From: Methanothrix sp.
GTDB taxonomy: Archaea; Halobacteriota; Methanosarcinia; Methanotrichales; Methanotrichaceae
Assembly (NCBI RefSeq): GCF_030055635.1
Contig: NZ_JASFYM010000001.1
Location: 1-64,000, forward strand
Direction of reading: 5' to 3'
Length of the DNA: 64,000 nucleotides
Shown: piece by piece, positions 1 through 64,000 of the stretch
Layout of the letters: each line of letters opens with the position of its first letter
Numbering within the stretch: position 1 is the first letter of the stretch
The notes under the pieces: generated by a model
Told to the model about the DNA's origin: nothing
The model's input: only the letters and a program-made list of their open reading frames with translations
Database searches by the model: none
Translations under genes and position numbers: made by a program

Positions 1-202
1 CGAGAGCTTGATTTTTCTTGCGGTTCGTTGATATCTGATGCGCCATCTCATAGTATGTCAGATTGTAGCGGTCATCCTCCCATGCCTCCTTCTTCGCTGC
101 CAGAGCATCGTTGTAGAGCTGCCTGCAGGTCTCCAGCGTGTCCTCCAACTTCTTGATCTGATCCTCAGTCGGATACAGCCGGAACTTGTAGGCAGATCTC
201 AT
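1..202 (-). CDS. tnpB: TnpB/OrfB of an IS200/IS605-type element, N-terminal part cut by the window edge
   Basis: The minus strand encodes a protein start reading MRSAYKFRLYPTEDQ, the typical opening of OrfB/TnpB proteins, followed by a helical stretch with the usual CRQLYNDAL motif. The frame is open to base 1, so about 67 N-terminal residues are visible and the rest lies outside. ATG at 202 is chosen because GGAGG sits about 10 bases upstream. TnpB is an RNA-guided DNA nuclease that accompanies, but is not the transposase of, IS200/IS605 elements. No tnpA is visible. Whether the gene is intact cannot be judged here. Confidence 0.85.
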   Translation of the reverse strand, partial: MRSAYKFRLYPTEDQIKKLEDTLETCRQLYNDALAAKKEAWEDDRYNLTYYEMAHQISTNRKKNQAL

Positions 203-231
203 CTTGATCGCTGCTCCTCCATATTGCATAC

Positions 232-270
232 GGGCTTACTCCAGAGATTGGAGTTTGCGCCCTGTTACTC
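232..270 (-). mobile_element. Hairpin-bearing IS605-like end sequence upstream of tnpB
   Basis: Read on the minus strand, this stretch contains AGGGCGCAAACTCC, a short loop, then GGAGT, so it can fold into a small hairpin. It resembles the right-end motif found at 24713-24758 and 51633-51682 (AGGGCGCAGACTCC and AGGGTGCAAGCTCC). It lies immediately upstream of the tnpB start, where the left end of an IS605-type element belongs. The exact element boundary is not determinable from the sequence. Confidence 0.4.
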
Positions 271-323
271 TCTATCAATGATTTTTCATCAGCTCCATTC
301 CCGCAATGGAGGGGGTGCTCCCA

Positions 324-353
324 TTTATATCCTTTATATACTACCTTTATATA
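324..353 (+). promoter_or_regulatory. Cluster of three TATA-like boxes before tbp
   Basis: Three closely spaced TTTATAT(A) boxes occur at 324-330, 333-340 and 346-353. The last is about 26 bases before a likely transcription start near 376, just ahead of the AGGAG at 377-381. An additional A-rich TTAAAAA lies at 363-369. Three tandem boxes in front of the gene for the TATA-binding protein itself suggest alternative starts or autoregulation; that is inference. Confidence 0.6.
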
Positions 354-390
354 CCCCTACGTTTAAAAACCTCTCCAGGAGATGCGCGAT

Positions 391-942
391 ATGGAGTCCA
401 CAATAAATATCGAGAACGTGGTGGCATCCACAAAGCTTGCTGATGAGTTCGATCTTGTTAAGATCGAGTCCGAGCTTGAAGGCGCTGAGTACAACAAGGA
501 GAAGTTTCCCGGTCTCGTTTACAGGGTCAAGTCTCCGAAGGCAGCTTTTCTGATTTTCACATCCGGCAAGGTTGTCTGCACCGGCGCCAAGAACGTGGAG
601 GATGTCAGAACCGTCATAACCAACATGGCCCGGACGCTGAAATCGATAGGGTTTGATAACATCAACCTCGAGCCGGAGATCCACGTTCAGAATATTGTGG
701 CCTCCGCAGATCTGAAGACAGATCTCAACCTCAACGCAATCGCCCTCGGACTGGGCCTTGAGAACATAGAGTACGAGCCCGAGCAGTTCCCCGGGCTGGT
801 GTACAGGATCAAGCAGCCCAAGGTGGTGGTTCTGATATTCAGCTCTGGAAAGCTGGTCGTGACAGGCGGAAAATCCCCGGAGGAGTGCGAGGAGGGTGTC
901 AGGATCGTGAGGCAGCAGCTCGAGAACCTCGGACTGCTCTGA
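391..942 (+). CDS. tbp: TATA-box-binding protein (TBP)
   Basis: TBP is the archaeal general transcription factor that binds and bends the TATA box and recruits TFB and RNA polymerase. The 183-residue protein consists of the two pseudo-symmetric half repeats of the family: each begins with an INIENVVAS or IHVQNIVAS strand and contains a FPGLVYR motif and a SGK strand (GKVVCTG, GKLVVTG). Length is normal and no acidic tail is present. ATG at 391 is preferred over the in-frame ATG at 382 because AGGAG (377-381) is 9 bases before it but directly abuts the other. It is transcribed from the tandem TATA cluster and stands alone. Confidence 0.98.
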
Positions 943-1032
943 TGGTAGAGCGTCTCTTTGTGGCACATATAAATTTGAATTCAGATCCTCATTTATAAGA
1001 GATGAACGGCGTCCTCATGAAGGTGTGATTCT

Positions 1033-1950
1033 GTGGACCTCTTCGGAAAAAAACGCTATCAGGAGCGGATCGCAGAGCTGGAACGCATGCTCCAGGAGCT
1101 CACCCGTGAGAAGGAGGAGCTTGAGCACGCGCTTGAAAAGCGAGAGGAGCGTCTGAAGAGGATCACAAGCGCCTATCAGGAGACTAGGCGCGCCCTGAAG
1201 GATGCGGAGCTCAGGCTCAGAGAATCCGCGGAGCGCTCCTCTGAGGAACCCTCTGGGTCTCCTGGCGCTCAAAGGCTCACACCCAGGGAGGTGAAGAGGC
1301 TGCTCAGGCGGCTTGATAACATTGAATCACCAGAAGAGGATATCCTGAGCGAGTACCGCAAACCAGGAGAGCGCCTGGAGGGCGCTCCTGATACGGCTCT
1401 TCCGAGATCACTGAAGGCCATGGCATCTGAACGGGGCATATCCCTTCTCAGCCTACCGGATGTCTTCACAATCTTGATGGTACCACCTCTGCCGTTCAGC
1501 TCTGATGGCGTGACCAGGGGGCGCAGGTTCGAGCTCAATCCCATCCGGGAGATCATGGAGACTCCTGTGCTTCTCGTATCTGCACATGCCGGCGACAGCA
1601 TGATCATGGTCTCGCTGGGGGCGGATCACATTGAGAACTTCGAGATCGTGAGGACTCCTGTCAAGGAGAAGCACTCTAAGGGGGGATGGTCGCAGCGCAG
1701 GTTCGAGCGGCTCAGGGAGGAGGACATAAGGAGGCACGGCGAGCATCTGAAGGACAGAGTGGAGAAGGCATTCGAGCGGTACGCGCCTCTTATCAAATAC
1801 GTGGCTGTGAGCGGCGAGCCTGAGCTCATCAGGCATCTGAATCAATGCTTCAGCCTGCCCCTGATCAGAGCCAGGCTGGGCAAGCATGATGAGCGGAATC
1901 CGGAGAGGACGCTCGAGGAGCTGTACACATACACGCTCTTAAGAATGTAG
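1033..1950 (+). CDS. Vms1-like peptidyl-tRNA releasing factor (VLRF1/eRF1-like domain)
   Basis: Probable ribosome-rescue factor related to the eRF1-like domain of yeast Vms1 and human ANKZF1, which release nascent chains from stalled large subunits. Residues 5-70 are a highly charged coiled coil. A Pro/Ser linker and a basic stretch follow. The globular part from about residue 130 contains strands such as VLLVSAHAGDS and the loop SKGGWSQRRFER at 215-226. Q221 matches the catalytic Gln of the GxxQ loop in this superfamily. The start is GTG (1033) behind AGGTGTGAT. A TATA-like ATATAAAT is near 966. The family call rests on the GWSQ loop and overall pattern. Confidence 0.65.
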   Translation: MDLFGKKRYQERIAELERMLQELTREKEELEHALEKREERLKRITSAYQETRRALKDAELRLRESAERSSEEPSGSPGAQRLTPREVKRLLRRLDNIESPEEDILSEYRKPGERLEGAPDTALPRSLKAMASERGISLLSLPDVFTILMVPPLPFSSDGVTRGRRFELNPIREIMETPVLLVSAHAGDSMIMVSLGADHIENFEIVRTPVKEKHSKGGWSQRRFERLREEDIRRHGEHLKDRVEKAFERYAPLIKYVAVSGEPELIRHLNQCFSLPLIRARLGKHDERNPERTLEELYTYTLLRM

Positions 1951-2121
1951 CTGAAAATCGATGCACTGGATCTGAAAATCGGGCCGCGCACATGAGCTGG
2001 ACTAATCTGATCCAACATCAGTGAAGCATGTGGAATCGTATGCTGTGGGTTCTTGTGATCCAGGTGTACGATCAGAACAGTTGCTGTTAAGGATCAAAAC
2101 TCTGCAAATACACATGCAATC

Positions 2122-2988
2122 ATGGAAGAGATAGAGCTGGAGCGCAGGGCATCGTCACCCCATACGGAGCCGGAGGTGCTCGAGGAGCTCTCAGGATCGA
2201 TCTCGTGGCGGGTCAGGCGTGCTGTGGGATGGAATCCATCGACACCTGTCGCGGTCCTGAAAGCTCTCGCGAGGGACAGGGTTCAGTGGGTCAGAGAGGC
2301 GGTCGCCGGAAACCCCAAAACACCTCTGGATGTCCTGGTGGTGCTCGCCAGGGATCCTGATGGCTATGTGAGGTCTGCTGTTGCTCTTAATACAGCGACT
2401 CCAGAGAACCTCCTCTCAGAGCTCTCAGAAGACGAGATGGTCGAGTTCGACACCACAAATGAGCGGCTCCGCTACATAGTCATGGAGGCCGTCGCAAAGA
2501 ACCCGAGGACTCCGGAGCCTGATATCGTCAGGCTCTCTTCAAGCCATAGCGATGATGTGAGAGCCGCGGTAGCATCCAATCCGAGGGTGCCTGTGGAGGT
2601 CATAGAAAGACTCTCCCGGGATCAGAGCTGGCTGGTCAGGTACAGGGTCGCCCGGAATCCTGTGACCCCGCCGGAGGTTCTTGCCCGTCTCGCAGACGAC
2701 AGGATCACGGATGTGAGGGTCGCGGTTGCTGCGAACGTGAAATCACCTCCGGATTCGCTGATCTCCCTCTCCAGGGACAGAATGGTCGAGGTCAGGCGCG
2801 CTGTGGCTGAGAACCCATCCACACCTGAGGAGGCGCTGGAGGCGCTATCAGGACACTGGTCTTTTCTGGTGCGTGAGGCGGTTGCGAAGAACAGATCCAC
2901 GCCAATACCAGTAATGAACAGGCTCATCAGCGATCCGGATCCAAGCGTGCAGAAGGCCGCGAGGGAGCATCTCAGGGACCGGGCTTAG
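2122..2988 (+). CDS. Leucine-rich-repeat-variant (LRV/HEAT-like) repeat protein
   Basis: The 288-residue protein is almost entirely about eleven helical repeats of 23-25 residues with the pattern VRxAVAxNPxTPxxVLxxL, typical of LRV repeats (for example near residues 32-55, 56-79, 136-160 and 206-230). The repeat near residue 105 is longer (NERLRYIVMEAVAKNPRTP). There are no cysteines for the Fe-S cluster seen in the founding LRV protein. Such solenoids usually mediate protein binding; no partner is suggested by the neighbours. It is cytoplasmic, with no signal or membrane segment. It reads alone, downstream of the release-factor gene. Confidence 0.8.
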   Translation: MEEIELERRASSPHTEPEVLEELSGSISWRVRRAVGWNPSTPVAVLKALARDRVQWVREAVAGNPKTPLDVLVVLARDPDGYVRSAVALNTATPENLLSELSEDEMVEFDTTNERLRYIVMEAVAKNPRTPEPDIVRLSSSHSDDVRAAVASNPRVPVEVIERLSRDQSWLVRYRVARNPVTPPEVLARLADDRITDVRVAVAANVKSPPDSLISLSRDRMVEVRRAVAENPSTPEEALEALSGHWSFLVREAVAKNRSTPIPVMNRLISDPDPSVQKAAREHLRDRA

Positions 2989-3300
2989 TGGATGCCTCGC
3001 ATGAATGTTCACGACATATGACCTCAATTCATCTCAAAACCGCAACGAAATCGACTGCACTAGTGATCCTGCGGTTGTAATGCCTGGTTTCAATATCGGC
3101 GTTCAAACACCAAAACGAAAAACGGCCCCTTGAGTGCCCATACCAGCAAATAACATCATCTCAAACGCTTTCATCCTTTTGGCACGCCTCTAATGTCGCA
3201 TGCAGCGTTTCAATACCCCCTCAATTTATCGAAGGGCTATCGCTGAGACATGTTCAGCGTCAAATAGATGAGAGAAACTCTGAAAAACGATCGGGCTCTG
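2989..3300. other. Gene-free stretch between convergent genes
   Basis: This gap separates the LRV gene from the convergent S-layer gene. I see only stop-rich sequence and a weak 7-bp inverted repeat (AACCGCA...TGCGGTT near 3041-3077). No promoter, RNA gene or repeat could be supported. Confidence 0.5.
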
Positions 3301-3330
3301 AGAAAAATAGTGGGCGCCCGGTGCGGGCGC
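3301..3330 (-). terminator. Hairpin terminator of the S-layer gene
   Basis: GCGCCCG-CAC-CGGGCGC forms a perfect 7-bp stem with a 3-base loop (3314-3330), and on the minus strand it is followed by ACTATTTTTC. It lies a few bases after the S-layer stop codon, as an intrinsic-type terminator would. Confidence 0.7.
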
Positions 3331-3334
3331 AGCT

Positions 3335-6300
3335 TCACATCTTGAGGCGCTTCTTCAGCTCCTCCAGCTCTCCTGTCCTGTAGAGATACACACCGATTCC
3401 GGCGAGCAGGATTATCAGCAGGGCCACAGCCCAGACGAGCCATCCGCCCTTTGCCTCCTCGACGGACACGGTCTTCTGGATGCCCTCAACCTCGAAGGTG
3501 TAGACGCCAGGCTCCTTCGGCCTGTACTCAAACGTGACCTTCTCGATCTCTCCGGGCTTGACGGTGATGCTCTTGTTGCCGGTGGCGTTCCTGTTCACCA
3601 GAAGCTGCAGCTGCCTGGAGTCAGGCGACTTTCCTGTGTTCTGTACCTCTGCGACGATCTTCAGCGGCTTGCCGGCGATCGCATCGCCGGTGACATTCAT
3701 GCTGACGACGCTGATCGGGGAGAGCACCTTCACGCTCTTAGTCGCCCTGTCGTAGCCTGCTGCCTCCACGGATATCGTGTGGTCACCTGTCTCATTTACC
3801 GATAGTGATAGTGATCCCTTGCTGTCCGTCACTCCAGCAGGCACACCGTCTACGCTAACATTCGCTCCCTCTATCGGCTGGGTGGCATTTGCGCCGCCCC
3901 TGACAGTCACCACGAATGTCTCGCCCCTCATGACCTCCGGAGGCGCTGTTATCACGAGCCTCCTGAGCTCAGCCTCAGATCTAACAAGGAGCGTTCCGCT
4001 CGCGTCCTCGTATCCAGATAGCTTCGCCTGGACCTGAACGCTTCCGGCCCTCTCCGGCGTGTATCTGATCATTCCTCCGGCGTCTGTTGTGCCTATCTCC
4101 TTTCCGCCGACAAGCACCTTGGCTCCGCTGACGGCCTTTCCGCCGGATGTGACCTGGATCATGATCGGCTTACCGACGATGGCCTCTGTCAGGTTGAGCC
4201 TTAGCGGCTCGGTCTTGCCGACGCGCAGGGCGATCGGGCAGAGGTTCCTCTCCGGATTATCAGCTACCCTGAACTTCAGGTTGCCCATGATCTCTATATC
4301 CTTGCCCCTGCCGAGGCTTATCGAGCCGTCGTTCTTCATCGTTATGCCATCGTCGGAGAGCGAATCCACCTCCATCTTGCCGTGCTTGTCGCCCTCCTCC
4401 ACAGACTCAGGCGTGTCGGAGACCTGGAATATTCCGTCGACGGTTGCCAGATCCGCCTCCCTTCCGCGGAAGACGTTGCTTATGTGCGCTGCGATTATCG
4501 GTACATCCTCTGAGCTTATTCTAACCTTGTACGTGTATGTCGAGGCCTTGACGTCTCCTGATACAGGTGTGACGACCTTGCTGTCAACCTCCTTCCCGCT
4601 CTTTGTGAGGGAGAGCCAGACCTTGTTCCCGTCAAGATCAACCTCCTTTATCTGGAGCTCGTAGCCGTCCTCAAGCGGCAGTACGGATCCCGATGAAATC
4701 GTGCGCTCCTCGTCGCTGTCTATCAGCACCTTTCTGAGCTCTCCGTTGTTTATGATGCTGAACTCATCCGTGAACAGGGTCTCGTTGTTGTAGCCGGCGA
4801 AGTACTTGTCTGCCATGAACCCTATGACATCGTACCTGCCCCAGCTATCGAACTCGAACTCCACCGGCTGCGGAGATGTCTCGTACTTCAGATCTCCGTC
4901 CTCGATCTTGCTTCCAGAGAACCTCGCGACGAGCTTCTCAGTGCCGATGTCCTCGTCGATATCGTAGTAGAATCCCTCGAAGTTGTAGGGGGTCCATGTG
5001 AAGCTCTCCACCCTGCTCGGATCGACCACAGTTCCCCTGACCTCGTAGGTTCCAGTCCTCTCGACGACGGGCGCGAACCTGAGGACATCAGAGTCGGCCA
5101 CCTGCAGACCAACGCCGCCCATCAGCCTGACAGTTGTGCCCTTTCTCAGGGTTACTGAATCCTTGTTCTCCAGCTCGATTCCGGAGTCAGAGACAGACAC
5201 AACCTCCATCTTGTCGTACTTGTCGCCCTCCTCGACGGAGGCGTATGTGTCTGATATCTGGAATAGTCCATCTATCGTTACAAGACTCGACTCCGCGCCG
5301 GCGAAGACGTTCGAGACGTGGGCCATGATGAGCGGAACATCCTTGCCGCCGATCTTCTCCTCGTACATGTACGTTGCGCTCTTCAGGCTGTCAGGGGATA
5401 TGACCTTGCTGTCCACCTCGTCACCATCTTTTGCGAGCGCGAGGTGCACCTTGTTGCCGTTGATGTCTATCTCCTTGATCCTGAGCTCGTATCCCTCCTC
5501 AAGCGGGAGGACCGAGCCTGCGGTTATGGTCTTCTCCTCATCACTGTCGATAAGCACGCGCCTGAGCTGGTTCTCGTTGATCAGACTCACATCATCAACG
5601 ACCTCAGTTCCAGAGTAACCGGCGAAGTACTTCTCCGCCATGAATCCAATGACCTGATACTTGCCCCAGTCGTCGAACTCAAAGCTGATATCCTGGACGT
5701 CACTGGTGTATCGTATATTTCCTGTGTCTATGGCTCTGTTGTAGCTGTCGCCAGATCTGCTCAGGCTGACGGTCAGCTTCTCGGTGCCGACCCTGTCATC
5801 CAGGTCGTAGAAGAATCCCGAGAATGTCTGTGGAGTCCATGTGTAGGTCTCAGGCATCCCCTCTCTCCAGATCCTGTCTGTGAACTCCTCCTCTGCGACC
5901 TCCTCTGGAGCCTCTACAACTTCCTCCGTCACATTCTCAGCTGCGGTTACATTCTCCTCTGTTACATTCCCAGCGGTCAGGTTCTCAGCAGAGATGTTTG
6001 TAGATGCCAGGAGAGCAGGAAGGGCGGGGCTCTGGTTGCCTGCCAGGCTTGCGTTCCCGGCAATCGCCGATGTCGCATTTGATGTCAGATTCCCCTCAGG
6101 AGTGAGGCCCTCAGGGGTCACGACCGCCGAGAGGTTCGTGGCTGCGGTCGCGTTTGATGCGCCGCTCTCAGACGTCACATTTGATGTCAGGTTCCCTTCA
6201 GGAGTGGTCCCCTCGGGGGTCGATGCAGAGACATTGGATGCAGGAGCTGCACCAGCAGATGCAGCTACAGCTGGCGCTGCGCTCTGGGCAGTGCGGTTCT

Positions 6301-6640
6301 GCGCCATTGCAGAGCTCACATTCGCTGAAGCGCCTGCGGGCCTCTCCTCTGCGGTGGCATTTGTGGATGCTGCGTTACCTCCCGCATCCGCCTTGCTCTC
6401 AGCGGTGCTTTTCGATAGAGAGACTGGAGTTCTTGCCGTGTTGTTTCCCAGCCTCTTGAACGTCACTGTTATACCGCTGGAGGAGGTGCCTGTGGAGAAG
6501 AAATCATCCTGCGGGGCCGTCACCTTTGCTGCCGACTGATCAGCCGATCCGCTCTCTGTTGCATTCTCCGCCACACCTCCTGATAAAAATCCAGCTGATA
6601 TGACGATGAGCACGATAGCAAACAAACTTTTGCGGTACAT
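3335..6640 (-). CDS. S-layer protein with two S-layer domains and C-terminal membrane anchor
   Basis: Major cell-envelope protein candidate, 1101 residues. A signal peptide (MYRKSLFAIVLIVISAGF) is followed by a Thr/Ala/Asn-rich linker to about residue 250 with many N-glycosylation sequons and TPEGNLTSN-type repeats. Two homologous S-layer domains of the Methanosarcinales type (about 258-530 and 535-800) each contain F(D/Y)SWG-like, KYFAGY and VLIDSDEE motifs. Ig-like and CARDB-like beta domains (about 805-1060), one transmembrane helix (about 1068-1088) and a basic tail follow. ATG at 6640 is chosen because GGAGGTG lies 4 bases before it and would otherwise be inside the coding region of the ATG at 6652. 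Single-gene unit with its own TATA box and terminator. Confidence 0.9.
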   Translation of the reverse strand: MYRKSLFAIVLIVISAGFLSGGVAENATESGSADQSAAKVTAPQDDFFSTGTSSSGITVTFKRLGNNTARTPVSLSKSTAESKADAGGNAASTNATAEERPAGASANVSSAMAQNRTAQSAAPAVAASAGAAPASNVSASTPEGTTPEGNLTSNVTSESGASNATAATNLSAVVTPEGLTPEGNLTSNATSAIAGNASLAGNQSPALPALLASTNISAENLTAGNVTEENVTAAENVTEEVVEAPEEVAEEEFTDRIWREGMPETYTWTPQTFSGFFYDLDDRVGTEKLTVSLSRSGDSYNRAIDTGNIRYTSDVQDISFEFDDWGKYQVIGFMAEKYFAGYSGTEVVDDVSLINENQLRRVLIDSDEEKTITAGSVLPLEEGYELRIKEIDINGNKVHLALAKDGDEVDSKVISPDSLKSATYMYEEKIGGKDVPLIMAHVSNVFAGAESSLVTIDGLFQISDTYASVEEGDKYDKMEVVSVSDSGIELENKDSVTLRKGTTVRLMGGVGLQVADSDVLRFAPVVERTGTYEVRGTVVDPSRVESFTWTPYNFEGFYYDIDEDIGTEKLVARFSGSKIEDGDLKYETSPQPVEFEFDSWGRYDVIGFMADKYFAGYNNETLFTDEFSIINNGELRKVLIDSDEERTISSGSVLPLEDGYELQIKEVDLDGNKVWLSLTKSGKEVDSKVVTPVSGDVKASTYTYKVRISSEDVPIIAAHISNVFRGREADLATVDGIFQVSDTPESVEEGDKHGKMEVDSLSDDGITMKNDGSISLGRGKDIEIMGNLKFRVADNPERNLCPIALRVGKTEPLRLNLTEAIVGKPIMIQVTSGGKAVSGAKVLVGGKEIGTTDAGGMIRYTPERAGSVQVQAKLSGYEDASGTLLVRSEAELRRLVITAPPEVMRGETFVVTVRGGANATQPIEGANVSVDGVPAGVTDSKGSLSLSVNETGDHTISVEAAGYDRATKSVKVLSPISVVSMNVTGDAIAGKPLKIVAEVQNTGKSPDSRQLQLLVNRNATGNKSITVKPGEIEKVTFEYRPKEPGVYTFEVEGIQKTVSVEEAKGGWLVWAVALLIILLAGIGVYLYRTGELEELKKRLKM

Positions 6641-6673
6641 GAACACCTCCATCCAGTATTCATTTGTTTACCG

Positions 6674-6686
6674 TATATATATTTTA
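6674..6686 (-). promoter_or_regulatory. TATA box of the S-layer gene
   Basis: Read on the minus strand: TAAAATATATATACGG. It is about 35-45 bases upstream of the ATG at 6640, giving a short leader that holds the GGAGGTG ribosome-binding site. A strong box fits an abundant envelope protein. Confidence 0.65.
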
Positions 6687-6910
6687 TGTGAATGTATTTT
6701 TAATATACGGCGCTTCTGTGTATCTGTTTCTTACTGCTTATTATACTCTGTGGCATGTGCGGATATGTGAGTGGATGAGCACGTGGTCTCATGTTACGGC
6801 TCTAAGCATTATGGTGCACATCTGGAACACATTGTTTTATAATCGTATGCTGTGGAGATCGTGTCCGTACCACTGAGTTCAATGCTGACCTGTGGCATTC
6901 ATAGAACCTC

Positions 6911-6962
6911 CTGGGGTTTAAGGGTAGCGAAAACCCCGCCTTTCAGGCCTGAGCAGTTGACG
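6911..6962 (+). mobile_element. Degenerate IS200/IS605-type right-end remnant in a gene-free stretch
   Basis: The sequence AACCCCGCCTTTCAGGCC followed by AGTTGACG resembles the common IS605 right-end motif (CCCCGCC-CTTCAGGGCGGGG-TAGTTGAC), with the 3' arm of the hairpin decayed. It sits in the 432-base gap between the S-layer gene and cbiT (6653-7084). No tnpA or tnpB is nearby. Apart from the two divergent promoters, I see nothing else in this gap. Confidence 0.4.
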
Positions 6963-7052
6963 TTGCACTATGCCAATTCAACTGGATAATGAGAGCAAGC
7001 AGCACGCCCCATCTGAAAATTTATTTGTCTTCGTGAAATGAATCTGGATTAA

Positions 7053-7060
7053 GCTTATAT
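7053..7060 (+). promoter_or_regulatory. TATA box of the cobalamin operon
   Basis: GCTTATAT is centred about 28 bases before the cbiT ATG at 7085, so the transcript would begin at or next to the start codon even though a GGAG (7076-7079) precedes it. No riboswitch-like structure is apparent before the operon. Confidence 0.5.
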
Positions 7061-7084
7061 CCCCTCCCGACGCCTGGAGTAGAG

Positions 7085-7600
7085 ATGAAGCTGCCGGGCA
7101 CAGCAACACAGCCTGAGAACATACACATTGCGATGGGCAAGCTGGATATCAGGAAGGGCATGACCTTTCTCGATATCGGCTGCGGCTCAGGCGCGGTATC
7201 GCTTGCAGCATCGCGATACACTGACAGGATCTACGGAATAGACAGGCGGCACGAGGCGGTCGAGGCGTCACGATCCCTGGTGCCATGTGGTGAGTTCATA
7301 TGCGGAGAGGCTGTTGATCTCATAGCGGGGCTGCCGGATATCGACAGGTGCTTCATCGGCGGCACGAGGGATATCGAGAGATTTCTTCCGGCGCTGAGGG
7401 ATAAAGCTGCCCCTGGGTTCAGGCTCGTCGTGGACATCGCGAGGATAGGCATGGCATCAAAGGTAGCACGGCTCGTCGAGGATCTCTTCACGCTCGAGGA
7501 AATTCTTCAGATAAACATATTCAGAGGCTACAGGCTGGCAGGAGACATAGCCTTAAAGCCTGTGAACCCCATCTTCATGATAGTAGGAAGAGGGGATTGA
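7085..7600 (+). CDS. cbiT: Cobalt-precorrin-6B C15-methyltransferase (decarboxylating) CbiT
   Basis: CbiT methylates C15 and decarboxylates the C12 acetate side chain in the anaerobic corrin pathway. The 171-residue protein has the class I SAM fold: the family opening (PGTATQPENIHIAMGKLDI), motif I FLDIGCGSGAVSLAAS at about residues 28-43, an acidic strand end (YGIDRRHEAVE), and a GG/TRD-type loop. Length is slightly short but complete. It is the first gene of a head-to-tail cbi operon and its TGA directly abuts the cbiL ATG. The remaining methyltransferases of the pathway follow. Confidence 0.9.
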   Translation: MKLPGTATQPENIHIAMGKLDIRKGMTFLDIGCGSGAVSLAASRYTDRIYGIDRRHEAVEASRSLVPCGEFICGEAVDLIAGLPDIDRCFIGGTRDIERFLPALRDKAAPGFRLVVDIARIGMASKVARLVEDLFTLEEILQINIFRGYRLAGDIALKPVNPIFMIVGRGD

Positions 7601-8209
7601 ATGCTTGTGGGTGTGAGCCTCGGGCCTGGCGACCCTGGTCTGCTGACTCTGAGGGCGATAGAGGTGCTGAGGGCGAGCAGGAAGGTATTCGCCCCGGGAG
7701 AGCTTGCAGCAGAGCTCGCCAGGCCATACTGCGAGCCGGAGATCCTGGATTTTCCGATGACAGATGATCTCGAAAGGCTTGAGGAGATATGGGAGAGAAA
7801 TGCGGATACAGTTGCGAGCTATGCAGGAAAATACCTCACATCGTTCGCCTGTCTTGGCGATGTTAACACATTCTCGACATTCTCTCATCTCCGGAGAGTT
7901 CTCATGAGACGGCATCCCGGGATCGAGATCGACACAGTTCCCGGGGTTGGCATAATCCCTGCGGCTGCTTCCCGGTTCGGCATAGGCTTTGAGAGGTCTT
8001 TTCTGGTCTCTGACGGCTCTGAACCGGATGCTGTTCTCCGATTAAAAGCAACAAGGCCCGCGTCGATCGCTGCGGAGCTTCATGCGCAGGGATACAGCGA
8101 GTTCATCCTGGGCACCAGGCTTTACACAGCCGACGAGATGATAGTCAGAGGTGAGATGCCGGAGAGGAGCAGCTACTTCAGTGTGCTGTATGCCAGACGC
8201 GTGCGCTGA
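7601..8209 (+). CDS. cbiL: Cobalt-factor II C20-methyltransferase CbiL
   Basis: CbiL adds the C20 methyl group to cobalt-factor II (cobalt-sirohydrochlorin). The 202-residue protein carries tetrapyrrole-methylase signatures: the N-terminal [17 protein letters not shown] loop, the [12 protein letters not shown] segment typical of CbiL rather than of CbiF or CbiH, and [14 protein letters not shown]. It begins right after the cbiT stop with a GGGG ribosome-binding site inside cbiT, which implies translational coupling. At about 200 residues it is a little shorter than many bacterial CbiL proteins. Confidence 0.88.
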
Positions 8210-8222
8210 TTGCGGGGATCTT

Positions 8223-8963
8223 ATGTTCGAGAGGAAAGACGACTGGAGCCCGATGAGGGTGTACTTTGTGGGTGCAGGCCCGGGCGATCCGGAGCTGATA
8301 ACGCTGAAGGGCCACAGGCTTCTCAGAGAGGCGGATCTTGTGATCTACACAGGCTCGCTGATCAACAGAGATCTTCTCAGAGGCCTCAGGGCGGAGCTTG
8401 TCGACAGCAGCAATCTCTCACTTGAGGAGATAACCGAGAGGATCATCAGAGGTGTCAGAGAGGGCAAAAAGGTGGTCCGGCTCCACAGTGGCGACCCATC
8501 TCTCTACGGGGCGATCCTGGAGCAGATGAGGCCGCTGGAGGAGAACGGCATCGATGTCGAGGTCGTTCCCGGAGTATCATCGCTCTTCGCAGCGGCTGCG
8601 GCGCTGAAGACGCAGCTCACGCTCAAGGGCGTCTCGGAGTCCCTCATAATCACACGGCCTGCAGGAACGACCCTTGAGAGGGATGAGATCAAAGAGCTGT
8701 CACAGCACGGATCGACGATGGCGGTATTTCTCGGCGCTGAGAAGATCAGGAGGATCGTCTCATCTGTGAGGCTTCCGGCAGATACACCTGTGGCTGTCGT
8801 CTACCACGCCTCATGGCCCGACCAGCAGGTCCTGATCGGAACGCTTGGAGACATTGCGGAGAAGGTCGAGAAGGCCGGCATAAACAAAAGCGCCCTCATA
8901 CTCATAGGTGGAGTGGTCAGGCGGGATGGGTTCAGGAGGTCTCATCTATACAGAAGTCGGTAG
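8223..8963 (+). CDS. cbiF: Cobalt-precorrin-4 C11-methyltransferase CbiF
   Basis: CbiF methylates C11 of cobalt-precorrin-4. Signatures are [18 protein letters not shown] at the N-terminus, GEK-type [13 protein letters not shown], and the [17 protein letters not shown] substrate loop. These match CbiF/CobM closely. ATG 8223 follows GGGGATC; a second in-frame ATG at 8253, preceded by GGAG at 5 bases, gives the conventional [14 protein letters not shown] start and is a serious alternative. The gene lies 13 bases after cbiL and its 3' end overlaps the cbiG start region. Confidence 0.92.
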
Positions 8964-9829
8964 CAGTTCTGGTCTTTTCGAGGGACAGGGAGAAGGGAGA
9001 GCTGATATCCAGAAGCCTGAGCTCATGCTACCGAGCAGATATCCACACATACAGGAAGGGAATAATGGAGGAGCTCTTCAGGGAGTATGACTTTATCCTC
9101 GCCCTGATGGCAGTCGGCATAGTGGTCAGGCTTTTATGCCCGCTGCTCAGGGATAAGTGGACGGACAAACCTGTGGTCTCTGTGGATGCATCTCTCAGGT
9201 CAGCAGTTCCGATCATCGGCGGCCATCATGGAGCAAATGATCTCGCGCTTTATCTCCACAGGCAGCTGGGCATCTATCCTGCGATCACAACCGCGACGGA
9301 TTCATCCGGAAGACCGAACCTGGAGGGCATAGCATCTGCGTTTGGCGCCGAGATCATAAACAGGGAGGCATCGAGGCACATCAACGCATCCTTCCTGCAC
9401 CAGGATGTCCCCGTTCTGAGGCTCAAGGGCCCCAGGATAGTTATAGTGGATGAGGATGTGGCCGTCCTGAAATCAGGAGGGCTGATTGCGGGCCTGGGGG
9501 CCAGGAGAGGGGCAACCGCGGATGAGATACTGAGCGCGATAAGGTCCGCGACCGCCGAGGCAGGGCGGGAGGTATCAGAGGTCAGGGTGATAGCGACATC
9601 CCGCATCAAGACCGATGATCCGGAGATATCGAGGGCTGCCGCGGAGCTTGGCGCCTCTGTTGTTTACCTCCCTGATGATGCTCTTAATGCGCAGAGACCT
9701 GTGACCCCATCGAGGGCGAGCATGCTCGGCCTCTCAGGGGTTGCGGAGCCGGCGGTCCTGGCCCTGGCGCAGAGGATGATCCTGCCGAAGAGGGTATACG
9801 GGAGGGTCACGGTTGCTCTCGGAGAGTAA
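8948..9829 (+). CDS. cbiG: Cobalt-precorrin-5A hydrolase CbiG, apparently with an ATA start
   Basis: CbiG opens the lactone of cobalt-precorrin-5A and releases acetaldehyde. The N-terminal domain shows [27 protein letters not shown] and [10 protein letters not shown], and the C-terminal domain shows [13 protein letters not shown] and [17 protein letters not shown], both standard. The first strand ([11 protein letters not shown]) is encoded, but no ATG, GTG or TTG lies at the expected start. A strong AGGAGGT (8934-8940) is 7 bases before an in-frame ATA at 8948, which would give [10 protein letters not shown]. The next canonical start is ATG 9065, which would delete about 39 conserved residues. 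The start overlaps cbiF by 16 bases. Function is confident; the start codon is inferred. Confidence 0.85.
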
Positions 9830-11207
9830 GCTCAGCATCGTCGGCATCGGTCCGGGGGATCTGGGATGCATGACCCAGCGCGCCAGAAGGGCGATAGAGG
9901 GCGCGGACTTCGTTGTGGGTTACCGCACCTATCTCGATCTCATACCATCTCTTCTTAAAGATAAGAAGGTCTTTCCGGGAAGGATGGGTGGGGAGGTCGA
10001 GCGGGCAAGGCTCGCCGTCGAGCTTCTTGACGATGGCCAGGTGGCGCTGATCAGCAGTGGAGATCCCAATGTGTATGGCATGGCGAGCATCGCCATCGAG
10101 ATCGCCCTCTCCTCAGTTGATCCGTCCAGGATTGAGGTTGTTCCCGGAGTCACCGCGTTTTCGGCTGCAGCCTGCAGGGCAGGGGTGGTATTCAGGGAGT
10201 CTCTGGCTGTCGTGAGCCTGAGCGATCTGCTCACCCCCTGGGAGGAGATCAGGCGCAGGATCAGGGTCGCAGCATCCATGGGGATGCCGCTCGCCCTGTA
10301 CAATCCCAGAAGCTACAGGAGGGACTGGCAGCTCTCCGAGGCTCTTGAGATTCTGAAGGATGCTGGAAGAGGTGGAGATCCACTCGTCGTCGCGAGAAAC
10401 GTCTCCCGTGAGGGTGAGTCGATCCGGAGAAGCACTGTGGACGGGGCGCTTCTCGATGCCGGAGAGATCGATATGCTCACACTGCTGATAATAGGAGGCA
10501 TGCACAGCGATGTATCGGGCGATGGGATATCCATAGCTGGCGTGGGTCCCGGAAGCGTCGATGATCTCACACAAGAGGTCGTGGACAGAGTGAGCTCTGC
10601 AACAATCGTCCTGGGGGCTGAGCTGCATCTCAAGTGCATAAAGGACATCATATCTGGAGAAATGTTCGTGGGCACAGGAAGCCGCGAGGAGCGGCAGGTC
10701 CAGAGGCTTGAGAGAGCGATGCGTGAGCTGCAGAACGGCGGATCGCCGGTTATCACCGTTGGCGGTGATCCGAGCATGTTCAGCGCGGCTGGGCACTACG
10801 TAGGTATGGCGCGATCGCTGAGGATGCTTCCAGGCGTGGGCGCGTTCTCAGCAGCTGCAGCGAGAGCTGGCGCTCCGATCTCGAACGACTTCGTGCTGCT
10901 CTCTGGACCGGTCTCACCAGACAGGCTCTCTCTGCTTATCGATGCAGGGTTCAGTGTGTTTCTGTACAATGCAGGTGGAGATTCCGTAAGAAGCATCTCT
11001 GACTTGCTGCCGGGCTCAAGGCCGTGTGCTGTAGCAAGGGATGTGACACGGCAAAACGAGTTCTTTGAGGTATGCACGGCATCCGAGCTCAGGGATATGA
11101 AGCTCGATGGATCAAGGTACACGCTGGTCGTGTCAGGCCCCGGATCCAGAATAAGGGATGGAATGATCGTGGCGAGCAGGGGTTATGAGAGGAAATACTG
11201 TGTATGA
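9813..11207 (+). CDS. cbiH: CbiH (cobalt-factor III C17-methyltransferase) fused to a second methylase-like domain
   Basis: CbiH methylates C17 and contracts the ring. The 464-residue protein has two tandem tetrapyrrole-methylase domains. Domain 1 (about 1-235) is canonical CbiH: IVGIGPGDLGCMTQRARRAI, VVGYRTYLDLI, LISSGDPNVYGMA, EVVPGVTAFSAAA, and LALYNPRSYRR. Domain 2 (about 240-464) repeats the fold (IAGVGPGSVDDLTQEV, TVGGDPSMFSAAGHY, MLPGVGAFSAAAARAG, VFLYNAGGDS) but is diverged. Usual CbiH proteins have one domain. TTG at 9813 is chosen because GGAGG (9801-9805) is 7 bases upstream; it overlaps cbiG by 17 bases. The role of domain 2 is unknown; it may be a duplicate that has lost activity. 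Confidence 0.88.
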   Translation: MLSESKLSIVGIGPGDLGCMTQRARRAIEGADFVVGYRTYLDLIPSLLKDKKVFPGRMGGEVERARLAVELLDDGQVALISSGDPNVYGMASIAIEIALSSVDPSRIEVVPGVTAFSAAACRAGVVFRESLAVVSLSDLLTPWEEIRRRIRVAASMGMPLALYNPRSYRRDWQLSEALEILKDAGRGGDPLVVARNVSREGESIRRSTVDGALLDAGEIDMLTLLIIGGMHSDVSGDGISIAGVGPGSVDDLTQEVVDRVSSATIVLGAELHLKCIKDIISGEMFVGTGSREERQVQRLERAMRELQNGGSPVITVGGDPSMFSAAGHYVGMARSLRMLPGVGAFSAAAARAGAPISNDFVLLSGPVSPDRLSLLIDAGFSVFLYNAGGDSVRSISDLLPGSRPCAVARDVTRQNEFFEVCTASELRDMKLDGSRYTLVVSGPGSRIRDGMIVASRGYERKYCV

Positions 11208-11216
11208 GGTGATGGT

Positions 11217-11846
11217 ATGGAGAGATACTCAGATCTTGGCGCCATGACGCCTGAGGCGTTCGAGATTTCGAGGGCGAGCAGGGAGCTCATAGCAAGGATC
11301 GTCGGCGATGAGACCCTGGAGGACAAGATAAAGCAGAGGTGCGTCATGGCAACCGGAGACCCGAGCATCGCAGAGAGCCTGAGATTCGTGATGGATCCGG
11401 TGAGGGCTGGATTCAGGGCACTGGAGGAGGCTGCAGACATCTTCGTGGATATAAGGATGGTCGAAGCGGGTATTGTCAAGAAGGGCCACAGGTCCAGAAT
11501 AAGAACGCTGATAGAGATGGGAGAAGAGATAGCGAGCAATCTCGGCATTACCAGGGCCTCAGCAGGGGTCATGGCCGCGAAGGATGAGCTCGATGGTGCT
11601 GTGGTCGTTATAGGCAACGCTCCTACAGCTTTGCTGGCGCTCTGCGAGATTATGGAGAAAAAAGAGGCTATGCCCTCGCTGGTCATAGGGATCCCTGTCG
11701 GATTTGTGAGGGCGGCAGAGAGCAAGGAGAGGCTGCGGAATGTAAAGGTGCCATCGATATCGAACGTCGGCACCAGGGGCGGAACGCCTCTGGCCGTCGC
11801 AGCGATGAACGAGATAATCAACATGTACCACAGGGGGATCAGGTAA
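11217..11846 (+). CDS. cbiC: Cobalt-precorrin-8 methylmutase CbiC
   Basis: CbiC moves the C11 methyl to C12 to give cobyrinate. The 209-residue protein reads clearly as this family: an N-terminal MTPEAFEISRASRELI helix, IFVDIRMVEAGI, the GNAPTALLALCE loop and GIPVGFVRAAESKE followed by a GTRGGTPLAVAAMN tail. The position that holds the catalytic His in CobH (RxVHxxG type motif) reads RCVMATGD here, so Met44 replaces His. Whether a nearby residue such as His in KKGHRSR compensates is unknown. It follows cbiH after 9 bases with a GGTGATGG ribosome-binding site. Confidence 0.9.
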   Translation: MERYSDLGAMTPEAFEISRASRELIARIVGDETLEDKIKQRCVMATGDPSIAESLRFVMDPVRAGFRALEEAADIFVDIRMVEAGIVKKGHRSRIRTLIEMGEEIASNLGITRASAGVMAAKDELDGAVVVIGNAPTALLALCEIMEKKEAMPSLVIGIPVGFVRAAESKERLRNVKVPSISNVGTRGGTPLAVAAMNEIINMYHRGIR

Positions 11847-11980
11847 AATTCCACCGGGCTCTGGAGCGCTGCGGTCTCCGAATCAGATACGCATCTCAGC
11901 GGTTCGCCAAAGGCCTGACAATACCGCTCCCGAATTTGAGATGCGGCGTTTGTGAGATCAGCTATGGAGTGGCACGCATC

Positions 11981-12988
11981 ATGATAGATCCTGTGACGGG
12001 TTTCAGGATACCGGATGAATGGCTCAGGAGATCATCTCTGAGCGATATCAGGGAGCGGATAGAGAGCGGCCTGTGGGTTCTCCTCTCCAACGGTCAGGTG
12101 CTCCGCAGAGGTCTGACCACAGGGACAACAGCAGCAGCTGCATGCAAGGGCGCAGTGTTGTCCCTGGTGAGAGATGTGGACGGGGTTGATGTCTGGACTC
12201 CGTCTGGTATAACGGTGAGGGTGAAGGTGGAAGCCTGCGGTGGCAGATGCATCGCTCAGAAGGACGCAGGAGATCACAGCTCCGATGTCACTCATGGCAT
12301 GAAGATCATCGCAAGCGCGTCCCCATCGGAGCGCACAGAGCTGATAGCTGGAGAGGGCATCGGGAGGATATGCAGAGGAGGTCTTTCCTCGGATATCGGC
12401 AAACCGGCGATAAGCAGGTCTGCGCGCACCCAGATAATGAGGGCGATCGAGGAAGGCATCAAGGAGGCAGGCCTGGGCGGAGCCGTGGTGCACCTCACTG
12501 TTCCCGATGGCAGGAGCATCGCGCGCATGACGCTGAACCCTGGCGTTGGCGTTGAGGGCGGGGTGTCCATTCTGGGCTCTACGGGATTCGTCGAGCCGTG
12601 GAATGAGCATCTTGAGGATAGCGTATCTGAATCGCTCAGTGAGCTGGAGAGGGTCGTGGCCACCACCGGAAGAACAGGCCTCAGGTACAGCAGGATTCTC
12701 TTTCCGGATCACACTGCAGTGCTCATCGGCTCAAAGCTTGATATGCTCAGGATTCGCGCCGGCCGGGATACCGTGCTCTGCGGCCTTCCTGGCCTCATAC
12801 TCAGGTGGGCAGCGCCTGAGATGCTCAACGGCACCGGCTATGCGACGGTGGCTGAGATGATCGAACGGGAGCCGGATCACCCGGCGATCGCCAGAGCGCT
12901 TGAGCATCTCGGAAAGATGCTTCCGGGAACGAGGATAGTTCTGATCAACAGGGACGGTAGCATCTACAGGGACACAGGAGTGATCTGA
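11981..12988 (+). CDS. cbiD: Cobalt-precorrin-5B C1-methyltransferase CbiD
   Basis: CbiD methylates C1 after CbiG has acted. The diagnostic LRRGLTTGTTAAAACKGAV segment, the DAGDHSSDVTHG loop and a GGVSILGSTGFVEPW region identify it. ATG 11981 (MIDPVTGFRIPDEW) is preferred to the TTG at 11936 because GGAGTGG lies 8-9 bases before it. Length is 335 residues, close to the family. It is separated from cbiC by 134 bases in which no clear TATA box is seen, so it is probably still in the operon. Confidence 0.93.
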   Translation: MIDPVTGFRIPDEWLRRSSLSDIRERIESGLWVLLSNGQVLRRGLTTGTTAAAACKGAVLSLVRDVDGVDVWTPSGITVRVKVEACGGRCIAQKDAGDHSSDVTHGMKIIASASPSERTELIAGEGIGRICRGGLSSDIGKPAISRSARTQIMRAIEEGIKEAGLGGAVVHLTVPDGRSIARMTLNPGVGVEGGVSILGSTGFVEPWNEHLEDSVSESLSELERVVATTGRTGLRYSRILFPDHTAVLIGSKLDMLRIRAGRDTVLCGLPGLILRWAAPEMLNGTGYATVAEMIEREPDHPAIARALEHLGKMLPGTRIVLINRDGSIYRDTGVI

Positions 12989-13045
12989 GCGGATGAGGAT
13001 CACGCCCGTTGATAGAGCACCTGGCGTTCATGGAGATTGAGTGTC

Positions 13046-13624
13046 ATGAAGATCGTGGGCGTTGGAGCGGGTCCTGGTATGATCACGCTGGAGGCGATCG
13101 AGGCGATAAGATCAGCGAAGCTCATATACGGATCGGAGCGGGCGATAGCCCTGGCGGGAGAACATATACCGCCCGGGTGCGATGTCAGGGTCATCAGGGA
13201 TTACAGATCGCTGCGGAGCCTGCCGGACGATGCTGTTGTCCTCTCAACCGGAGATCCAATGCTCAGCGGCCTCGGATATCTCGGGGGGCATGTGATCCCT
13301 GGAATATCAAGCATGCAGGTTGCATGCGCGCGCCTCGGCCTGAGCCTTTTAAGGGTCGTGCCGATAACATTTCACGGCCGCAGGATGGATCCAGAGGCTG
13401 TCGCGTTCGAGCTTAGGCACGGGAGATGCGTGTTTTTGCTAGCTGACGACTCCACGGATCTGGATGCGCTCTGCAGGTACCTGGAGGATACGGGACTCCA
13501 CAGGGATGTGGTTGTTCTCAGAGATCTCGGGTATCCGGAGGAGAGGATAACAGCGGGCACGACCAGAGACCCGCCGGAGGCGAGAGGCCTCTTCAGCGTG
13601 GTTATAGGCGAGCTGGGAAGATAA
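13046..13624 (+). CDS. cbiE: Cobalt-precorrin-7 C5-methyltransferase CbiE
   Basis: CbiE methylates C5 and in bacteria is often fused to CbiT; here the two are separate ends of one operon. Signatures: MKIVGVGAGPGMITLEAIEAI, a LSTGDPMLSGLGYLGG segment and VIPGISSMQVACARLGL. ATG 13046 is chosen because GGAG (13032-13035) is 10 bases upstream; the TTG at 13037 would be too close to it. At 192 residues it is the short CbiE form. It is the last cbi gene here; cbiJ, cbiA and a cobaltochelatase are not in the cluster. Confidence 0.88.
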   Translation: MKIVGVGAGPGMITLEAIEAIRSAKLIYGSERAIALAGEHIPPGCDVRVIRDYRSLRSLPDDAVVLSTGDPMLSGLGYLGGHVIPGISSMQVACARLGLSLLRVVPITFHGRRMDPEAVAFELRHGRCVFLLADDSTDLDALCRYLEDTGLHRDVVVLRDLGYPEERITAGTTRDPPEARGLFSVVIGELGR

Positions 13625-13632
13625 ACAAAGGA

Positions 13633-13761
13633 GGCTCATCCCCGTGATTCAGCGGATCAGTAACCTTGCATAAAGATGTGGCGTCAACTGCTATGCGGCG
13701 TCAACTGCTGATGGTTGAGGTTATCTGAGTCCGCCTCTCCGACGATTCGACCACATGAGCC
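13633..13761 (+). mobile_element. MITE-like element, GGCTCAT family, copy A
   Basis: A 129-bp unit begins GGCTCATCCCCGTGATTC and ends CGACCACATGAGCC, with imperfect inverted ends about 24 bp long. It is flanked by ACAAAGGA and ACAAATGA, an 8-bp direct repeat with one mismatch. Copy B at 38840 is about 90% identical, but A carries an extra 17-18 bp tandem duplication of GCGTCAACTGC. It has no coding capacity. It lies between cbiE and the PII-homologue gene. Confidence 0.75.
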
Positions 13762-13898
13762 ACAAATGAAGTTTATTGTAATCGACGTGCTGGCAATTCC
13801 GAGATAAATTTAATTTTATATCATGCTATGTTTTATTTGGAGGAATCCATTCCACAAAAGGCAACCTATTTATGCATTCGTCTCATAACAGTCTTCAC

Positions 13899-14225
13899 AT
13901 GAAGAGCATGGTGAAGGTTTTTATCGACCACGAGCATCTCCTCAAGGTCATGAACATCCTCACAGAAGTGGGAATTACTGGCTTTTACATCTATGAGTAC
14001 AGGGGCATGTCTCCCAGGGTCTGGAAGGATTTCCGTCTCAGGGAGGATCCAGAGATGACGCTTGATGCGATCAGGAACTTCTCCGAGCCAGGGGTTATGG
14101 TGAATACCGTCGTCAGCTCGAACAGGTGTGAGCGTCTTGTTCAGAGCCTGGAGCAAGGTTTAAAGGGAAAGAGGTTCACAGTGATCATCCAACCAGTGAC
14201 ATCGATAAAGGTCAGAGGAGATTAA
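13899..14225 (+). CDS. PII-like regulatory protein homologue (COG4075 type)
   Basis: The 108-residue protein looks like the archaeal MJ1244-type homologue of nitrogen regulatory protein PII: a ferredoxin-like fold with an N-terminal MVKVFIDHEHLLKVMNIL strand-helix, a loop with YEYRGMSPRVW, and a C-terminal strand RFTVIIQPVTSIKV. The uridylylation Tyr and T-loop of true GlnB are absent. ATG 13899 fits a leaderless transcript because TATTTATG (about 13867-13874) lies about 28 bases before it; ATG 13908 is possible. It is followed at 5 bases by the Nfu gene. Ligand and role are unknown. Confidence 0.6.
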   Translation: MKSMVKVFIDHEHLLKVMNILTEVGITGFYIYEYRGMSPRVWKDFRLREDPEMTLDAIRNFSEPGVMVNTVVSSNRCERLVQSLEQGLKGKRFTVIIQPVTSIKVRGD

Positions 14226-14230
14226 GTTTA

Positions 14231-14458
14231 ATGCAGAGCATGAAGGAAGAGGTCGAGTCCACCCTTGAGTCCATACGGAATCTGCTCAGAATAGAGGGTG
14301 GGGATGTAGAGCTTGTGGATATAACAGATGGCGTCGTGTATGTGAAGCTCACGGGGAGCTGCGCAGGGTGTCCGTTTTCCCAGATGACTCTCAAGAACTT
14401 CGTGGAGCGTGAGCTTAAAAAGAACGTATCAGGTGTGAAGGCTGTAGAGGCTGTATAG
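14231..14458 (+). CDS. Nfu/NifU C-terminal-type iron-sulfur scaffold
   Basis: The 75-residue stand-alone NifU C-terminal domain carries the Fe-S ligand pair CAGC (SCAGCPFSQMTLKNFVE), the hallmark of Nfu carriers that hand 4Fe-4S clusters to apoproteins. GGAGATTA lies about 9 bases before ATG 14231; an internal ATG at 14240 is an alternative. It sits directly behind the PII homologue and is probably co-transcribed. A cysteine desulfurase is encoded at 55362-56510 in this window. Confidence 0.88.
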   Translation: MQSMKEEVESTLESIRNLLRIEGGDVELVDITDGVVYVKLTGSCAGCPFSQMTLKNFVERELKKNVSGVKAVEAV

Positions 14459-14525
14459 CTCTACCGCCTCATCAACTGCTTAAAAGCATTCTGATCTGAA
14501 CTAGAACTGCTACGAGGTAATATCT

Positions 14526-14750
14526 GTGTACCCGAATAAGAAGGTCCAGTCCCTTATAGGCACCAAGATACAGGTTGAGATGAAGGGCTCTCAGAGGCAT
14601 GTCCTCGAGGGCATACTCAACAGCGTGGATGAGTATCTCAACCTGCACCTCCTGGAGACCGTTGAGATCGTCAATGGAGAGAGGACAAGGTCTCTGGGGT
14701 CTGTGATTCTGAGAGGCAACAACATAATACTGATAAGCCCGGTTGAGTAG
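14526..14750 (+). CDS. Sm-like archaeal protein (SmAP/LSm)
   Basis: A 74-residue LSm-fold protein that would form a heptameric ring binding U-rich RNA. Sm1 and Sm2 motifs are visible: KIQVEMKGSQRHVLEGILNS-VDEYLNLHL (with the N in the RNA pocket) and LGSVILRGNNIILISP (RGN motif). The start is GTG 14526 after GAGGTAAT. A weak TATA-like CTTAAAAG is near 14480. In many archaea LSm sits beside L37e; here a small HTH gene follows after 17 bases. Confidence 0.95.
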   Translation: MYPNKKVQSLIGTKIQVEMKGSQRHVLEGILNSVDEYLNLHLLETVEIVNGERTRSLGSVILRGNNIILISPVE

Positions 14751-14767
14751 AATCGGGGGAGGGTGTG

Positions 14768-15136
14768 ATGATAGAGGAAGCGCTGGAGTATATCAGATCC
14801 AATCCGGATGGAGTTCTCCAGAGCGATCTCTGGAAGGCCCTGGGAATCGACTCGCGAAAGTGCTCACGGATAGTCGCAAAGCTGCTCAAGGATGGGCTGA
14901 TAACAAGGGAGGAGGAGCTCGCTGACGGTGTCAGGACGTACCGGCTCAGGGCGGTCGAGCGACCAGCGTGCACCGATCGATTCACCCCACTAATGGCATC
15001 TGATATTTTCGATCCGTGCGCAGGATGCACCGATGAGTGCGTGCCGGAGCGGTGCCCGAAGCTGAGCGAGTGGCTCTTCGCGCTGGCGTTCAGCAAGAGC
15101 ACCGGACAGAAACCGCATGCTGCTGCGAGCCTGTGA
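14768..15136 (+). CDS. Winged-helix protein with a C-terminal cysteine cluster
   Basis: Residues 1-60 form a winged helix-turn-helix (IEEALEYIRSNPDGVLQSDLWKALGI...KLLKDGLITREEE), similar to MarR/Lrp-type archaeal regulators. After a linker, residues 83-103 hold CAGCTDECVPERCPKLSEW, four or five cysteines that could bind a metal or Fe-S cluster. ATG 14768 is preceded by GGAGGGTG. It is probably co-transcribed with the SmAP gene. It may be a metal- or redox-responsive regulator, but no target is known. Confidence 0.7.
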   Translation: MIEEALEYIRSNPDGVLQSDLWKALGIDSRKCSRIVAKLLKDGLITREEELADGVRTYRLRAVERPACTDRFTPLMASDIFDPCAGCTDECVPERCPKLSEWLFALAFSKSTGQKPHAAASL

Positions 15137-15237
15137 GCTCTCATACAGTTGCATGCAGCCCAGAGTTTAAGCTTTGTTATATCATGCATGCTAACATATT
15201 AAACCTGCTGAGTTGAGGGTGTCCGCAGAATGCTTGT

Positions 15238-16206
15238 TCATTCAGGCAGGCGTTCCAGCATCTCCCTCAGACCATCCTCTAGCCTGTATTCTGGCACATA
15301 TCCCAGCACCTCTCTGGCGAGGGTGATGTCGGCCACGGAATTCCGCACATCGCCGGGGCGTGGCTCCGTGTAGATGGGTCTGATCTCCCTCTTCAGGATT
15401 TTGCGTATGGCATCGAGCAGGCGGTTCAGGCTTGTGGCATATCCCGTGCCGATGTTGATTGCGAGACCGGACGCTCTTGGAGATATGCACGCTAGAATGT
15501 TCGCCCGCACGACATCTTTAACATATACAAAATCCCTCGTCTGCTCTCCGTCGCCGTAGACAACAGGCTGGCTGCCTGATAGCACAGCATCGATGAACTT
15601 AGGGATGACAGCTGCGTACTCTGATGCCGGATCCTGGCCTGGGCCGAAGACATTGAAGTACCTGAGAGAGACGCACTCAAGACCGTATATCTCATGGAAC
15701 ACCCTGCAGTAATGCTCGCCCACCAGCTTCGTCACCGCATACGGGCTCATCGGCCTCGGAACCGAGCTTTCCCGCTTGGGGAGCTCCGGAGAGTCTCCGT
15801 AAACAGCTGATGATGATGCAAACACAACCCTATTCACGCCGCAATCCCTTGCAGCAACAAGCACGGCGAGCGTGCCATCGACGTTGCTCCTGTTCGTCGT
15901 CATGGGATCCATTATCGATCGCTGTACCGATGGAAGAGCGGCCTGATGGAGCACGTAGTCCACGGACTCAAACTCTTCTTTCAGCATCTTGATATCATTG
16001 ATATCGCATTCCACAAGCCTTATGCGCTCCTCCAACCCGCACAGGTTCGCACGCCGGCCCGTGCTCATGTTATCGATGACTGTGACATCATTCTCCTCAC
16101 AGAGTGCCCGGGCGATGTTGGATCCTATGAATCCGGCGCCGCCTGTTACAACTATTCTCTTGTCATTCAACGGTATCCTTCCTGCATTGACTGTCTGTGA
16201 CTTCAT
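15238..16206 (-). CDS. NAD-dependent sugar-nucleotide epimerase (UDP-GlcNAc/glucose 4-epimerase type)
   Basis: Extended short-chain dehydrogenase fold, 322 residues. The NAD-binding motif TGGAGFIGSNIA starts near residue 21, the catalytic SSSAVYG and YAVTK (Tyr-x-x-x-Lys) pair lies in the middle, and QTRDFVYVKDVV plus PGDVRNSVAD toward the C-terminus point to the WbpP-like UDP-N-acetylhexosamine 4-epimerases. It would feed surface glycan synthesis, in keeping with glycosylated S-layer proteins here. The first 15 residues (MKSQTVNAGRIPLND) are a non-conserved lead. It is transcribed alone, with CTTTAAG about 35 bases upstream as a possible TATA box. Confidence 0.88.
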   Translation of the reverse strand: MKSQTVNAGRIPLNDKRIVVTGGAGFIGSNIARALCEENDVTVIDNMSTGRRANLCGLEERIRLVECDINDIKMLKEEFESVDYVLHQAALPSVQRSIMDPMTTNRSNVDGTLAVLVAARDCGVNRVVFASSSAVYGDSPELPKRESSVPRPMSPYAVTKLVGEHYCRVFHEIYGLECVSLRYFNVFGPGQDPASEYAAVIPKFIDAVLSGSQPVVYGDGEQTRDFVYVKDVVRANILACISPRASGLAINIGTGYATSLNRLLDAIRKILKREIRPIYTEPRPGDVRNSVADITLAREVLGYVPEYRLEDGLREMLERLPE

Positions 16207-16300
16207 CGAAATTCATCCATATCTACTTAAAGTCGGCCTCCATCGCATCTGCGGACTGCTCAGCTGGTGTTACGTATATGCAATGTAGTCACAACGCATC

Positions 16301-16609
16301 TCAGATGCGGCGCGCCCCTTCCTTCTCGAAACACTCTCTGAAATACGCATTCAGCACGCATATGCTCTCCGGCGGCCCCATCAGCTCGAAGAGATCGCAC
16401 GGCGATCCTCTGTAGCATTCCATCTCGTGTATCCTGCAAACAGCCACACCATCTGCAAATGTGAGATGGGGGCATGGCTCCCCGGCTCTCTTGAATATCA
16501 CAGGCATCCTGTGGGCTGTGTCGAGAGTGCCATCAGGCCTTATCGCATCCGGGTTCGGAACAGCGACGTCAAGGTGGATGCAGCAGCATCCGCATCTCAG
16601 GCATATCAT
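16301..16609 (-). CDS. Cysteine-rich YkgJ-like putative metal-binding protein
   Basis: The 102-residue protein begins MICLRCGCCC and has further cysteines (PCPHLT, AVCRIHE, ECYRGSPCDLF, ICVLN). The pattern CxxCxCCC...C...C resembles the YkgJ/Fliw-like zinc- or iron-chelating family. No enzyme activity can be assigned. Just upstream a 20-bp unit containing the start codon is duplicated (16607-16646), which creates an 7-codon upstream reading frame (ATG 16629) whose TGA overlaps the real ATG as ATGA. It is monocistronic. Confidence 0.65.
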   Translation of the reverse strand: MICLRCGCCCIHLDVAVPNPDAIRPDGTLDTAHRMPVIFKRAGEPCPHLTFADGVAVCRIHEMECYRGSPCDLFELMGPPESICVLNAYFRECFEKEGARRI

Positions 16610-16646
16610 GGATACCAGCTCATCTTCATGGATACCAGCTCATCTC
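16607..16646 (-). repeat. 20-bp tandem duplication spanning a start codon
   Basis: Two adjacent copies of a 20-bp unit (CATGGATACCAGCTCATCTY on the plus strand) occur at 16607-16626 and 16627-16646. The first copy contains the start codon of the cysteine-rich gene. The second supplies another ATG that opens MKMSWYP and stops at the TGA of the overlapping ATGA. The duplication could place the gene under translational coupling. Confidence 0.7.
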
Positions 16647-17228
16647 AAGGACTTTTTTGGGACCAGCATCTCTGGGCCGCGTACCTGTCTAACTGGAATC
16701 CGCAGCGGCAGCATCCAGATTTATGGGAGGCCTATCCATTTTATGTGGATTAGATTATAAACAGGATTAGATCATCATTTTTATGATATGGATATCACCG
16801 CATGTTCTGTGAGGGAAGTTTTTTTCCAAATCGAGAGGATCTCTTTGGGTTACTTAATGTACTCTGCCTTCGTTGAGTTGATCTCGATCTGCCGGTTCCC
16901 TTCGATGTGTCTATTTTGAACAATGTCGGCATGGAAATCGACATCCTGGGACATTAATACTTGTACAACGCCATAAAGCAGGGTTGATGGCTATGAATCG
17001 CCTGAAATATTGCTTTTGCGCTTATCCACACGTCTTAGGTAAACTACCTATTTATAGTCCACTGCGTAGCTTTATATAAATAAATTTAAAATTTAACATG
17101 TATTTCGTGATTTATAGACTATTTTATGTAACATACAATATTATATAAACTTATGAGGAATAATATAGAAATGCCGACAAAAGCCAAATTACTTATAGCA
17201 TGTTGCAAATTTCTAATGGGGGATTCTC
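16647..17228. other. AT-rich intergenic region, possible 34-codon frame
   Basis: This stretch of about 580 bases before the flavodoxin gene becomes AT-rich from about 17040. A minus-strand frame at 16850-16954 reads MSQDVDFHADIVQNRHIEGN and ends INSTKAEYIK; it looks protein-like and stays open some codons upstream, so it may be the tail of a decayed gene, but no ribosome-binding site is seen. TATA-like CTTTATATAA occurs at 17069-17078 and another near 17138. No RNA gene is apparent. Confidence 0.35.
17189..17198 (+). promoter_or_regulatory. TATA box of the flavodoxin gene
   Basis: TTACTTATAG is about 35 bases before the TTG start at 17229 and would place the transcript start near 17217, at the GGGGGAT ribosome-binding site (17218-17224). 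Stronger boxes at 17069 and 17138 could serve as additional, more distant starts. Confidence 0.45.
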
Positions 17229-17666
17229 TTGGCGAAAATTGCGATAATCTACGCAAGCGGCCTTGGCAGGACCAAAAAGATGGCAGAGACGATAGCCGAG
17301 GGTGCGAAGACGATTGAAGGTGTCGAAGTGGTCTTGAAGGACGCATACGATGCAAAAATACCGGAGGATATAGAGGGGGCGTCGGCAATACTTCTAGGAG
17401 GGTCTACATATAACGGCAAACTGAACAGAGCTATGGACCCAGTTCTAGAAAAGCTGGCGTCGGTAGACCTGAAGGGTAAGGTAGGGCTGGCCTTTGGATC
17501 TTACGGCTGGCACGATGTTGGGGTTCCGACGCTCATCGAAAAAATGAAGTCTTTCGGCATGAACGTGATTGAGCCGGGCCTCAGCGTTGTCCAGGTGCCA
17601 GATGCAAAAGCTCTGGAAAGGTGTTTCCACCTGGGTCGAACCGTAGCAAAGGGGGTCACAAACTAA
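17229..17666 (+). CDS. Flavodoxin-like FMN protein
   Basis: The 145-residue single-domain flavodoxin has the FMN phosphate loop IIYASGLGRTKKMAETIAEG at the N-terminus, LLGGSTYNGKLN around the isoalloxazine ring and AFGSYGWHDVGVP as the 90s loop. These features match the flavodoxin domain of FprA-type diiron flavoproteins more than classical electron-transfer flavodoxins. The metallo-beta-lactamase half of FprA is absent. The start is TTG 17229 after GGGGGAT. It is likely a soluble electron carrier; the partner is not evident from the neighbours. Confidence 0.85.
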   Translation: MAKIAIIYASGLGRTKKMAETIAEGAKTIEGVEVVLKDAYDAKIPEDIEGASAILLGGSTYNGKLNRAMDPVLEKLASVDLKGKVGLAFGSYGWHDVGVPTLIEKMKSFGMNVIEPGLSVVQVPDAKALERCFHLGRTVAKGVTN

Positions 17667-17751
17667 GGGCTTGAATGATGCATTGGACTCTATGATAGTT
17701 CAGCAAAAGAACCGACGGGAGATGTACTGCCGGTAGAACCAGCATATAACT

Positions 17752-17852
17752 GGCTCATGCGGCCGAATATTCGGAGGGCAGGCTCTGGTAACTCCAACTA
17801 GCAACAGACTTTTTTGTTAGATCGCCGCCCATCGAATCACAGGGGATGAGCC
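17752..17852 (-). mobile_element. MITE-like element, GGCTCAT family, copy F
   Basis: The 101-bp unit begins GGCTCATGCGGCCGAAT and ends GAATCACAGGGGATGAGCC. In reverse orientation both ends match copies A and D. It lies between the flavodoxin gene and the convergent reductase gene. No convincing direct repeat flanks it. It encloses CAGACTTTTTTGTTAG (about 17803-17818), which could act as a terminator for the flavodoxin transcript. Confidence 0.6.
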
Positions 17853-17935
17853 TATGGAGATCTCATCTCTGGCTGTTGATTCCAGCAGAGTGATTCAGTG
17901 ATTCTATCCAGCGACTCATCTTTGAGCTGTCCGCT

Positions 17936-19042
17936 CTAAACCATCCTCGAGATCATCGATGCTATGAGCTTTGCTGGAGCTCTCGGCGCGAGCCATCTTA
18001 AAAAGCTCCTGTAGCTGAGGCCATGAGCATGTATGTCTATGTATCTCTCCAGAAGCGATCTGTCATCCATGAACATGTTGAATAGCAGATCCGGAAAGCG
18101 GTGCATGATGCGGGCCAGAAGAAGTGACGCTCTGAGATCGTCTCCGAACTCACTTTTGCACCTGCGTTGATACTCCACAAGATCGCATCCATCGCTGAGA
18201 TGCTCAGCTGCTACATCTGCTGCGATCTGGCCGGACCTCACAGCGTAGGCGATCCCCTCTCCTGTGAAGGGATCCACCATGCCGGCCGAGTCGCCACAGA
18301 GCATTGTTCTTCTGCCCCCAAGGTATCTGGACGGCCCTGAGAGCGGGATCGTGTGGCCATGGATCCTGCCGCGGAATCCCCTGGCCCTCATGAGCTCCTC
18401 AAGGATCCCTCTTATGTTCGAGGATCGAAGACCGCCAGCGCCGACCGAGTGGTAGCTTCCGTGTGGGAAGACCCAGGCGTAGCCCATATCTGCCTTCCCA
18501 AAGTGCATCTCCATAAAATCATCGGTGTCTTCGGCAGCCACCTCTGAGACCAGGCACACACCGGTCGTTTCATCTCTGGAGCGTATCTTCCTGCCCAGCA
18601 TGCCCGTGTGACCATCAGCCAGCACCAGAAGCCTGCCCTCATGGATGGCACCTGCTCTGATCCGGACGCACTCCCCCATCTCCGATATCTCCTTGGCCCT
18701 CCTTCCGAACAGGACCTCTGCTCCAGCCTCCTCCGCCCTTCTCACGAGCATCTCATCGAAGACGCTTCTGGTGACAAGCGTTGAGAGCCTTTCAGATCTG
18801 GAGATCTCAGCGCAGCGATCCCTGAAGAATATCCGTATTCGGGAGACCTCAGCATCTATAACCTCATCAGGAATCCTGAAGTCGAGGTACGATCTTGCTC
18901 TCTCTGAGAGAGCACCGCCGCACGGCTTGTACCTCGGGAAAGTCTCCTTCTCGATGAGAAGAACCCGCAGGCCGAGCCTGGCGCCCTCAAGAGCTGCAGA
19001 TGCGCCTGCCGGCCCTCCACCTATCACTATGAGGTCGTACAT
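17936..19042 (-). CDS. Geranylgeranyl-reductase-family FAD protein
   Basis: Flavoprotein of the geranylgeranyl reductase family that in archaea saturates isoprenoid lipid chains. The 368-residue protein opens with the dinucleotide fold MYDLIVIGGGPAGASAA, followed by the PCGGALSER substrate-side motif, the VLADGHTG strand and the second FAD motif MLCGDSAGMVDPFTGEGIAYA. ATG 19042 gives the conventional start; an ATG at 19060, which overlaps the preceding gene by 11 bases, is an alternative. It is downstream of and coupled to the DUF2240 gene. Other members act on menaquinone or other polyprenyl substrates, so the substrate is not certain. Confidence 0.8.
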   Translation of the reverse strand: MYDLIVIGGGPAGASAALEGARLGLRVLLIEKETFPRYKPCGGALSERARSYLDFRIPDEVIDAEVSRIRIFFRDRCAEISRSERLSTLVTRSVFDEMLVRRAEEAGAEVLFGRRAKEISEMGECVRIRAGAIHEGRLLVLADGHTGMLGRKIRSRDETTGVCLVSEVAAEDTDDFMEMHFGKADMGYAWVFPHGSYHSVGAGGLRSSNIRGILEELMRARGFRGRIHGHTIPLSGPSRYLGGRRTMLCGDSAGMVDPFTGEGIAYAVRSGQIAADVAAEHLSDGCDLVEYQRRCKSEFGDDLRASLLLARIMHRFPDLLFNMFMDDRSLLERYIDIHAHGLSYRSFLRWLAPRAPAKLIASMISRMV

Positions 19043-19049
19043 ACAGGAG

Positions 19050-19514
19050 CTAGGCAGCATCCCTGGAGGAGATCAGGTTCTGATACGCCTCCCGGGCCAG
19101 ATCAGATACATCGATCTCGAGCTCTCTCGCCACCAGAAGTGCAACCGCATCCAGCTCGACAAGCCTCTGGAGCGAGTCCTGCCGCTCGTTTATCATCGCG
19201 ATGATCTCCTTCCGGCTCATGCCTGTCTTCGAAGATATCATTCTGACCGCCCGATCGAAGATGCCCTCTGCAGGGGCGGGTTTGAACCCAACAGGTACAT
19301 CGATATCCCTGTTGGAATGCACCACATCTCCATCGATGCGAACCAGGCCTTCCCTCTCAGCTTCCATCAGAAGAGCCCGGACATTTTCTGGAGGCCCCCA
19401 CTTCATGTCCAGCGAGAGCACGAATATGAAGTCGCTTATCTTCAGGCTGCTCTTCCCGCGCTTCTTGAACGGCAGGGCCACAAGGTACCTCTTTTCCTGA
19501 TCCAAATGAAACAC
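19050..19514 (-). CDS. DUF2240-family archaeal protein
   Basis: A 154-residue soluble protein with the family pattern LVALPFKKRGKSSLKISDFIFVLSLD at the N-terminus, a winged-helix-like middle (ALLMEAEREGLVRIDGD) and a C-terminal helical region (MSRKEIIAMINERQDSL). The function of DUF2240 is unknown. The start appears to be GTG 19514. It is followed by, and overlaps with, the flavin reductase gene. Confidence 0.75.
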   Translation of the reverse strand: MFHLDQEKRYLVALPFKKRGKSSLKISDFIFVLSLDMKWGPPENVRALLMEAEREGLVRIDGDVVHSNRDIDVPVGFKPAPAEGIFDRAVRMISSKTGMSRKEIIAMINERQDSLQRLVELDAVALLVARELEIDVSDLAREAYQNLISSRDAA

Positions 19515-19538
19515 CCTCTCAGACTTTCAGCAGCGCTT

Positions 19539-19769
19539 CTACTGGGCCGAGCATGTATGGCGACGCATAGCTAAGATTGAAGATTTATCACGGTAATTTC
19601 CTCGATCACCAGCACCTCCATGGAGCCTCCACTCTGTATATAACACTCTTGCAACGCTCACGCATGCATCCATGTTATTGGGCATTTTCACATCAGTTAG
19701 ATCGCCTGCATGTATCACTAATCCCTTTCTGTACTTGTGATCGATCCTGCCAGTATCGCCAAGTTTCAT
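19539..19769 (-). pseudogene. Possible remnant of a metallophosphoesterase
   Basis: A 76-codon frame reads MKLGDTGRIDHKYRKGLVIH and continues AGDLTDVKMPNN. IHAGDLTD is the metal-binding motif of small metallophosphoesterases, and MKLGDTG resembles their opening with part of the DTHG loop missing. The remainder (ARVLYTEWRLHGGAGDRGN) fits no intact fold. It may be a short decayed copy or a chance frame. It lies upstream of the DUF2240 gene. Confidence 0.25.
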
Positions 19770-19826
19770 AGGACGGGCTCCTTCTTGGCTCGGAAAGCAT
19801 TTATTCCAGCAGTCAGATTTCATCTC

Positions 19827-20285
19827 ATGCGATATGTCCTTTTTCTCCTGGCATGCCTGCTGGTGCTGGGCACGGCAGATGCGCTTTTCGAGAACACATC
19901 ACCACAGATGTATATTGATAGATACAACAGCAATATAGATCAGGCGCCACAGGCGCTGAGGGAGCTGCTCGGAAGCGAGAGGGTTGAGATCAACATACTC
20001 CTCAATAACGGCACACTCTACATGCTCGGTCTGGAGACGCTCAAGGGGCGCATAGTGGCGTCGTATCCTGGCGGAATAGCTGATCCGACGATAACCATAG
20101 ACACCTCTGAGAGCACGATCCAGAGGGTGGTATCCTCAAGCGACCCTGTGGCGGCATTCAAGGATGCTAAAGAGAAGGGAGAGGTGAGGATAGAGGCCAC
20201 CAGGCTCACGACCAGACTCAAGCTCGCGCTCGTGCTGGCGAGTGCGGATGTCTTTAAATACTTTTTAGGTGTCTTCTTTGCATAG
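19827..20285 (+). CDS. Secreted or membrane-anchored protein with a possible SCP2-like domain
   Basis: The 152-residue protein has a clear signal sequence (MRYVLFLLACLLVLGTADAL). The mature part ends in a helix that could anchor it (LKLALVLASADVFKYFLGVFF). The middle, TLKGRIVASYPGGIADPTI then DPVAAFKDAKEKGEVRIE, resembles the beta-sheet and tail of SCP2-fold proteins, but this is tentative. ATG 19827 is chosen because GCATTTATTC lies about 25 bases upstream, fitting a leaderless transcript. A flavin-reductase gene follows after 9 bases. Confidence 0.6.
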   Translation: MRYVLFLLACLLVLGTADALFENTSPQMYIDRYNSNIDQAPQALRELLGSERVEINILLNNGTLYMLGLETLKGRIVASYPGGIADPTITIDTSESTIQRVVSSSDPVAAFKDAKEKGEVRIEATRLTTRLKLALVLASADVFKYFLGVFFA

Positions 20286-20294
20286 AGGAAAATT

Positions 20295-20972
20295 ATGAAA
20301 GTAATCGCCATAAACGGAAGCCCCAAGATGGATGCGGGGAACACTGCTCGCATACTGAATCCGTTCCTGGATGGCATGCGGGAAGAGGGAGCTGATGTGG
20401 AGCTCTTCCACACCAGGAAGCTCAAGATCGGGCCGTGCAACGGAGATATGAGCTGCTGGTTCAGGAACCCTGGAAGGTGCGGCCAGAATGACGATATGCA
20501 GATGCTCTATCCGAAGTTCGAGGAGGCCGATGTGATAGTCTGGGCCACGCCTGTGTACTTCTCCGGAGTTACCGGCCCGCTCAAGAACCTGATGGACAGG
20601 CAGCTACCGCTTCATGTTCCAGGCACGGTGCCGAAGAAGAAGCAGAAGGTAGTGCTGGTCTCATCCTGTGGCGCGTGGGAGATCGGGGCATTCGATCCCA
20701 TACTCGTACAGATGAGGGCGATATATTCAATGCCTGATGCAGCGGAGTTCGTCGCCGCGCTCCTGCGCCCGGGTGCAGAGGCGATGAGGTACATGCCCGA
20801 GGGGGCAATTGAAGATGTGGTCAGGGCCGCAAGGGATGCTGGCAGAGAGCTCGTTAGGACAGGGCGAATATCAGAGAGCCTCCTCAAAACTGTGAGCAGA
20901 CCGCTGATGAGCGAGGAGGAGTACATGAGTATGGGAGAGAAGGCTCTGGAGGAGGTCAGAAAAAGTGCATGA
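20295..20972 (+). CDS. NADPH-dependent FMN reductase-family flavoprotein
   Basis: The flavodoxin-like fold is shown by MKVIAINGSPKMDAGNTARI, ADVIVWATPVYFSGVTGPLKN and a VVLVSSCGAWEIG loop. The 225-residue length is like iron-sulfur flavoproteins (Isf), but the compact CX2CX2C cluster motif of Isf is absent: here the cysteines read CNGDMSCWFRNPGRC, so no Fe-S cluster is predicted. It probably reduces flavins or quinones, or acts in redox stress. Likely co-transcribed with the upstream secreted-protein gene. Confidence 0.8.
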   Translation: MKVIAINGSPKMDAGNTARILNPFLDGMREEGADVELFHTRKLKIGPCNGDMSCWFRNPGRCGQNDDMQMLYPKFEEADVIVWATPVYFSGVTGPLKNLMDRQLPLHVPGTVPKKKQKVVLVSSCGAWEIGAFDPILVQMRAIYSMPDAAEFVAALLRPGAEAMRYMPEGAIEDVVRAARDAGRELVRTGRISESLLKTVSRPLMSEEEYMSMGEKALEEVRKSA

Positions 20973-21046
20973 GCCGCGCGATGGCTCTGGCATCCTTTTT
21001 ACATGCGACTGAGGTCTCAGTAATTGCCATAAACGTTAAGAACAAA

Positions 21047-21154
21047 GCTCATCCAGGCGAATTAGCGGAATAGTGATAATGGCGAAAAATGAAGCTTCAC
21101 CGGTACCGAAAATCCGGCTCAATCCAGCTTTCCGATAATTCGCCTGGATGAGCC
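21047..21154. mobile_element. MITE-like element, GGCTCAT family, copy E (near-perfect inverted ends, 9-bp direct repeats)
   Basis: The ends GCTCATCCAGGCGAATTA and the reverse complement of TAATTCGCCTGGATGAGC match over about 23 positions with one mismatch, enclosing some 60 bp. The unit is flanked on both sides by the identical 9-mer AAGAACAAA (21038-21046 and 21155-21163), a target-site duplication. The interior differs from the other copies, but the ends share GGCTCAT, CGAAT and CGGA with copies A, D and F. It lies in the 428-bp gap before the transglycosylase gene, in which the only other recognisable item is a TATA-like GCTTATAATG near 21348-21357. Confidence 0.85.
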
Positions 21155-21400
21155 AAGAACAAATTAGCCTCTGACATGAGTACCAGGCAACTCTTGGTGA
21201 TCCTAAACTTCTGGAGGTCAAAGAGGCTGATTTCAGACTTTGGCCGCTGACGCCACATAATGCGGCACAGTCTTCGATCTTTTCTGTCGCTGACTTCTTA
21301 TCAGTACATACCGCTGGAATTCAGTCGCACAACGCGAAGTGCTAAATAGCTTATAATGAGCTCCATGTGATTCAGCAAAACCTGTTGGGAAGAGCTGCAG

Positions 21401-22606
21401 ATGTCAGAGCATTTCTCCTTCGAGGTCCTGAAGCGGTCAAGGATGACGCGTGCGAGGCTTGGGGTGATCAGGACGCGCCGGGGGCATATAGAGACGCCCC
21501 AGTTCATTCCTGTGGCAACAGTGGCATCTGTCAGGGCTCTCGGATCAGATGATCTCAGGGCTCTTGGTGTGCAGGCGATATTCGCAAACACATATCATCT
21601 GCACCTGAGAACCGGAGAGGACCTCATCAGGAGACTGGGCGGGCTGCACAGGTTCATGTCGTTTGATGGCCCTATTTTCACAGACTCAGGCGGGTTCCAG
21701 GCTTTCTCACTGGGACTGGGAAGAGAGCACAACATAAGCAAGATTGGAAGCATATTCCCGCATGGAAGACGATCTGCAGAGCGGAGGGAGAACCTGACGA
21801 GGATCACGGATGAGGGGGTGGCCTTCAAGTCCCTCATCGATGGCGGATGGCATTTTCTCGACCCCAGGAGCGCTATGAGAATACAGAGCAGGCTCGGATC
21901 TGATATCGTAATGGCGTTCGATGAATGCACATCTCCCCTCTCCGATTATGATTACACCAGAGAGGCGATGGAGAGGACCCACCGCTGGGCTGTCCAGTCC
22001 TTGAGGCATCACGACAGGAGACAGGCGATATACGGCATCATACAGGGGGGATGGTTCGAGGACCTCCGCAGGGAGAGCGCGGATTTCATAAGGTCGCTGC
22101 CGTTCGACGGCATCGCGATCGGCGGCTCACTCGGAAACTGCAAGGCGGACATGCACCAGGTTCTTGACTGGGTGGTTCCCAGGCTGGATGAGCGGCCGAG
22201 ACATCTCCTTGGAATCGGGGAGATCCCGGATATCTTCGAGTGCGTCGAGAGGGGCGTCGATACATTCGACTGCGTCCATCCGACACGAATCGCACGCAGA
22301 GGCAACCTGTACATATCCCCGGCATCTGGAGGATGCCTGGAAAACAAGTTCAGGATAAGCATCAAGTCGTCGAGCTTCAAGGACGATAAAAGACCGGTGG
22401 ATCCGAGATGTGGATGTCCGACATGCAGGATGTACAGCAGGGCATATCTCAGGCACCTCTACATCTCGAACGAGCTCTCCTACTTCAGGGCTGCCACCGT
22501 ACATAACGTGTATTTCATGCTCAGGCTGATGGAGTCGATACGGAGATCGATAAGAGATGGGAGGTTCAGCGCGCTCAAGAGAAGGTGGATGAAGAGTGAG
22601 CCATGA
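21401..22606 (+). CDS. tgt: Bacterial-type queuine tRNA-ribosyltransferase (TGT)
   Basis: TGT swaps the wobble guanine of GUN-anticodon tRNAs for a queuine-type base. This 401-residue protein is of the bacterial/eukaryotic type, not the archaeal ArcTGT that modifies position 15: it lacks the PUA region and carries FTDSGGFQAFSLG (D95), MAFDECTSP, GIIQGG, GVDTFDCVHPTRIARRG (nucleophile D290) and zinc ligands C337, C339, C342 and H368. The pocket that reads GGLAVGE in preQ1-using bacterial enzymes reads GGSLGNC at 241-247, placing Gly245 at the position of Val233; eukaryotic queuine-using enzymes also have Gly there. The gene overlaps the transporter gene by 11 bases, suggesting a salvage operon. 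Confidence 0.92.
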   Translation: MSEHFSFEVLKRSRMTRARLGVIRTRRGHIETPQFIPVATVASVRALGSDDLRALGVQAIFANTYHLHLRTGEDLIRRLGGLHRFMSFDGPIFTDSGGFQAFSLGLGREHNISKIGSIFPHGRRSAERRENLTRITDEGVAFKSLIDGGWHFLDPRSAMRIQSRLGSDIVMAFDECTSPLSDYDYTREAMERTHRWAVQSLRHHDRRQAIYGIIQGGWFEDLRRESADFIRSLPFDGIAIGGSLGNCKADMHQVLDWVVPRLDERPRHLLGIGEIPDIFECVERGVDTFDCVHPTRIARRGNLYISPASGGCLENKFRISIKSSSFKDDKRPVDPRCGCPTCRMYSRAYLRHLYISNELSYFRAATVHNVYFMLRLMESIRRSIRDGRFSALKRRWMKSEP

Positions 22607-23381
22607 TGTTCGATCTGGCAGAGATCCAGTCGATGAAAAACTCCGTTTATCGCATGACCCTGCATGGAGACCATCTGGCCCCAGGATCCGCATCGATAAA
22701 ACACAGGCTGCGATTGTACTCTGCGGGCTTTACATATTCTTCTCGCTGGCCGGCAACATAGCCGCGACAAAGGTCACCTACTTCGGGAGGCTCGTCATGG
22801 ATGCCGGCTTCATATACTCCATGACCTTCACATGGAGGGACCTGATACACAAGCAGCTCGGTAAGAGAGCTGCCATCACCACGATCTGGCTGAGCGCGTT
22901 TATCAACCTTCTGGCAGCCCTGTACTTTCAGATAGTGGTTCTGATGCCAGCGGAGCCTGAATGGGCCGCGAATGGAGGGCAGGCTGCGTGGCAGTTCCTC
23001 TTCGGGATATTCGAGACATCCGGAGGCCCCTGGTGGCAGTCCATATTCTCCCTCCAGCTCAGGATAGTTCTCGGCTCAGTGATCACCATGGTCATAGCAG
23101 AGCTCATCGACACCCAGATATATCACCTCTGGGTCACCGGCTGGGGCAGGAACAGGCCACAGTGGGCCAGGGTCGCGGTGTCCAACGCGATATCAATACC
23201 TGTGGACAGCACCTTGTTCCCGCTTATAGCATTCACAGGAATAATCGGATTCGATGCGATGATCCAGATGTTCCAGACGAACATCGTTGTGAAGGCGATC
23301 GTCACCCTTCTATCGTTCTGGACGATATACCTGGTGCCGGAGAGGCCGATATTCGAGCAGCATGAGGCAGAACAGAATTGA
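22596..23381 (+). CDS. YhhQ-type queuosine-precursor transporter
   Basis: Integral membrane protein of the YhhQ/QPTR (COG1738, VUT) family, which imports queuosine precursors such as preQ0, preQ1 or queuine. After a 35-residue hydrophilic lead there are about six transmembrane helices. Family features include NIAATKVTYFGRLVMDAGFI, FTWRDLIHKQLGKRAA, VIAELIDTQIYH and VSNAISIPVDSTLF (the conserved D of the last motif). The start is GTG 22596 behind AGGTGGAT, inside the tgt 3' end, so translation is coupled. This partnership is the best evidence that the neighbouring TGT uses an imported base. Confidence 0.88.
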   Translation: MSHDVRSGRDPVDEKLRLSHDPAWRPSGPRIRIDKTQAAIVLCGLYIFFSLAGNIAATKVTYFGRLVMDAGFIYSMTFTWRDLIHKQLGKRAAITTIWLSAFINLLAALYFQIVVLMPAEPEWAANGGQAAWQFLFGIFETSGGPWWQSIFSLQLRIVLGSVITMVIAELIDTQIYHLWVTGWGRNRPQWARVAVSNAISIPVDSTLFPLIAFTGIIGFDAMIQMFQTNIVVKAIVTLLSFWTIYLVPERPIFEQHEAEQN

Positions 23382-23467
23382 CTCCAGAAATGGTGATACG
23401 CTGCCTGAGGGGAAAGCGCTTCCAGAACATAGAATAATTTAAGTAGATTTCTACCCAACGTGGAATC

Positions 23468-24592
23468 ATGGACGTACTGGTGCTCTGCATCGACCGCGAT
23501 GACGATCTGGGTCGGAAGGCCGGCATAAAGAGCCCCGTGGTTGGAAGGGAGGAGAACCTGAATGCGGCTCTTGCTCTCGGGCTTGCTGATCCGGAGGAGT
23601 CCGACACCAACACGATCTTCGGCGGGCTGAAGATCTATGACGAGATCTCCGCAGAACGATCTGTCGAGATAGCGACGATCACCGGCGACGAGAAGGTCGG
23701 TCTCAGCGCGGACAGAAAGCTTGCAGAGCAGCTTGAAGATCTCATAGAGCGTCTGGACCCGAAGTCTGTAATTGTCGTATCGGACGGCGCTGAGGATGAG
23801 GCGATACTTCCGATCATCCAGTCCAGGATAAAGGTCGACGGCGTGAGGCGCATACTGGTCAAGCAGAATCCGAGCATCGAGAGCACGTACTACCTGCTGA
23901 AGCAGGTCTTCACAGACCCGAAGATAAGCCACACGATATTCATCCCACCCGGCCTGGCGCTGCTGATGTTCTCCATATTCTACCTGCTGAACTATCCGAA
24001 CGGGGCGATCATAGCAATAACAGGCTCTGTCGGGCTGTACCTCCTGTTCAGAGGTCTCGGGCTGGACGATTTCCTGGACGAGACGAAGAAGACGCTGAGA
24101 GGATCGCTGTACGCAGGCAAGATATCATTCGTCACGTACATACTTGCCGGGATGCTGATAATAATAGCCACGATCCAGGGCATAGCGAATGTGTGGTACT
24201 CGTACAAAGGACCGATATGGTATGGCTACCTCACGCTGATGATGCTCTTCATAAACGCCAGCGTCTGGTGGTACGTCGCGGCAGGCATCTGCGCCAACGT
24301 CGGGAAGCTCATAGATATGCACCTTGAGGGTATAAAGGATCCAAGGACGTACTCATACCCATTCTTCCTCTTCGCAACGGGTCTCATATTCTGGGGCGCG
24401 AGCATAGTGATACTTGCGAACTTCACCCAGGACTTCAGCATGTCCCCTCTGAGCTCGATACAGTACTTTGCGGTGTGCGCGATGGGGGCCATGGCCACCG
24501 CCCTCCTCGGAATAAAGCTCAAGAGCTACATAGCCAAGAGGAATGGGGTGGGCAGAGACCTCATAAAGGAGGGCGTGAAGACGAAGTGCTGA
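23468..24592 (+). CDS. DUF373-family archaeal membrane protein
   Basis: Conserved archaeal protein of 374 residues. The N-terminal soluble domain (1-155) begins MDVLVLCIDRDDDLG and includes VVSDGAEDE, giving a Rossmann-like alternation. The C-terminal half has six to seven transmembrane helices. The function of DUF373 is not known. It has its own promoter: ATTTAAGTAG is centred about 27 bases before the ATG, giving a very short leader. It follows the transporter gene at 86 bases but is probably a separate unit. Confidence 0.85.
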   Translation: MDVLVLCIDRDDDLGRKAGIKSPVVGREENLNAALALGLADPEESDTNTIFGGLKIYDEISAERSVEIATITGDEKVGLSADRKLAEQLEDLIERLDPKSVIVVSDGAEDEAILPIIQSRIKVDGVRRILVKQNPSIESTYYLLKQVFTDPKISHTIFIPPGLALLMFSIFYLLNYPNGAIIAITGSVGLYLLFRGLGLDDFLDETKKTLRGSLYAGKISFVTYILAGMLIIIATIQGIANVWYSYKGPIWYGYLTLMMLFINASVWWYVAAGICANVGKLIDMHLEGIKDPRTYSYPFFLFATGLIFWGASIVILANFTQDFSMSPLSSIQYFAVCAMGAMATALLGIKLKSYIAKRNGVGRDLIKEGVKTKC

Positions 24593-24712
24593 CGCGGGAG
24601 AATGTTTTTGGTTGCAATTGTGATCTGCTCCCGCATACCAGTCAGCTGTGTGCTGTGGCAAATGGGTATGCGTTCATCAGCACGCCTGCATGTTTTGTAC
24701 AGGCCACCCGAT

Positions 24713-24758
24713 ACCCTCCTCTCCGGCCTGAGGACAGGAGTCTGCGCCCTGCTCTCTC
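24713..24758 (-). mobile_element. Solitary IS605-type right-end motif (copy i)
   Basis: Minus-strand sequence GAGAGAGCAGGGCGCAGACTCC, hairpin TGTCCTCA, GGCCGGAGAGGAGG is nearly the same as the motif at 51633-51682 and similar to the right end of the tnpB at 63690. It starts at the stop codon of the DUF116 gene. No transposase or tnpB accompanies it. It may be a remnant of an IS605-type element or a stranded guide-RNA scaffold end. Confidence 0.6.
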
Positions 24759-25431
24759 ATGCATGATGTCTCTCAGGCTCCCTGCCGGTTCTCTGGAGGA
24801 GCACATCGTACAGCCTATCCCAGTTGAGTGTCGTCGCGACACAGCCTGCTGTGGTCAGCGGGACACCTATGGCCGGTATTCCATGGCTGTGGCACATGAT
24901 GAGCCCCTCCTTTATCTCCATCTCGCATCCCACGCCGACTATGCCCTTCGGATGGTACCTCTGGATGATGCGCTTTATAAAACTCGATCCCGGAACAACA
25001 AAAAACCTGTACCCTCTTGACTCAGCGAGCCTCTTCGCCTCAGCTATCCCGCACCTGCCGCATCCCACGCATGTTATCCCCTCAGGCGTGAGCTTTGCAG
25101 GGCAATCAACAGATCGAAGGCACTGGGGCATGAAGACGAACCTCTCCCCAACAGGAGTGGCATAGAACTTGCCCCTGTTGATGTAGTTCATCAGCGATAT
25201 CCCGACATCATCCACGATCTTGTCGTCCGCACGGGCCAGCCAGAATATCGCCTTGACGAAGCTCTCAAGGAGGCTTATGCCTATGAGCATCGGCCTGGCC
25301 AGGAAATAACGCCCGGTCCTGAAGGAGATGCCGACGAGCAGCGCGATGATGAGCGAGAGGAGAAGTGAGATTATAAGAGCGAGCACAACTGCCTTCCCAA
25401 CAAGCAGGTAAACCTGATCGACGTAATTCAT
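24757..25431 (-). CDS. DUF116-family membrane-anchored cysteine-rich protein
   Basis: The 224-residue protein has two N-terminal transmembrane helices and a cytoplasmic domain with the DUF116 cysteine pattern CLRSVDCPA, CVGCGRCGI, GVGCEMEI and TAGCVATT, which could bind Fe-S. The family is common in methanogens and anaerobic bacteria; its function is not established. ATG 25431 follows a TATA-like AGATTAATATTACG, giving a short leader. An IS605-type right-end motif begins at its stop codon. Confidence 0.8.
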   Translation of the reverse strand: MNYVDQVYLLVGKAVVLALIISLLLSLIIALLVGISFRTGRYFLARPMLIGISLLESFVKAIFWLARADDKIVDDVGISLMNYINRGKFYATPVGERFVFMPQCLRSVDCPAKLTPEGITCVGCGRCGIAEAKRLAESRGYRFFVVPGSSFIKRIIQRYHPKGIVGVGCEMEIKEGLIMCHSHGIPAIGVPLTTAGCVATTLNWDRLYDVLLQRTGREPERHHA

Positions 25432-25575
25432 CGGGCAAGTCTTGGATATACGTAATATTAATCTTACTTCGCATGAAGTCGTATCAAAGCTCGATGCGAT
25501 AGGCGATCTCGCAGTGCCTATGGGTTCCTGAGATCACCAGGCTGCTGTGTAGGGCAGCCTGTTATGACACAGGTT

Positions 25576-26340
25576 CTATGATACCGGTACCCTCCTGGAT
25601 CTGCAGCTCCCGCCACCCAGCAAACACACGACCAGGGATGCGAGGAGCACAGCCATCACCCCAGTCAGAAATATGCCGTCGAATATGCCTGCTCCGCCTA
25701 TCGAGAGTGCCAGAGGTCTTGGGTACGCGGATGGAGGGGCAAGGGCTGGGAGAACCCCTGGTGTGAGCAGGTTCATCACATCCGCGCCCAGAAGGGTGCC
25801 GATCGATCCGCTGATATAAGCGATCGCCGGCGCGGTTCTGTACCCTCTGCAGAGGATTACTGCTACCAGTGCAGCCGATACCGGAGGTACATAAACTGGA
25901 AGAGTTATGCCCACATTCGGTACCGGCTCTGCCATCGTGTACGTGATGAATGCTACGACCACTGCTCCAAAGATGGCTGTGGAGATCGGAGCTCTCCGCC
26001 GCCTGAGCAGATCGATGCTTATGAGAACCGGCACAATGCATCCGCCGACGTTGACCAGGAGACGCACCGGATGGAAGCTCACAGGGATATCGGAAGGAAT
26101 CGCGTTCATCATATCGATCATGAACGCCGGATAGGTTGTTATAACACCGCTGTGCAGCGGGATGTCTATCATGCTTCCGATTATCGAGCCGAAGACCATC
26201 AGGCTCGCATGCCAGTGGCCGAATCCGATCTGCTCGAACGCCTCCTCGGTGATGCGTATGAACAGGTATATGAATATAAGAGGGAGGGCCAGCAGCAGGA
26301 TTACGAGGAGCAGGAGGAAGGGGATCATCAGCTCCAGCAT
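25576..26340 (-). CDS. DUF1614-family membrane protein
   Basis: A 254-residue polytopic membrane protein with seven to eight predicted helices and the family feature GSMIDIPLHSG followed by VNVGGCIVPVLIS. Function is unknown. ATG 26340 is 10 bases downstream of the AMMECR1 stop and has a GTGATGAG ribosome-binding site, so the two genes form an operon. No ligand residues beyond the conserved glycines can be assigned. Confidence 0.75.
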   Translation of the reverse strand: MLELMIPFLLLLVILLLALPLIFIYLFIRITEEAFEQIGFGHWHASLMVFGSIIGSMIDIPLHSGVITTYPAFMIDMMNAIPSDIPVSFHPVRLLVNVGGCIVPVLISIDLLRRRRAPISTAIFGAVVVAFITYTMAEPVPNVGITLPVYVPPVSAALVAVILCRGYRTAPAIAYISGSIGTLLGADVMNLLTPGVLPALAPPSAYPRPLALSIGGAGIFDGIFLTGVMAVLLASLVVCLLGGGSCRSRRVPVS

Positions 26341-26350
26341 TGCTCATCAC

Positions 26351-26956
26351 TCATTGTGTATCGCATGCGGGCAGCCTCTTCTCGATCACATCGCCATTCG
26401 GGGTGGTCTCTGAGAATATCTGGGCCTCGAAGCACTCCACGACAGTATCATCATCGAGCCATGCGTCAACCGGAAGCCCGGCCTTCAGGCATGTCTGGCA
26501 CAAAAAGTCCACCGAATCGAAGCCGTACTCTGTCGCGACCTGGGGCAGGAGCAGTCCGGAGCACATGCCCCTGGTGACGATCAGCCCGTGCCTCCCGATC
26601 TGGACCCGCTCAGGCAGCGTTTTTTTATCGCCATCGATCACCTGGGGCTCCGTGAGCACCGTCACCTCTATCGTTATGTCATCGAGCTCCTCCGGGCGTA
26701 CCCTGGGAAACCTTGGATCTCTCGTGCCGGCGTTTATCGCGGAATCCACAATCGCCCTTCCAAGCGGGAGGACTGCCCTGGGATAGCCTATGCACCCACG
26801 CAGCTCTCCGTTCTTCTCAAGGGTCACGAAAACGCCCCGCCTCTCATCGAAGACTCCATGCAGATACGGATTTATGATCTCCTTCCTTTTGACGTAAGCC
26901 GTCAGCGCCTCCCTGGCCAGCCTGACCGCCCTCCTTCCTTCCTCCAGTGTGAGCAT
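26351..26956 (-). CDS. AMMECR1-domain protein
   Basis: The 201-residue single-domain AMMECR1 protein carries the invariant LRGCIGYP motif, the DPRFPRVRPEEL segment and a C-terminal GDVIEKRL tail. Biochemical function is unknown; in some archaea it is fused to a MEMO domain. ATG 26956 fits a promoter with AGATTTTAAT about 28 bases upstream, so it is probably leaderless; GTG 26974 in frame is less likely. It heads an operon with the DUF1614 gene. Confidence 0.88.
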   Translation of the reverse strand: MLTLEEGRRAVRLAREALTAYVKRKEIINPYLHGVFDERRGVFVTLEKNGELRGCIGYPRAVLPLGRAIVDSAINAGTRDPRFPRVRPEELDDITIEVTVLTEPQVIDGDKKTLPERVQIGRHGLIVTRGMCSGLLLPQVATEYGFDSVDFLCQTCLKAGLPVDAWLDDDTVVECFEAQIFSETTPNGDVIEKRLPACDTQ

Positions 26957-27124
26957 GAACAGGGATTGACACACATCGGATTAAAATCTTGTGAACTGGT
27001 TGGAGCAGCATGCCTCTTGTTGCACAAACGATTGCGGTGGAGCACACAGATACAAATGAGTATTCCAAAACCCATATTTTGATGTGATGCTTTTGATAAA
27101 AATATGCTGCGACATGGACCGCTC

Positions 27125-27244
27125 TTGCTGTGTTGGATATCCCTTCGAGATAACATCTCTTGATTTCGATTCTGCTCTATTCCCCACGTGTTCCTGAAAT
27201 TGTCTCCAGGTTGCGGATTTTCATGGCTTATCCAACACAGCAAC
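27125..27244. mobile_element. 120-bp inverted-repeat element
   Basis: Perfect 15-bp inverted ends (TTGCTGTGTTGGATA and its complement) enclose about 90 bp between the AMMECR1 gene and serS. No coding capacity and no clear target duplication are seen, although GCTCTT recurs at both sides. It resembles a MITE of a different family from the GGCTCAT elements. The rest of this 341-bp gap holds an AT-rich tail (about 27262-27292) that likely terminates the serS operon. Confidence 0.6.
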
Positions 27245-27297
27245 TGCTCTTGTACAGAATGAAAATATAAATACTAAAATAAAATATGGCTTCGGGG

Positions 27298-28800
27298 TCA
27301 GAGGAACCTGAATCCCCTTGGCATCTCACCGAACCTCTTCCGGAACTCCTCTGGCCAGTTCTCCGGATCCAGACCCTTCTGTCCGAGGAAGACGCTCGTC
27401 CACCTCTCAAGACCAACTCCACTGCACCCGCTCCACAGGCTCTCTCCGCTCTGCGACTTCACAGAGAACCCCTTCGGGTACTTCTCCCCGTTCACAGAGA
27501 GGTTCTGGAACTCGATCCAGTTGCCGCTGTACGGGAGCAGCGCCTCGTAGTCTATTGTGCCGGCCCCCTCCATCTCGGCTAGGCCTGTCCTGCCCTCCTG
27601 CGCCATGAACCATGGAGTGACCCAGGCCATGCGCCAGCGCAGCTCCAGTATCTCCTCGAAGATGTGCCTGTACCTCTCCTTGAGCCGCTCCGCCTCCTCC
27701 AGGACCTGCTGCTTCGTGCCCAGCCATACGATCTCGATCCTGTGGAACTCGTCGACGCGCTCTATGCCATGGATGCCTCCGGACTCGTATCTGTGGCTCG
27801 TTCCGGACCTGTCGAACACCCTTATGGGCAGCTCATCGTTCGGGAGCGTGGCCCCCTGGAGGAAGACCCAGAATGTGGGGCACTGAGCATAGCACATCCC
27901 GCCGATCGGGTAGTCGATCTTCTCCTTTATCAGATCGAGCGGAATCTCATGAGTAACCTTGTAGTAATCGATGACCTCCTCCCAGAACGCCGGGTCCCTG
28001 CTCTTCGGAGGGCACACGTAGTAGATCTCAGGGTATACCCCCTGGGCATGCCCGCTCCTCTTCCACACATCCCATGTGTCGAGCTTGGGGAATATCATCT
28101 CCCTGTATCCGAGAGGCACAAGAATCTCCTCGAGAACGATCCTCTCGAAGGTCCTGAAGAGATGCGTCGACTGCGGGCCGTGTATCCACTGGCCCCTCGC
28201 GGATCCGTGCTTTATCCATCCCCGTTTTAACATCTCCTGCGTGGGATCGCCACTGAATTTGATCTCCCTCGGCGGGCTCTCCCAGAGCAGCTCCCAGTGC
28301 TCGGCCTTTCCGCCGTAGCTCTGGAGCTTCTCCTCGAGCAGATTGACGATCCTGTCAGGGATGCGGTTCTCGAGCATCCAGGTCCATCCGCGCTTAGGAT
28401 CCTCGACGCCCAGAAGGAGCGTGAGGCGCCCATCCTCGTATCTCGACTCCTTCACATAGGGGATCCTGTGGGTTATCGGGCGATCTGACTCGATCTCTAT
28501 CTCGAACCTGCTGACATCTATACCCCTTATCCCCAGCCTGTGCTTTCTGCCGAGCAGATCTGCCAGCGGTTTTCTGAGCCTCAGAAGGGCATCATGCGCC
28601 CTCACATACCTGTCGCTCTCTATCGTTATCTCCAGACGGTCCTCCGCGATCCTCCAGAAAGCAACCCTAGCGCCCATGCCCTCAGGCGCGCCCTTCTTCA
28701 GGAGGTCCGCAGCCTGTTTCTCGAAGAACTCAGCGAGATCGCCCTCGGCCCTTGCGGCATCGCCGCTGAGCCTCAGGCTCGCCTCCAAGTGAAATCTCAT
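27298..28800 (-). CDS. serS: Seryl-tRNA synthetase, methanogen (type 2) form
   Basis: The rare SerRS class found almost only in methanogens. The 500-residue protein has the class-specific N-terminal domain (1-165), motif 1 near [17 protein letters not shown], motif 2 ([20 protein letters not shown]) with the extended FHRIEI loop, and motif 3 ([14 protein letters not shown]). The active-site zinc site uses Cys in [11 protein letters not shown]-type sequence and later ligands. ATG 28800 follows GGAGGT at 5 bases; the ATG at 28821 would overlap pcc1. It is the last gene of the rps15-recJ-pcc1-serS operon. Confidence 0.96.
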
Positions 28801-28801
28801 C

Positions 28802-29029
28802 TCAAACCTCCGAGGAGCCAATTGCCTCCTCAGCCACCTTGATGTTCATAAGCAGATCATCGACCGTGGACAGCACCGTGCCGATCCTCTCAGCGCTGAG
28901 CTCTATGGTCATCTCGTCATCATGCAGGGAGACCTTCATGCTGGGCAGGTTGTCCGGCTCCAGTGCCTCTGATATCTCGCGTGCATCGCTGCCTGAGAAG
29001 ATGAGCCTTACAGATATCATCGATATCAT
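28802..29029 (-). CDS. KEOPS complex subunit Pcc1
   Basis: The 75-residue Pcc1 is the dimerising subunit of KEOPS, which makes t6A at position 37 of ANN-decoding tRNAs. Family features are an alpha/beta fold with [57 protein letters not shown] 29029 overlaps the recJ stop by 4 bases (ATGA), and a second ATG at 29020 is possible. In archaea pcc1 often sits next to rps15 and recJ, as here. Confidence 0.85.
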
Positions 29030-30309
29030 CGCTTCAGCTGGCCACCGATGATCTCGTTCAGCTTCAGGAGAAACTGCTCTTCGGTGCCGGGCGGTATCGA
29101 GGCGCCGCTTGCTATGCTGTGCCCTCCGCCCTTTCCGCCAACGCTCTCCGCGGCCTGTCTCAGCGCCACCGACAGGTCCAGCCCCCTTCTTATAAGGGGC
29201 CTGTTGCCCCTGGCGGAGACCCTGACGGTGCCATCTCTGTTGTTCAGAACTACGAGCGGTTTGTCGGTGTACAGATACCTTATGCCGAGACCCGCTATGA
29301 CCCCGCCGCCGTGGAGGTTCTCTGCTATCAGGTACCTTATGTTCTCCATCTCCTTATTGTTCCTGCGGAGCAGATCGATGCCCGCGAGGATCTCCTTTCT
29401 GTAATCCTCTGCGATCCTTCTCGCCTCAGGGAGCGCAGAACTGTCCCGCAGACAGAGCGTCAGGCCGACTCCAGGCCTCTCAAGCCGGCCGCACGCGTTC
29501 AGGAGGAGAACGAGCTCGAAGGCGTTCTCGACCACCTCTCTCTTCAGCCGTATCGCCTCTCCAATCACAGAATCCGCAGCAAAGCTCCCCTGCATGAGAA
29601 GCTTGAGAACCAGCGCGGTTGATAGCCTCGTGAGCGATTCGCCTCTGAGATCCTCCACCTTCCCATCAACGCCGACCTCTCTCAGGAACGCCCTCACTCT
29701 TTCTGGATCTCCTGTGAAGTCGAGCAGCGGCTCGATGGAGCGCTCGAAGACCTTCGAGATCTCGCCATCCTCTGCCATCTTGAGCCCCGGGCGCACCTCG
29801 ACAGCTCCCGCGGCCAGCCCCTCCTCCAGTATGAGCCTGTTCGCGCCGATCATCGCCTGCCTGTCGCCTATCGCGCCCACAAGCGCAAGCCCTGCGAGGT
29901 CCCTGTTATCCCCCATCTTTCTCACGACAGAGTAAACGACACCTGACGCGCTCATCTCAAATGCCCCGTCGATGCCGAAGTTGTGGGGGTTGAGGGAAAC
30001 GCAGTCGAGAGAGCCGACAGGCCTGTGATGGTCGAGCACAAAGACCTCGCCCTTTATTCCCGATACCACATCAGGCTGGCCGCTGCCCATGTCGCAGAAC
30101 ACTATCGGCGGCTCAAGGTCCTCAACAATATCCGCACTCAGACGCTGCGTCAGCCTGGCCTGGAACGGAATCCCGGAGCGAGCGAGAGCGTTGCAGATCA
30201 GGCCTGCAGATGATATGCCATCAGCGTCATCATGTGAGACCACGACGACCCTGTCGCACTGGAGAACTGCCCTAGCTACGGACTCTGCGGCTTTCTCGAA
30301 CGCCTTCAT
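29026..30309 (-). CDS. Archaeal RecJ-like DHH exonuclease (GAN type)
   Basis: Archaeal RecJ homologues bind GINS in the replisome. The 427-residue protein has the DHH motifs in order: VVVSHDDADGISSAG, IVFCDMGSG, VFVLDHHRP, GAIGDRQ, and the DHHA1 motif GGKGGGHSIASG near the C-terminus. Catalytic aspartates are present, so nuclease activity is expected. It starts one base after rps15 and overlaps pcc1 by 4 bases. The conserved S15-RecJ-Pcc1 order supports replication and translation-linked expression. Confidence 0.93.
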   Translation of the reverse strand: MKAFEKAAESVARAVLQCDRVVVVSHDDADGISSAGLICNALARSGIPFQARLTQRLSADIVEDLEPPIVFCDMGSGQPDVVSGIKGEVFVLDHHRPVGSLDCVSLNPHNFGIDGAFEMSASGVVYSVVRKMGDNRDLAGLALVGAIGDRQAMIGANRLILEEGLAAGAVEVRPGLKMAEDGEISKVFERSIEPLLDFTGDPERVRAFLREVGVDGKVEDLRGESLTRLSTALVLKLLMQGSFAADSVIGEAIRLKREVVENAFELVLLLNACGRLERPGVGLTLCLRDSSALPEARRIAEDYRKEILAGIDLLRRNNKEMENIRYLIAENLHGGGVIAGLGIRYLYTDKPLVVLNNRDGTVRVSARGNRPLIRRGLDLSVALRQAAESVGGKGGGHSIASGASIPPGTEEQFLLKLNEIIGGQLKR

Positions 30310-30310
30310 A

Positions 30311-30823
30311 TCACTGCTTTGATGATATCTGAATCTCCGCGGCCTCAGGCCTGTAATCCCATGTGGCCGGCAGCCTGCCGACCCGCTTGTAGTACTTCAC
30401 GAGCCTGCGGATCTTGCTCTCAACGAGCTGGAGGGCCCTCTTGTTGTGTATGTCCTTTGTCTTTGGAAGCCTGCCCCCGCTCGTGTCGCTCACAGCACCC
30501 CTCGGTAGAGCTCTGAGGAGGTGCCGCCTCAGTCCAAGCGCCTTTCTCATCAGGTTGCTCAGATCCTCAGGTATCTCCGGCAGCGCGTTCCTCTCCCTGA
30601 GGAAGCTGCTCAGGCTCTTTCCGAGGATCATCTTGACATTCGGCACGCCATACTGATCCCTGAGCGTGAGCCCGATCATCGCAGTCGACATCCCCCTCTC
30701 ATGGAGGGTCATTATGGTCTTCTCGAGCTCCTCCTTGCTCACATCACACCACTCAGGCAGCTTGTCCACCAGCGGTGGTCTCGATCTCGATGAACCCTTC
30801 TTACGACTATGCATTCTGGCCAT
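30311..30823 (-). CDS. rps15: Small-subunit ribosomal protein S15 (uS15), archaeal form
   Basis: The 170-residue archaeal/eukaryotic S15 has the N-terminal extension MARMHSRKKGSSRSR and the core LRDQYGVPNVKMILGKS and DIHNKRALQLVESKIRRLVKYYKRVGRLP. It is the first gene of the operon, with the promoter in the 30824-31178 gap. Length is about 15-20 residues over the usual archaeal protein because of the C-terminal tail after PATWDYRPEAAEIQIS. Confidence 0.97.
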   Translation of the reverse strand: MARMHSRKKGSSRSRPPLVDKLPEWCDVSKEELEKTIMTLHERGMSTAMIGLTLRDQYGVPNVKMILGKSLSSFLRERNALPEIPEDLSNLMRKALGLRRHLLRALPRGAVSDTSGGRLPKTKDIHNKRALQLVESKIRRLVKYYKRVGRLPATWDYRPEAAEIQISSKQ

Positions 30824-30953
30824 TTCAAATCCTCATCATACAATAAGTGCGAAGGCAGAAGGATCATCGTAACTCAGGATAAAAAGCTTGCGCCGTTCGC
30901 AGCGGATGCGGTGAGAAATGTATGTGGGAGATGGCAGCGAGCCATTTTCAGGT

Positions 30954-31065
30954 GGCTCATGGGGTCGAATCGCTGGATATGCGAACTCTGGTGAATCCAA
31001 TCAATGGCAGTAGGCTCCGTCTCTTTCTACGAGATTACCGTTCCGCTGAATCACCGGTATGAGCC
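30954..31065 (-). mobile_element. MITE-like element, GGCTCAT family, copy D
   Basis: The 112-bp unit starts GGCTCATGGGGTCGAATCG and ends GAATCACCGGTATGAGCC; in reverse orientation it aligns with copy A. It is flanked by TTTCAGGT and TCTCAGGT, an 8-bp direct repeat with one mismatch. It lies in the otherwise featureless gap between the rps15 promoter region and the DUF357 gene (30824-31178). Confidence 0.72.
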
Positions 31066-31178
31066 TCTCAGGTTGTACACTTGCATCGAGCTGGAGCATT
31101 CGATTCAGGAGGCACATCCCTTAACACCGGTCCCTGTGGTCGATCCTGGCGATCAGCCATCACATGCTGAGAGCCGTG

Positions 31179-31415
31179 TCAGCCTTTTATCATTCCCAGC
31201 TCCTCGCCGATCTCGAGCCACGCCCAGGCCCAGATGACCGCCTCGAATGCCCGGATGAGATCCCCTCTTTCAAGAAAGTACCTCGCGTCGCTGATGTAGG
31301 CCTTTATGTTTATCAGAAATCTCTCGTCGCCTCTGCATCTCGAGAGCCTCTCATCGGCCCTCGCGAGCCACTTCTCGGTCTCGCCTCTGAGTTCAGATGC
31401 AAGATCTCCGGTCAA
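31179..31415 (-). CDS. DUF357-family helical protein
   Basis: A 78-residue all-helical protein with the family pattern ADERLSRC, YISDARYFLERGDLIRAFEAVIWAWAWLEIGEELG. DUF357 proteins are archaeal and of unknown function, often next to nucleotide or replication genes. The start is TTG 31415, whose TTGA overlaps the hpt TGA by 4 bases, so it is translationally coupled to hpt. Confidence 0.8.
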   Translation of the reverse strand: MTGDLASELRGETEKWLARADERLSRCRGDERFLINIKAYISDARYFLERGDLIRAFEAVIWAWAWLEIGEELGMIKG

Positions 31416-31990
31416 GACCTGAACGAGACCTCCTCCACCCTGAATACACGCCTCTCATCCACATCAACCCTCACCATGGTCTTGAGCGGGTAACCGGCAG
31501 ATCTCACACGCTCAGCACCATCGCCCCTCTCGATCACAACAACAGCATCCCTGATCACAGCGCCTGCAGCCTCCAGGGCCTTCATAACCGCGAGGGCTGT
31601 GCCTCCGGTGCTCACAACGTCATCCACGAATATCACGCGATCTCCTTTTTTTATTCCGTTGAGATATATCTTCGATTTGGAGTAGCCTGTGACCTGGCTG
31701 ACCTCTATCTCCCCGGGCAGTCCGTACATCTTCTTGCGGATTATCACGAGCGGTATGTCTGTCACAAGTGAGAGCGCTCCGCCAATTGGGATTCCCATCG
31801 CCTCAACGGTGACTATCTTGTCGACATCCAGATCTGCGATCCTGATTATGTGACAGACGACCTCTCTTATCAGCTCAGGTCTCGTCTCCGGAACCCCATC
31901 TGTTATAGGATGGATGAAGTAGTTGTAATCCCCTCTCTTGAACACGGGCGCATCGTAGAGCGACCTCTTCAGTATCTCGAGCAAAGCCAA
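31412..31990 (-). CDS. hpt: Hypoxanthine/guanine phosphoribosyltransferase, archaeal type
   Basis: Type I phosphoribosyltransferase that salvages purine bases with PRPP. Features: KRGDYNYFIHPITDGVP near the N-terminus, VEAMGIPIGGALSL, KKMYGLPGEIEVSQVTGY and the PRPP loop VIFVDDVVSTGGTALAVM. They match the archaeal HGPRTase group; adenine specificity cannot be excluded. The start is TTG 31990 behind GGAGGCG. GTTTAAAGTC upstream is a possible TATA box. It is co-transcribed with the DUF357 gene. Confidence 0.85.
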   Translation of the reverse strand: MALLEILKRSLYDAPVFKRGDYNYFIHPITDGVPETRPELIREVVCHIIRIADLDVDKIVTVEAMGIPIGGALSLVTDIPLVIIRKKMYGLPGEIEVSQVTGYSKSKIYLNGIKKGDRVIFVDDVVSTGGTALAVMKALEAAGAVIRDAVVVIERGDGAERVRSAGYPLKTMVRVDVDERRVFRVEEVSFRS

Positions 31991-32116
31991 ACGCCTCCAT
32001 GCACCGTAGCGCGCATGACTTTAAACGGTTTTGGGCCCCGGTTCAGATCTTTGATGCTGGTATTCAATCTGCTACTGCCTGGCGAATCCCTGTGAATCGG
32101 CAGAGCTGCAACCTCA

Positions 32117-32231
32117 GGTCGTGTACTCGTATCACTGGATGGAAATTCAGGAATCAGCATTCTCAGGCACAACATATCACAAATCCTGCGAGGTCGCATG
32201 CTGCTGGGTTCAATGATATGAGTACACGACC
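32117..32231. mobile_element. MITE-like element with GGTCGTGTACTC ends
   Basis: The 115-bp unit begins GGTCGTGTACTCGTATCA and ends TGATATGAGTACACGACC (17 of 18 positions complementary). It is flanked by CAACCTCA and CAGCCTCA, an 8-bp direct repeat with one mismatch. The interior has no coding capacity. It occupies part of the 390-bp gap 31991-32380, otherwise empty except for the two divergent promoters. Confidence 0.78.
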
Positions 32232-32380
32232 CAGCCTCACAGAAGGAGTAAAGTCGATCGCTGCCGCTTGGGCTCACCAGAGCTCTCGTCATCGACTATC
32301 CTACGGGACTCCGCCTTTCCGGATCAAAGATAATTTAAAGATAAACATCCGACATGCTCACTGCAGAGCCGGGGAGTAGC

Positions 32381-33007
32381 ATGAGCACAGCGACGTTTCT
32401 CAGAGTTATCCTCATTCTCCTGATCATAGCTTCTGCTGCGCATGGATCTCCCGGAAACAGCTACCATGAGGAGTACACGAACGTTCTCAGGGTCGCGGGC
32501 ACGGGGCTCATCGATATCAGCACATCCGCCGTGGACAGGAGATCCGGGCTGGAGTACTACAACGTGATGTACGGCGAGGGCGACTTTGAGATGGACTCCA
32601 CAAATGAGATATCCACAGCGCCCTCAGCCAGATCTGCCCCCACAAACCTCACCGACACGACGCGCATGACGTATCTCGGCTCGGTACCGCTCGTCGGATT
32701 CAAGGTCATAAAATCCAGGTCGATATACGGCGGGATAGGAGCGGAGATCCAGGAGAGCTTCGCGGTGACGGAGATGGACCGGATACAGAGGACATTCTTC
32801 GGATCTAGGAACCCGTGCGATGCCATCTCGATGGATGTCTCAGCGAGCTTCAACGGCACATGGACAACGGATGCCGCATGGCACAAGATCTTCGAGAAGA
32901 GAGTTCGCGATCACACGAGCTTCCAGGGCAGGTTTGATGTGAAGAAGCTGCTCAAGATACAGGAGAGCGGCCGCCCTCAGCCCAGGTTCAGCGGGATCGA
33001 CTTCTGA
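32381..33007 (+). CDS. Secreted protein of unknown function
   Basis: The 208-residue protein has a signal peptide (MSTATFLRVILILLIIASAA) and a mature domain rich in short beta strands and Asn/Ser, with several sequons. Segments such as VLRVAGTGLIDISTSAVDRR and a SRSIYGGIGAEIQESF turn resemble regions of the large surface protein at 42354-48107 in style, though homology is not shown. ATG 32381 follows GGGGAG. No domain is recognised; a secreted envelope role is inferred from the signal peptide alone. Confidence 0.65.
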   Translation: MSTATFLRVILILLIIASAAHGSPGNSYHEEYTNVLRVAGTGLIDISTSAVDRRSGLEYYNVMYGEGDFEMDSTNEISTAPSARSAPTNLTDTTRMTYLGSVPLVGFKVIKSRSIYGGIGAEIQESFAVTEMDRIQRTFFGSRNPCDAISMDVSASFNGTWTTDAAWHKIFEKRVRDHTSFQGRFDVKKLLKIQESGRPQPRFSGIDF

Positions 33008-33444
33008 GCGCCAGTTCCATGCCCTCGCGAGCCTGAATGTGCAGGATCAAATCCACTCGATGCCTATCAGGGCCGGTGATGTGGTGTGGAGCAGCTGGCT
33101 CTCTCGCCTGCTGACATCACCGATATCCTAAGCATCCAGAGCTGCAGAACCCATGAATCTCCATCCGCTGAGTTCTGATCGATTCAGGCTGTCCAGCAGT
33201 CCATGCTATTGGGACACGAGCAGATGGCCACGCCGGCTCCAGAACAGTGGCGCATGTCATCGCGCAGCATGCCGCTGAGCTCAGAGCATCATGCCGGCAG
33301 ATCTGCAGTTGCAGCGGATTTCTGTGAAATCATTCGGTGGCTGAGATTATGATCTTCCGGTTGACAATCACTTCAAACAAAAAGTTTTTATGAAATGGTA
33401 CAGATCATCAGTAAAGAGGGGTTACAGAAATTTGGTGAGTTGCC
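33008..33444. other. Gene-free stretch with promoter of the response-regulator gene
   Basis: I see no RNA gene, repeat or long reading frame here. Near the 3' end, AAAGTTTTTAT (about 33381-33391) is a possible TATA element about 55 bases before the response-regulator ATG; the region upstream is unremarkable GC-balanced sequence with many stops. Confidence 0.5.
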
Positions 33445-34188
33445 ATGGATAATCTCCGGCGGGTTCTTCTTGTTGAGGATAACGATGCCCATGCTGTGCT
33501 CATCCAGAGGATATTCGAGGAGAATGGATCGGCCTGGAGCGTCTCGCGCGTCTCGACCCTTGCAGAAGCTCTGAGGTTTCTTGATGAGAACAGGGAGCTA
33601 CCGCCGGATATTGTCATTGCGGACTACAGGCTGCCGGACGGCACAGGTCTCGATCTCACAAAAGGCGCTGGAAGCCCTGAGGATGTCGGTTTTCCTCTCA
33701 TAATACTGACAGGCGTGGGATCTGAGAAGCTTGCCGTGCAGACCATGAAGTCAGGTGCCATGGATTACGTCGTGAAGAGCTCTGACGATCTCCGCCAGCT
33801 ACCTTCAACTGCGAGCAGGATCCTGAAGGAGTGGAAGACCCTGATGGAGAGGAGGAGAACCGAGATGGAGATCGCAAAGTGCGTCTCAGATCTTGAGGCC
33901 GATAAACTGAACCTCGATGAGTTCATGGACAAGATCTCGCAGGACCTGGAAGAGGCTATAAGCACCATAAAGGAGACTAATGCTAGGATCAAAAACCGGC
34001 TCGGCAATAGCATCGATGACGAGACGCTCAACGATCTCTACAGGATCGAGAGCGCTGCTGATAGGGCTGGCATGCTCACCGACAAGCTCTTCGAGTACCT
34101 GCTGCCCCTGTACTTCGACAGCTCCCTCGTGAGGCTCTACATGCAGAACCTGGAGGAGCTGAAGAGCAAGAAGGATAGTGGACCGTAG
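33445..34188 (+). CDS. Response-regulator receiver protein with a helical C-terminal domain
   Basis: The receiver domain (1-125) has the acidic pair EDND, the phospho-acceptor Asp in VIADYRLPDGTG (about D55), the conserved Thr in LILTGVGS and the Lys in DYVVKSSD. Residues 130-247 are long helices (MERRRTEMEIAKCVSDLEAD, DEFMDKISQDLEEAISTIKE) arranged like a HisKA/DHp two-helix dimerisation module but with no phospho-acceptor His and no ATPase domain. It may bind a partner kinase such as the PAS kinase at 39052. GGTGAG lies 6 bases before the ATG. Confidence 0.8.
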   Translation: MDNLRRVLLVEDNDAHAVLIQRIFEENGSAWSVSRVSTLAEALRFLDENRELPPDIVIADYRLPDGTGLDLTKGAGSPEDVGFPLIILTGVGSEKLAVQTMKSGAMDYVVKSSDDLRQLPSTASRILKEWKTLMERRRTEMEIAKCVSDLEADKLNLDEFMDKISQDLEEAISTIKETNARIKNRLGNSIDDETLNDLYRIESAADRAGMLTDKLFEYLLPLYFDSSLVRLYMQNLEELKSKKDSGP

Positions 34189-34289
34189 GTTTGCGCCACG
34201 GACCCTTAGATCCTGAACTGCCATTTGTATGCTCGTATAAATGCGATCGTCCCCTCTGGAGGTGACGGGACTCTCCATGATTCGCGAAG

Positions 34290-34994
34290 TCAGTCGGAGT
34301 TGCTCTTCGAGCTGACCACCCTCCCCTGAAGTATTCGATCCGCGAGCCTGGAGAGCGGAAGGCTCTGAAGGTAGACCCTCCCCGGACCTGTCAGCCTCGC
34401 CAGGAACAGCCCCTCACCGCCGAAGATTGCATTTCTCACCCCTCCCACGAAACGTATGTCGTAATCCACATCCCTCGAGAAGGCGACGATGCATCCTGTA
34501 TCGACATTTATCGACTCTCCAGCCCCGAGATCTCTGGTGATCAGAGCGCCTCCGGCATGAATGAACACAGTCCCCCTGCCCTTCAGCCTCTGAAGTATGA
34601 AACCCTCGCCACCGAAGAAGCCCGCACCGAGACGCTTCGTGAACGCCACCTTTATCTCCACATCACTCTCCCCGCAAAGGAAAGCTCCCCTCTGGCAGAG
34701 CAGCTGACCGTTGATCTCATTGAGATCCAGTGGCAGGATCTTTCCTGGGAACGGCGCGGAGAACGCCAGCCTCTTCACACCATCAGAGCGGTTTGTGAAG
34801 CTTGTTATGAAGAGACCATCTCCGGCCACCGCCCTCTTCAACCCCTTCAGTATGCCTCCGGTGGATGCGCTCATCTCTATCCCATCGTCCATGAAGAGCA
34901 TGGCGCCCGTCTCCGACCTGATGCTCTCGCCCGGAGCCAGCTGGACCTCCAGGACCTGGAGATCATCTCCAAGAATGCTGTATCTGAGACTCAT
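34290..34994 (-). CDS. AIM24/TIGR00266-family protein
   Basis: The 234-residue beta-rich protein has the family pattern QVLEVQLAPGESIRSETGAMLFMDDGIEM, GGLKGLKRAVAGDGLF-like, AGFFGGEGFILQRLKGRG and GGEGLFLARLTGPGRVYLQSLP. Members are widespread; bacterial ones have been linked to tryptophan RNA-binding-like folds, but a function is not established. ATG 34994 is preceded by GAGGTTTT. It is transcribed convergently with the response regulator. Confidence 0.85.
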   Translation of the reverse strand: MSLRYSILGDDLQVLEVQLAPGESIRSETGAMLFMDDGIEMSASTGGILKGLKRAVAGDGLFITSFTNRSDGVKRLAFSAPFPGKILPLDLNEINGQLLCQRGAFLCGESDVEIKVAFTKRLGAGFFGGEGFILQRLKGRGTVFIHAGGALITRDLGAGESINVDTGCIVAFSRDVDYDIRFVGGVRNAIFGGEGLFLARLTGPGRVYLQSLPLSRLADRILQGRVVSSKSNSD

Positions 34995-35093
34995 TACAAA
35001 ACCTCATGTGATGTGCCCCGCTCTCGGTATCGTTGAATATCTTGTTTACCCTGCCCAGGATGAAATCCACAATGATGTTGCATGTCATCCGAT

Positions 35094-36965
35094 TCAGCAT
35101 CGCCTCTCGATTCCGTTTCTCGCCTCGAGGAACGCGCGTATCACCTCGGCCACAGACCATGCCTGTGATATGCATCCACCCGGCCTGTGCGGTGGATCGC
35201 CATCGTACACCTCTGCGATGGTTCCGATGCCGTAGCGGCGCTCCTCGAGAAGCGGCCTGAGGAGGGATAGCGCGTGCATCCTGCTCCTTTTGCTGCACCT
35301 GTTTGCCCTGAGGTACGCGGTGATGTACGGCCCGATCAGCCATGGCCAGACTGTGCCCTGGTGGTATGCACGATCCCTCTCCCTGGGAGATCCCTCGTAG
35401 CGACCGATGTAGGCAGGATCTCTTGGTGAGAGGGTCCTTAGACCGTAGGGGGTGAGAAGCTCCTCTGTCGCGCATCTCAGAACAGCACGCGTCCGATCCA
35501 GAGATAAAAGCCCATGGGAGAACGCGACAGCTATGACCTGATTCGGTCTAATGGATCCATCATATGGGTCTATTGTATCGTAAAGGTACCCTGCAGGGTT
35601 CCAGAACCGTTTGAATGAATGCCTGACGCGCTCTGACAGGCCATGCCATCTCCACTCCAGGTTCAGGGCCTCGCTGATCGCCTCCAGCAACCTCAGGGCC
35701 TCGTACCAGAGCGCGTTCACCTCAACGCACTTTCCAGCCCTGGGAGTAACGCACCGGCCATCGACTCTCGCGTCCATCCAGGTCGCGCCCTCTGAGGATG
35801 CTATGAGACAGTCGGAGTCCATGTATCCCACTGGTGTTCTGCCTGTATAGCATTCGATGATGCTCATCAGCGTCGGCCAGAGCGCCCTGATGAGATCGAG
35901 ATCTGATGTGAACCTGAAGTACTCACATACAGCTCTTATGAAGAGGAGCGATGCGTCCACTGTGTTGTACGAGCTGGCTCCGAGATCGTTCGGAACGAGG
36001 CCGTCACGCACGTGCTCTGAGAATGTCCTGAGCACAGCCCTGGCATCATCAAACCTGCCGGTGGAGAGCAGCAGACCAGGGAGAGAGATCATGGCATCCC
36101 TGCCCCAGTCGTCGAACCAGTGGTAGCCCGCGATTATGCTCATGCCGCTGCCGCGCCGAACCAGAAAGCTGTCCGCAGCGATGGCAAGCGATCTGATCTC
36201 CTCAGGAAGCATGGATGTGATCATGCGGCGCCGCTTCATCTCACCCTCCAGCATCGAGCCGTTTGCCTCAACCAGCCCCGTGGATGCGGTGATGGTCAGA
36301 TCGAGCTCGTTCTTCACATCTGCCTCAAACCATCCCGGGCAGAGGAGATCCTCCCTCCAGCCCAGCCCGCGCAGCCTCTCCGCCTCGTACTCGAAGTTGT
36401 GGTACCACATCTCCTTTCTCACGTATCTCGCGCGGTCAGAGACGATGTGGAGATCGCATCTCGATCTGAGAAGAGCGCCCCTCTCCATGGCCTCCTGGCG
36501 TATCTCAGGCCTTCCAGAGACTGCATGGAAGCATCTCGATGTGACAAGCGGCATGATCCTGATGTGAGCATCTCCGGAGATGTGATACCTTATAACACTC
36601 GTGTTCTCCCCCTGAACCATGAAGATCCGCTTTGCGACCTCGACATCGTTCACCCTGTACAGATACGTGGGCACCGGCTCTGCGGTGAACGATTCAAGAT
36701 ACCTGAACCCCTGCGGGTGTACCACACCCGGATACTGATGGTTTGCCAGCTCGATACCGTTAACGGTCTCATCAAGAGAGGACAGGAGGAGCCACCTTTC
36801 CACCGGAGGGCTCAGAGACGCTATCAGCAGTCCATGATAGGCCCTGGTGTTCGCCCCGATGGATGTGGATGACGCATATCCTCCTATTCCATTTGTCACG
36901 ATCCATTCCCTGGATGTTCCATCGCTGTAGTTGATCATGGCCTCACCGTTCTCATTCCACAGCAT
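35094..36965 (-). CDS. Glycogen debranching enzyme (amylo-alpha-1,6-glucosidase), archaeal type
   Basis: A 623-residue debranching enzyme that removes alpha-1,6 branches from storage glycogen. The N-terminal beta domain (1-240) includes REWIVTNGIGGYASSTSIGANTRAYHG. The C-terminal (alpha/alpha)6 barrel includes YHWFDDWGRDAMISLPGL, GEATWMDARVDG-like (EGATWMDARVDGRCVTPRAG), EVNALWYEALR and FSHGLLSLD. Its ATG (36965) shares the A of the GH57 stop codon (TGATG), so the two enzymes are translationally coupled, a common archaeal glycogen pair. Confidence 0.93.
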   Translation of the reverse strand: MLWNENGEAMINYSDGTSREWIVTNGIGGYASSTSIGANTRAYHGLLIASLSPPVERWLLLSSLDETVNGIELANHQYPGVVHPQGFRYLESFTAEPVPTYLYRVNDVEVAKRIFMVQGENTSVIRYHISGDAHIRIMPLVTSRCFHAVSGRPEIRQEAMERGALLRSRCDLHIVSDRARYVRKEMWYHNFEYEAERLRGLGWREDLLCPGWFEADVKNELDLTITASTGLVEANGSMLEGEMKRRRMITSMLPEEIRSLAIAADSFLVRRGSGMSIIAGYHWFDDWGRDAMISLPGLLLSTGRFDDARAVLRTFSEHVRDGLVPNDLGASSYNTVDASLLFIRAVCEYFRFTSDLDLIRALWPTLMSIIECYTGRTPVGYMDSDCLIASSEGATWMDARVDGRCVTPRAGKCVEVNALWYEALRLLEAISEALNLEWRWHGLSERVRHSFKRFWNPAGYLYDTIDPYDGSIRPNQVIAVAFSHGLLSLDRTRAVLRCATEELLTPYGLRTLSPRDPAYIGRYEGSPRERDRAYHQGTVWPWLIGPYITAYLRANRCSKRSRMHALSLLRPLLEERRYGIGTIAEVYDGDPPHRPGGCISQAWSVAEVIRAFLEARNGIERRC

Positions 36966-38440
36966 CACGATTTTTTTGTGGTCCTCTTTATCCTCCTCTT
37001 GAATGCATCCAGCAGGGCGCCCCTTAGATCCTCACCCTTCAGTTTGGATGCTCTTCTCAGCGCTCTGGCGAGGCTCTCATCTCCCAGGCTCTGGGATGCC
37101 CAGGTGGCGAAGCTTTCGAGGGATGCGTGGTGCTCAAGAGCATCAGCATCAGCTCTGCTGAGCAGGCTCACCATTCCCTGGCTGCTCCAGGCGGTGCCGA
37201 TCTTTGTGCCATCCTTTGTGGAGAGCACAAACGGATGATCAGCCATGTCAAGGATCCCTGACAGGCGACGGTGAAGGTCTGAGAGCACGCTGAAGTAGGT
37301 CACAGCCGCATCATACGGATTCCCGTACGGGCTGAAGTAGCTGTGCACCTCCCCCGGGCCGCCCCCGTGGGTGAATATGTAGTAGAGGTGATCGCTCAGG
37401 CCGAGAAGCCTCCATATCCTGAGCATCTCCTCCCCAGCCTCCCGCGATGGGCCCTGGAGCTGCTGGAGGTAGGTGTAGCAGGCCCACTGGAGGGCATTTC
37501 CAAGCCAGCAGCTCGTGTCCCTCTCAAGATCCGCCCAGGATCTCGCGCTCCTGACGCTCACCGTGCGCGATGGCTCCACGATCTCAACGATCTCCGAGGG
37601 CGTGGAAAATCTCAGGTTCTTCCACTTCAGGATCTCGCCGGGGAGGTATCTCAGGAACTCGAATATCCCGGTCTCAGGCCAGTGATGCTCTCCGAAGGTC
37701 TCGTAGTCCATGAAGAGGTTTATGCACCTTCCAGGGGTTGCTGCAAGCCATGCTGCGTACTTGTCCGCGGTGAGCGGGAACTCCTCCCAGCTCCTCGAAG
37801 AGAACCTGAAACCTATGTCATCTGTTAGCTGGTAGTTCCTGAGAAGCAGTGAGATTCTCTCGCACCCCTCAGGCCTGTAAACGTGGTTCGGATCCGCGAT
37901 GACGCCCTCTGCAAATATCCCCCTGTAGCCCATCTGCTCGGCCATCGCCGCGATCTCATCGTTGTATATCAGCTCTGTGTTCTCGAATACGGCTGGCCTG
38001 ACTCCGAAGGTATCCCACATGAGCTCCCTGTGCATCCTCACCTGCTCGCGGAACTCCTCCCTGTCGAATAGACTTGTGAGCGAATGGTAGTAGGTCTGAT
38101 CGAGCAGCTCCACGTTGCCGGTATCCACCAGCTCGATGAACGTATCCAGGACATCCGGTCTGTATCTTCTGCACTGCTCCACAAACACCCCTGAGAGGCT
38201 GTATGCGACCTTGAACGGACGGTCTGCATCTGAGAAGCGTTTTATGAGATCGAGCATGATCCGGTTTGCAGGAAGGTAGCACTTCTTTGATACCCTCTCG
38301 AATATGCTGCGGTTCTCTTTATCATCAAAGTAGAAATCATAATGCGGACCGGACCTTCGGAAGATGCTGCCCGACCAGAAGAAGTCCTTCTTGAGCCTGA
38401 ACGGCTGATGGACCTCGAAGCAGATGGAGATCTCTGTCAT
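36965..38440 (-). CDS. GH57-family alpha-amylase/glucanotransferase
   Basis: The 491-residue GH57 enzyme would act on alpha-glucans. Conserved GH57 regions are visible: region 1 CFEVHQPFRL, region 2 near LDQTYYHSL, region 3 FENTELIYNDEI with the nucleophile Glu, region 4 MDYETFGEHHWPETG with the acid Asp, and region 5 HGGGPGEVHSYFSP. ATG 38440 (MTEISICFEVHQPF) is preferred; ATG 38452 lies directly against a GGAG and is less likely. AGTATATCC upstream is a probable TATA box. The gene heads the glycogen-degradation operon. Confidence 0.9.
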   Translation of the reverse strand: MTEISICFEVHQPFRLKKDFFWSGSIFRRSGPHYDFYFDDKENRSIFERVSKKCYLPANRIMLDLIKRFSDADRPFKVAYSLSGVFVEQCRRYRPDVLDTFIELVDTGNVELLDQTYYHSLTSLFDREEFREQVRMHRELMWDTFGVRPAVFENTELIYNDEIAAMAEQMGYRGIFAEGVIADPNHVYRPEGCERISLLLRNYQLTDDIGFRFSSRSWEEFPLTADKYAAWLAATPGRCINLFMDYETFGEHHWPETGIFEFLRYLPGEILKWKNLRFSTPSEIVEIVEPSRTVSVRSARSWADLERDTSCWLGNALQWACYTYLQQLQGPSREAGEEMLRIWRLLGLSDHLYYIFTHGGGPGEVHSYFSPYGNPYDAAVTYFSVLSDLHRRLSGILDMADHPFVLSTKDGTKIGTAWSSQGMVSLLSRADADALEHHASLESFATWASQSLGDESLARALRRASKLKGEDLRGALLDAFKRRIKRTTKKS

Positions 38441-38655
38441 ATGATTGAACATCTCCAGTTTATGGATATACTGCTTTGCCCTCGGATCCAAGTCCAGGGT
38501 TTGCTGGAAGAAGCATACCACCGTGGGCTCGGATACAACTGTATTCTATGCAGGCAGGCGACATGGATCCTGGCGCGGGGCAGAAGATCTCTCCATCGAG
38601 GGTGCCTTTGGAGGACGTCTGGAAAGCACATTCTTCAGAAAAGCTTTGTGGGCAG

Positions 38656-38729
38656 TGGGCCCGACGCGATTCGAACGCGTGATCCCCGCCGTGTGAAGGC
38701 GATGTCATAACCACCTAGACCACGGGCCC
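38656..38729 (-). tRNA. tRNA-Val (anticodon CAC)
   Basis: A complete cloverleaf on the minus strand: acceptor GGGCCCG paired with CGGGCCC plus discriminator A, D arm around GGTCTAGGTGG, anticodon stem-loop with loop TTCACAC (CAC), and T arm CGCGTTCGAATCGCG. No CCA is encoded and no intron is seen. It lies between the GH57 gene and a repeat element. Confidence 0.95.
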
Positions 38730-38839
38730 TCAAGGCAGAGAGGTACGACCAATTATTAGTACCTTGCCCTCGATTCGAGGGACCTGTCTGAGCAACACTG
38801 GCACCTCCTCGCGAGGTTATAGTAGAACATAAACATTTT

Positions 38840-38951
38840 GGCTCATCCCCTTGATTCAGCGGATCAGCAACCTTGCAGAAAGATGTGGCGTCAACTGCTG
38901 ATGGTTGAGGTTATCAGAGTCCGCCTCTCAGACGGTTCGACCACGTTAGCA
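38840..38951 (+). mobile_element. MITE-like element, GGCTCAT family, copy B
   Basis: About 112 bp from GGCTCATCCCCTTGATTC to GACGGTTCGACCACGTTAGC, about 90% identical to copy A apart from A's 17-18 bp internal duplication. The right terminus has decayed (GTTAGCA in place of ATGAGCC), and no target duplication is seen. It lies in the 322-bp gap between tRNA-Val and the histidine-kinase gene, which otherwise shows only an AT-rich stretch upstream of the tRNA. Confidence 0.7.
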
Positions 38952-39051
38952 GAAATCAAACACCCCACGCTAATGACGCAAGGTCGCCCATGTGGAATGA
39001 AAAATGGTCTGCATGCAGTGACCATTTCCGTACCAAATGCTCTTTCGGTTG

Positions 39052-40179
39052 CTACCTCTGATCTGTGCTCTTCTCTCTCGATGCCACCGGCAGGGTGAAG
39101 AGAACCGTGCACCCCTTTCCCGGCTCTGACTCTATCCAGACCCGACCGCTATGTGTTTCGATTATCTTCTTGACGATCGCAAGGCCGGATCCGGTCCCTT
39201 CAGATCTGCTGTCGATCTTGTAGAAGAGCCTGAAAACGTTGCTGTGATGCTTCGGATCGATGCCGATGCCGTTGTCCCTGACGTAGAACACAACCTCTCC
39301 GTTCCTTTTACAGCCTATGTGTATCTGCGGTTTCCTCTGATCTCCCATGTACTTCACGCTGTTGTCTATCAGATTGACAAGAACCTCCACAGCCCGGATC
39401 CTGCTGGCGTAAACCTCAGGGAGATCTGCGTCTACAACCACCTCAACTCCTCTGGATACCAGCTTCTCCCTTGTGAGGGTGAGGGCTTCATTCACTATAT
39501 CCGCAAATGGCACACACTCGCGCGAGCCCAGGATCCTGCCTATCCTGCTGATCTTTAATGTGTCCTCAAGCATAGCGTTGATGCTGTTCACCGCGGTCTC
39601 TATAACTCTAAGATCGTCCTCGATCCTCCTCGTGTCTCCGGTGCGCGTATCCTCCTTTAGGAATCCGAGAAAGCCGCTGATCGTGAGAAGTGGGGCTCTC
39701 AGGTCATGTGATATCGTGTACAGGAGCCACTCCATCTCCTCATTCTTCGATTTTAGCTCCGATGTCCTGTCAGAGACGAGCTTCTCCAGCGTCCGGTGGG
39801 AGCTTCTGAGCATCGCCTCTTTCTCTTCTTCCTTGGTGATGTCCATGCATATGATCTGCGCGACTATGTGGCATGAGCTGAGCGGATGGACCCAGGTCCT
39901 GAGGTGCACCCTCTCCCCATCCGGCCTGGTGCAGATGTGCTCGAAGCTGGAGCTGTTGGCCGAGTTCAGGATATCGAGAATGCGCGAGCGAGCCTCACGA
40001 TCTCCGAATGGCGGATTCTCTGTTCTGTTGATCTCCTCCATCTCCCTGCCGGTTATGGATGTGAATGCGGGGTTCGCGAGCGCAACCCTGCAATCCCGAT
40101 CCAGATACGCCACACCCACCGGCAGGCTCTCGAAGAGATATCTGAAAATAGCGGGCTGGTTGATCTCACGTTCCTCCAC
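39052..40179 (-). CDS. PAS-domain sensor histidine kinase
   Basis: A cytoplasmic 375-residue kinase with no membrane segment. A PAS domain (about 12-125; LPVGVAYLDRDCRVALANPAF) is followed by a coiled coil, the HisKA H-box TISHDLRAPLL, and an HATPase domain with VLVNLIDNSVKYM (N box), RDNGIGIDP (G1) and GTGSGLAIVKKI (G2). GTG 40179 is chosen because GGAGGGAGG lies immediately upstream. No response regulator is adjacent; the orphan regulator at 33445 is a candidate partner. Signal unknown. Confidence 0.9.
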   Translation of the reverse strand: MEEREINQPAIFRYLFESLPVGVAYLDRDCRVALANPAFTSITGREMEEINRTENPPFGDREARSRILDILNSANSSSFEHICTRPDGERVHLRTWVHPLSSCHIVAQIICMDITKEEEKEAMLRSSHRTLEKLVSDRTSELKSKNEEMEWLLYTISHDLRAPLLTISGFLGFLKEDTRTGDTRRIEDDLRVIETAVNSINAMLEDTLKISRIGRILGSRECVPFADIVNEALTLTREKLVSRGVEVVVDADLPEVYASRIRAVEVLVNLIDNSVKYMGDQRKPQIHIGCKRNGEVVFYVRDNGIGIDPKHHSNVFRLFYKIDSRSEGTGSGLAIVKKIIETHSGRVWIESEPGKGCTVLFTLPVASREKSTDQR

Positions 40180-40289
40180 GCACCTCCCTCCAGAAGGCAC
40201 AATGAAGATACATTTCAAAATATTAAAAGATATTCATCCCCTTGGTTGTGTATCGATGGTGATGAAGCTATTGCCGCCTGCCGGCAGCA

Positions 40290-40448
40290 TCAGAGGTTCT
40301 CTCTGAGGAGCTGGTAGACAACATAAACAGCTATCACAAAGATCGCAAGCTTCGCCAGCCACATCAGCGGTCCCCAGAGGATTATGACGAGTATCACCGC
40401 CAGAATCAGAAGTATCAGGTTTCTGTCCTTCCTCTTGAATCTGCTCAT
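40290..40448 (-). CDS. Small membrane protein, 52 residues
   Basis: A frame from ATG 40448 to TGA 40290 reads MSRFKRKDRNLILLILAVIL and continues with two hydrophobic helices separated by WGPLMWLAK, ending REN L. A basic N-terminus followed by one long or two short transmembrane segments is typical of small membrane proteins. CATTTTATAAGC about 25 bases upstream fits a leaderless transcript. It is not annotated as a known family and lies between the kinase gene and the divergent pentapeptide-repeat gene. Confidence 0.6.
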   Translation of the reverse strand: MSRFKRKDRNLILLILAVILVIILWGPLMWLAKLAIFVIAVYVVYQLLRENL

Positions 40449-40571
40449 GATCTCTACAGTGCGCTGATGGCTTATAAAATGATCTCCGACTGGTCATGAA
40501 TGAAATGCTGACGAGCGCATCTCATGGAAGCAGGCGCCGGGGTGGACAAAGCCTATATCCAGGCAGGTCGC

Positions 40572-42179
40572 ATGAGCAGCAGGAGCGTGGTTCAGATACG
40601 GGCTGTCGCCAGATGTGTGTTACTCATAGGATTGCTGATGATCTCCATGGCCTCAGGCCAGGAGATCGGCTGCAACGCGAGCGATGGCATCTGCAGGATC
40701 GTCTCCGCAGCGGAGATTTTGGGTAAGATCCGCGCCGGAGAGCCTGCGGTATACGAGAACGTCTTCGTCTCAGGAGATATCAACATCAGCAGGATCGGAA
40801 AGCCCCTGATCGCTCCGATAAAGATGGTGAACTCCACTATCAACGGCTCGCTGAAGATCGACGGCGCTGAGTTCAGGGGCCCGCTGAACCTCAGCGGCAC
40901 CGTTTTCTCCGGAGATGTTGCAGCGCGGGGTGCGAGCTTCGACTCAGACGTCTCTTTCGCGGGCGCGCATCTTCTGCGGAATGCTGAGTTTTCCCTGGCG
41001 AGGTTCGGGGGGACTGCGAACTTCGTAGGGACGAACTTTCACGGGCCGCTGAGCATGAGCTACGCCCAGTTCTCAAAGGTTGCGAGCTTCGAGGGGGCAA
41101 CGTTCTGGAGCCACGCGGACCTCTCGAACGCCCAGTTCATGGACGATACGAGCTTCGAGAGGGTTCACTTCCTGAGGAGCTCGAGCTTTGAGTTCTCGCG
41201 GTTCCACCAGCTAGTCTCGTTCTGGCGCTCTGTCTTTCACGGGGAGACGAGCTTTGCGAACAGCGAGTTCTCCGGAACTGCGAACTTCATGCGCGTGAGC
41301 TTCGATGAGAACGCTGTCTTCATGGGCTCCAGGTTCTCCCATGATGTCACATTCAGCGGGGCCCGGTTCTCGAGGGCAGCAGTATTCGGACTTGCAGCAT
41401 TCCAGGGGTTCTCTGACTTCTCGAGTTCTCTTTTCAGGTCGGTCGCATTCTTCGGGCTCGCAAAGCTCGAGGACAACACAAGGTTCGTGAACACGACGTT
41501 TGATGGGGATCTCGTGCTGACAAGCTCCCGGATATACTCGATGCAGCTTGAGAACGCGAGCTTCTCAGATTCATCGAGGATATACCTGAAAGAGGCTGAC
41601 TTCACCAGGATGCTCGCCCGCTGGTATCTTATAAAAAACCATCTCGTTTACGACAGCGCGGCCTATCTGGCTCTGGTCAAGAATTACAAGAACATGGAGT
41701 GGAGGGACGACGCGAACGACTGCTACTACCAGTACAGGAGGATAAGCCAGGCGTCGGAGCCGTGGGGGCTGGAGAAGATGATCGATGTGGTATCATGGCT
41801 CTCCTGCGGTTACGGCGTGAGGCCGAGCTACACCATATTCTGGTCGATGTTCATGATCCTCCTCTTCGGTTTGGTGTACTGGATAGGCAACGGGATAAGG
41901 GAGATCGCGTGGGAGAACCTCTCAGATGAGGACGAACCGGAGAAAGCGGATGCTGAAGTCAGCGAGGATGAATCCGAGGGAGATCCTGAGATGCCGGCAG
42001 AGAGACGCATCTCTTTCCCGGATTCGTTATTCTTCAGCGCGATGTCGTTCACCGCGCAATCGCCTGCCTCGCTCTATCCTGTGGGTATCTACAAGCACGT
42101 GAGCATGATCGAGGGGATACTCGGATGGTTCCTGCTGGGGCTCTTCGTGGTCGTCCTGAGCGGGATGCTTATACGATAA
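40572..42179 (+). CDS. Pentapeptide-repeat protein fused to a pore-like two-helix module
   Basis: The 535-residue protein has a signal sequence (about 8-30), then many pentapeptide repeats with a central F/L every five residues (about 75-330; FVGTNFHGPLSMSYAQF, FEGATFWSHADLSNAQF), predicted to form a right-handed quadrilateral beta helix outside the cell. A transmembrane helix (about 420-440), an acidic 40-residue loop, and a C-terminal module (482-535) follow. The last part, DSLFFSAMSFTAQSPASLYP and a helix GILGWFLLGLFVVVLSGML, aligns with the pore helix-filter-TM2 of Ion_trans_2 channels, but the TVGYGD filter is absent. ATG 40572 follows AGGCAGG. Function unknown. Confidence 0.75.
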   Translation: MSSRSVVQIRAVARCVLLIGLLMISMASGQEIGCNASDGICRIVSAAEILGKIRAGEPAVYENVFVSGDINISRIGKPLIAPIKMVNSTINGSLKIDGAEFRGPLNLSGTVFSGDVAARGASFDSDVSFAGAHLLRNAEFSLARFGGTANFVGTNFHGPLSMSYAQFSKVASFEGATFWSHADLSNAQFMDDTSFERVHFLRSSSFEFSRFHQLVSFWRSVFHGETSFANSEFSGTANFMRVSFDENAVFMGSRFSHDVTFSGARFSRAAVFGLAAFQGFSDFSSSLFRSVAFFGLAKLEDNTRFVNTTFDGDLVLTSSRIYSMQLENASFSDSSRIYLKEADFTRMLARWYLIKNHLVYDSAAYLALVKNYKNMEWRDDANDCYYQYRRISQASEPWGLEKMIDVVSWLSCGYGVRPSYTIFWSMFMILLFGLVYWIGNGIREIAWENLSDEDEPEKADAEVSEDESEGDPEMPAERRISFPDSLFFSAMSFTAQSPASLYPVGIYKHVSMIEGILGWFLLGLFVVVLSGMLIR

Positions 42180-42296
42180 GTATTTATTGAGATATCCATG
42201 ATATACCACATTAATTCGGTGGGACAGGCAGCTTGATATAAAAATGTGCTGCAATTTATCGGGAGATATGCTAGTTTGTGTTGCTTACGATTAAAA

Positions 42297-42308
42297 TTTA
42301 TAAAAATA
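42297..42308 (+). promoter_or_regulatory. TATA box of the large surface-protein gene
   Basis: TTTATAAAAATA in a very AT-rich stretch is about 46-57 bases before the ATG at 42354. The leader holds AGGGGAG (42342-42348). The surrounding 42181-42353 region is markedly AT-rich compared with most of the window. Confidence 0.6.
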
Positions 42309-42353
42309 CATAAATAGTATGTTAGCCTGCTTCGGGCGGCCAGGGGAGATCTT

Positions 42354-45300
42354 ATGTACAATAAAGCAAAGCATGTGTGCTCTGCACTAGTAAAACTGTG
42401 TTTGATATCTTTGATCATGATAGTCGTAACCGCAAATGGCGCTACAGCGCTTACATTAGACAGTTCTTCTGGTGTATGGACCAGCGTTACTGGCGGAAGT
42501 GGTGTAACTGGAGTGAATACAAATGAGGTGAGGTGGGGAACACCTGCTGGTTCTCAGAAAAGCGGGCTCCGTTTCGATGGAGTCGCATCAAGTCAGAATA
42601 TAGAAACCGGCAAGGACTTTTGTTTAGGTAAGCTAACGCACTTCAATTACCCTGTATATTCTGGAACTGCAGCATCAGGAGCTAAATTAAAGATCACACT
42701 TCATTTTTCCAATCCATCCATCACAGCTGATTTTTATTATGATCTGACAATTGATGAAACACCCAACAGCGGTACATGCACTCCAAATCGCCCGAATACC
42801 TGTGCGTATAAACCATGCGAAACTCCATGCCCAGACAAAGTGGCTTGGTCAAATACACTTTCAGCTCAGTCATTTTTCGTCAATGGTGAGGAGTATATCG
42901 TTCAGATAGCCGGATTTGTAGATGAATGTCCTGGTGGAACACCGGTATCTGATTTTATAACACAGGAGGGAAAGAAAAACGAGGCATATCTCGTCGGCAA
43001 GGTTCTTCTAAAAAGACCTTCAATAACGGTGGTCAAGACAGCATACATTGATGGGAGTTGTCCTGGCAGTGATCCCGTTGATGCGGAGATAGGCGACACA
43101 GTGACCTACTGTTACGAGGTCAAGAACACGGGTGACGTCACATTAACGGGTGTGACGCTAAGTGACGACAGGTACGGGAGCATAACGCTCGATAAGACCA
43201 CGCTCTCACCAGGCGAGAGCGCTTATGGTACTGCGACTCATAAGATAACAGAATCCGATTATCCATCGCTGGTTAACACAGCGACCGCGACAGGCACACC
43301 ACCCACAGGAACCCCGATAACCGATACCGATGACTGTAAGGTTAACATCCAGGTCTCGCCCGGTATCGAGGTGGTCAAGACAGCATACATTGATGGGAGT
43401 TGTCCTGGCAGTGATCCCGTTGATGCGGAGATAGGCGACACAGTGACCTACTGTTACGAGGTCAAGAACACGGGTGACGTCACATTAACGGGTGTGACGC
43501 TAAGTGACGACAGGTACGGGAGCATAACGCTCGATAAGACCACGCTCTCACCAGGCGAGAGCGCTTATGGTACTGCGACTCATAAGATAACAGAATCCGA
43601 TTATCCATCGCTGGTTAACACAGCGACCGCGACAGGCACACCACCCACAGGAACCCCGATAACCGATACCGATGACTGTACAGTTAAAGTTGAGGCAGGT
43701 CATATATTAGTCGACAAGGTCACCGACCCAGCCGGCTCCACGGATACCTTCGAGTTCACAGGATCCTGGAGCGGAGGCACGACATTCTCTCTGAAAGACA
43801 GCGATACGCCTTACGATAGCGGTTATCTGGCACCAGGCGAGTACACGGTGACCGAGAGTGTGCCTGAAGGATGGGTGCTGAGCAGCATAACCATCGAGGG
43901 CGATACTGATGGCGGCTCCACCACATCAGGCTCCACCGCGACGATCGATCTCGATGCTGGCGAGACGATCAAAGTTACATTCACCAACACCCTCCAGACG
44001 GGCGGCCAGGGCAAGCTCGACGTCAGCGGATACAAGTTCGACGATCAGAACGCGAATGGAGCGTGGGATACAGGAGAGCCTGGAATCGAGGGCTGGACGA
44101 TCTATCTCTCGGATGGCACCACACCGATCTCAACAACAACCGGAATCGATGGCAAATACACCTTCACGAACCTGCCTGCAGGTACCTACACTATAACAGA
44201 GGAGGAGAGGGATGGATGGACGAGGACCTTCCCTGCAGCTCCTGGAAGCTATGAGATTGTGTTTGACGGAGAGGAGGACAAGAGCGTATCGGACCTGAAC
44301 TTCGGGAACGCCCAGGTCCTCCAGCCGCAGGCCAGGCTTGCGATAGATGTCAGCCCACATGATCCATGCAGCAATACTCCCGTGGTCGTCACAGTTAGCT
44401 GTCAGAACGTGCAGGGCGATCTCTGCGGCAGCATTGCCAGCATGACTCTGTACTACGAGTCGTCCTCGGTGGAGATGACGAAGGGCCCGAACGGCAAATG
44501 GACCGCGACGATAGCCGGCCAGCCTGCAGGCACCACACTGAGCGTTTATGCCGTGCCGAAGGACTCTCAGGGCAACTTCATAGCGGATATCGGGACGACT
44601 GCGACCGAGAAGATCACATGGATAAACTGCGCTATCGACATCGAGAAGACAGCTGATACGACTGAGGTGAATCCAGGAGACACCATCACATACACCCTCA
44701 CGGTGAGGAACACCGGCAGCTCAACTATAAATGACGTCACCGTGGTCGACACGCTCCCGCCCGGGACGCTGTACGTATCCGCGAATCCAGCACCGTCAGG
44801 CGTCAGCGGCAGTGTCATCACGTGGAACCTGGGCGCTCTTGATCCAGGTGCATCTGTTGTCATCACGCTGACCGCCACGGTCGAGAGCGATGTCTGCGAG
44901 CGCCAGAGCTTCACGCCATCGGATGAGCAGAACCAGAAGCGCGGCGCTGCTCCACCTGCGACAGGAGAGAATCGGCTCACCATAATGGCAGCATCTCCAG
45001 TCGACCAGGAGCTGGTCGATTCACTGTACAGAAACATGACGAGGCTCGAGGCTAAGCTGAACTACGTCAGGAAGTACAGGGACACATTCGATAAGGCGAA
45101 CGCCACACTGATCGTGAGCAATGTCACACTGAACGGCTCTGTTTACACACTGATGAACTACACCAGCACCACCACGGGAGACGTTCTCACAGAGGCGTAC
45201 AATTCCTCGGGTGCTCTCGCATGGTCCCTCCTGGTGAGACCACAGAAGTACGACTCGCTCCGCACAGAGTACGTCAACGGCAGGGTCGTCTCCGAGAACT

Positions 45301-48107
45301 ACATCACGAGAGAGCCCTGGGAGGGGCTGCTCGTCGAGTACGATAAACCGTATCCAGGGTACACGAACCTCACGGTCACCTACTACCCGACTGGTGACAC
45401 GCTTGTTGTCATCAGGGACCAGTACGGCAACGTTGTGAGCAAGGAGTACAAGAAGCTGCCAGGAGTGCCGCCCGTGCCTCTGGAGCTCGAGAACTGCGCC
45501 ACGGTTACGGGCAGAATAGGCGAGATCGAGGTGAGCGACAGCTCCTGCGTTACTGTCAAGGTGATATGCCCATTACCGCTGCAGGGGAAGCTCACCCTGG
45601 CTAAGAGGCCCTCTGTCGAGGTCGCATCTGTCGGCCAGACGATCACCTACACGTACACAATCACAAACGGCGGAGAGACGACTGTCAGCAACATCTACGT
45701 AGATGACGATATGCTCGGCAGGATCAACACAGATCCGATAACCCTTGAACCTGGAGAGACCACTGAGATCACCGCGACGTATGTTGTGAAACCAACGGAT
45801 GCATCTCCGATAAAGAACGTCGCCATAGCAATAGGCCAGGATCCGAACGGCGATGATGTGGCCTCTGATCCAGCCGAGGCTGAGGTCGTGATCGCTGGGA
45901 AGGTTCTCTTCAACAAGACCGCGGAGCCCAAGGTCGTAAAGCCAGGAGACACGATAACTTACACGATAAGGTACCAGAACCTCGAGGGAGGGAGACTGTA
46001 CGACGTCTACATCGTGGACCACTACCCGAACGAGATATACTTCATAAGCGCGACACCTGCTCCGACAAGCGGGAACAACGTGTGGCACATAGGCGATCTC
46101 GATCCTGGCGCATCTGGAGAGATAGTGATAGTCGTGGGCGTCGCCCAGGAGCTGGGCAACATGAGCTTCAGCATGGACCAGAGCGTGAGCGGCTCAGGCT
46201 ACGTCAATGTGTACAACAACCTCTGCACAACCCCGCCGAGGATAGTGAACAGGGCTGAGATGTCCTACAGGCTCACCGAGAACGGAGAGAGCACAAGAGC
46301 CTCTGCAGCCGCAGAGGTCCAGCTCGGACCGCCGGCGACCTGCGCCAGGATCAAGGAGCACGGGAGCGGCTCATACGAGACCGAGGATTTTGTGAGGTAC
46401 GAGCGCGGGAACCGGACGATTACCTGGAACAAGAGCCTGTCAGCGACGCACTACCCGACATCGTTCTCCCTCCCGAGAGACAGAAACGTGAACTACACGA
46501 CGCTCTGGGTGGAGAAGCAGAAGGCTAAGAACTACGCGACCGATGCCTCATTCAGCGAGGAGTACACCTATGCCAGGAGCATAAAGCGCGAGAGCTCCCT
46601 CCAGATGGACGAGAACGGCTCCAGGCTGATGGTGGACACAGAGTTCACAGGCATGGGGCATGTCGGGATACTCAAGGCCAGGGAGAGCAACAGGACGAAG
46701 AACGCGATGTACTGGGGCGGAGCTGTTTACGAGAGCAGAGAGGACTATGTGGGGAGCTTCAGTTTGTATCAGAAGATCGACGAGTACGGAGAGCACCTGC
46801 GCTCCGAGAGCGAGGTGAGCGGCAGAGGCTTCGCAGCCGTGGATAAGCGCCTCGGATCCGCGCAGCGCTCCTACGAATCCGGCGCAGGCAGCTACGAGAG
46901 CTCCCACCTCATGGACACGCTGAGCAGCTACATGCACAAGGATATCAGCCTCAACCACGCGCCTGCGAACTACACCTACTCGAGGGGCATGGCGGTGAAC
47001 TACACCGGCAGGTGGTATGAGGGAATGTGGTCCAAGACGGACAGGAGCCTGATCAGCGAGAGCTTCTCCGCGCTGAACCGCCTCGAGAAGGAGACGTACG
47101 CGAGGGGCCTGAACGAGATGGAGACTGAGGCTGAGTTCTCCGGAAAGGCTGACTTCAGGGTCCTCTACCAGGATCTCAGCGGCAGAGAGGGAAGGACCAT
47201 TGACCTCGTCGATCAGTACATCGGAGATTACAGGGTGAACCGCAAGGTCTCGATGACAGGTGTGTCGAGATACAGCTACCCGCACATATCCGTTAGAAAG
47301 GAGGCCTCTGTGGACCTGGCGAACAGCACATACGCTGATTACAGGATCATCGTCGAGAACGACGGCAACGTCAATCTCGGGCCTGTGTACATCCTCGACA
47401 TTTTCCCGCCCGGCACAGAGTACGTCGGATCATCTGCAAGACCGAGCGAGCTGACGTCAGAGTACGCTAACTGGACGCTCCTGCATCTCGGCATAGGAGA
47501 CACTGCCACAATCTCGCTGACGCTCAACATCACCGAGGAGGTATCGAACCTGGTCAACAGGGTGATCGTCTCTGGAGTCCATGACGGTGAATGGGTCACG
47601 GCGAGAAACTTCTCCTCGACGAGGATAGACTGGCTCGAGTGCTGCCCATCTGAGATAATCGCAACGAAGACCGCGAGAGTGCACAACGACACTGTGAGCT
47701 ACAGGATCTCGCTGAGAAACAGAGCGAACTACACGATGGTCGCGTTCGTCATCGATTACATCCCATCAGATATGCAGCTGATCAACTACTCGCTCACACC
47801 ATCGCAGATAAGGGAGAACAGGATCGAGTGGGCGGTGCTCGATCTGAGGCCCGGGAAGAGGATCGACATCGATTACAACATGAAAGCGCTCAGGAGCGGC
47901 ACGTTCACCAACAGGGCCAGGGTGGAGGCCTACCCGATCGATGGGCCTGGAGCGGTGGGGGCAGATCTTGCGGCCAGAGCATACGTCGGAGTCGAGATAA
48001 AGGAGCCGGAGCGGGAGGGCTGGACAGTGCCGAAGTGCATGAGCCTCAACTGCACCGAGTCGTACAGGGACGACTGGATGTCCTGCACCACATGCGAACG
48101 GGAGTAG
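42354..48107 (+). CDS. Giant multidomain secreted surface protein (1917 residues)
   Basis: A likely adhesin or envelope component. A signal peptide (about 1-33) precedes an anchor-like domain with GKLTHFNYPV (choice-of-anchor K type, to about 220). Two identical DUF11-type repeats of 114 residues (225-338, 339-443; ITVVKTAYIDGSCPG, EVKNTGDVTL) follow. Then come a prealbumin-like domain (about 446-545), an SdrD-B-like domain (551-655, GYKFDDQNANGAWDTGEPG), and DUF11 domains at about 757-850, 1076-1180, 1182-1275, 1643-1750 and 1765-1880, with a beta-rich region between. The C-terminus (CMSLNCTESY...SCTTC) has no transmembrane helix or sorting motif. The first 220 codons are AT-rich; the rest is GC-richer, suggesting a mosaic gene. 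Confidence 0.88.
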   Translation: MYNKAKHVCSALVKLCLISLIMIVVTANGATALTLDSSSGVWTSVTGGSGVTGVNTNEVRWGTPAGSQKSGLRFDGVASSQNIETGKDFCLGKLTHFNYPVYSGTAASGAKLKITLHFSNPSITADFYYDLTIDETPNSGTCTPNRPNTCAYKPCETPCPDKVAWSNTLSAQSFFVNGEEYIVQIAGFVDECPGGTPVSDFITQEGKKNEAYLVGKVLLKRPSITVVKTAYIDGSCPGSDPVDAEIGDTVTYCYEVKNTGDVTLTGVTLSDDRYGSITLDKTTLSPGESAYGTATHKITESDYPSLVNTATATGTPPTGTPITDTDDCKVNIQVSPGIEVVKTAYIDGSCPGSDPVDAEIGDTVTYCYEVKNTGDVTLTGVTLSDDRYGSITLDKTTLSPGESAYGTATHKITESDYPSLVNTATATGTPPTGTPITDTDDCTVKVEAGHILVDKVTDPAGSTDTFEFTGSWSGGTTFSLKDSDTPYDSGYLAPGEYTVTESVPEGWVLSSITIEGDTDGGSTTSGSTATIDLDAGETIKVTFTNTLQTGGQGKLDVSGYKFDDQNANGAWDTGEPGIEGWTIYLSDGTTPISTTTGIDGKYTFTNLPAGTYTITEEERDGWTRTFPAAPGSYEIVFDGEEDKSVSDLNFGNAQVLQPQARLAIDVSPHDPCSNTPVVVTVSCQNVQGDLCGSIASMTLYYESSSVEMTKGPNGKWTATIAGQPAGTTLSVYAVPKDSQGNFIADIGTTATEKITWINCAIDIEKTADTTEVNPGDTITYTLTVRNTGSSTINDVTVVDTLPPGTLYVSANPAPSGVSGSVITWNLGALDPGASVVITLTATVESDVCERQSFTPSDEQNQKRGAAPPATGENRLTIMAASPVDQELVDSLYRNMTRLEAKLNYVRKYRDTFDKANATLIVSNVTLNGSVYTLMNYTSTTTGDVLTEAYNSSGALAWSLLVRPQKYDSLRTEYVNGRVVSENYITREPWEGLLVEYDKPYPGYTNLTVTYYPTGDTLVVIRDQYGNVVSKEYKKLPGVPPVPLELENCATVTGRIGEIEVSDSSCVTVKVICPLPLQGKLTLAKRPSVEVASVGQTITYTYTITNGGETTVSNIYVDDDMLGRINTDPITLEPGETTEITATYVVKPTDASPIKNVAIAIGQDPNGDDVASDPAEAEVVIAGKVLFNKTAEPKVVKPGDTITYTIRYQNLEGGRLYDVYIVDHYPNEIYFISATPAPTSGNNVWHIGDLDPGASGEIVIVVGVAQELGNMSFSMDQSVSGSGYVNVYNNLCTTPPRIVNRAEMSYRLTENGESTRASAAAEVQLGPPATCARIKEHGSGSYETEDFVRYERGNRTITWNKSLSATHYPTSFSLPRDRNVNYTTLWVEKQKAKNYATDASFSEEYTYARSIKRESSLQMDENGSRLMVDTEFTGMGHVGILKARESNRTKNAMYWGGAVYESREDYVGSFSLYQKIDEYGEHLRSESEVSGRGFAAVDKRLGSAQRSYESGAGSYESSHLMDTLSSYMHKDISLNHAPANYTYSRGMAVNYTGRWYEGMWSKTDRSLISESFSALNRLEKETYARGLNEMETEAEFSGKADFRVLYQDLSGREGRTIDLVDQYIGDYRVNRKVSMTGVSRYSYPHISVRKEASVDLANSTYADYRIIVENDGNVNLGPVYILDIFPPGTEYVGSSARPSELTSEYANWTLLHLGIGDTATISLTLNITEEVSNLVNRVIVSGVHDGEWVTARNFSSTRIDWLECCPSEIIATKTARVHNDTVSYRISLRNRANYTMVAFVIDYIPSDMQLINYSLTPSQIRENRIEWAVLDLRPGKRIDIDYNMKALRSGTFTNRARVEAYPIDGPGAVGADLAARAYVGVEIKEPEREGWTVPKCMSLNCTESYRDDWMSCTTCERE
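43028..43680 (+). repeat. Perfect 311-bp direct repeat inside the surface-protein gene
   Basis: Bases 43028-43338 and 43370-43680 appear identical, with a period of 342 bp (114 codons). They encode two copies of the DUF11-type domain. Perfect identity at synonymous positions implies a very recent duplication or ongoing gene conversion; a collapsed or expanded repeat in the assembly is also possible. Confidence 0.9.
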
Positions 48108-48116
48108 ATGAAAGAC

Positions 48117-48148
48117 GGCGGGATACATCCCGCCGGCGCCTCTTTTCT
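48117..48148 (+). terminator. Hairpin terminator after the surface-protein gene
   Basis: GGCGGGA-TACA-TCCCGCC forms a perfect 7-bp stem, followed by GGCGCCTCTTTTCT. It lies 9 bases after the stop codon and between convergent genes, so it may serve both strands. Confidence 0.7.
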
Positions 48149-48167
48149 ATGCTCAGATCCTGAAGAC

Positions 48168-48794
48168 CTAGATTCTTGAGCCCCTGCTGCTCCGCTGTCC
48201 TCTTGCGAGCAGCTTCTCCTTGTATAGATACATCGCAGCCCTGTTCGCATACTGTCTGTTTGTGGAGATGACCCTCTCCTTTAGCTCCGGAGTCACCCTT
48301 TTGATCTCCCGCGCGGGCACCCCTGCCCAGAGCGTCTCCGGCGGAACCTTCGTGCCCTCGAGGACGAGAGCGCCCGCAGCAACTATCGCGCCACTGCCAA
48401 TAACCGATCTGCTCAGGACCGTTGCGCCTATGCCCACCATCGCCCAGTCCTCTATCTCAGAGGCGTGCACAGTGACCCTGTGGCCCAGCGTGACGTGATC
48501 CCCTATGATGCAGGGCGTGTCCGGCTCCACATGCAGGACCGAGCAGTCCTGGATGTTGCTCTCCTCTCCGACCTCTATGAAGGCCTCATCTCCCCTGAGA
48601 ACGCATCCGTACCATACGGAGCTCCCCCGCTTCAGAACAACCCGGCCGATAAGAACAGTTCCAGGGCTCACCCACGCGGTCTCATCAACAACAGGCTCGC
48701 ACCACACCGCCTCCCAGTCAGATCTCTCCGCTGGATACGGCAGCTCAGGCGGTTCCGGTACCCGAACATCAGACCATCTTATCATCTCGTCCAT
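48168..48794 (-). CDS. Gamma-carbonic-anhydrase-like left-handed beta-helix protein
   Basis: The 208-residue protein has hexapeptide repeats of the gamma-CA/YrdA family. The metal-site pattern is present: SVLHVEPDTP and LGHRVTVHA supply the three His, and VWYGCVLRGDEAFIEVGEESNIQD gives the Arg/Asp/Gln around the site. The acidic loop of Cam from Methanosarcina is absent, so carbonic anhydrase activity is uncertain; it could act on another substrate. ATG 48794 lies about 25 bases after CATTTATTC, fitting a leaderless transcript. Confidence 0.88.
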   Translation of the reverse strand: MDEMIRWSDVRVPEPPELPYPAERSDWEAVWCEPVVDETAWVSPGTVLIGRVVLKRGSSVWYGCVLRGDEAFIEVGEESNIQDCSVLHVEPDTPCIIGDHVTLGHRVTVHASEIEDWAMVGIGATVLSRSVIGSGAIVAAGALVLEGTKVPPETLWAGVPAREIKRVTPELKERVISTNRQYANRAAMYLYKEKLLARGQRSSRGSRI

Positions 48795-48910
48795 GATAAA
48801 ACAGAATAAATGGATACGAGATATCACTTGTGATGAGATGCAACGAAGGGCATCATTGTTCCCAGGCCCTTCGAGAATGCATAAATATCCCGTACAACAA
48901 CCAGCTTCCG

Positions 48911-49534
48911 ATGAATGTAATGGAGATGCTTGTCGTCGCGTTTGCCATCGGGCTCACAGGCGCGCTCGCGCCAGGGCCGACTCTTGTTGCAACTGTGAAC
49001 AGCTCACTGAAGAGCGGCTGGACCTCCGGACCGAAGGTCTCCATCGGCCATGCATCTGTTGAGATGCTGATATTCGTGCTGATACTCATGGGCCTCAGCG
49101 GCGCTGCAGATGCATACAGAGTTCCGATATCTGTGATCGGAGGCACAGCCCTCGTAGTATTTGGCGCTCTGACGCTGCGGGGAGCGAGCAGCGCATCGAT
49201 ATCATCACAGGGATCCGAGATATCCTCAAACCCCTACATCGCCGGCGCCCTGACGAGCGCGGCCAACCCGTACTTCTGGATATGGTGGCTCTCAGTCGGC
49301 TCTGCAATGCTGCTTGACGGACTCCGAGGCGGATTTTTGCTCGCAGCAGCGTTCATGATAGGCCACTGGGGCGCGGACTTCGGCTGGTACACGCTCGTAT
49401 CAACGAGCATTGATAAGGGTAAGAGCGTCCTCTCAGAGAGGGGGTACAGGTACGTTCTCTCCGCATGCGGCATATTCCTGATGATATTCGGGCTGTACTA
49501 CCTGAGCGGGGTGGCCGGGTATCTCGGATGGTGA
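48911..49534 (+). CDS. LysE-family transporter
   Basis: A 207-residue membrane exporter of the LysE/RhtB type. After the MNVMEMLVVAFAIGLTGALAPGPTLVATV opening, about six helices follow, with GHASVEM, ANPYFWIWWLSVG and GHWGADFGWY. Amino acids are the usual substrates; the substrate here is unknown. ATG 48911 is about 27 bases after CATAAATATC, so the transcript is probably leaderless. Its TGA overlaps the start of the SpoIIM gene. Confidence 0.9.
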   Translation: MNVMEMLVVAFAIGLTGALAPGPTLVATVNSSLKSGWTSGPKVSIGHASVEMLIFVLILMGLSGAADAYRVPISVIGGTALVVFGALTLRGASSASISSQGSEISSNPYIAGALTSAANPYFWIWWLSVGSAMLLDGLRGGFLLAAAFMIGHWGADFGWYTLVSTSIDKGKSVLSERGYRYVLSACGIFLMIFGLYYLSGVAGYLGW

Positions 49535-50118
49535 TGCTGGTGAGATCAATCGCATACCTGGGATCGATCAGAGGCTACATCGCGATATCTGTCGTTCTGT
49601 TCTTTGCAGCCGCTGCATCGGGATTCGTGGCAGTTGAGCAGAATCCAGCGATCGCGGAGGAGTGGATGAAGGAGCTGGAGATGCTGAAGTGGATCACAGA
49701 TCTGCCGCCTCTCATGATAATGATCCTCATATTTACAAAGAACCTTCTGGCATGTGCGATGGCTGTGCTTCTCGGGGTGGGCGCAGGCGTGGTGCCGATG
49801 CTCGTCGCCATATCCAACGGCGTTCTTGTGGGCATGGTCTCCTACCAGGTCATCCAGAGGGAGGGTGTCCTCTACCTTATCGCAGGCATCCTGCCCCACG
49901 GAATATTGGAGCTTCCAGCAGTGCTGGTGAGCATAGCGATCGGCCTGCGGCTTGGCCACATCTTTATCATGACCATGATCGATGGTGATGGTGATCTGGG
50001 AGAGGAAGCGCGTACAGCTATCAGCTTCCTGATGTACAGGGTTGCTCCGCTGCTGTTCGTCGCGGCAGTGATTGAAACATTTATCACACCCCTCGCAATA
50101 TCCCTTGCATCCCGGTAG
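49534..50118 (+). CDS. SpoIIM (stage II sporulation M)-like membrane protein
   Basis: The 194-residue integral membrane protein of the SpoIIM/DUF95 family has about five transmembrane helices and the motifs [29 protein letters not shown] and [16 protein letters not shown]. In archaea its function is unknown. ATG 49534 shares the A of the LysE stop (TGATG). Alternative starts are ATG 49528 and GTG 49531. The operon continues with proS. Confidence 0.85.
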
Positions 50119-50120
50119 TG

Positions 50121-51587
50121 ATGAAGATGAATGATTCACAGGAGACACAGATGGTGAGGAAGGAGGAGAGGGAGGCGAAGCTTCCCCCAAAATCGAACTT
50201 CAGCGAGTGGTACCATGAGCTTCTGAAGAGCGCGGAGATAGTCGATGTCAGGTACCCTGTAAAGGGCATGAGCGTCTGGTATCCCTTCGGCTTTGCTCTC
50301 AGAAGCCATGTCTACCAGATAATAAAAGAGCTTCTCGATGTCGATCACTACGAGACGCAGTTCCCGCTGCTCATCCCCGAGACCGAGTTCATGAAGGAGG
50401 CGGAGCACATAAAGGGCTTCGAGGATGAGGTCTACTGGGTGACACATGGCGGCCGGGATCCCCTGGAGGTCAAGCTCGCGCTGCGTCCGACGAGCGAGAC
50501 CGCGATATATCCGATGCTCAAGCTCTGGATACGATCGCATGCAGATCTCCCCCTCAGGATATACCAGATAGTCAACACATTCCGCTATGAGACGAAGCAC
50601 ACCCGCCCGCTCATCCGTCTAAGAGAGATAACATCGTTCAAGGAGGCACACACCGCGCACGCCACCTGGGAGGAGGCGGCGATGCAGGTCGAGACAGCAG
50701 TAGAGAGGTACATCGAGTTCTACAGGCGCCTTGCAATCCCATGCCTTGTGAGCAAGCGCCCGTCCTGGGATAAGTTCCCCGGGGCGGATTACTCGATCGC
50801 CCTGGATGTGATAATGCCCGACGGGAGAACACTTCAGGTCGGGACAGCGCATCTGCTCGGGACGAACTTCGCAAAGACCTACGAGATAACATACGAGGAC
50901 GAGCGTGGTGAGCAGAGGTACGTCAACCAGACATGCTACGGGATCTCAGAGAGATGCATAGCAGCGCTCATAGCTGTTCACGGAGATGATAAGGGTCTTG
51001 TGCTGCCCTGGAGGGTCGCGCCTGTCCAGGTTGTCATTGTGCCGATCATATTCGGGGAGAGGGAGCCGATAATCGAGGTCTGCAGATCTATCGAATCCAT
51101 GCTCGCAGGCAGGGGCATAAGGGTCAGGCTCGACGATGGTGATGAGCGGCCTGGCGCGAAGTTCTACAAGTGGGAGATGCGTGGTGTGCCTGTGCGGATA
51201 GAGATCGGCCCCAGGGACATCAAAAACGGCGTTGTGACCCTTGTGAGAAGGGACGGTGTGAGAAAGACCCTGCATATGGGGGATGGACTCGTGGATGCGA
51301 TCCTCGCAGAGGCAGATGAGCTGCAGTCCGTTCTCTACGCCAGAGCGAAGGAGTTCATGGACTCGAAGATAAAGCTCGTATCCTCCCTGGATGAGGCGAG
51401 GGCGCAGGTGCAGTCCGGCGTCGCCAGGGTTCCGTGGTGCGGATCTGTGGAGTGCGGTCATGCTCTGGAGGACCAGATCGGCGCGAACCTGCTAGGGGAG
51501 CCGAGAGGGGATGAGATACCTACCATGCGCTGTCTCATATGCGGCAGGGAGTCCACAGGCTCGACGTACATGGCCAGGCAGTATTGA
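50121..51587 (+). CDS. proS: Prolyl-tRNA synthetase, archaeal/eukaryotic type
   Basis: Class II synthetase of 488 residues. Motif 2 ([28 protein letters not shown]), the [12 protein letters not shown] pocket, motif 3 ([29 protein letters not shown]) and the C-terminal domain with a four-Cys zinc site ([19 protein letters not shown]) followed by the Tyr terminus (STYMARQY) are typical of the archaeal/eukaryotic form, which lacks the bacterial editing insert. Several in-frame starts (GTG 50118, ATG 50121, ATG 50127) overlap the SpoIIM stop. It may be co-transcribed with lysE and spoIIM. Confidence 0.96.
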
Positions 51588-51632
51588 AAATCACCTCCGC
51601 AAGCGTACAGGAATGCATTGCTTCAATGGTAT

Positions 51633-51682
51633 GACAGAGCAGGGTGCAAGCTCCTGTCTTCAGGCCGGAGAGGAGGTCAAAG
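51633..51682 (+). mobile_element. Solitary IS605-type right-end motif (copy ii)
   Basis: GACAGAGCAGGGTGCAAGCTCC, TGTCTTCA, GGCCGGAGAGGAGG closely matches copy i (24713-24758) and the right end beside the tnpB at 63690. It can fold as CTCCTG-TCTT-CAGGCCGGAG. It lies between proS and the ATP-grasp gene with no transposase, so it is a remnant or a stranded guide-RNA scaffold end. Confidence 0.6.
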
Positions 51683-51715
51683 AGCGGCATGTAGATCCGC
51701 CCCATGGAGTCTATC

Positions 51716-52615
51716 ATGAGGATACTGATAGCTGAGTATGCGGTCGCCACAGGCCTTGGCGGAACATACGAGATCGAGGGCAGGGCTATGCTCTCGACGA
51801 TAGCCGGGAGCTTTGTGAGGTGCGGTCACAGGGTGGTTTACCCCACCTCAGGACCTGTGGTCGATGCCGGTGTTCCCCTGCGTCTTGAGCACGGCGATCT
51901 TGAGGGATTTTTGAGCTCGATCGATGCAGACGCCGGATTGGTCGTGGCACCTGATCCCCTAGCGCCAGATCTCATCGAGGCGGTTGAGAGCAGAATGGTC
52001 AATCTTGGATCCGGCAGGGAGGCTGCGCAGCTCTGCGCGGACAAGCTCGGCTGCACGCTTGCCCTGAAGAGGGCAGGAGTGCCGGTGGCTGATATTGTTG
52101 AATCTCCGGAATGCGAATGCAGTGTGTATGTCGTGAAGCCCAGGTACGGCTGCGGCTCAGAGGGCGTCATCATCTCCTCGTACCCCAACGCACCGGAGGG
52201 CTGCATCGCGACCAGATACGTTGAGGGCGTTCATCTCAGCGTCAGCTTCATCAGAGGAAGAGACCGGTTCCTGCCGCTCACGATAAACAGGCAGCTGATA
52301 GAGATGAGGGGCAGCAGGTTCGTCTATGCCGGAAGCCAGGTGCCGTACAGGTCTCCCAGGGCGGATGAGATCTGGGACGTGGCGAAAAGGGCTGCAGATG
52401 CGCTTGGCTTGAAAGGGTATGCAGGAATCGATCTGGTTGTGGGGGATCTCCCCAGGGTCGTGGACGTGAATGCGCGCCTCACAACATCGATCGTCGGATG
52501 CGCCAGGGTCGTCAGATGGGAGCTGGCAGATCTCATACTAAGAGCGAGCTTCGGCGGGCTGCCTGAGAGGGTGGAAGTGGACGGAGAGATAACCTTCAGG
52601 CTGGACGAGCTCTAG
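51716..52615 (+). CDS. mfnD: ATP-grasp ligase, probably tyramine-glutamate ligase MfnD
   Basis: MfnD joins L-glutamate to tyramine in methanofuran synthesis. The 299-residue protein matches the archaeal ATP-grasp group that includes MfnD: RILIAEYAVATGLGGTYEIEGRAML at the N-terminus, YVVKPRYGCGSEGVII for ATP binding, and DLVVGDLPRVVDVNARLTTSIVG with the Mg ligands. ATG 51716 follows GGAG. The stop codon lies within CTAG, shared with the stop of the opposite-strand Sec61-beta gene. Another ATP-grasp function cannot be excluded. Confidence 0.65.
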   Translation: MRILIAEYAVATGLGGTYEIEGRAMLSTIAGSFVRCGHRVVYPTSGPVVDAGVPLRLEHGDLEGFLSSIDADAGLVVAPDPLAPDLIEAVESRMVNLGSGREAAQLCADKLGCTLALKRAGVPVADIVESPECECSVYVVKPRYGCGSEGVIISSYPNAPEGCIATRYVEGVHLSVSFIRGRDRFLPLTINRQLIEMRGSRFVYAGSQVPYRSPRADEIWDVAKRAADALGLKGYAGIDLVVGDLPRVVDVNARLTTSIVGCARVVRWELADLILRASFGGLPERVEVDGEITFRLDEL

Positions 52616-52785
52616 GGCCAGAGCCCGAAGGTTATGTTTAAAGCCATTATCGCGACCCCGGATGCTATACCAGCGCCCACGACCATCTTCGGGTCGAGCT
52701 TTATCGAGGTCTCCTCAGACTCGAAGTACCTCATCAGGCCGGCCGATGACATCAGGCCCGGCCCCTCGCCTTTCTTCTTTGCCAT
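52612..52785 (-). CDS. Preprotein translocase subunit Sec61-beta
   Basis: A 57-residue tail-anchored Sec61-beta/SecG homologue reads MAKKKGEGPGLMSSAGLMRY, FESEETSIKLDPKMVV and one C-terminal transmembrane helix (about 36-54), which matches the archaeal family exactly. ATG 52785 is preceded by GAGG. Its TAG lies in the CTAG that also ends mfnD on the other strand, so the two genes overlap by four bases. TTTAAC about 30 bases upstream is a weak TATA candidate. Confidence 0.92.
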   Translation of the reverse strand: MAKKKGEGPGLMSSAGLMRYFESEETSIKLDPKMVVGAGIASGVAIMALNITFGLWP

Positions 52786-52970
52786 GTGCGGTCCTCTTAC
52801 ATATCGGTTAAAGTAAATTTCGGTCAGATTCTGTCACCCGGTGAATGGCCCATTGAGCAGATGGCTGCGTGCCTTCTCCGGCGTGACGGCCGGAGTTTGT
52901 TCCGTGCTGCTCTCCATCAGACGACCTTCTCAGGCTCTCGAGAAGTGTGCAGCGCCAGGAAGGAGATTTC

Positions 52971-54179
52971 CTAGCCGAGATCCAGTGAGGTCCTCGAGGT
53001 GCTGCCGTGCACATCAGATGCGACCAGCACCGCGGTGTACCTTGATACTGCTGCTTCCCTTTCCAGCTTCATATCATAATGAAAGATCGGCGATCTCCTG
53101 AGATAGATCGGCCTGTGGAAAGCGAGGCTCTCGCCCATCAGGATGAACCTGAGGGAGCTCCTGCCCTCGATGAGCGTTATGTTCTCTCTAACATAATCAG
53201 AGTACCGCGCTCCAGGCCGGAGGGACTCGAAGAGCTCCTTTGAGATGTAATGGATTCTTCCATCCAGCCCCTCGATCGCGTGCAGCTCCAGATCCTCTCC
53301 GAAGTACGCGATGGCCTCTGAGAAAGGCCCTTCATCTGTTATGTTCAGCAGGCAGGGCGCAGAGTATCTCATGTACCTGGAGATGTTCTCCGGAACGTCC
53401 CTCGCCTCGACGGCCACTACTGGAGAGACTCGCTCAGAGCCGCAGCTCACGCTGTACACCACTCTCGGCCAGATGAACCTGATCTCTGATTCTTTGCCTC
53501 TGGCATCTGCCCTATCCATCCATACGACCTCCCCGCTCTTCTGATCCACGATGTAGAGGGAGACACCCCCGAGATCCCCGTCAGGATCCGAGAGATCCGC
53601 CCTGATGGCAACGCCGTCCGTGAGGTTCTCACAGGATGCATTGATCCCCGGGGGTTTGGATGAGATGTAACCGATAGCTGAAATCAGCCACTCGTAATCG
53701 CTGGGAGATACAAGCATGCTGGGGCTTCTGGATGCGACAAAAGAGCGGTTGAGCGTTGTGTTTTTATCAATTCCAACGAACAGCGTGGAGTACTCGAAGA
53801 GCACCACGAAGAACGGTTTATCCATTCGTAAATCCGGCACATCTATCTCAGCCCAGCTCAGGTTTCTCCCGAAGTAAGCTCCTGAGATGTCTGTGGTCCT
53901 GTAAACCAGGTTGAGATCCGCATCCCATATCTCCAGGACGAAAATCCCGTCGCGGCTGAGCATGCCACAGACCGCAACCCTGGAGAGAGTCCAGTTCTCC
54001 GGGGGAGAGAAGAGGACCGCATGCCCCTGGTCGCCAGCGAGCCATACACCATCGTCGGGGACGCCGTCGGTGTACTGGATCGCGAGATCCAGAGCATCTG
54101 AGACTGGAACAAAGAGCAGCATCAGAATAACTGGGAGCGAGCCGAGCTTTCTGTAGATTGATCTCAGGCTGCGAAGCAC
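52971..54179 (-). CDS. Secreted protein with beta-rich domains, function unknown
   Basis: The likely product is 402 residues with a signal sequence (LRSIYRKLGSLPVILMLLFVPVSDAL). The mature part has beta-sandwich character (LAIQYTDGVPDDGVWLAGD, VLEIWDADLNLVYRT, RADLSDPDGDLGGVSLYIVD) and several sequons. GTG 54179 is proposed because TTCTTTATCG lies about 25 bases before it, fitting a leaderless message; a longer frame begins at 54329. It overlaps the neighbouring secreted-protein gene in that longer version. No family recognised. Confidence 0.5.
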   Translation of the reverse strand: MLRSLRSIYRKLGSLPVILMLLFVPVSDALDLAIQYTDGVPDDGVWLAGDQGHAVLFSPPENWTLSRVAVCGMLSRDGIFVLEIWDADLNLVYRTTDISGAYFGRNLSWAEIDVPDLRMDKPFFVVLFEYSTLFVGIDKNTTLNRSFVASRSPSMLVSPSDYEWLISAIGYISSKPPGINASCENLTDGVAIRADLSDPDGDLGGVSLYIVDQKSGEVVWMDRADARGKESEIRFIWPRVVYSVSCGSERVSPVVAVEARDVPENISRYMRYSAPCLLNITDEGPFSEAIAYFGEDLELHAIEGLDGRIHYISKELFESLRPGARYSDYVRENITLIEGRSSLRFILMGESLAFHRPIYLRRSPIFHYDMKLEREAAVSRYTAVLVASDVHGSTSRTSLDLG

Positions 54180-54301
54180 TGCGATCTGCTTTGAATTCGA
54201 TAAAGAACATTCAAGAAGCAAGCTCGCCCATTGGGTTAAAAATGGTTCATATTCAATTTCATTTTGTACCCCTTCTTCACCCTGCCGAATAAAAACCCAC
54301 A

Positions 54302-55279
54302 TCATCGCACATCCCCCGAGCAGCTCCATATCGAATCCTTGAGAGCTCTGATTGTCTCTGTTTCACCAAACTGGCAGCATGAGAGCCATTCCGGACCAGG
54401 AGATCTCACGGAAACAAGATCGTACCCGAGGCATCCGCACATGTACACGCTTCTTTCAGGCGCCTCATTTATGATAGCAGCATCGTAGGTGTTCTTTCCA
54501 GCCCAGGACTCCTCGAGCCCTATGTTCTTCCCTCTGCTTCCCATATCGATGACGGAACGCATATCGAAGCTACCCCAGTAGGCGTCGAAACCCTCTGATT
54601 CAGGGGTTTTATCGGAGTACTGCCTGTACCTCTGCATAACAAGTCCGGAGGAGTGCGAGCTTATGCTGTAGTGGATGTTTTTGTTCGGACGGAAGAGATC
54701 CGATATTATCGTGTTTGTGGTGTCGTTCATCGAGAGCTGGAACCAGGCGCTCTTGAGGTACATGTCGCATGTGCGATCCTTTCTCATATCCTTAGTGTAA
54801 AGATACGATGTACCCACACGATCCAGATTGTTGATGAAGGTCTCCCTGCTCGATATCCCGGATCCCCTGTAGTCGATTGTGCTCGATGCGGTGAGCACGA
54901 CAGGCCAGGCCTCGTTCACAGAAAGAATGTAGTTCTGTGTTCCCGGGATCTTGACAAGCGTTGATGTTGTATTGACATTGTCTCCTGCTGCCTCCAGAGC
55001 GATCCTGTCCTCAGCCTCCACGGTGCCGTTCTTCGCAGCCACCCGCTCGCTCATGCTGAGGTGATTGATATCGATCTCCGTGTATCTGCTGTGATCACCG
55101 GTGCCTAGGGCGTACCCGTAGAGGTCCATGGAGAGGTTCATTGTGAACCTCCTTCCGGTGCTCCAGCCGGTATCGTGCTCGTGGATCTCATAGCTCCTCC
55201 AGCAGGATGCGGTGTCGAGAGACATGAAGAGAAGAAGCAGAAGAAGAATAGCTGAGCGCCTGGGCTGCTTCGGGGACAT
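54302..55279 (-). CDS. Secreted protein of unknown function
   Basis: The 325-residue protein has a signal peptide (ILLLLLLFMSLDTASC, which could also be a lipid-attachment Cys) and a mature domain rich in beta strands, Ser/Thr and sequons. Four cysteines occur near the C-terminus (VYMCGCLGYD, WLSCCQFGE, WSCSGD). ATG 55279 follows a TATA-like AAATTTTTATAGG by about 25 bases. It is upstream of, and in the same direction as, the other secreted-protein gene. No known family. Confidence 0.55.
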   Translation of the reverse strand: MSPKQPRRSAILLLLLLFMSLDTASCWRSYEIHEHDTGWSTGRRFTMNLSMDLYGYALGTGDHSRYTEIDINHLSMSERVAAKNGTVEAEDRIALEAAGDNVNTTSTLVKIPGTQNYILSVNEAWPVVLTASSTIDYRGSGISSRETFINNLDRVGTSYLYTKDMRKDRTCDMYLKSAWFQLSMNDTTNTIISDLFRPNKNIHYSISSHSSGLVMQRYRQYSDKTPESEGFDAYWGSFDMRSVIDMGSRGKNIGLEESWAGKNTYDAAIINEAPERSVYMCGCLGYDLVSVRSPGPEWLSCCQFGETETIRALKDSIWSCSGDVR

Positions 55280-55361
55280 GCGGTTGATTCTTTCATGTCA
55301 TCCTATAAAAATTTCTCCGCAGCACCTGCGCCGTCGATCAGCTCCGCCATCTTCAGCCTCG

Positions 55362-56510
55362 CTACCTCAGCGCAGATATGCTGCGGAACCGCTCAACCGC
55401 CTCGCGGATGCACTCGCCAGCGTAATCGACATCCTCACGCGTGTTGTCCCTTCCCAGCGTTATCCTGAGAGAGCCGTGGCATCTGACCGGATCCAGGCCT
55501 ATGGCCCTGAGCACATGGCTCGGCTCCAGCTTCTTCGAGGAGCACGCTGATCCTGTGGAGACTGCTATGCCCTTTGAGTCGAGGTAGAGAAGCAGCGACT
55601 CACCCTCCACCCTGCCGAAGCCGAAGTTGAGGTTGATCGGGAGCCTCTTTGTTGGATGGCCGTTGAGCCAGGAGTCATCGATGTTCGATAGCACGAACCT
55701 CTTGAGCCTATCGCGCAGCGCTGTAAGCCGCTCCGCCTCTCTCTCCATCATCTCAGATGCGAGCTCCGCAGCTCTGCCCATTCCCACGATCCCCGGGACG
55801 TTCTCGGTGCCAGACCTGAGCCCCCTCTCGTGCCCCCCGCCCTGGATTATGCTCTCGATCCTTGTGCCCTTTCTGACATACAGCGCCCCAACGCCCTTCG
55901 GTCCGTAGAACTTGTGCGCGGATACTGAGAGAAGATCCACACCGAGCCGGTCGACATTCACGGGTATCTTGCCCACAGTCTGGACGGCATCCGTGTGCAG
56001 GAGTATGTCTCTCTCTGAAGCGATCTCCGCTATGCTCTCCACAGGCTGTATCGTGCCTATCTCGTTGTTCGCATGCATGACAGATATGAGCACGGTATCA
56101 TCACGTATCGCCCTCTCGATCTCTGCGGGATCGACTATGCCCTTATCGTCCACCGGTATGTACGTGACTTCAAAGCCCATCCGCTCCAGCGACCTGCATA
56201 CCTCAAGAACAGCCGGATGCTCTATCGATGTCGTGATGATGTGCCTTCCCCTGCCACTGAGCGCGACGCCCTTGAGCGCAAGGTTGTCCGACTCTGTGCC
56301 GCCGCTCGTGAAGTATATCTCCTCAGGGCTCGCGCCGATAAGCGATGCGAGCCTCTCCCTTGCGCCCTCAACAGCATCGCGCGCCTCCCGGCCGAACTCG
56401 TGGAGGCTCGATGCATTCCCATACCTCTCTCTGAAGTAGGGCAGCATCGCCTCCAGGACCTCAGGTGCGACCGGGGTCGTGGCCGAGTGGTCCATGTATA
56501 TGCGCCTCAT
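55362..56510 (-). CDS. Cysteine desulfurase (IscS/NifS type)
   Basis: The 382-residue PLP enzyme mobilises sulfur from cysteine for Fe-S clusters and thiolation. Motifs: YMDHSATTPVAPEVLEAM, TSGGTESDN, the HTDAVQTVG segment, the PLP-lysine motif SAHKFYGPKG, and the active-site Cys loop STGSACSSKKLEPSHVL. Start is ATG 56510; an ATG at 56516 in frame is equally near the GCTTTAAC box upstream. It is divergent from the transglutaminase-like gene. The Nfu scaffold at 14231 is its likely functional partner. Confidence 0.95.
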   Translation of the reverse strand: MRRIYMDHSATTPVAPEVLEAMLPYFRERYGNASSLHEFGREARDAVEGARERLASLIGASPEEIYFTSGGTESDNLALKGVALSGRGRHIITTSIEHPAVLEVCRSLERMGFEVTYIPVDDKGIVDPAEIERAIRDDTVLISVMHANNEIGTIQPVESIAEIASERDILLHTDAVQTVGKIPVNVDRLGVDLLSVSAHKFYGPKGVGALYVRKGTRIESIIQGGGHERGLRSGTENVPGIVGMGRAAELASEMMEREAERLTALRDRLKRFVLSNIDDSWLNGHPTKRLPINLNFGFGRVEGESLLLYLDSKGIAVSTGSACSSKKLEPSHVLRAIGLDPVRCHGSLRITLGRDNTREDVDYAGECIREAVERFRSISALR

Positions 56511-56639
56511 GATCATCAAATCACACTGCATGCGAGTTAAAGCTTCTCTCCAAGCAGCGGTTCGCTGAATGCCCCCCGGAATACACTGGACAGCACCGCG
56601 CGATTGCTGCAACCACCACAGCAGATAATCACAGTAGAT

Positions 56640-56652
56640 AAATTTAAATATA
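56640..56652 (+). promoter_or_regulatory. TATA box of the transglutaminase-like gene
   Basis: AAATTTAAATATA is about 26 bases before a probable transcript start near 56672, where GGAGGGGGT begins. The start codon of this gene is atypical (CTG at 56686), so the leader would be about 14 bases. Confidence 0.6.
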
Positions 56653-56685
56653 ATCAACGAACTAGTTTCTCTGGAGGGGGTAGCT

Positions 56686-57369
56686 CTGAGGTACAACTGG
56701 GCTGGCGATACGATCATCCGGGATACAATAGTCTGGAGCAAAAGGGCTGTTCTGGGGAACGAGAATGTCTTCATCCCCACAGATATAAGAGAGTGGATAT
56801 CGTACCCGGACAGCGAGGTCATCAGGCTCGCCCTGAAGGAGATGGATCTTCCAGCTTCCAGGGCGGCAGGGACTTTCGATGAGAGGGCCTGGAAGGTCTG
56901 GAAGTATGTTGCTGAGAATGTCGAGTACGTCTCAGATAAAAAGGCATTTGGCATGCCCGACTTCTGGCTCTTTCCAGTGGAGACGCTGACGCTACGCAGG
57001 GGAGACTGCGAGGATTCGTCGTTCCTGCTTGCCACACTGATGATCGCCAGCGGGATAAGCGAGCACTGCGTCAGGGTTGTGATTGGAAAGGTGATCGCAG
57101 GAAGCACAACATACGGGCACTGCTGGGTGGTTTATCAGAACGAGAGCGGAACCTGGTGCCTGCTTGAGAGCACCCTGAACTCGATCCCGCAGAGGCTGCC
57201 TCCAGCGGATCCGTTCACAGAGCCGGAGAGCAGGGACAGGTATGAGCCACAGCTCTGCTTCAACCGCAATCACCTCTGGTCGATAGCGCCCGGCGAGATG
57301 CGCCTCTCGGAGTACATCAACTCCAGGGAGATCTCCGGCGGCTACCGTCCTAGGAGCCCAGAGATCTGA
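56686..57369 (+). CDS. Transglutaminase-like cysteine protease-fold protein, apparently with a CTG start
   Basis: The protein would be 227 residues, of the bacterial transglutaminase-like type. The catalytic triad region is clear: RRGDCEDSSFLLATLM (Cys), YGHCWVVYQ (His) and a following acidic residue in WCLLEST. The N-terminal part (RYNWAGDTIIRDTIVWSKRA, then FIPTDIREWI) is open and in frame but has no ATG, GTG or TTG; CTG 56686 lies 8 bases after GGAGG (56673-56677). The first canonical start, ATG 56842, would remove about 52 residues. Substrate unknown; no signal peptide. Confidence 0.7.
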   Translation: MRYNWAGDTIIRDTIVWSKRAVLGNENVFIPTDIREWISYPDSEVIRLALKEMDLPASRAAGTFDERAWKVWKYVAENVEYVSDKKAFGMPDFWLFPVETLTLRRGDCEDSSFLLATLMIASGISEHCVRVVIGKVIAGSTTYGHCWVVYQNESGTWCLLESTLNSIPQRLPPADPFTEPESRDRYEPQLCFNRNHLWSIAPGEMRLSEYINSREISGGYRPRSPEI

Positions 57370-57754
57370 GCCTAGCCTCGATCCCCCGCCAGTGCGACCC
57401 CTGCCAGTATATCTTTCCACACTCGGAGCACATCCATCTATCGTTTTCGATATCGATAAGCTCGCCGTTGCAGATGGTGCACCTCTCCGGATTGAGGCTG
57501 AGGTTTATGCCCCTCTCCTGCACCTCTCTCAGCTGGTCGTCGATATGAGGGGATCTGATGAGAATGCATCTGACCCCAGACCGCTCGCAGAGCTCTGCCA
57601 GAGACCTGTCACGCGTGAGCAGCGTTCTCCTATCCCCTGCCTGCGCGACGAGATCCCCATCGCTCATCGACCTGGGATTCTCCACATCGTGCCCCGCAAG
57701 CCTGAGCCATCTTCCCAGGCGCATCAGCATGTGGTCCACCACAAACTCAGCCGT
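57350..57754 (-). CDS. Mut7-C RNase-domain protein, possibly with an ACG start
   Basis: The 134-residue Mut7-C (PIN-like) protein has the family core AEFVVDHMLMRLGRWLRLAGHD, DLVAQAGDRRTLLTRDRSL (acidic residues) and a C-terminal zinc ribbon CTICNGEL...WMCSECGKIYW. GGAGGT (57766-57761) lies 6 bases before ACG 57754, which fits the position where homologues have Met. GTG 57742 is 18 bases downstream of that site and would shorten the first strand. The 3' end overlaps the transglutaminase-like gene by 20 bases on the opposite strand. Confidence 0.75.
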   Translation of the reverse strand, partial: TAEFVVDHMLMRLGRWLRLAGHDVENPRSMSDGDLVAQAGDRRTLLTRDRSLAELCERSGVRCILIRSPHIDDQLREVQERGINLSLNPERCTICNGELIDIENDRWMCSECGKIYWQGSHWRGIEARLRSLGS

Positions 57755-57855
57755 AGGGAGACCTCCGCAAGCACACCTAAGCGCAATATTACGTCTCTGC
57801 AACCATGTAACAGCCTGCACCAGATATATAGCCATCTGAATCAACCATTCTCCGG

Positions 57856-58587
57856 ATGAGAAGGGTTGCATGGGGAATAACCGGTGGCGGCCAGCACCTG
57901 GCTGAGAGCGTGGAGGCGATGCGCAAGGTCGCAGCCCTGCATAGTGTATGCACATTTGTCTCGAGAGCTGGCGAGGAGGTCCTGCGCATGTACGGGCTGC
58001 TCGATAGACTCCACGAGATATCCAGAGGCAGCTACCTGGAGGAGGTCTTTCTGGAGAGCGAGTCCGGAAGCAGCTTTCCGATGACTGGAAGGCTCATGCT
58101 TGGAAGGTTTGACATGCTGCTGATCGCGCCTGCGACATCGAATACAGTGGCGAAGATCGCATGCGGGATCGCGGACACGATCGTCACAAACGCGGCTGCG
58201 CTGGCTGAGAAGGCGGAGGTGCCGGTGCTCGTGCTGCCTACTGATGTGAGGGAAGCGGTGACGAGAGCGCCGTATGCTGTGAACAGGGAGCTGTGCGAGG
58301 CATGCGAGATCTGTCCTCCGCAGAAAGCCTGCCCGCGGGGTGCCATCTCAGGAGATGAGATTCGCTCCATAGACCTGATGCTGTGCGATGGCTGTGGTAC
58401 GTGTCTGCCTCTATGCAGCACCGGCGCAATAGATGCTGTGAGGATGAACGTCAGACGGAGAAGCATAGATATCAGGAACATCGAGATCCTCAGGGAGAGG
58501 GGCTACGTAATCCTTGAGTCGCCTGAGGAGATACCAGTGGCTGTTGAACGCGTGAAGATCAACAGGGGGATGCAGAGAACTGAATGA
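57856..58587 (+). CDS. dmrX: Dihydromethanopterin reductase (acceptor) DmrX-like flavoprotein-ferredoxin fusion
   Basis: DmrX reduces dihydromethanopterin to the active tetrahydro cofactor. The N-terminal flavoprotein domain (about 1-150; WGITGGGQHLAES, LIAPATSNTVAKIACGIADTIV, VLVLPTDVREA) is fused to a ferredoxin domain with two 4Fe-4S motifs, CEACEICPPQKACP and CDGCGTCLPLCS. The arrangement matches the Methanosarcina DmrX description. ATG 57856 is about 27 bases after GATATATAG, so it is likely leaderless. It is divergent from the Mut7-C gene. The exact acceptor is not known from sequence. Confidence 0.8.
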   Translation: MRRVAWGITGGGQHLAESVEAMRKVAALHSVCTFVSRAGEEVLRMYGLLDRLHEISRGSYLEEVFLESESGSSFPMTGRLMLGRFDMLLIAPATSNTVAKIACGIADTIVTNAAALAEKAEVPVLVLPTDVREAVTRAPYAVNRELCEACEICPPQKACPRGAISGDEIRSIDLMLCDGCGTCLPLCSTGAIDAVRMNVRRRSIDIRNIEILRERGYVILESPEEIPVAVERVKINRGMQRTE

Positions 58588-58628
58588 TACGCCTGAAGTT
58601 TCGCAAAGCGATCTCAGCATTCACTGGC

Positions 58629-58654
58629 CCCACGTGGCACCAGTGGCACGTGGG
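58629..58654. other. Hairpin downstream of the DmrX gene
   Basis: CCCACGTG-G-CAC-CA-GTG-G-CACGTGGG is almost fully self-complementary. It lies about 40 bases after the dmrX stop and lacks a clear U-tract, so it may be an RNA-stability element or part of an otherwise unremarkable 247-bp gap (58588-58834). Confidence 0.45.
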
Positions 58655-58834
58655 TATCCTATTAGCAGGGAAACTCAACCATGCCCCTGCATATCATGCT
58701 CTGAGGCCATTTCAGATGCACTTCAGCAAATAATCAATACCATCAAATCGCTTCTATCCAGTATCTGATACTCAAAGACCGCCAGCGTTTCCGATAGTCA
58801 TGTTTTTGTAGCATTGGTAATTAAACGCAAAAAC

Positions 58835-59395
58835 ATGGAAGGTGACATAACATGCCCTGTCTGCGACTACGCCACTGAGCACACTGTTTTACATGCGGGC
58901 AGGGATCTTGTGGTGAGGTGCGAGGCATGCGGCACTGTGCATTCGGTCACATCTCATCATGTGAGGATGACTCCTCTGAAGGTTATCGTGAGCTCTGGCT
59001 CGGAATCAAGGGTGTACCGTGTAAGTGTTCCTCACAACGATATGCTCTCGGTTGGCTCCGAGATAGTGGTCGATGATGGGCGGAGCGATGTTGTCGTTGC
59101 AGAGGTTACTGCGATAGAGGCAGACAGGAGGGTGAGCCACGCCACTGCAAAGGACGTTAGGTGCGTATGGGCAAGGGCTGTGGATGATGTTGTGGTCAAG
59201 ATCTCTGTGTATAGAGCAGGCAGGACGAGATCGTTCAGGATAATGACCAAGGGAGACGAGGTTTTCTCAGTCGGTGATGTCAGAGAGGTCGAGGGTGTCA
59301 GGTACAGGATAGTGAAGATCAAGGGACGTGACGGAGGGTTTCCGGGGAGCTCCGAGGCCAGAGATATCGTTAGAGTATGGGGGCGGCAGCTTTGA
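58835..59395 (+). CDS. HVO_0476-family zinc-finger protein
   Basis: The 186-residue archaeal protein starts with a zinc ribbon ([13 protein letters not shown]...[11 protein letters not shown]) and continues with a beta-rich domain ([26 protein letters not shown]). This is the layout of the HVO_0476 family, of unknown function. ATG 58835 is preferred to the upstream TTG 58814. The ATG of the PCMT gene lies inside its 3' end, an overlap of 19 bases. Confidence 0.65.
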
Positions 59396-60024
59396 GGAAG
59401 GAGAGGCTCATCGAGAGCCTCAGGAACTACGTGAGCGACAGGGTTGTGGAGGCGATGTCGAGGGTGCCCAGAGAGCTCTTCGTTCCTGAGGAGCTCAGGC
59501 CCATGGCATATGAGGACCGCCCTCTCCCCATAGGCTACGGCCAGACGATATCTGCGCCGCATATGGTGGCGATAATGTGCGACCTCCTCGATCTGCATGA
59601 GGGCATGAAGGTACTCGAGGTCGGAGGCGGCTGCGGGTACCATGCAGCTGTCATGGCGGAGCTGGTCGGCCCCTCAGGCCATGTCTACTCGGTGGAGCGC
59701 ATTCCAGAGCTGGTAGAGGTGGCGCGGCGGAATCTTGAGAGAGCAGGATACAGAAATGTTAGCATGATCCTCGGAGATGGGACCCTGGGCTACAGCGAGC
59801 AGGCACCCTACGACAGGATAAGCGTCGCAGCATCCGCGCCGGATATACCCGAGCCGCTGAAGGAGCAGCTCAGGCCAGGCGGCAGAATGGTCATCCCTGT
59901 CGGCTCGTACTCACAGGACCTTCTGGTCGTTACAAAGAATCAGGAGATCAGGGTCGAGCGGGCGATGGGCGTCATATTCGTTCCGCTCATAGGGGAGTAC
60001 GGCTTCAAGGATGCATTCTGGTAA
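59377..60024 (+). CDS. pcm: Protein-L-isoaspartate O-methyltransferase
   Basis: PCMT repairs isoaspartyl residues. The 215-residue protein has the family region [39 protein letters not shown] motif [18 protein letters not shown], and motif [18 protein letters not shown] longer start (ATG 59377) is listed; TTG 59392, whose TTGA overlaps the upstream stop, would remove five residues and may be used because GGGGGCGG precedes it. It is coupled to the HVO_0476-family gene. Confidence 0.93.
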
Positions 60025-60102
60025 GATGCGCATTCATGTTGGTGCTCTGCAATCACTGAGCATCTCAATGAATGCTGATTTTCCGATCTCCGGATCGCGT
60101 CT

Positions 60103-60137
60103 CAGGATGGCCAGCGATATGTCGCATGGCCGTCCTG
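60103..60137. other. Long-stem hairpin between convergent genes
   Basis: CAGGATGGCCAGCGA, loop TATG, TCGCATGGCCGTCCTG forms a stem of about 14-16 pairs with one mismatch and a bulge. It is about 80 bases after the pcm stop and 85 bases before the end of the convergent surface-protein gene. No U-tract follows, so it is a structured element of uncertain role. Confidence 0.5.
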
Positions 60138-60221
60138 AAATCAGGAAAGCTGCAAATGTTTTGCTGCATCCGGTTGCTGATGCCCTCTTGAGACGGTCTC
60201 TGATAAGATTCTGAGCACCAC

Positions 60222-61148
60222 CTATCCCTGGCTCGGGTATCCGGGGATCGCTGCTGTGCCTGCTGCGATCCCGGTGTTCGTCTGTGCTGATGGCGCGGAG
60301 AGAGGCGAGTACGAGACGGGAACCGGTTGCCCTGTTGGGATCCCCACGATCGTCGGCGCTGCAGATACCGTGCCGAGCCAGACCTTGGCTGATACCTGGC
60401 TGAATATGTATCCTGGGGAAGCTGCTGTTATCACGTAATACCCTGATGGCAGATTCATGCCGTAGTAGCCGAGCATGTCAGTGTTTATGGTGAAGCTCCC
60501 GCCCTCACCACCGGAGATTATTACCCTCGCCCAGGGTACGCCGGCGCCGTTCTGGTCAACCACACGCCCGACCAGGCTGTAGGTCGTCGGATATCTCCCC
60601 GGATCGACGAGGACCGATGCGTTGTTCGTGAGAAGCCCGCCCACCCTCATGACGTAGAGATGGGACACGAGAAGATCTGCATGCGCTCCTGTTATCCTGT
60701 ACCAGCCTGGCATCATGAGACCTGTCGAGTAGACCATCCTGCCGTTATCATACAGTAGCAGATTGCCTGGAACTGATATGCGCACCCACAGTATGATAGG
60801 GTCTCCGAGGATCACAGTTGCGCGGGTTGTGAGCATGCCGCCCTCCTGAACATAAAGAACGTTCGGCAGCCTCAGCTCGTCCTTTATGCTCAGCCCCTCT
60901 GCAATGGGATCGATCCTCTCGATAACCATCTGCTTTGAATCGAATGGTGCATACGGGTCCCACTCGGGTCGCTCCACAGCGAACGGGTTCAGGTAATCGG
61001 GCTCAACAGTTGTGACGGTCTGCTGCGGCGTGCTCCATGGCGTCAGCCAGTCAGGCTGCCTCGTTCCAGCAGCCCCGAAAGCCTGGCACGGGCATGCGAT
61101 TAGATTGAGCAGAATCGCGAGCAGAACGATGTGCTTTACATGATCCAT
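60222..61148 (-). CDS. Secreted surface protein with carboxypeptidase-regulatory-like domain and a shared LYVQ...domain
   Basis: A 308-residue secreted protein: signal peptide (MDHVKHIVLLAILLNLIACP), a Pro-rich linker, a domain from VLYVQEGGMLTTRATVILGD through ILWVRISVPGNLLLYDNG to PGWYRITGAHADLL (about 96-180), and a carboxypeptidase-regulatory-like beta sandwich (LVGRVVDQNGAGVPWARVII ... GYYGMNLPSGYYVITA). The C-terminus is Pro/Ala/Ser/Gln-rich. The first domain resembles the repeated domain in the neighbour at 61338. ATG 61148 follows GGGGAG. Envelope role inferred. Confidence 0.65.
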   Translation of the reverse strand: MDHVKHIVLLAILLNLIACPCQAFGAAGTRQPDWLTPWSTPQQTVTTVEPDYLNPFAVERPEWDPYAPFDSKQMVIERIDPIAEGLSIKDELRLPNVLYVQEGGMLTTRATVILGDPIILWVRISVPGNLLLYDNGRMVYSTGLMMPGWYRITGAHADLLVSHLYVMRVGGLLTNNASVLVDPGRYPTTYSLVGRVVDQNGAGVPWARVIISGGEGGSFTINTDMLGYYGMNLPSGYYVITAASPGYIFSQVSAKVWLGTVSAAPTIVGIPTGQPVPVSYSPLSAPSAQTNTGIAAGTAAIPGYPSQG

Positions 61149-61217
61149 ACTGACTCCCCAGCAGAGTACAGAATACTGGGAGATAAATATTGCGTGATCC
61201 ACGGTCGCGCAGGAGCA

Positions 61218-61328
61218 GGCTCACCCCTGTGAGCCGGTGGATTGTTCACCCTGCAGAATAGAGGCAGGTCTGATGCTGGTCATGGGATTATCAGAGATCG
61301 CCACTCCGACGGTTCGACCACATATGAT
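61218..61328 (+). mobile_element. MITE-like element, GGCTCAT family, copy C (diverged)
   Basis: About 111 bp from GGCTCACCCCTGTGAGCC to TCCGACGGTTCGACCACAT; aligns end to end with copy A at moderate identity, best in the right half (ATTATCAGAG, GACGGTTCGACCAC). Inverted ends are partly decayed (CATATGAT in place of CATGAGCC), and no flanking direct repeat is seen. It lies between the two surface-protein genes. Confidence 0.6.
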
Positions 61329-61337
61329 TACGTAATT

Positions 61338-62693
61338 TCAGCAATCGAACGCCTGGGGGCCGCATGTTTTGGGTGGTCTTGACCTCTCCGATCTGCATTC
61401 GAACTTATGGCATTCAGATGAGCCTCTTTCCGGCCAGACGTAGATGTATATGTAGTTCGACCAGTCGGTTGTGCAGTAGGCGAGTATATGCCATCCGACC
61501 TCATCGCCGTAGAACCATGTCGGGAACCAGCCGGTTGTCTTGTAGCCGAAGCCCTTCACGCTCGGTGAGCAGTAGTGTTTGGGGAAGGTGCCACATGGGG
61601 CCCATTCATACGACCAGTATTTGCCAGGGCGCCTGATGTTCGACCATAGCGGGAGCCACTCGCCCTGGACAACACCAGCTGCTGTGACGAGCTTGTTCGG
61701 CCACACCTGTATGTAGTATGCGTTGCATCCGCACCTCTCCTCCGGGCATCCGCAGGATGCCACCCTGGGGAATACAGGAGTGAGGCCTGCATAACATCCA
61801 TCGTCTGAGCACTCCGGATAGATCCTGCTGGAGTCCGGAAGGATCAGCTGCTCCGTGTTCACATCAGGGGGCGTCGGTGCGCCCTGGACGCTGGATCCAG
61901 CGCTCGACTGGACGGACTGGATCACATTTGAGCTCTGGACGTTGGATACAGACTGTATTATGTTCGTGTTCGACTGTATCACAGAGGACGGCCAGACGTA
62001 GATGTATATGTAGTTCGACCAGCCGTTGCAGTAGTAGCTGATGATATGCCAGCCAGGAGCATCTCCGTAGAACCATCCGCGCTTGAACCCGGGCCACGAC
62101 CATCCCCACCACCGGACCTTCGGGGCTGAGCTTGATGGGTACCATTCATACGTGTACAGGTTCCCCGCGGAGGCTATCTGCGCCCAGAGTGGCAGATATC
62201 CGCCAAGCCTGCAGCCGCCAACCGTTTTGAGCCCCGAGGATGTCTGCACGTAAAGCCTGTTCCCGGATGTTGATGAGCCCGGCCAGTACCAGACACCGCT
62301 GGGGTCGAATGAAAGGCCCGCCGGTGGTGTGGCTGAGCTGAAGTCGAGGCTGCCATCAGGCTGGAAGCTCTCAGCGCTCGGCTCCTGCAGCTTCAGATCC
62401 GTCGGGGTCATTCGCTCTGCGTAGGGCCCCTGCGCCTCTGGGGCTGCCGAAAACCCGCCGAGGATGTTCTCGAGGCTGCTCCACGGCTGCTGGTCTGGAA
62501 GCCGCGAGCCTGTTGATTGTGGTTGAGCTTGAGGGTACTGCGTGCTCTGCGGATAGCTCTGATCTCTAATCGCCGGTGGGCTATCGAGAGGTGTAAAATC
62601 GGAATAGCCCTGGACACCACCATCGCCTATGGCACCACAGGCGGTATTGATGAAGACAAGCACGATAAAGATGCAAACATAGAGCTTCAACAT
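61338..62693 (-). CDS. Secreted surface protein with two copies of a GWH/WSNYIYIYVWP domain
   Basis: A 451-residue secreted protein (signal peptide MLKLYVCIFIVLVFINTACG), with a Pro/Gln/Ser-rich linker to about residue 130, then two copies of a domain of about 100 residues (about 140-245 and 325-430). Each copy contains a LYVQ- or YIQV-type strand, a PLW segment, YEW, a W/F-rich turn, FYGD, GWHI and WSNYIYIYVWP. The second copy carries extra cysteines (CGCPEERCGC). A Ser/Val/Gln-rich spacer (SVQSSNVIQSVQSS) lies between. It has no known domain name to my knowledge. An AT-rich upstream region suggests a promoter near 62740. Confidence 0.7.
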   Translation of the reverse strand: MLKLYVCIFIVLVFINTACGAIGDGGVQGYSDFTPLDSPPAIRDQSYPQSTQYPQAQPQSTGSRLPDQQPWSSLENILGGFSAAPEAQGPYAERMTPTDLKLQEPSAESFQPDGSLDFSSATPPAGLSFDPSGVWYWPGSSTSGNRLYVQTSSGLKTVGGCRLGGYLPLWAQIASAGNLYTYEWYPSSSAPKVRWWGWSWPGFKRGWFYGDAPGWHIISYYCNGWSNYIYIYVWPSSVIQSNTNIIQSVSNVQSSNVIQSVQSSAGSSVQGAPTPPDVNTEQLILPDSSRIYPECSDDGCYAGLTPVFPRVASCGCPEERCGCNAYYIQVWPNKLVTAAGVVQGEWLPLWSNIRRPGKYWSYEWAPCGTFPKHYCSPSVKGFGYKTTGWFPTWFYGDEVGWHILAYCTTDWSNYIYIYVWPERGSSECHKFECRSERSRPPKTCGPQAFDC

Positions 62694-62850
62694 GACCCCG
62701 ACCTTACATGCTACTCCAAAATGTTATGTGCACTTCATCTATATATATTTTGGGAGGGATCCAGCCAGTGAGCCCGGAAACCGCCGGCACCACGAGCCAT
62801 GACAAAAAGTATTTAATTGATAATAATGACGATTTGTTGGGGTGATCATC

Positions 62851-63018
62851 ATGTGCTCTGGTCCCGGCTTCAGCCTCATCAATGTGGGGGATGAGGAGCA
62901 TATACTGGCGAAGGAATACACATGCCTGGACTGCGGCAACAGGTTCAAGGGACTGGGTGTCATACCATCCTGCCCGAGCTGCAAGTCCAGGAACGTGAAG
63001 CGCGTTAAGAAGCACTAA
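62851..63018 (+). CDS. Small zinc-ribbon protein, 55 residues
   Basis: MCSGPGFSLINVGDEEHILA begins a 55-residue protein with CLDC...CPSC, a zinc ribbon, and a basic C-terminus (KSRNVKRVKKH). GGGGTGATC is 3 bases before ATG 62851, and TATTTAATTG about 35 bases upstream is a TATA candidate. Small ribbons of this kind occur in archaeal RNA-binding or hydrogenase-maturation proteins; no specific function can be assigned. It stands alone between divergent genes. Confidence 0.75.
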   Translation: MCSGPGFSLINVGDEEHILAKEYTCLDCGNRFKGLGVIPSCPSCKSRNVKRVKKH

Positions 63019-63129
63019 GTTTTGAGCGCGGTGCCGCCTCCACCACCTGCTCCCGGAAATGAGCACAGGTGCTTTCAAGCGCCTGCAATCCACGCGCACT
63101 TATGTGTGGTTATCTTCTGATGGGCGGGT

Positions 63130-63693
63130 TCATCCGCCCCTCTCCAGGATCTCGATGAGCCTGTCGACATCGTATCTCTGTATGAGGTTCAGAAGGCGAT
63201 CCGTCTTGCTGTAGAAGTTTCTTATCCCGTTGATCCTCTCCCTGATCCGTGCTGCCTCCAGGCTCTCAGAGTCTGAAAGCGCTCTTTCAGCGCGATCGAG
63301 GGCCGCCATGATTGTGCTGATCTCCTTCTTGACGTGGTTCATCATCGCATTTCTGAGCATATCAGTATCCGTCACCGGTATGTATCTGTACCTCTTCTCC
63401 CCTGGAGTTATCACCCTCTTTGCAACGCCGATTCCCTCGAGAATGCCCATGTTCGTGCTCACTGTGGACTTGCTGTAACCTGTGAGCTCGACGAGATCAT
63501 CAAGAGACAGCGGAGTCTCAGAGAGCATGAGAATTCCTCTCAGAACCCCAAGCGCATCGCTGTATCCCCTCATTCTCGCGATCTGCACACAAGCCTCTGT
63601 GATGTATCTTCTGATCTCCTCGATCTCTTCCCTGTTCGTGACTTTCTCTCCGGCCTGAAGGCCAGAGCTTCCTGCCTCATCGATCTGTTTCAT
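63130..63693 (-). CDS. GbsR/MarR-type transcriptional regulator with an N-terminus from an IS end
   Basis: The 187-residue protein contains a winged helix (DALGVLRGILMLSETPLSLDDLVELTGYSKSTVSTNMGILEGIGV, then a wing VAKRVITPGEKRYRYIPV) and a C-terminal helical dimerisation region, as in the GbsR family. The first 16 residues (MKQIDEAGSSGLQAGE) are encoded by the IS605 right end, not by typical GbsR sequence. The start ATG 63693 overlaps the tnpB stop (ATGA) and has GGAG 8 bases upstream, so the regulator is translated from the transposon end. The first in-family residues begin around residue 17. Ligand unknown. Confidence 0.75.
   Translation of the reverse strand: MKQIDEAGSSGLQAGEKVTNREEIEEIRRYITEACVQIARMRGYSDALGVLRGILMLSETPLSLDDLVELTGYSKSTVSTNMGILEGIGVAKRVITPGEKRYRYIPVTDTDMLRNAMMNHVKKEISTIMAALDRAERALSDSESLEAARIRERINGIRNFYSKTDRLLNLIQRYDVDRLIEILERGG
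63640..63681 (-). mobile_element. IS605-type right end beside tnpB (copy iii)
   Basis: On the minus strand, GATGAGGCAGGAAGCTCTGG, CCTTCA, GGCCGGAGAG matches copies i and ii, and is immediately downstream of the tnpB stop. It should mark the transposon end and the guide-RNA 3' scaffold; the following bases (AAAGTCACGAACAGG) belong to the regulator gene. So the flank that would serve as guide is the 5' end of the regulator. Confidence 0.65.
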
Positions 63694-64000
63694 CCAGTAT
63701 CTCCACAGGCTCTACCCCTCAGTCCGAGGGTGAGTATGTTCAATGCAGCGTTGAGATCTCGATCCAGTCTGAGCCCGCATCGCGGGCATTCGTGGACTCG
63801 ATCCTTCAGCGTTTTCGGTACGATGATACCACAACCTGAGCAGCGCTGAGACGTGTACCTGGAATCGACCAGTTCAACAGACTTACCGACCCTCGCAGCC
63901 TTGTAAGTTGTGTATTGAATCAATCGACCCCAGGAGTGATCCATTATGTGTTTCGCGAGGTTGTGGTTCTTTACCATGCCTTTTATGTTCAGGTTCTCAA
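63690..64000 (-). CDS. tnpB: TnpB/OrfB of an IS200/IS605-type element, C-terminal part cut by the window edge
   Basis: The last ~103 residues of a TnpB run off the right edge. Visible features are ENLNIKGMVKNHNLAKHI, SWGRLIQYTTYKA, the four-Cys zinc ribbon SQRCSGCG...CPRCGLRLDRD and the third RuvC-site Asp with the NAALNIL motif. These nuclease features are intact. It terminates at TGA 63690, overlapping the regulator ATG by four bases. The N-terminal fragment at the left edge (1-202) may be from another copy, because both face the same way; they cannot be joined here. Confidence 0.93.
   Translation of the reverse strand, partial: ENLNIKGMVKNHNLAKHIMDHSWGRLIQYTTYKAARVGKSVELVDSRYTSQRCSGCGIIVPKTLKDRVHECPRCGLRLDRDLNAALNILTLGLRGRACGDTG

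Follow-up and report, generated by a model that had tools for sequence, protein, structure and literature searches.

A bacterial-type tRNA-guanine transglycosylase and a Vut_1/QPTR transporter in Methanothrix form a probable queuine-salvage pair

The closest described precedent for a transglycosylase-transporter pair acting on queuine is that of Chlamydia trachomatis, in which a tRNA-guanine transglycosylase (TGT) and a QPTR-family transporter occur without QueA, QueG and QueH, and direct use of queuine is predicted (PMC11130926, PMC11570991). Eukaryotic QTRT1 is likewise predicted to insert queuine directly, without QueA. The same gene content does not always indicate the same substrate, as Bartonella encodes a TGT and a QPTR transporter without QueA and can still prefer preQ1 (PMC11570991). 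Among archaea, TGTs accompanied by QueA and QueH-like proteins have been reported in DPANN and in some Methanosarcinales (PMC8204110); thus, a bacterial TGT in an archaeon is not new, and the premise of our preliminary description that archaea normally lack such enzymes was too strong. Another branch of the same superfamily, the archaeosine enzyme ArcTGT (TgtA), also exchanges a 7-deazaguanine into tRNA. For archaeal COG1738 proteins, salvage of preQ0 has been suggested (PMC5372724).

We analyzed a window of 64,000 nucleotides from the genome of Methanothrix sp. (G000; 1.76 Mb, completeness 99.75%), which contains a TGT gene and a transporter gene overlapping by 11 nt. The features of this locus are as follows.

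21401..22606, + strand: bacterial-type tRNA-guanine transglycosylase (bTGT), 401 aa, with a short pocket loop GGSLGNCK (TIGR00430, PF01702, AlphaFold model, orthologues in 49 genomes of the phylum)
21683..21685, + strand: codon of Asp95, at the general acid/base position of TGTs (no variation among the 50 sequences of alignment A2)
22121..22147, + strand: GGSLGNCKA at residues 241-249, the loop of the substrate pocket (aligned with phmmer, MAFFT and hhalign)
22268..22270, + strand: codon of Asp290, the catalytic nucleophile (invariant in A2)
22409..22504, + strand: zinc-site residues C337, C339, C342 and H368 (the three cysteines nearly invariant, H368 invariant in A2)
22596..23381, + strand: transporter of the Vut_1/QPTR (YhhQ) family, GTG start, 261 aa (PF02592, TIGR00697; adjoins the TGT in 15/15 TGT-bearing genomes of families f1 and f9)

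In profile searches, the bTGT scored 467 bits against TIGR00430 (curated cut-off 307) and 416 bits against PF01702, whereas the archaeosine TgtA model TIGR00432 gave 114 bits (cut-off 350) and the model of the DNA-modifying DpdA gave 24 bits (cut-off 200). These scores rule out a misannotated ArcTGT or DpdA. The AlphaFold model of the protein reached a pLDDT of 91.7 with the 50-sequence alignment (34 from the single sequence), and its nearest solved fold according to Foldseek is the Zymomonas TGT (TM 0.87/0.93). The fold, the catalytic pair of aspartates and the zinc-binding CxCxxC/H residues place the enzyme among the bacterial-type TGTs, and the preliminary description had correctly assigned it to the bacterial/eukaryotic type and picked out its catalytic and zinc residues, which are conserved in the family. 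Its identification of an overlapping YhhQ-family transporter also held, with scores of 108 bits against PF02592 (cut-off 27.2) and 62.8 bits against TIGR00697 (cut-off 50.95); a sequence search of the PDB with the transporter returned no meaningful match.

Both genes evolve under purifying selection within the genus (dN/dS of about 0.03-0.04 for the TGT and 0.1-0.16 for the transporter), which rules out a pair of pseudogenes. Bacterial contamination is rejected because the pair is flanked by archaeal genes (SerRS with a tRNA_bind_4 domain, DUF2240, DUF373), the TGT is present in all five same-genus genomes (5/5), and the neighborhood is syntenic within the genus. Elsewhere in the window, upstream of the TGT gene at 21047-21153, lies an inverted repeat whose 24-nt arms are 96% complementary and enclose a spacer of 59 nt; it was not found in the other loci compared. 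At 42354-48107 there is a 1917-aa open reading frame with DUF7507, DUF11 and SdrD_B repeats, probably encoding a surface protein, adjoined by a pentapeptide-repeat open reading frame at 40524-42179.

Methanothrix possesses its own ArcTGT (C1:122184-123467, 620 bits), so archaeosine has a dedicated enzyme distinct from the bTGT, as well as QueC (C20:22958, above the cut-off). Searches of the same genome found none of QueA, QueH, QueG and QueF; therefore, preQ1 could not be converted to queuosine by known enzymes. The genome thus encodes a TGT without QueA, QueG or QueH, the gene content expected of a queuine-inserting TGT and the one seen in C. trachomatis, from which Methanothrix differs in being an archaeon that is not intracellular and carries its own ArcTGT and QueC. 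The anticodon loops of tRNA-Asn, tRNA-Asp and tRNA-His contain CUGU (U33-G34-U35), which fits TGT recognition; tRNA-Tyr was not recovered from this genome by ARAGORN.

The pocket of the enzyme is altered in a way that differs from the first reading of it. Both HMMER and profile-profile alignment place GG-SLGNCK against GGLSVGEPK, the Methanothrix loop being one residue shorter than that of preQ1-type enzymes, so that Leu244 falls at position 233, Gly245 at 234, Asn246 at 235 and Cys247 at 236. The preliminary description had equated Gly245 with Val233 and taken a glycine there as a sign of queuine-using TGTs; the alignment does not sustain either point, since Gly245 corresponds to Gly234 and position 233 is occupied by Leu244. 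It had also proposed that Cys247 replaces Glu235. The loss of Glu235 stands whichever register applies, although the residue now aligned with it is Asn246, and the Cys247 position is occupied by Ser in most relatives. Cys158 is retained as Cys176, whereas eukaryotic TGT has Val at this position (PMC3660597). Human TGT (GGLSGGE) keeps both the loop length and the Glu, and the Methanothrix loop is also shorter than that of the Zymomonas enzyme. The published motif of queuine-using TGTs, GG[LS][AS]G, which involves replacement of Val233 by Gly and is called typical rather than universal (PMC11570991), is matched only loosely by GGSLG, one residue being deleted and the best alignment putting Leu at 233. 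The pocket class of Methanothrix differs from the queuine motif described so far, and this is among the points that separate it from the Chlamydia system. Moreover, V233G by itself is insufficient for making a queuine enzyme (PMC3660597). The residues alone are therefore insufficient to prove the use of queuine.

The loss of Glu235, a residue documented to function in preQ1 binding (PMC3660597), bears on two alternative substrates. According to the first, the bTGT would use preQ0, either made by the cell for archaeosine or imported, and leave preQ0 or a derivative at G34, while the transporter would top up preQ0 for both TGTs. The missing Glu fits this scheme, preQ0 should be available given QueC and ArcTGT, and the suggested preQ0 salvage by archaeal COG1738 proteins agrees with it; nevertheless, internal synthesis of preQ0 makes a dedicated transporter hard to explain, and we regard the use of preQ0 as unlikely in view of the co-occurrence of the two genes and the distribution of the short-loop class described below. 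The second alternative is that the pair salvages preQ1 and leaves an unfinished preQ1-34, by analogy with Bartonella, where TGT and QPTR without QueA are accompanied by trace preQ1 in tRNA (PMC11570991). The Bartonella TGT, however, retains the preQ1 pocket GGLAVG (PMC11570991), whereas the Methanothrix enzyme has lost Glu235, has a shortened loop and stands apart from the QueA-linked TGTs, which makes salvage of preQ1 highly unlikely.

Among the 393 genomes of the phylum that we surveyed, a bTGT above the cut-off was found in 56, plus one fragment (G268), and the proteins fall into two pocket classes. The GGLSIGE (preQ1-type) class occurs in eight genomes from three families (f3, f4, f5), all of which possess QueA (8/8) and QueH (8/8) and none Vut_1 (0/8). 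The GGSLG class occurs in 49 genomes, namely the Methanothrix family (f1), Archaeoglobi (f8: Archaeoglobus, Geoglobus), f9 and Mnemosynella (f29), where QueA and QueH are both absent (0/49 each) and Vut_1 is present in 48/49; a QueF-family match was obtained in four of these genomes. The Fisher tests on these distributions (run with 48 and 47) take genomes as independent, and since there are essentially two clades, their p-values overstate the association and the weight lies in its replication in a wider set. The eight GGLSIGE genomes are equivalent to the reported archaeal QueA-QueH-TGT sets (PMC8204110), which share with Methanothrix a bacterial-type TGT in archaea, including Methanosarcinales, and differ from it in the presence of QueA and QueH, the pocket and the lack of Vut_1. 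The archaea of f3, f4 and f5 (loci L048, L049, L059, L064 and L066) have QueA, QueH and a preQ1-type TGT but no QueF or Vut_1 match.

The TGT and Vut_1 genes lie within 4 kb of each other in 25 of the 49 GGSLG genomes. In all 15 TGT-bearing genomes of f1 and f9 they are on the same strand and overlap or are separated by at most 162 nt, and the comparison of gene neighborhoods proposed in the preliminary description showed that beyond the genus nearly all other neighbors change while the pair persists. Within f1, the bTGT and the pair-linked transporter are both present in 11 genomes, whereas three genomes lack the TGT; in two of these the sole transporter belongs to a different subfamily, and the third has none. 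Such co-occurrence (11/11) argues against the top-up of preQ0 for both TGTs considered above. Between f9, which belongs to another class, and the Methanothrix family, the pair shares 71-76% identity (L047, L057 and L062), which suggests that it was transferred as a unit. The TGT of Archaeoglobi is linked to a transporter from a different Vut_1 subfamily, in the opposite orientation where the genes are adjacent, and many of these genomes also carry an unlinked Vut_1 paralogue outside the linked clades in a transporter tree that is tentative because of its long branches.

The Methanothrix transporter shows only 21-29% identity to other QPTRs, including the bTGT-linked ones of Archaeoglobi, and its subfamily is likewise distant from that of the Chlamydia transporter. 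As a divergent member of Vut_1 it has an uncertain substrate, and it is the linkage to the TGT that suggests movement of a queuosine precursor. This divergence would suit an alternative in which the target of the bTGT is a different position in tRNA, a different RNA or a different 7-deazaguanine and the transporter moves something else, as would an extra segment of 25 residues after residue 105, which preQ1-type TGTs do not have. With the fold and the catalytic and zinc residues of a bTGT and such a weak match to the DpdA model, another target seems quite unlikely. Much longer inserts of tens of residues follow the FSLG motif in the TGTs of L060 (genome G376) and L086 (a Methanothrix metagenome-assembled genome).

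The relatives in the wider set include Woesearchaeota, Nanoarchaeota, a Thermoplasmatales metagenome-assembled genome, Patescibacteria, Holosporales and Micavibrio-like Alphaproteobacteria, along with a small number of other groups. In an unrooted tree of 70 TGT proteins with the pocket columns kept in, a branch with support of 100/98 separates the short-loop pockets (GGSLG, GGCLG, GGSF) from the rest; the tree contains no Chlamydia TGT, and the human TGT is a fragment on a long branch whose placement was disregarded. Clustering inside the ArcTGT clade, which the preliminary description had named as an outcome that would refute its interpretation, did not occur, in agreement with the low TgtA score. 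QueA was present in 3 of 23 genomes with a short-loop TGT as compared to 12 of 13 with a long-loop TGT, and two of the three exceptions possess a second, canonical TGT beside QueA. The third (L109) is a bacterium in which QueA accompanies a single TGT, of the short-loop type. The short-loop class is found in DPANN as well as in TGT-only bacteria; that bacteria of the latter kind, for example Holosporales, share it also speaks against preQ0 as the substrate. In two bacteria (L094 and L096; G395 and G397), a canonical TGT beside QueA coexists with a second short-loop TGT, as if these organisms both make queuosine and salvage queuine.

Comparative genomics thus favors import of queuine and formation of Q34 in the tRNAs for Asn, Asp, His and Tyr by the bTGT-Vut_1 pair, which is the most likely reading and, in our judgment, a quite probable one. 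It is supported because QueA, QueG and QueH are missing, the pair is conserved, ArcTGT is already present, and the enzyme clusters with those of TGT-only organisms. Counted against it are the off-motif GGSLG and shorter pocket loop, the divergent transporter, the preference for preQ1 that a TGT-QPTR pair without QueA can have in Bartonella (PMC11570991), the QueF-family match in four genomes, L109, and the tRNA-Tyr that ARAGORN did not recover. The import of a queuosine base and wobble modification proposed in the preliminary description hence remain the best-supported interpretation, although not on the residue argument from which they were drawn. According to the proposed mechanism, the Vut_1 transporter would import a queuosine base, most likely queuine from the surroundings that originates from bacterial release or tRNA turnover. 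The bTGT would then exchange G34 for queuine in tRNA-Asn, -Asp, -His and -Tyr, arriving at Q34 by a single step that needs none of QueA, QueG and QueH. Queuine rather than preQ0 or preQ1 as the substrate, the transport step and position 34 are all predictions of this model. The salvage unit would run beside, and independently of, the ArcTGT pathway that forms archaeosine at position 15.

For archaea, Methanothrix and Archaeoglobus included, our searches of the open literature yielded no report of queuine or queuine-only salvage, and the papers found assign queuosine to bacteria and eukaryotes, not archaea. To our knowledge, the textbook view is that archaea have archaeosine and lack queuosine. 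On the genomic evidence, it is moderately probable that Methanothrix, Archaeoglobus and several DPANN salvage queuine and carry wobble queuosine beside archaeosine at position 15, using a short-loop TGT class common to CPR and intracellular bacteria that would have spread as a TGT-transporter cassette. The claim is directly testable because cultured carriers appear to exist. If it is true, queuosine occurs in all three domains of life, and Methanothrix and Archaeoglobus, if they carry Q34, would combine two 7-deazaguanine modifications in one tRNA pool, introduced by two TGTs with distinct origins. In that case queuine would also be a nutrient common to bacteria and methanogens, which would be relevant to methane-producing consortia.
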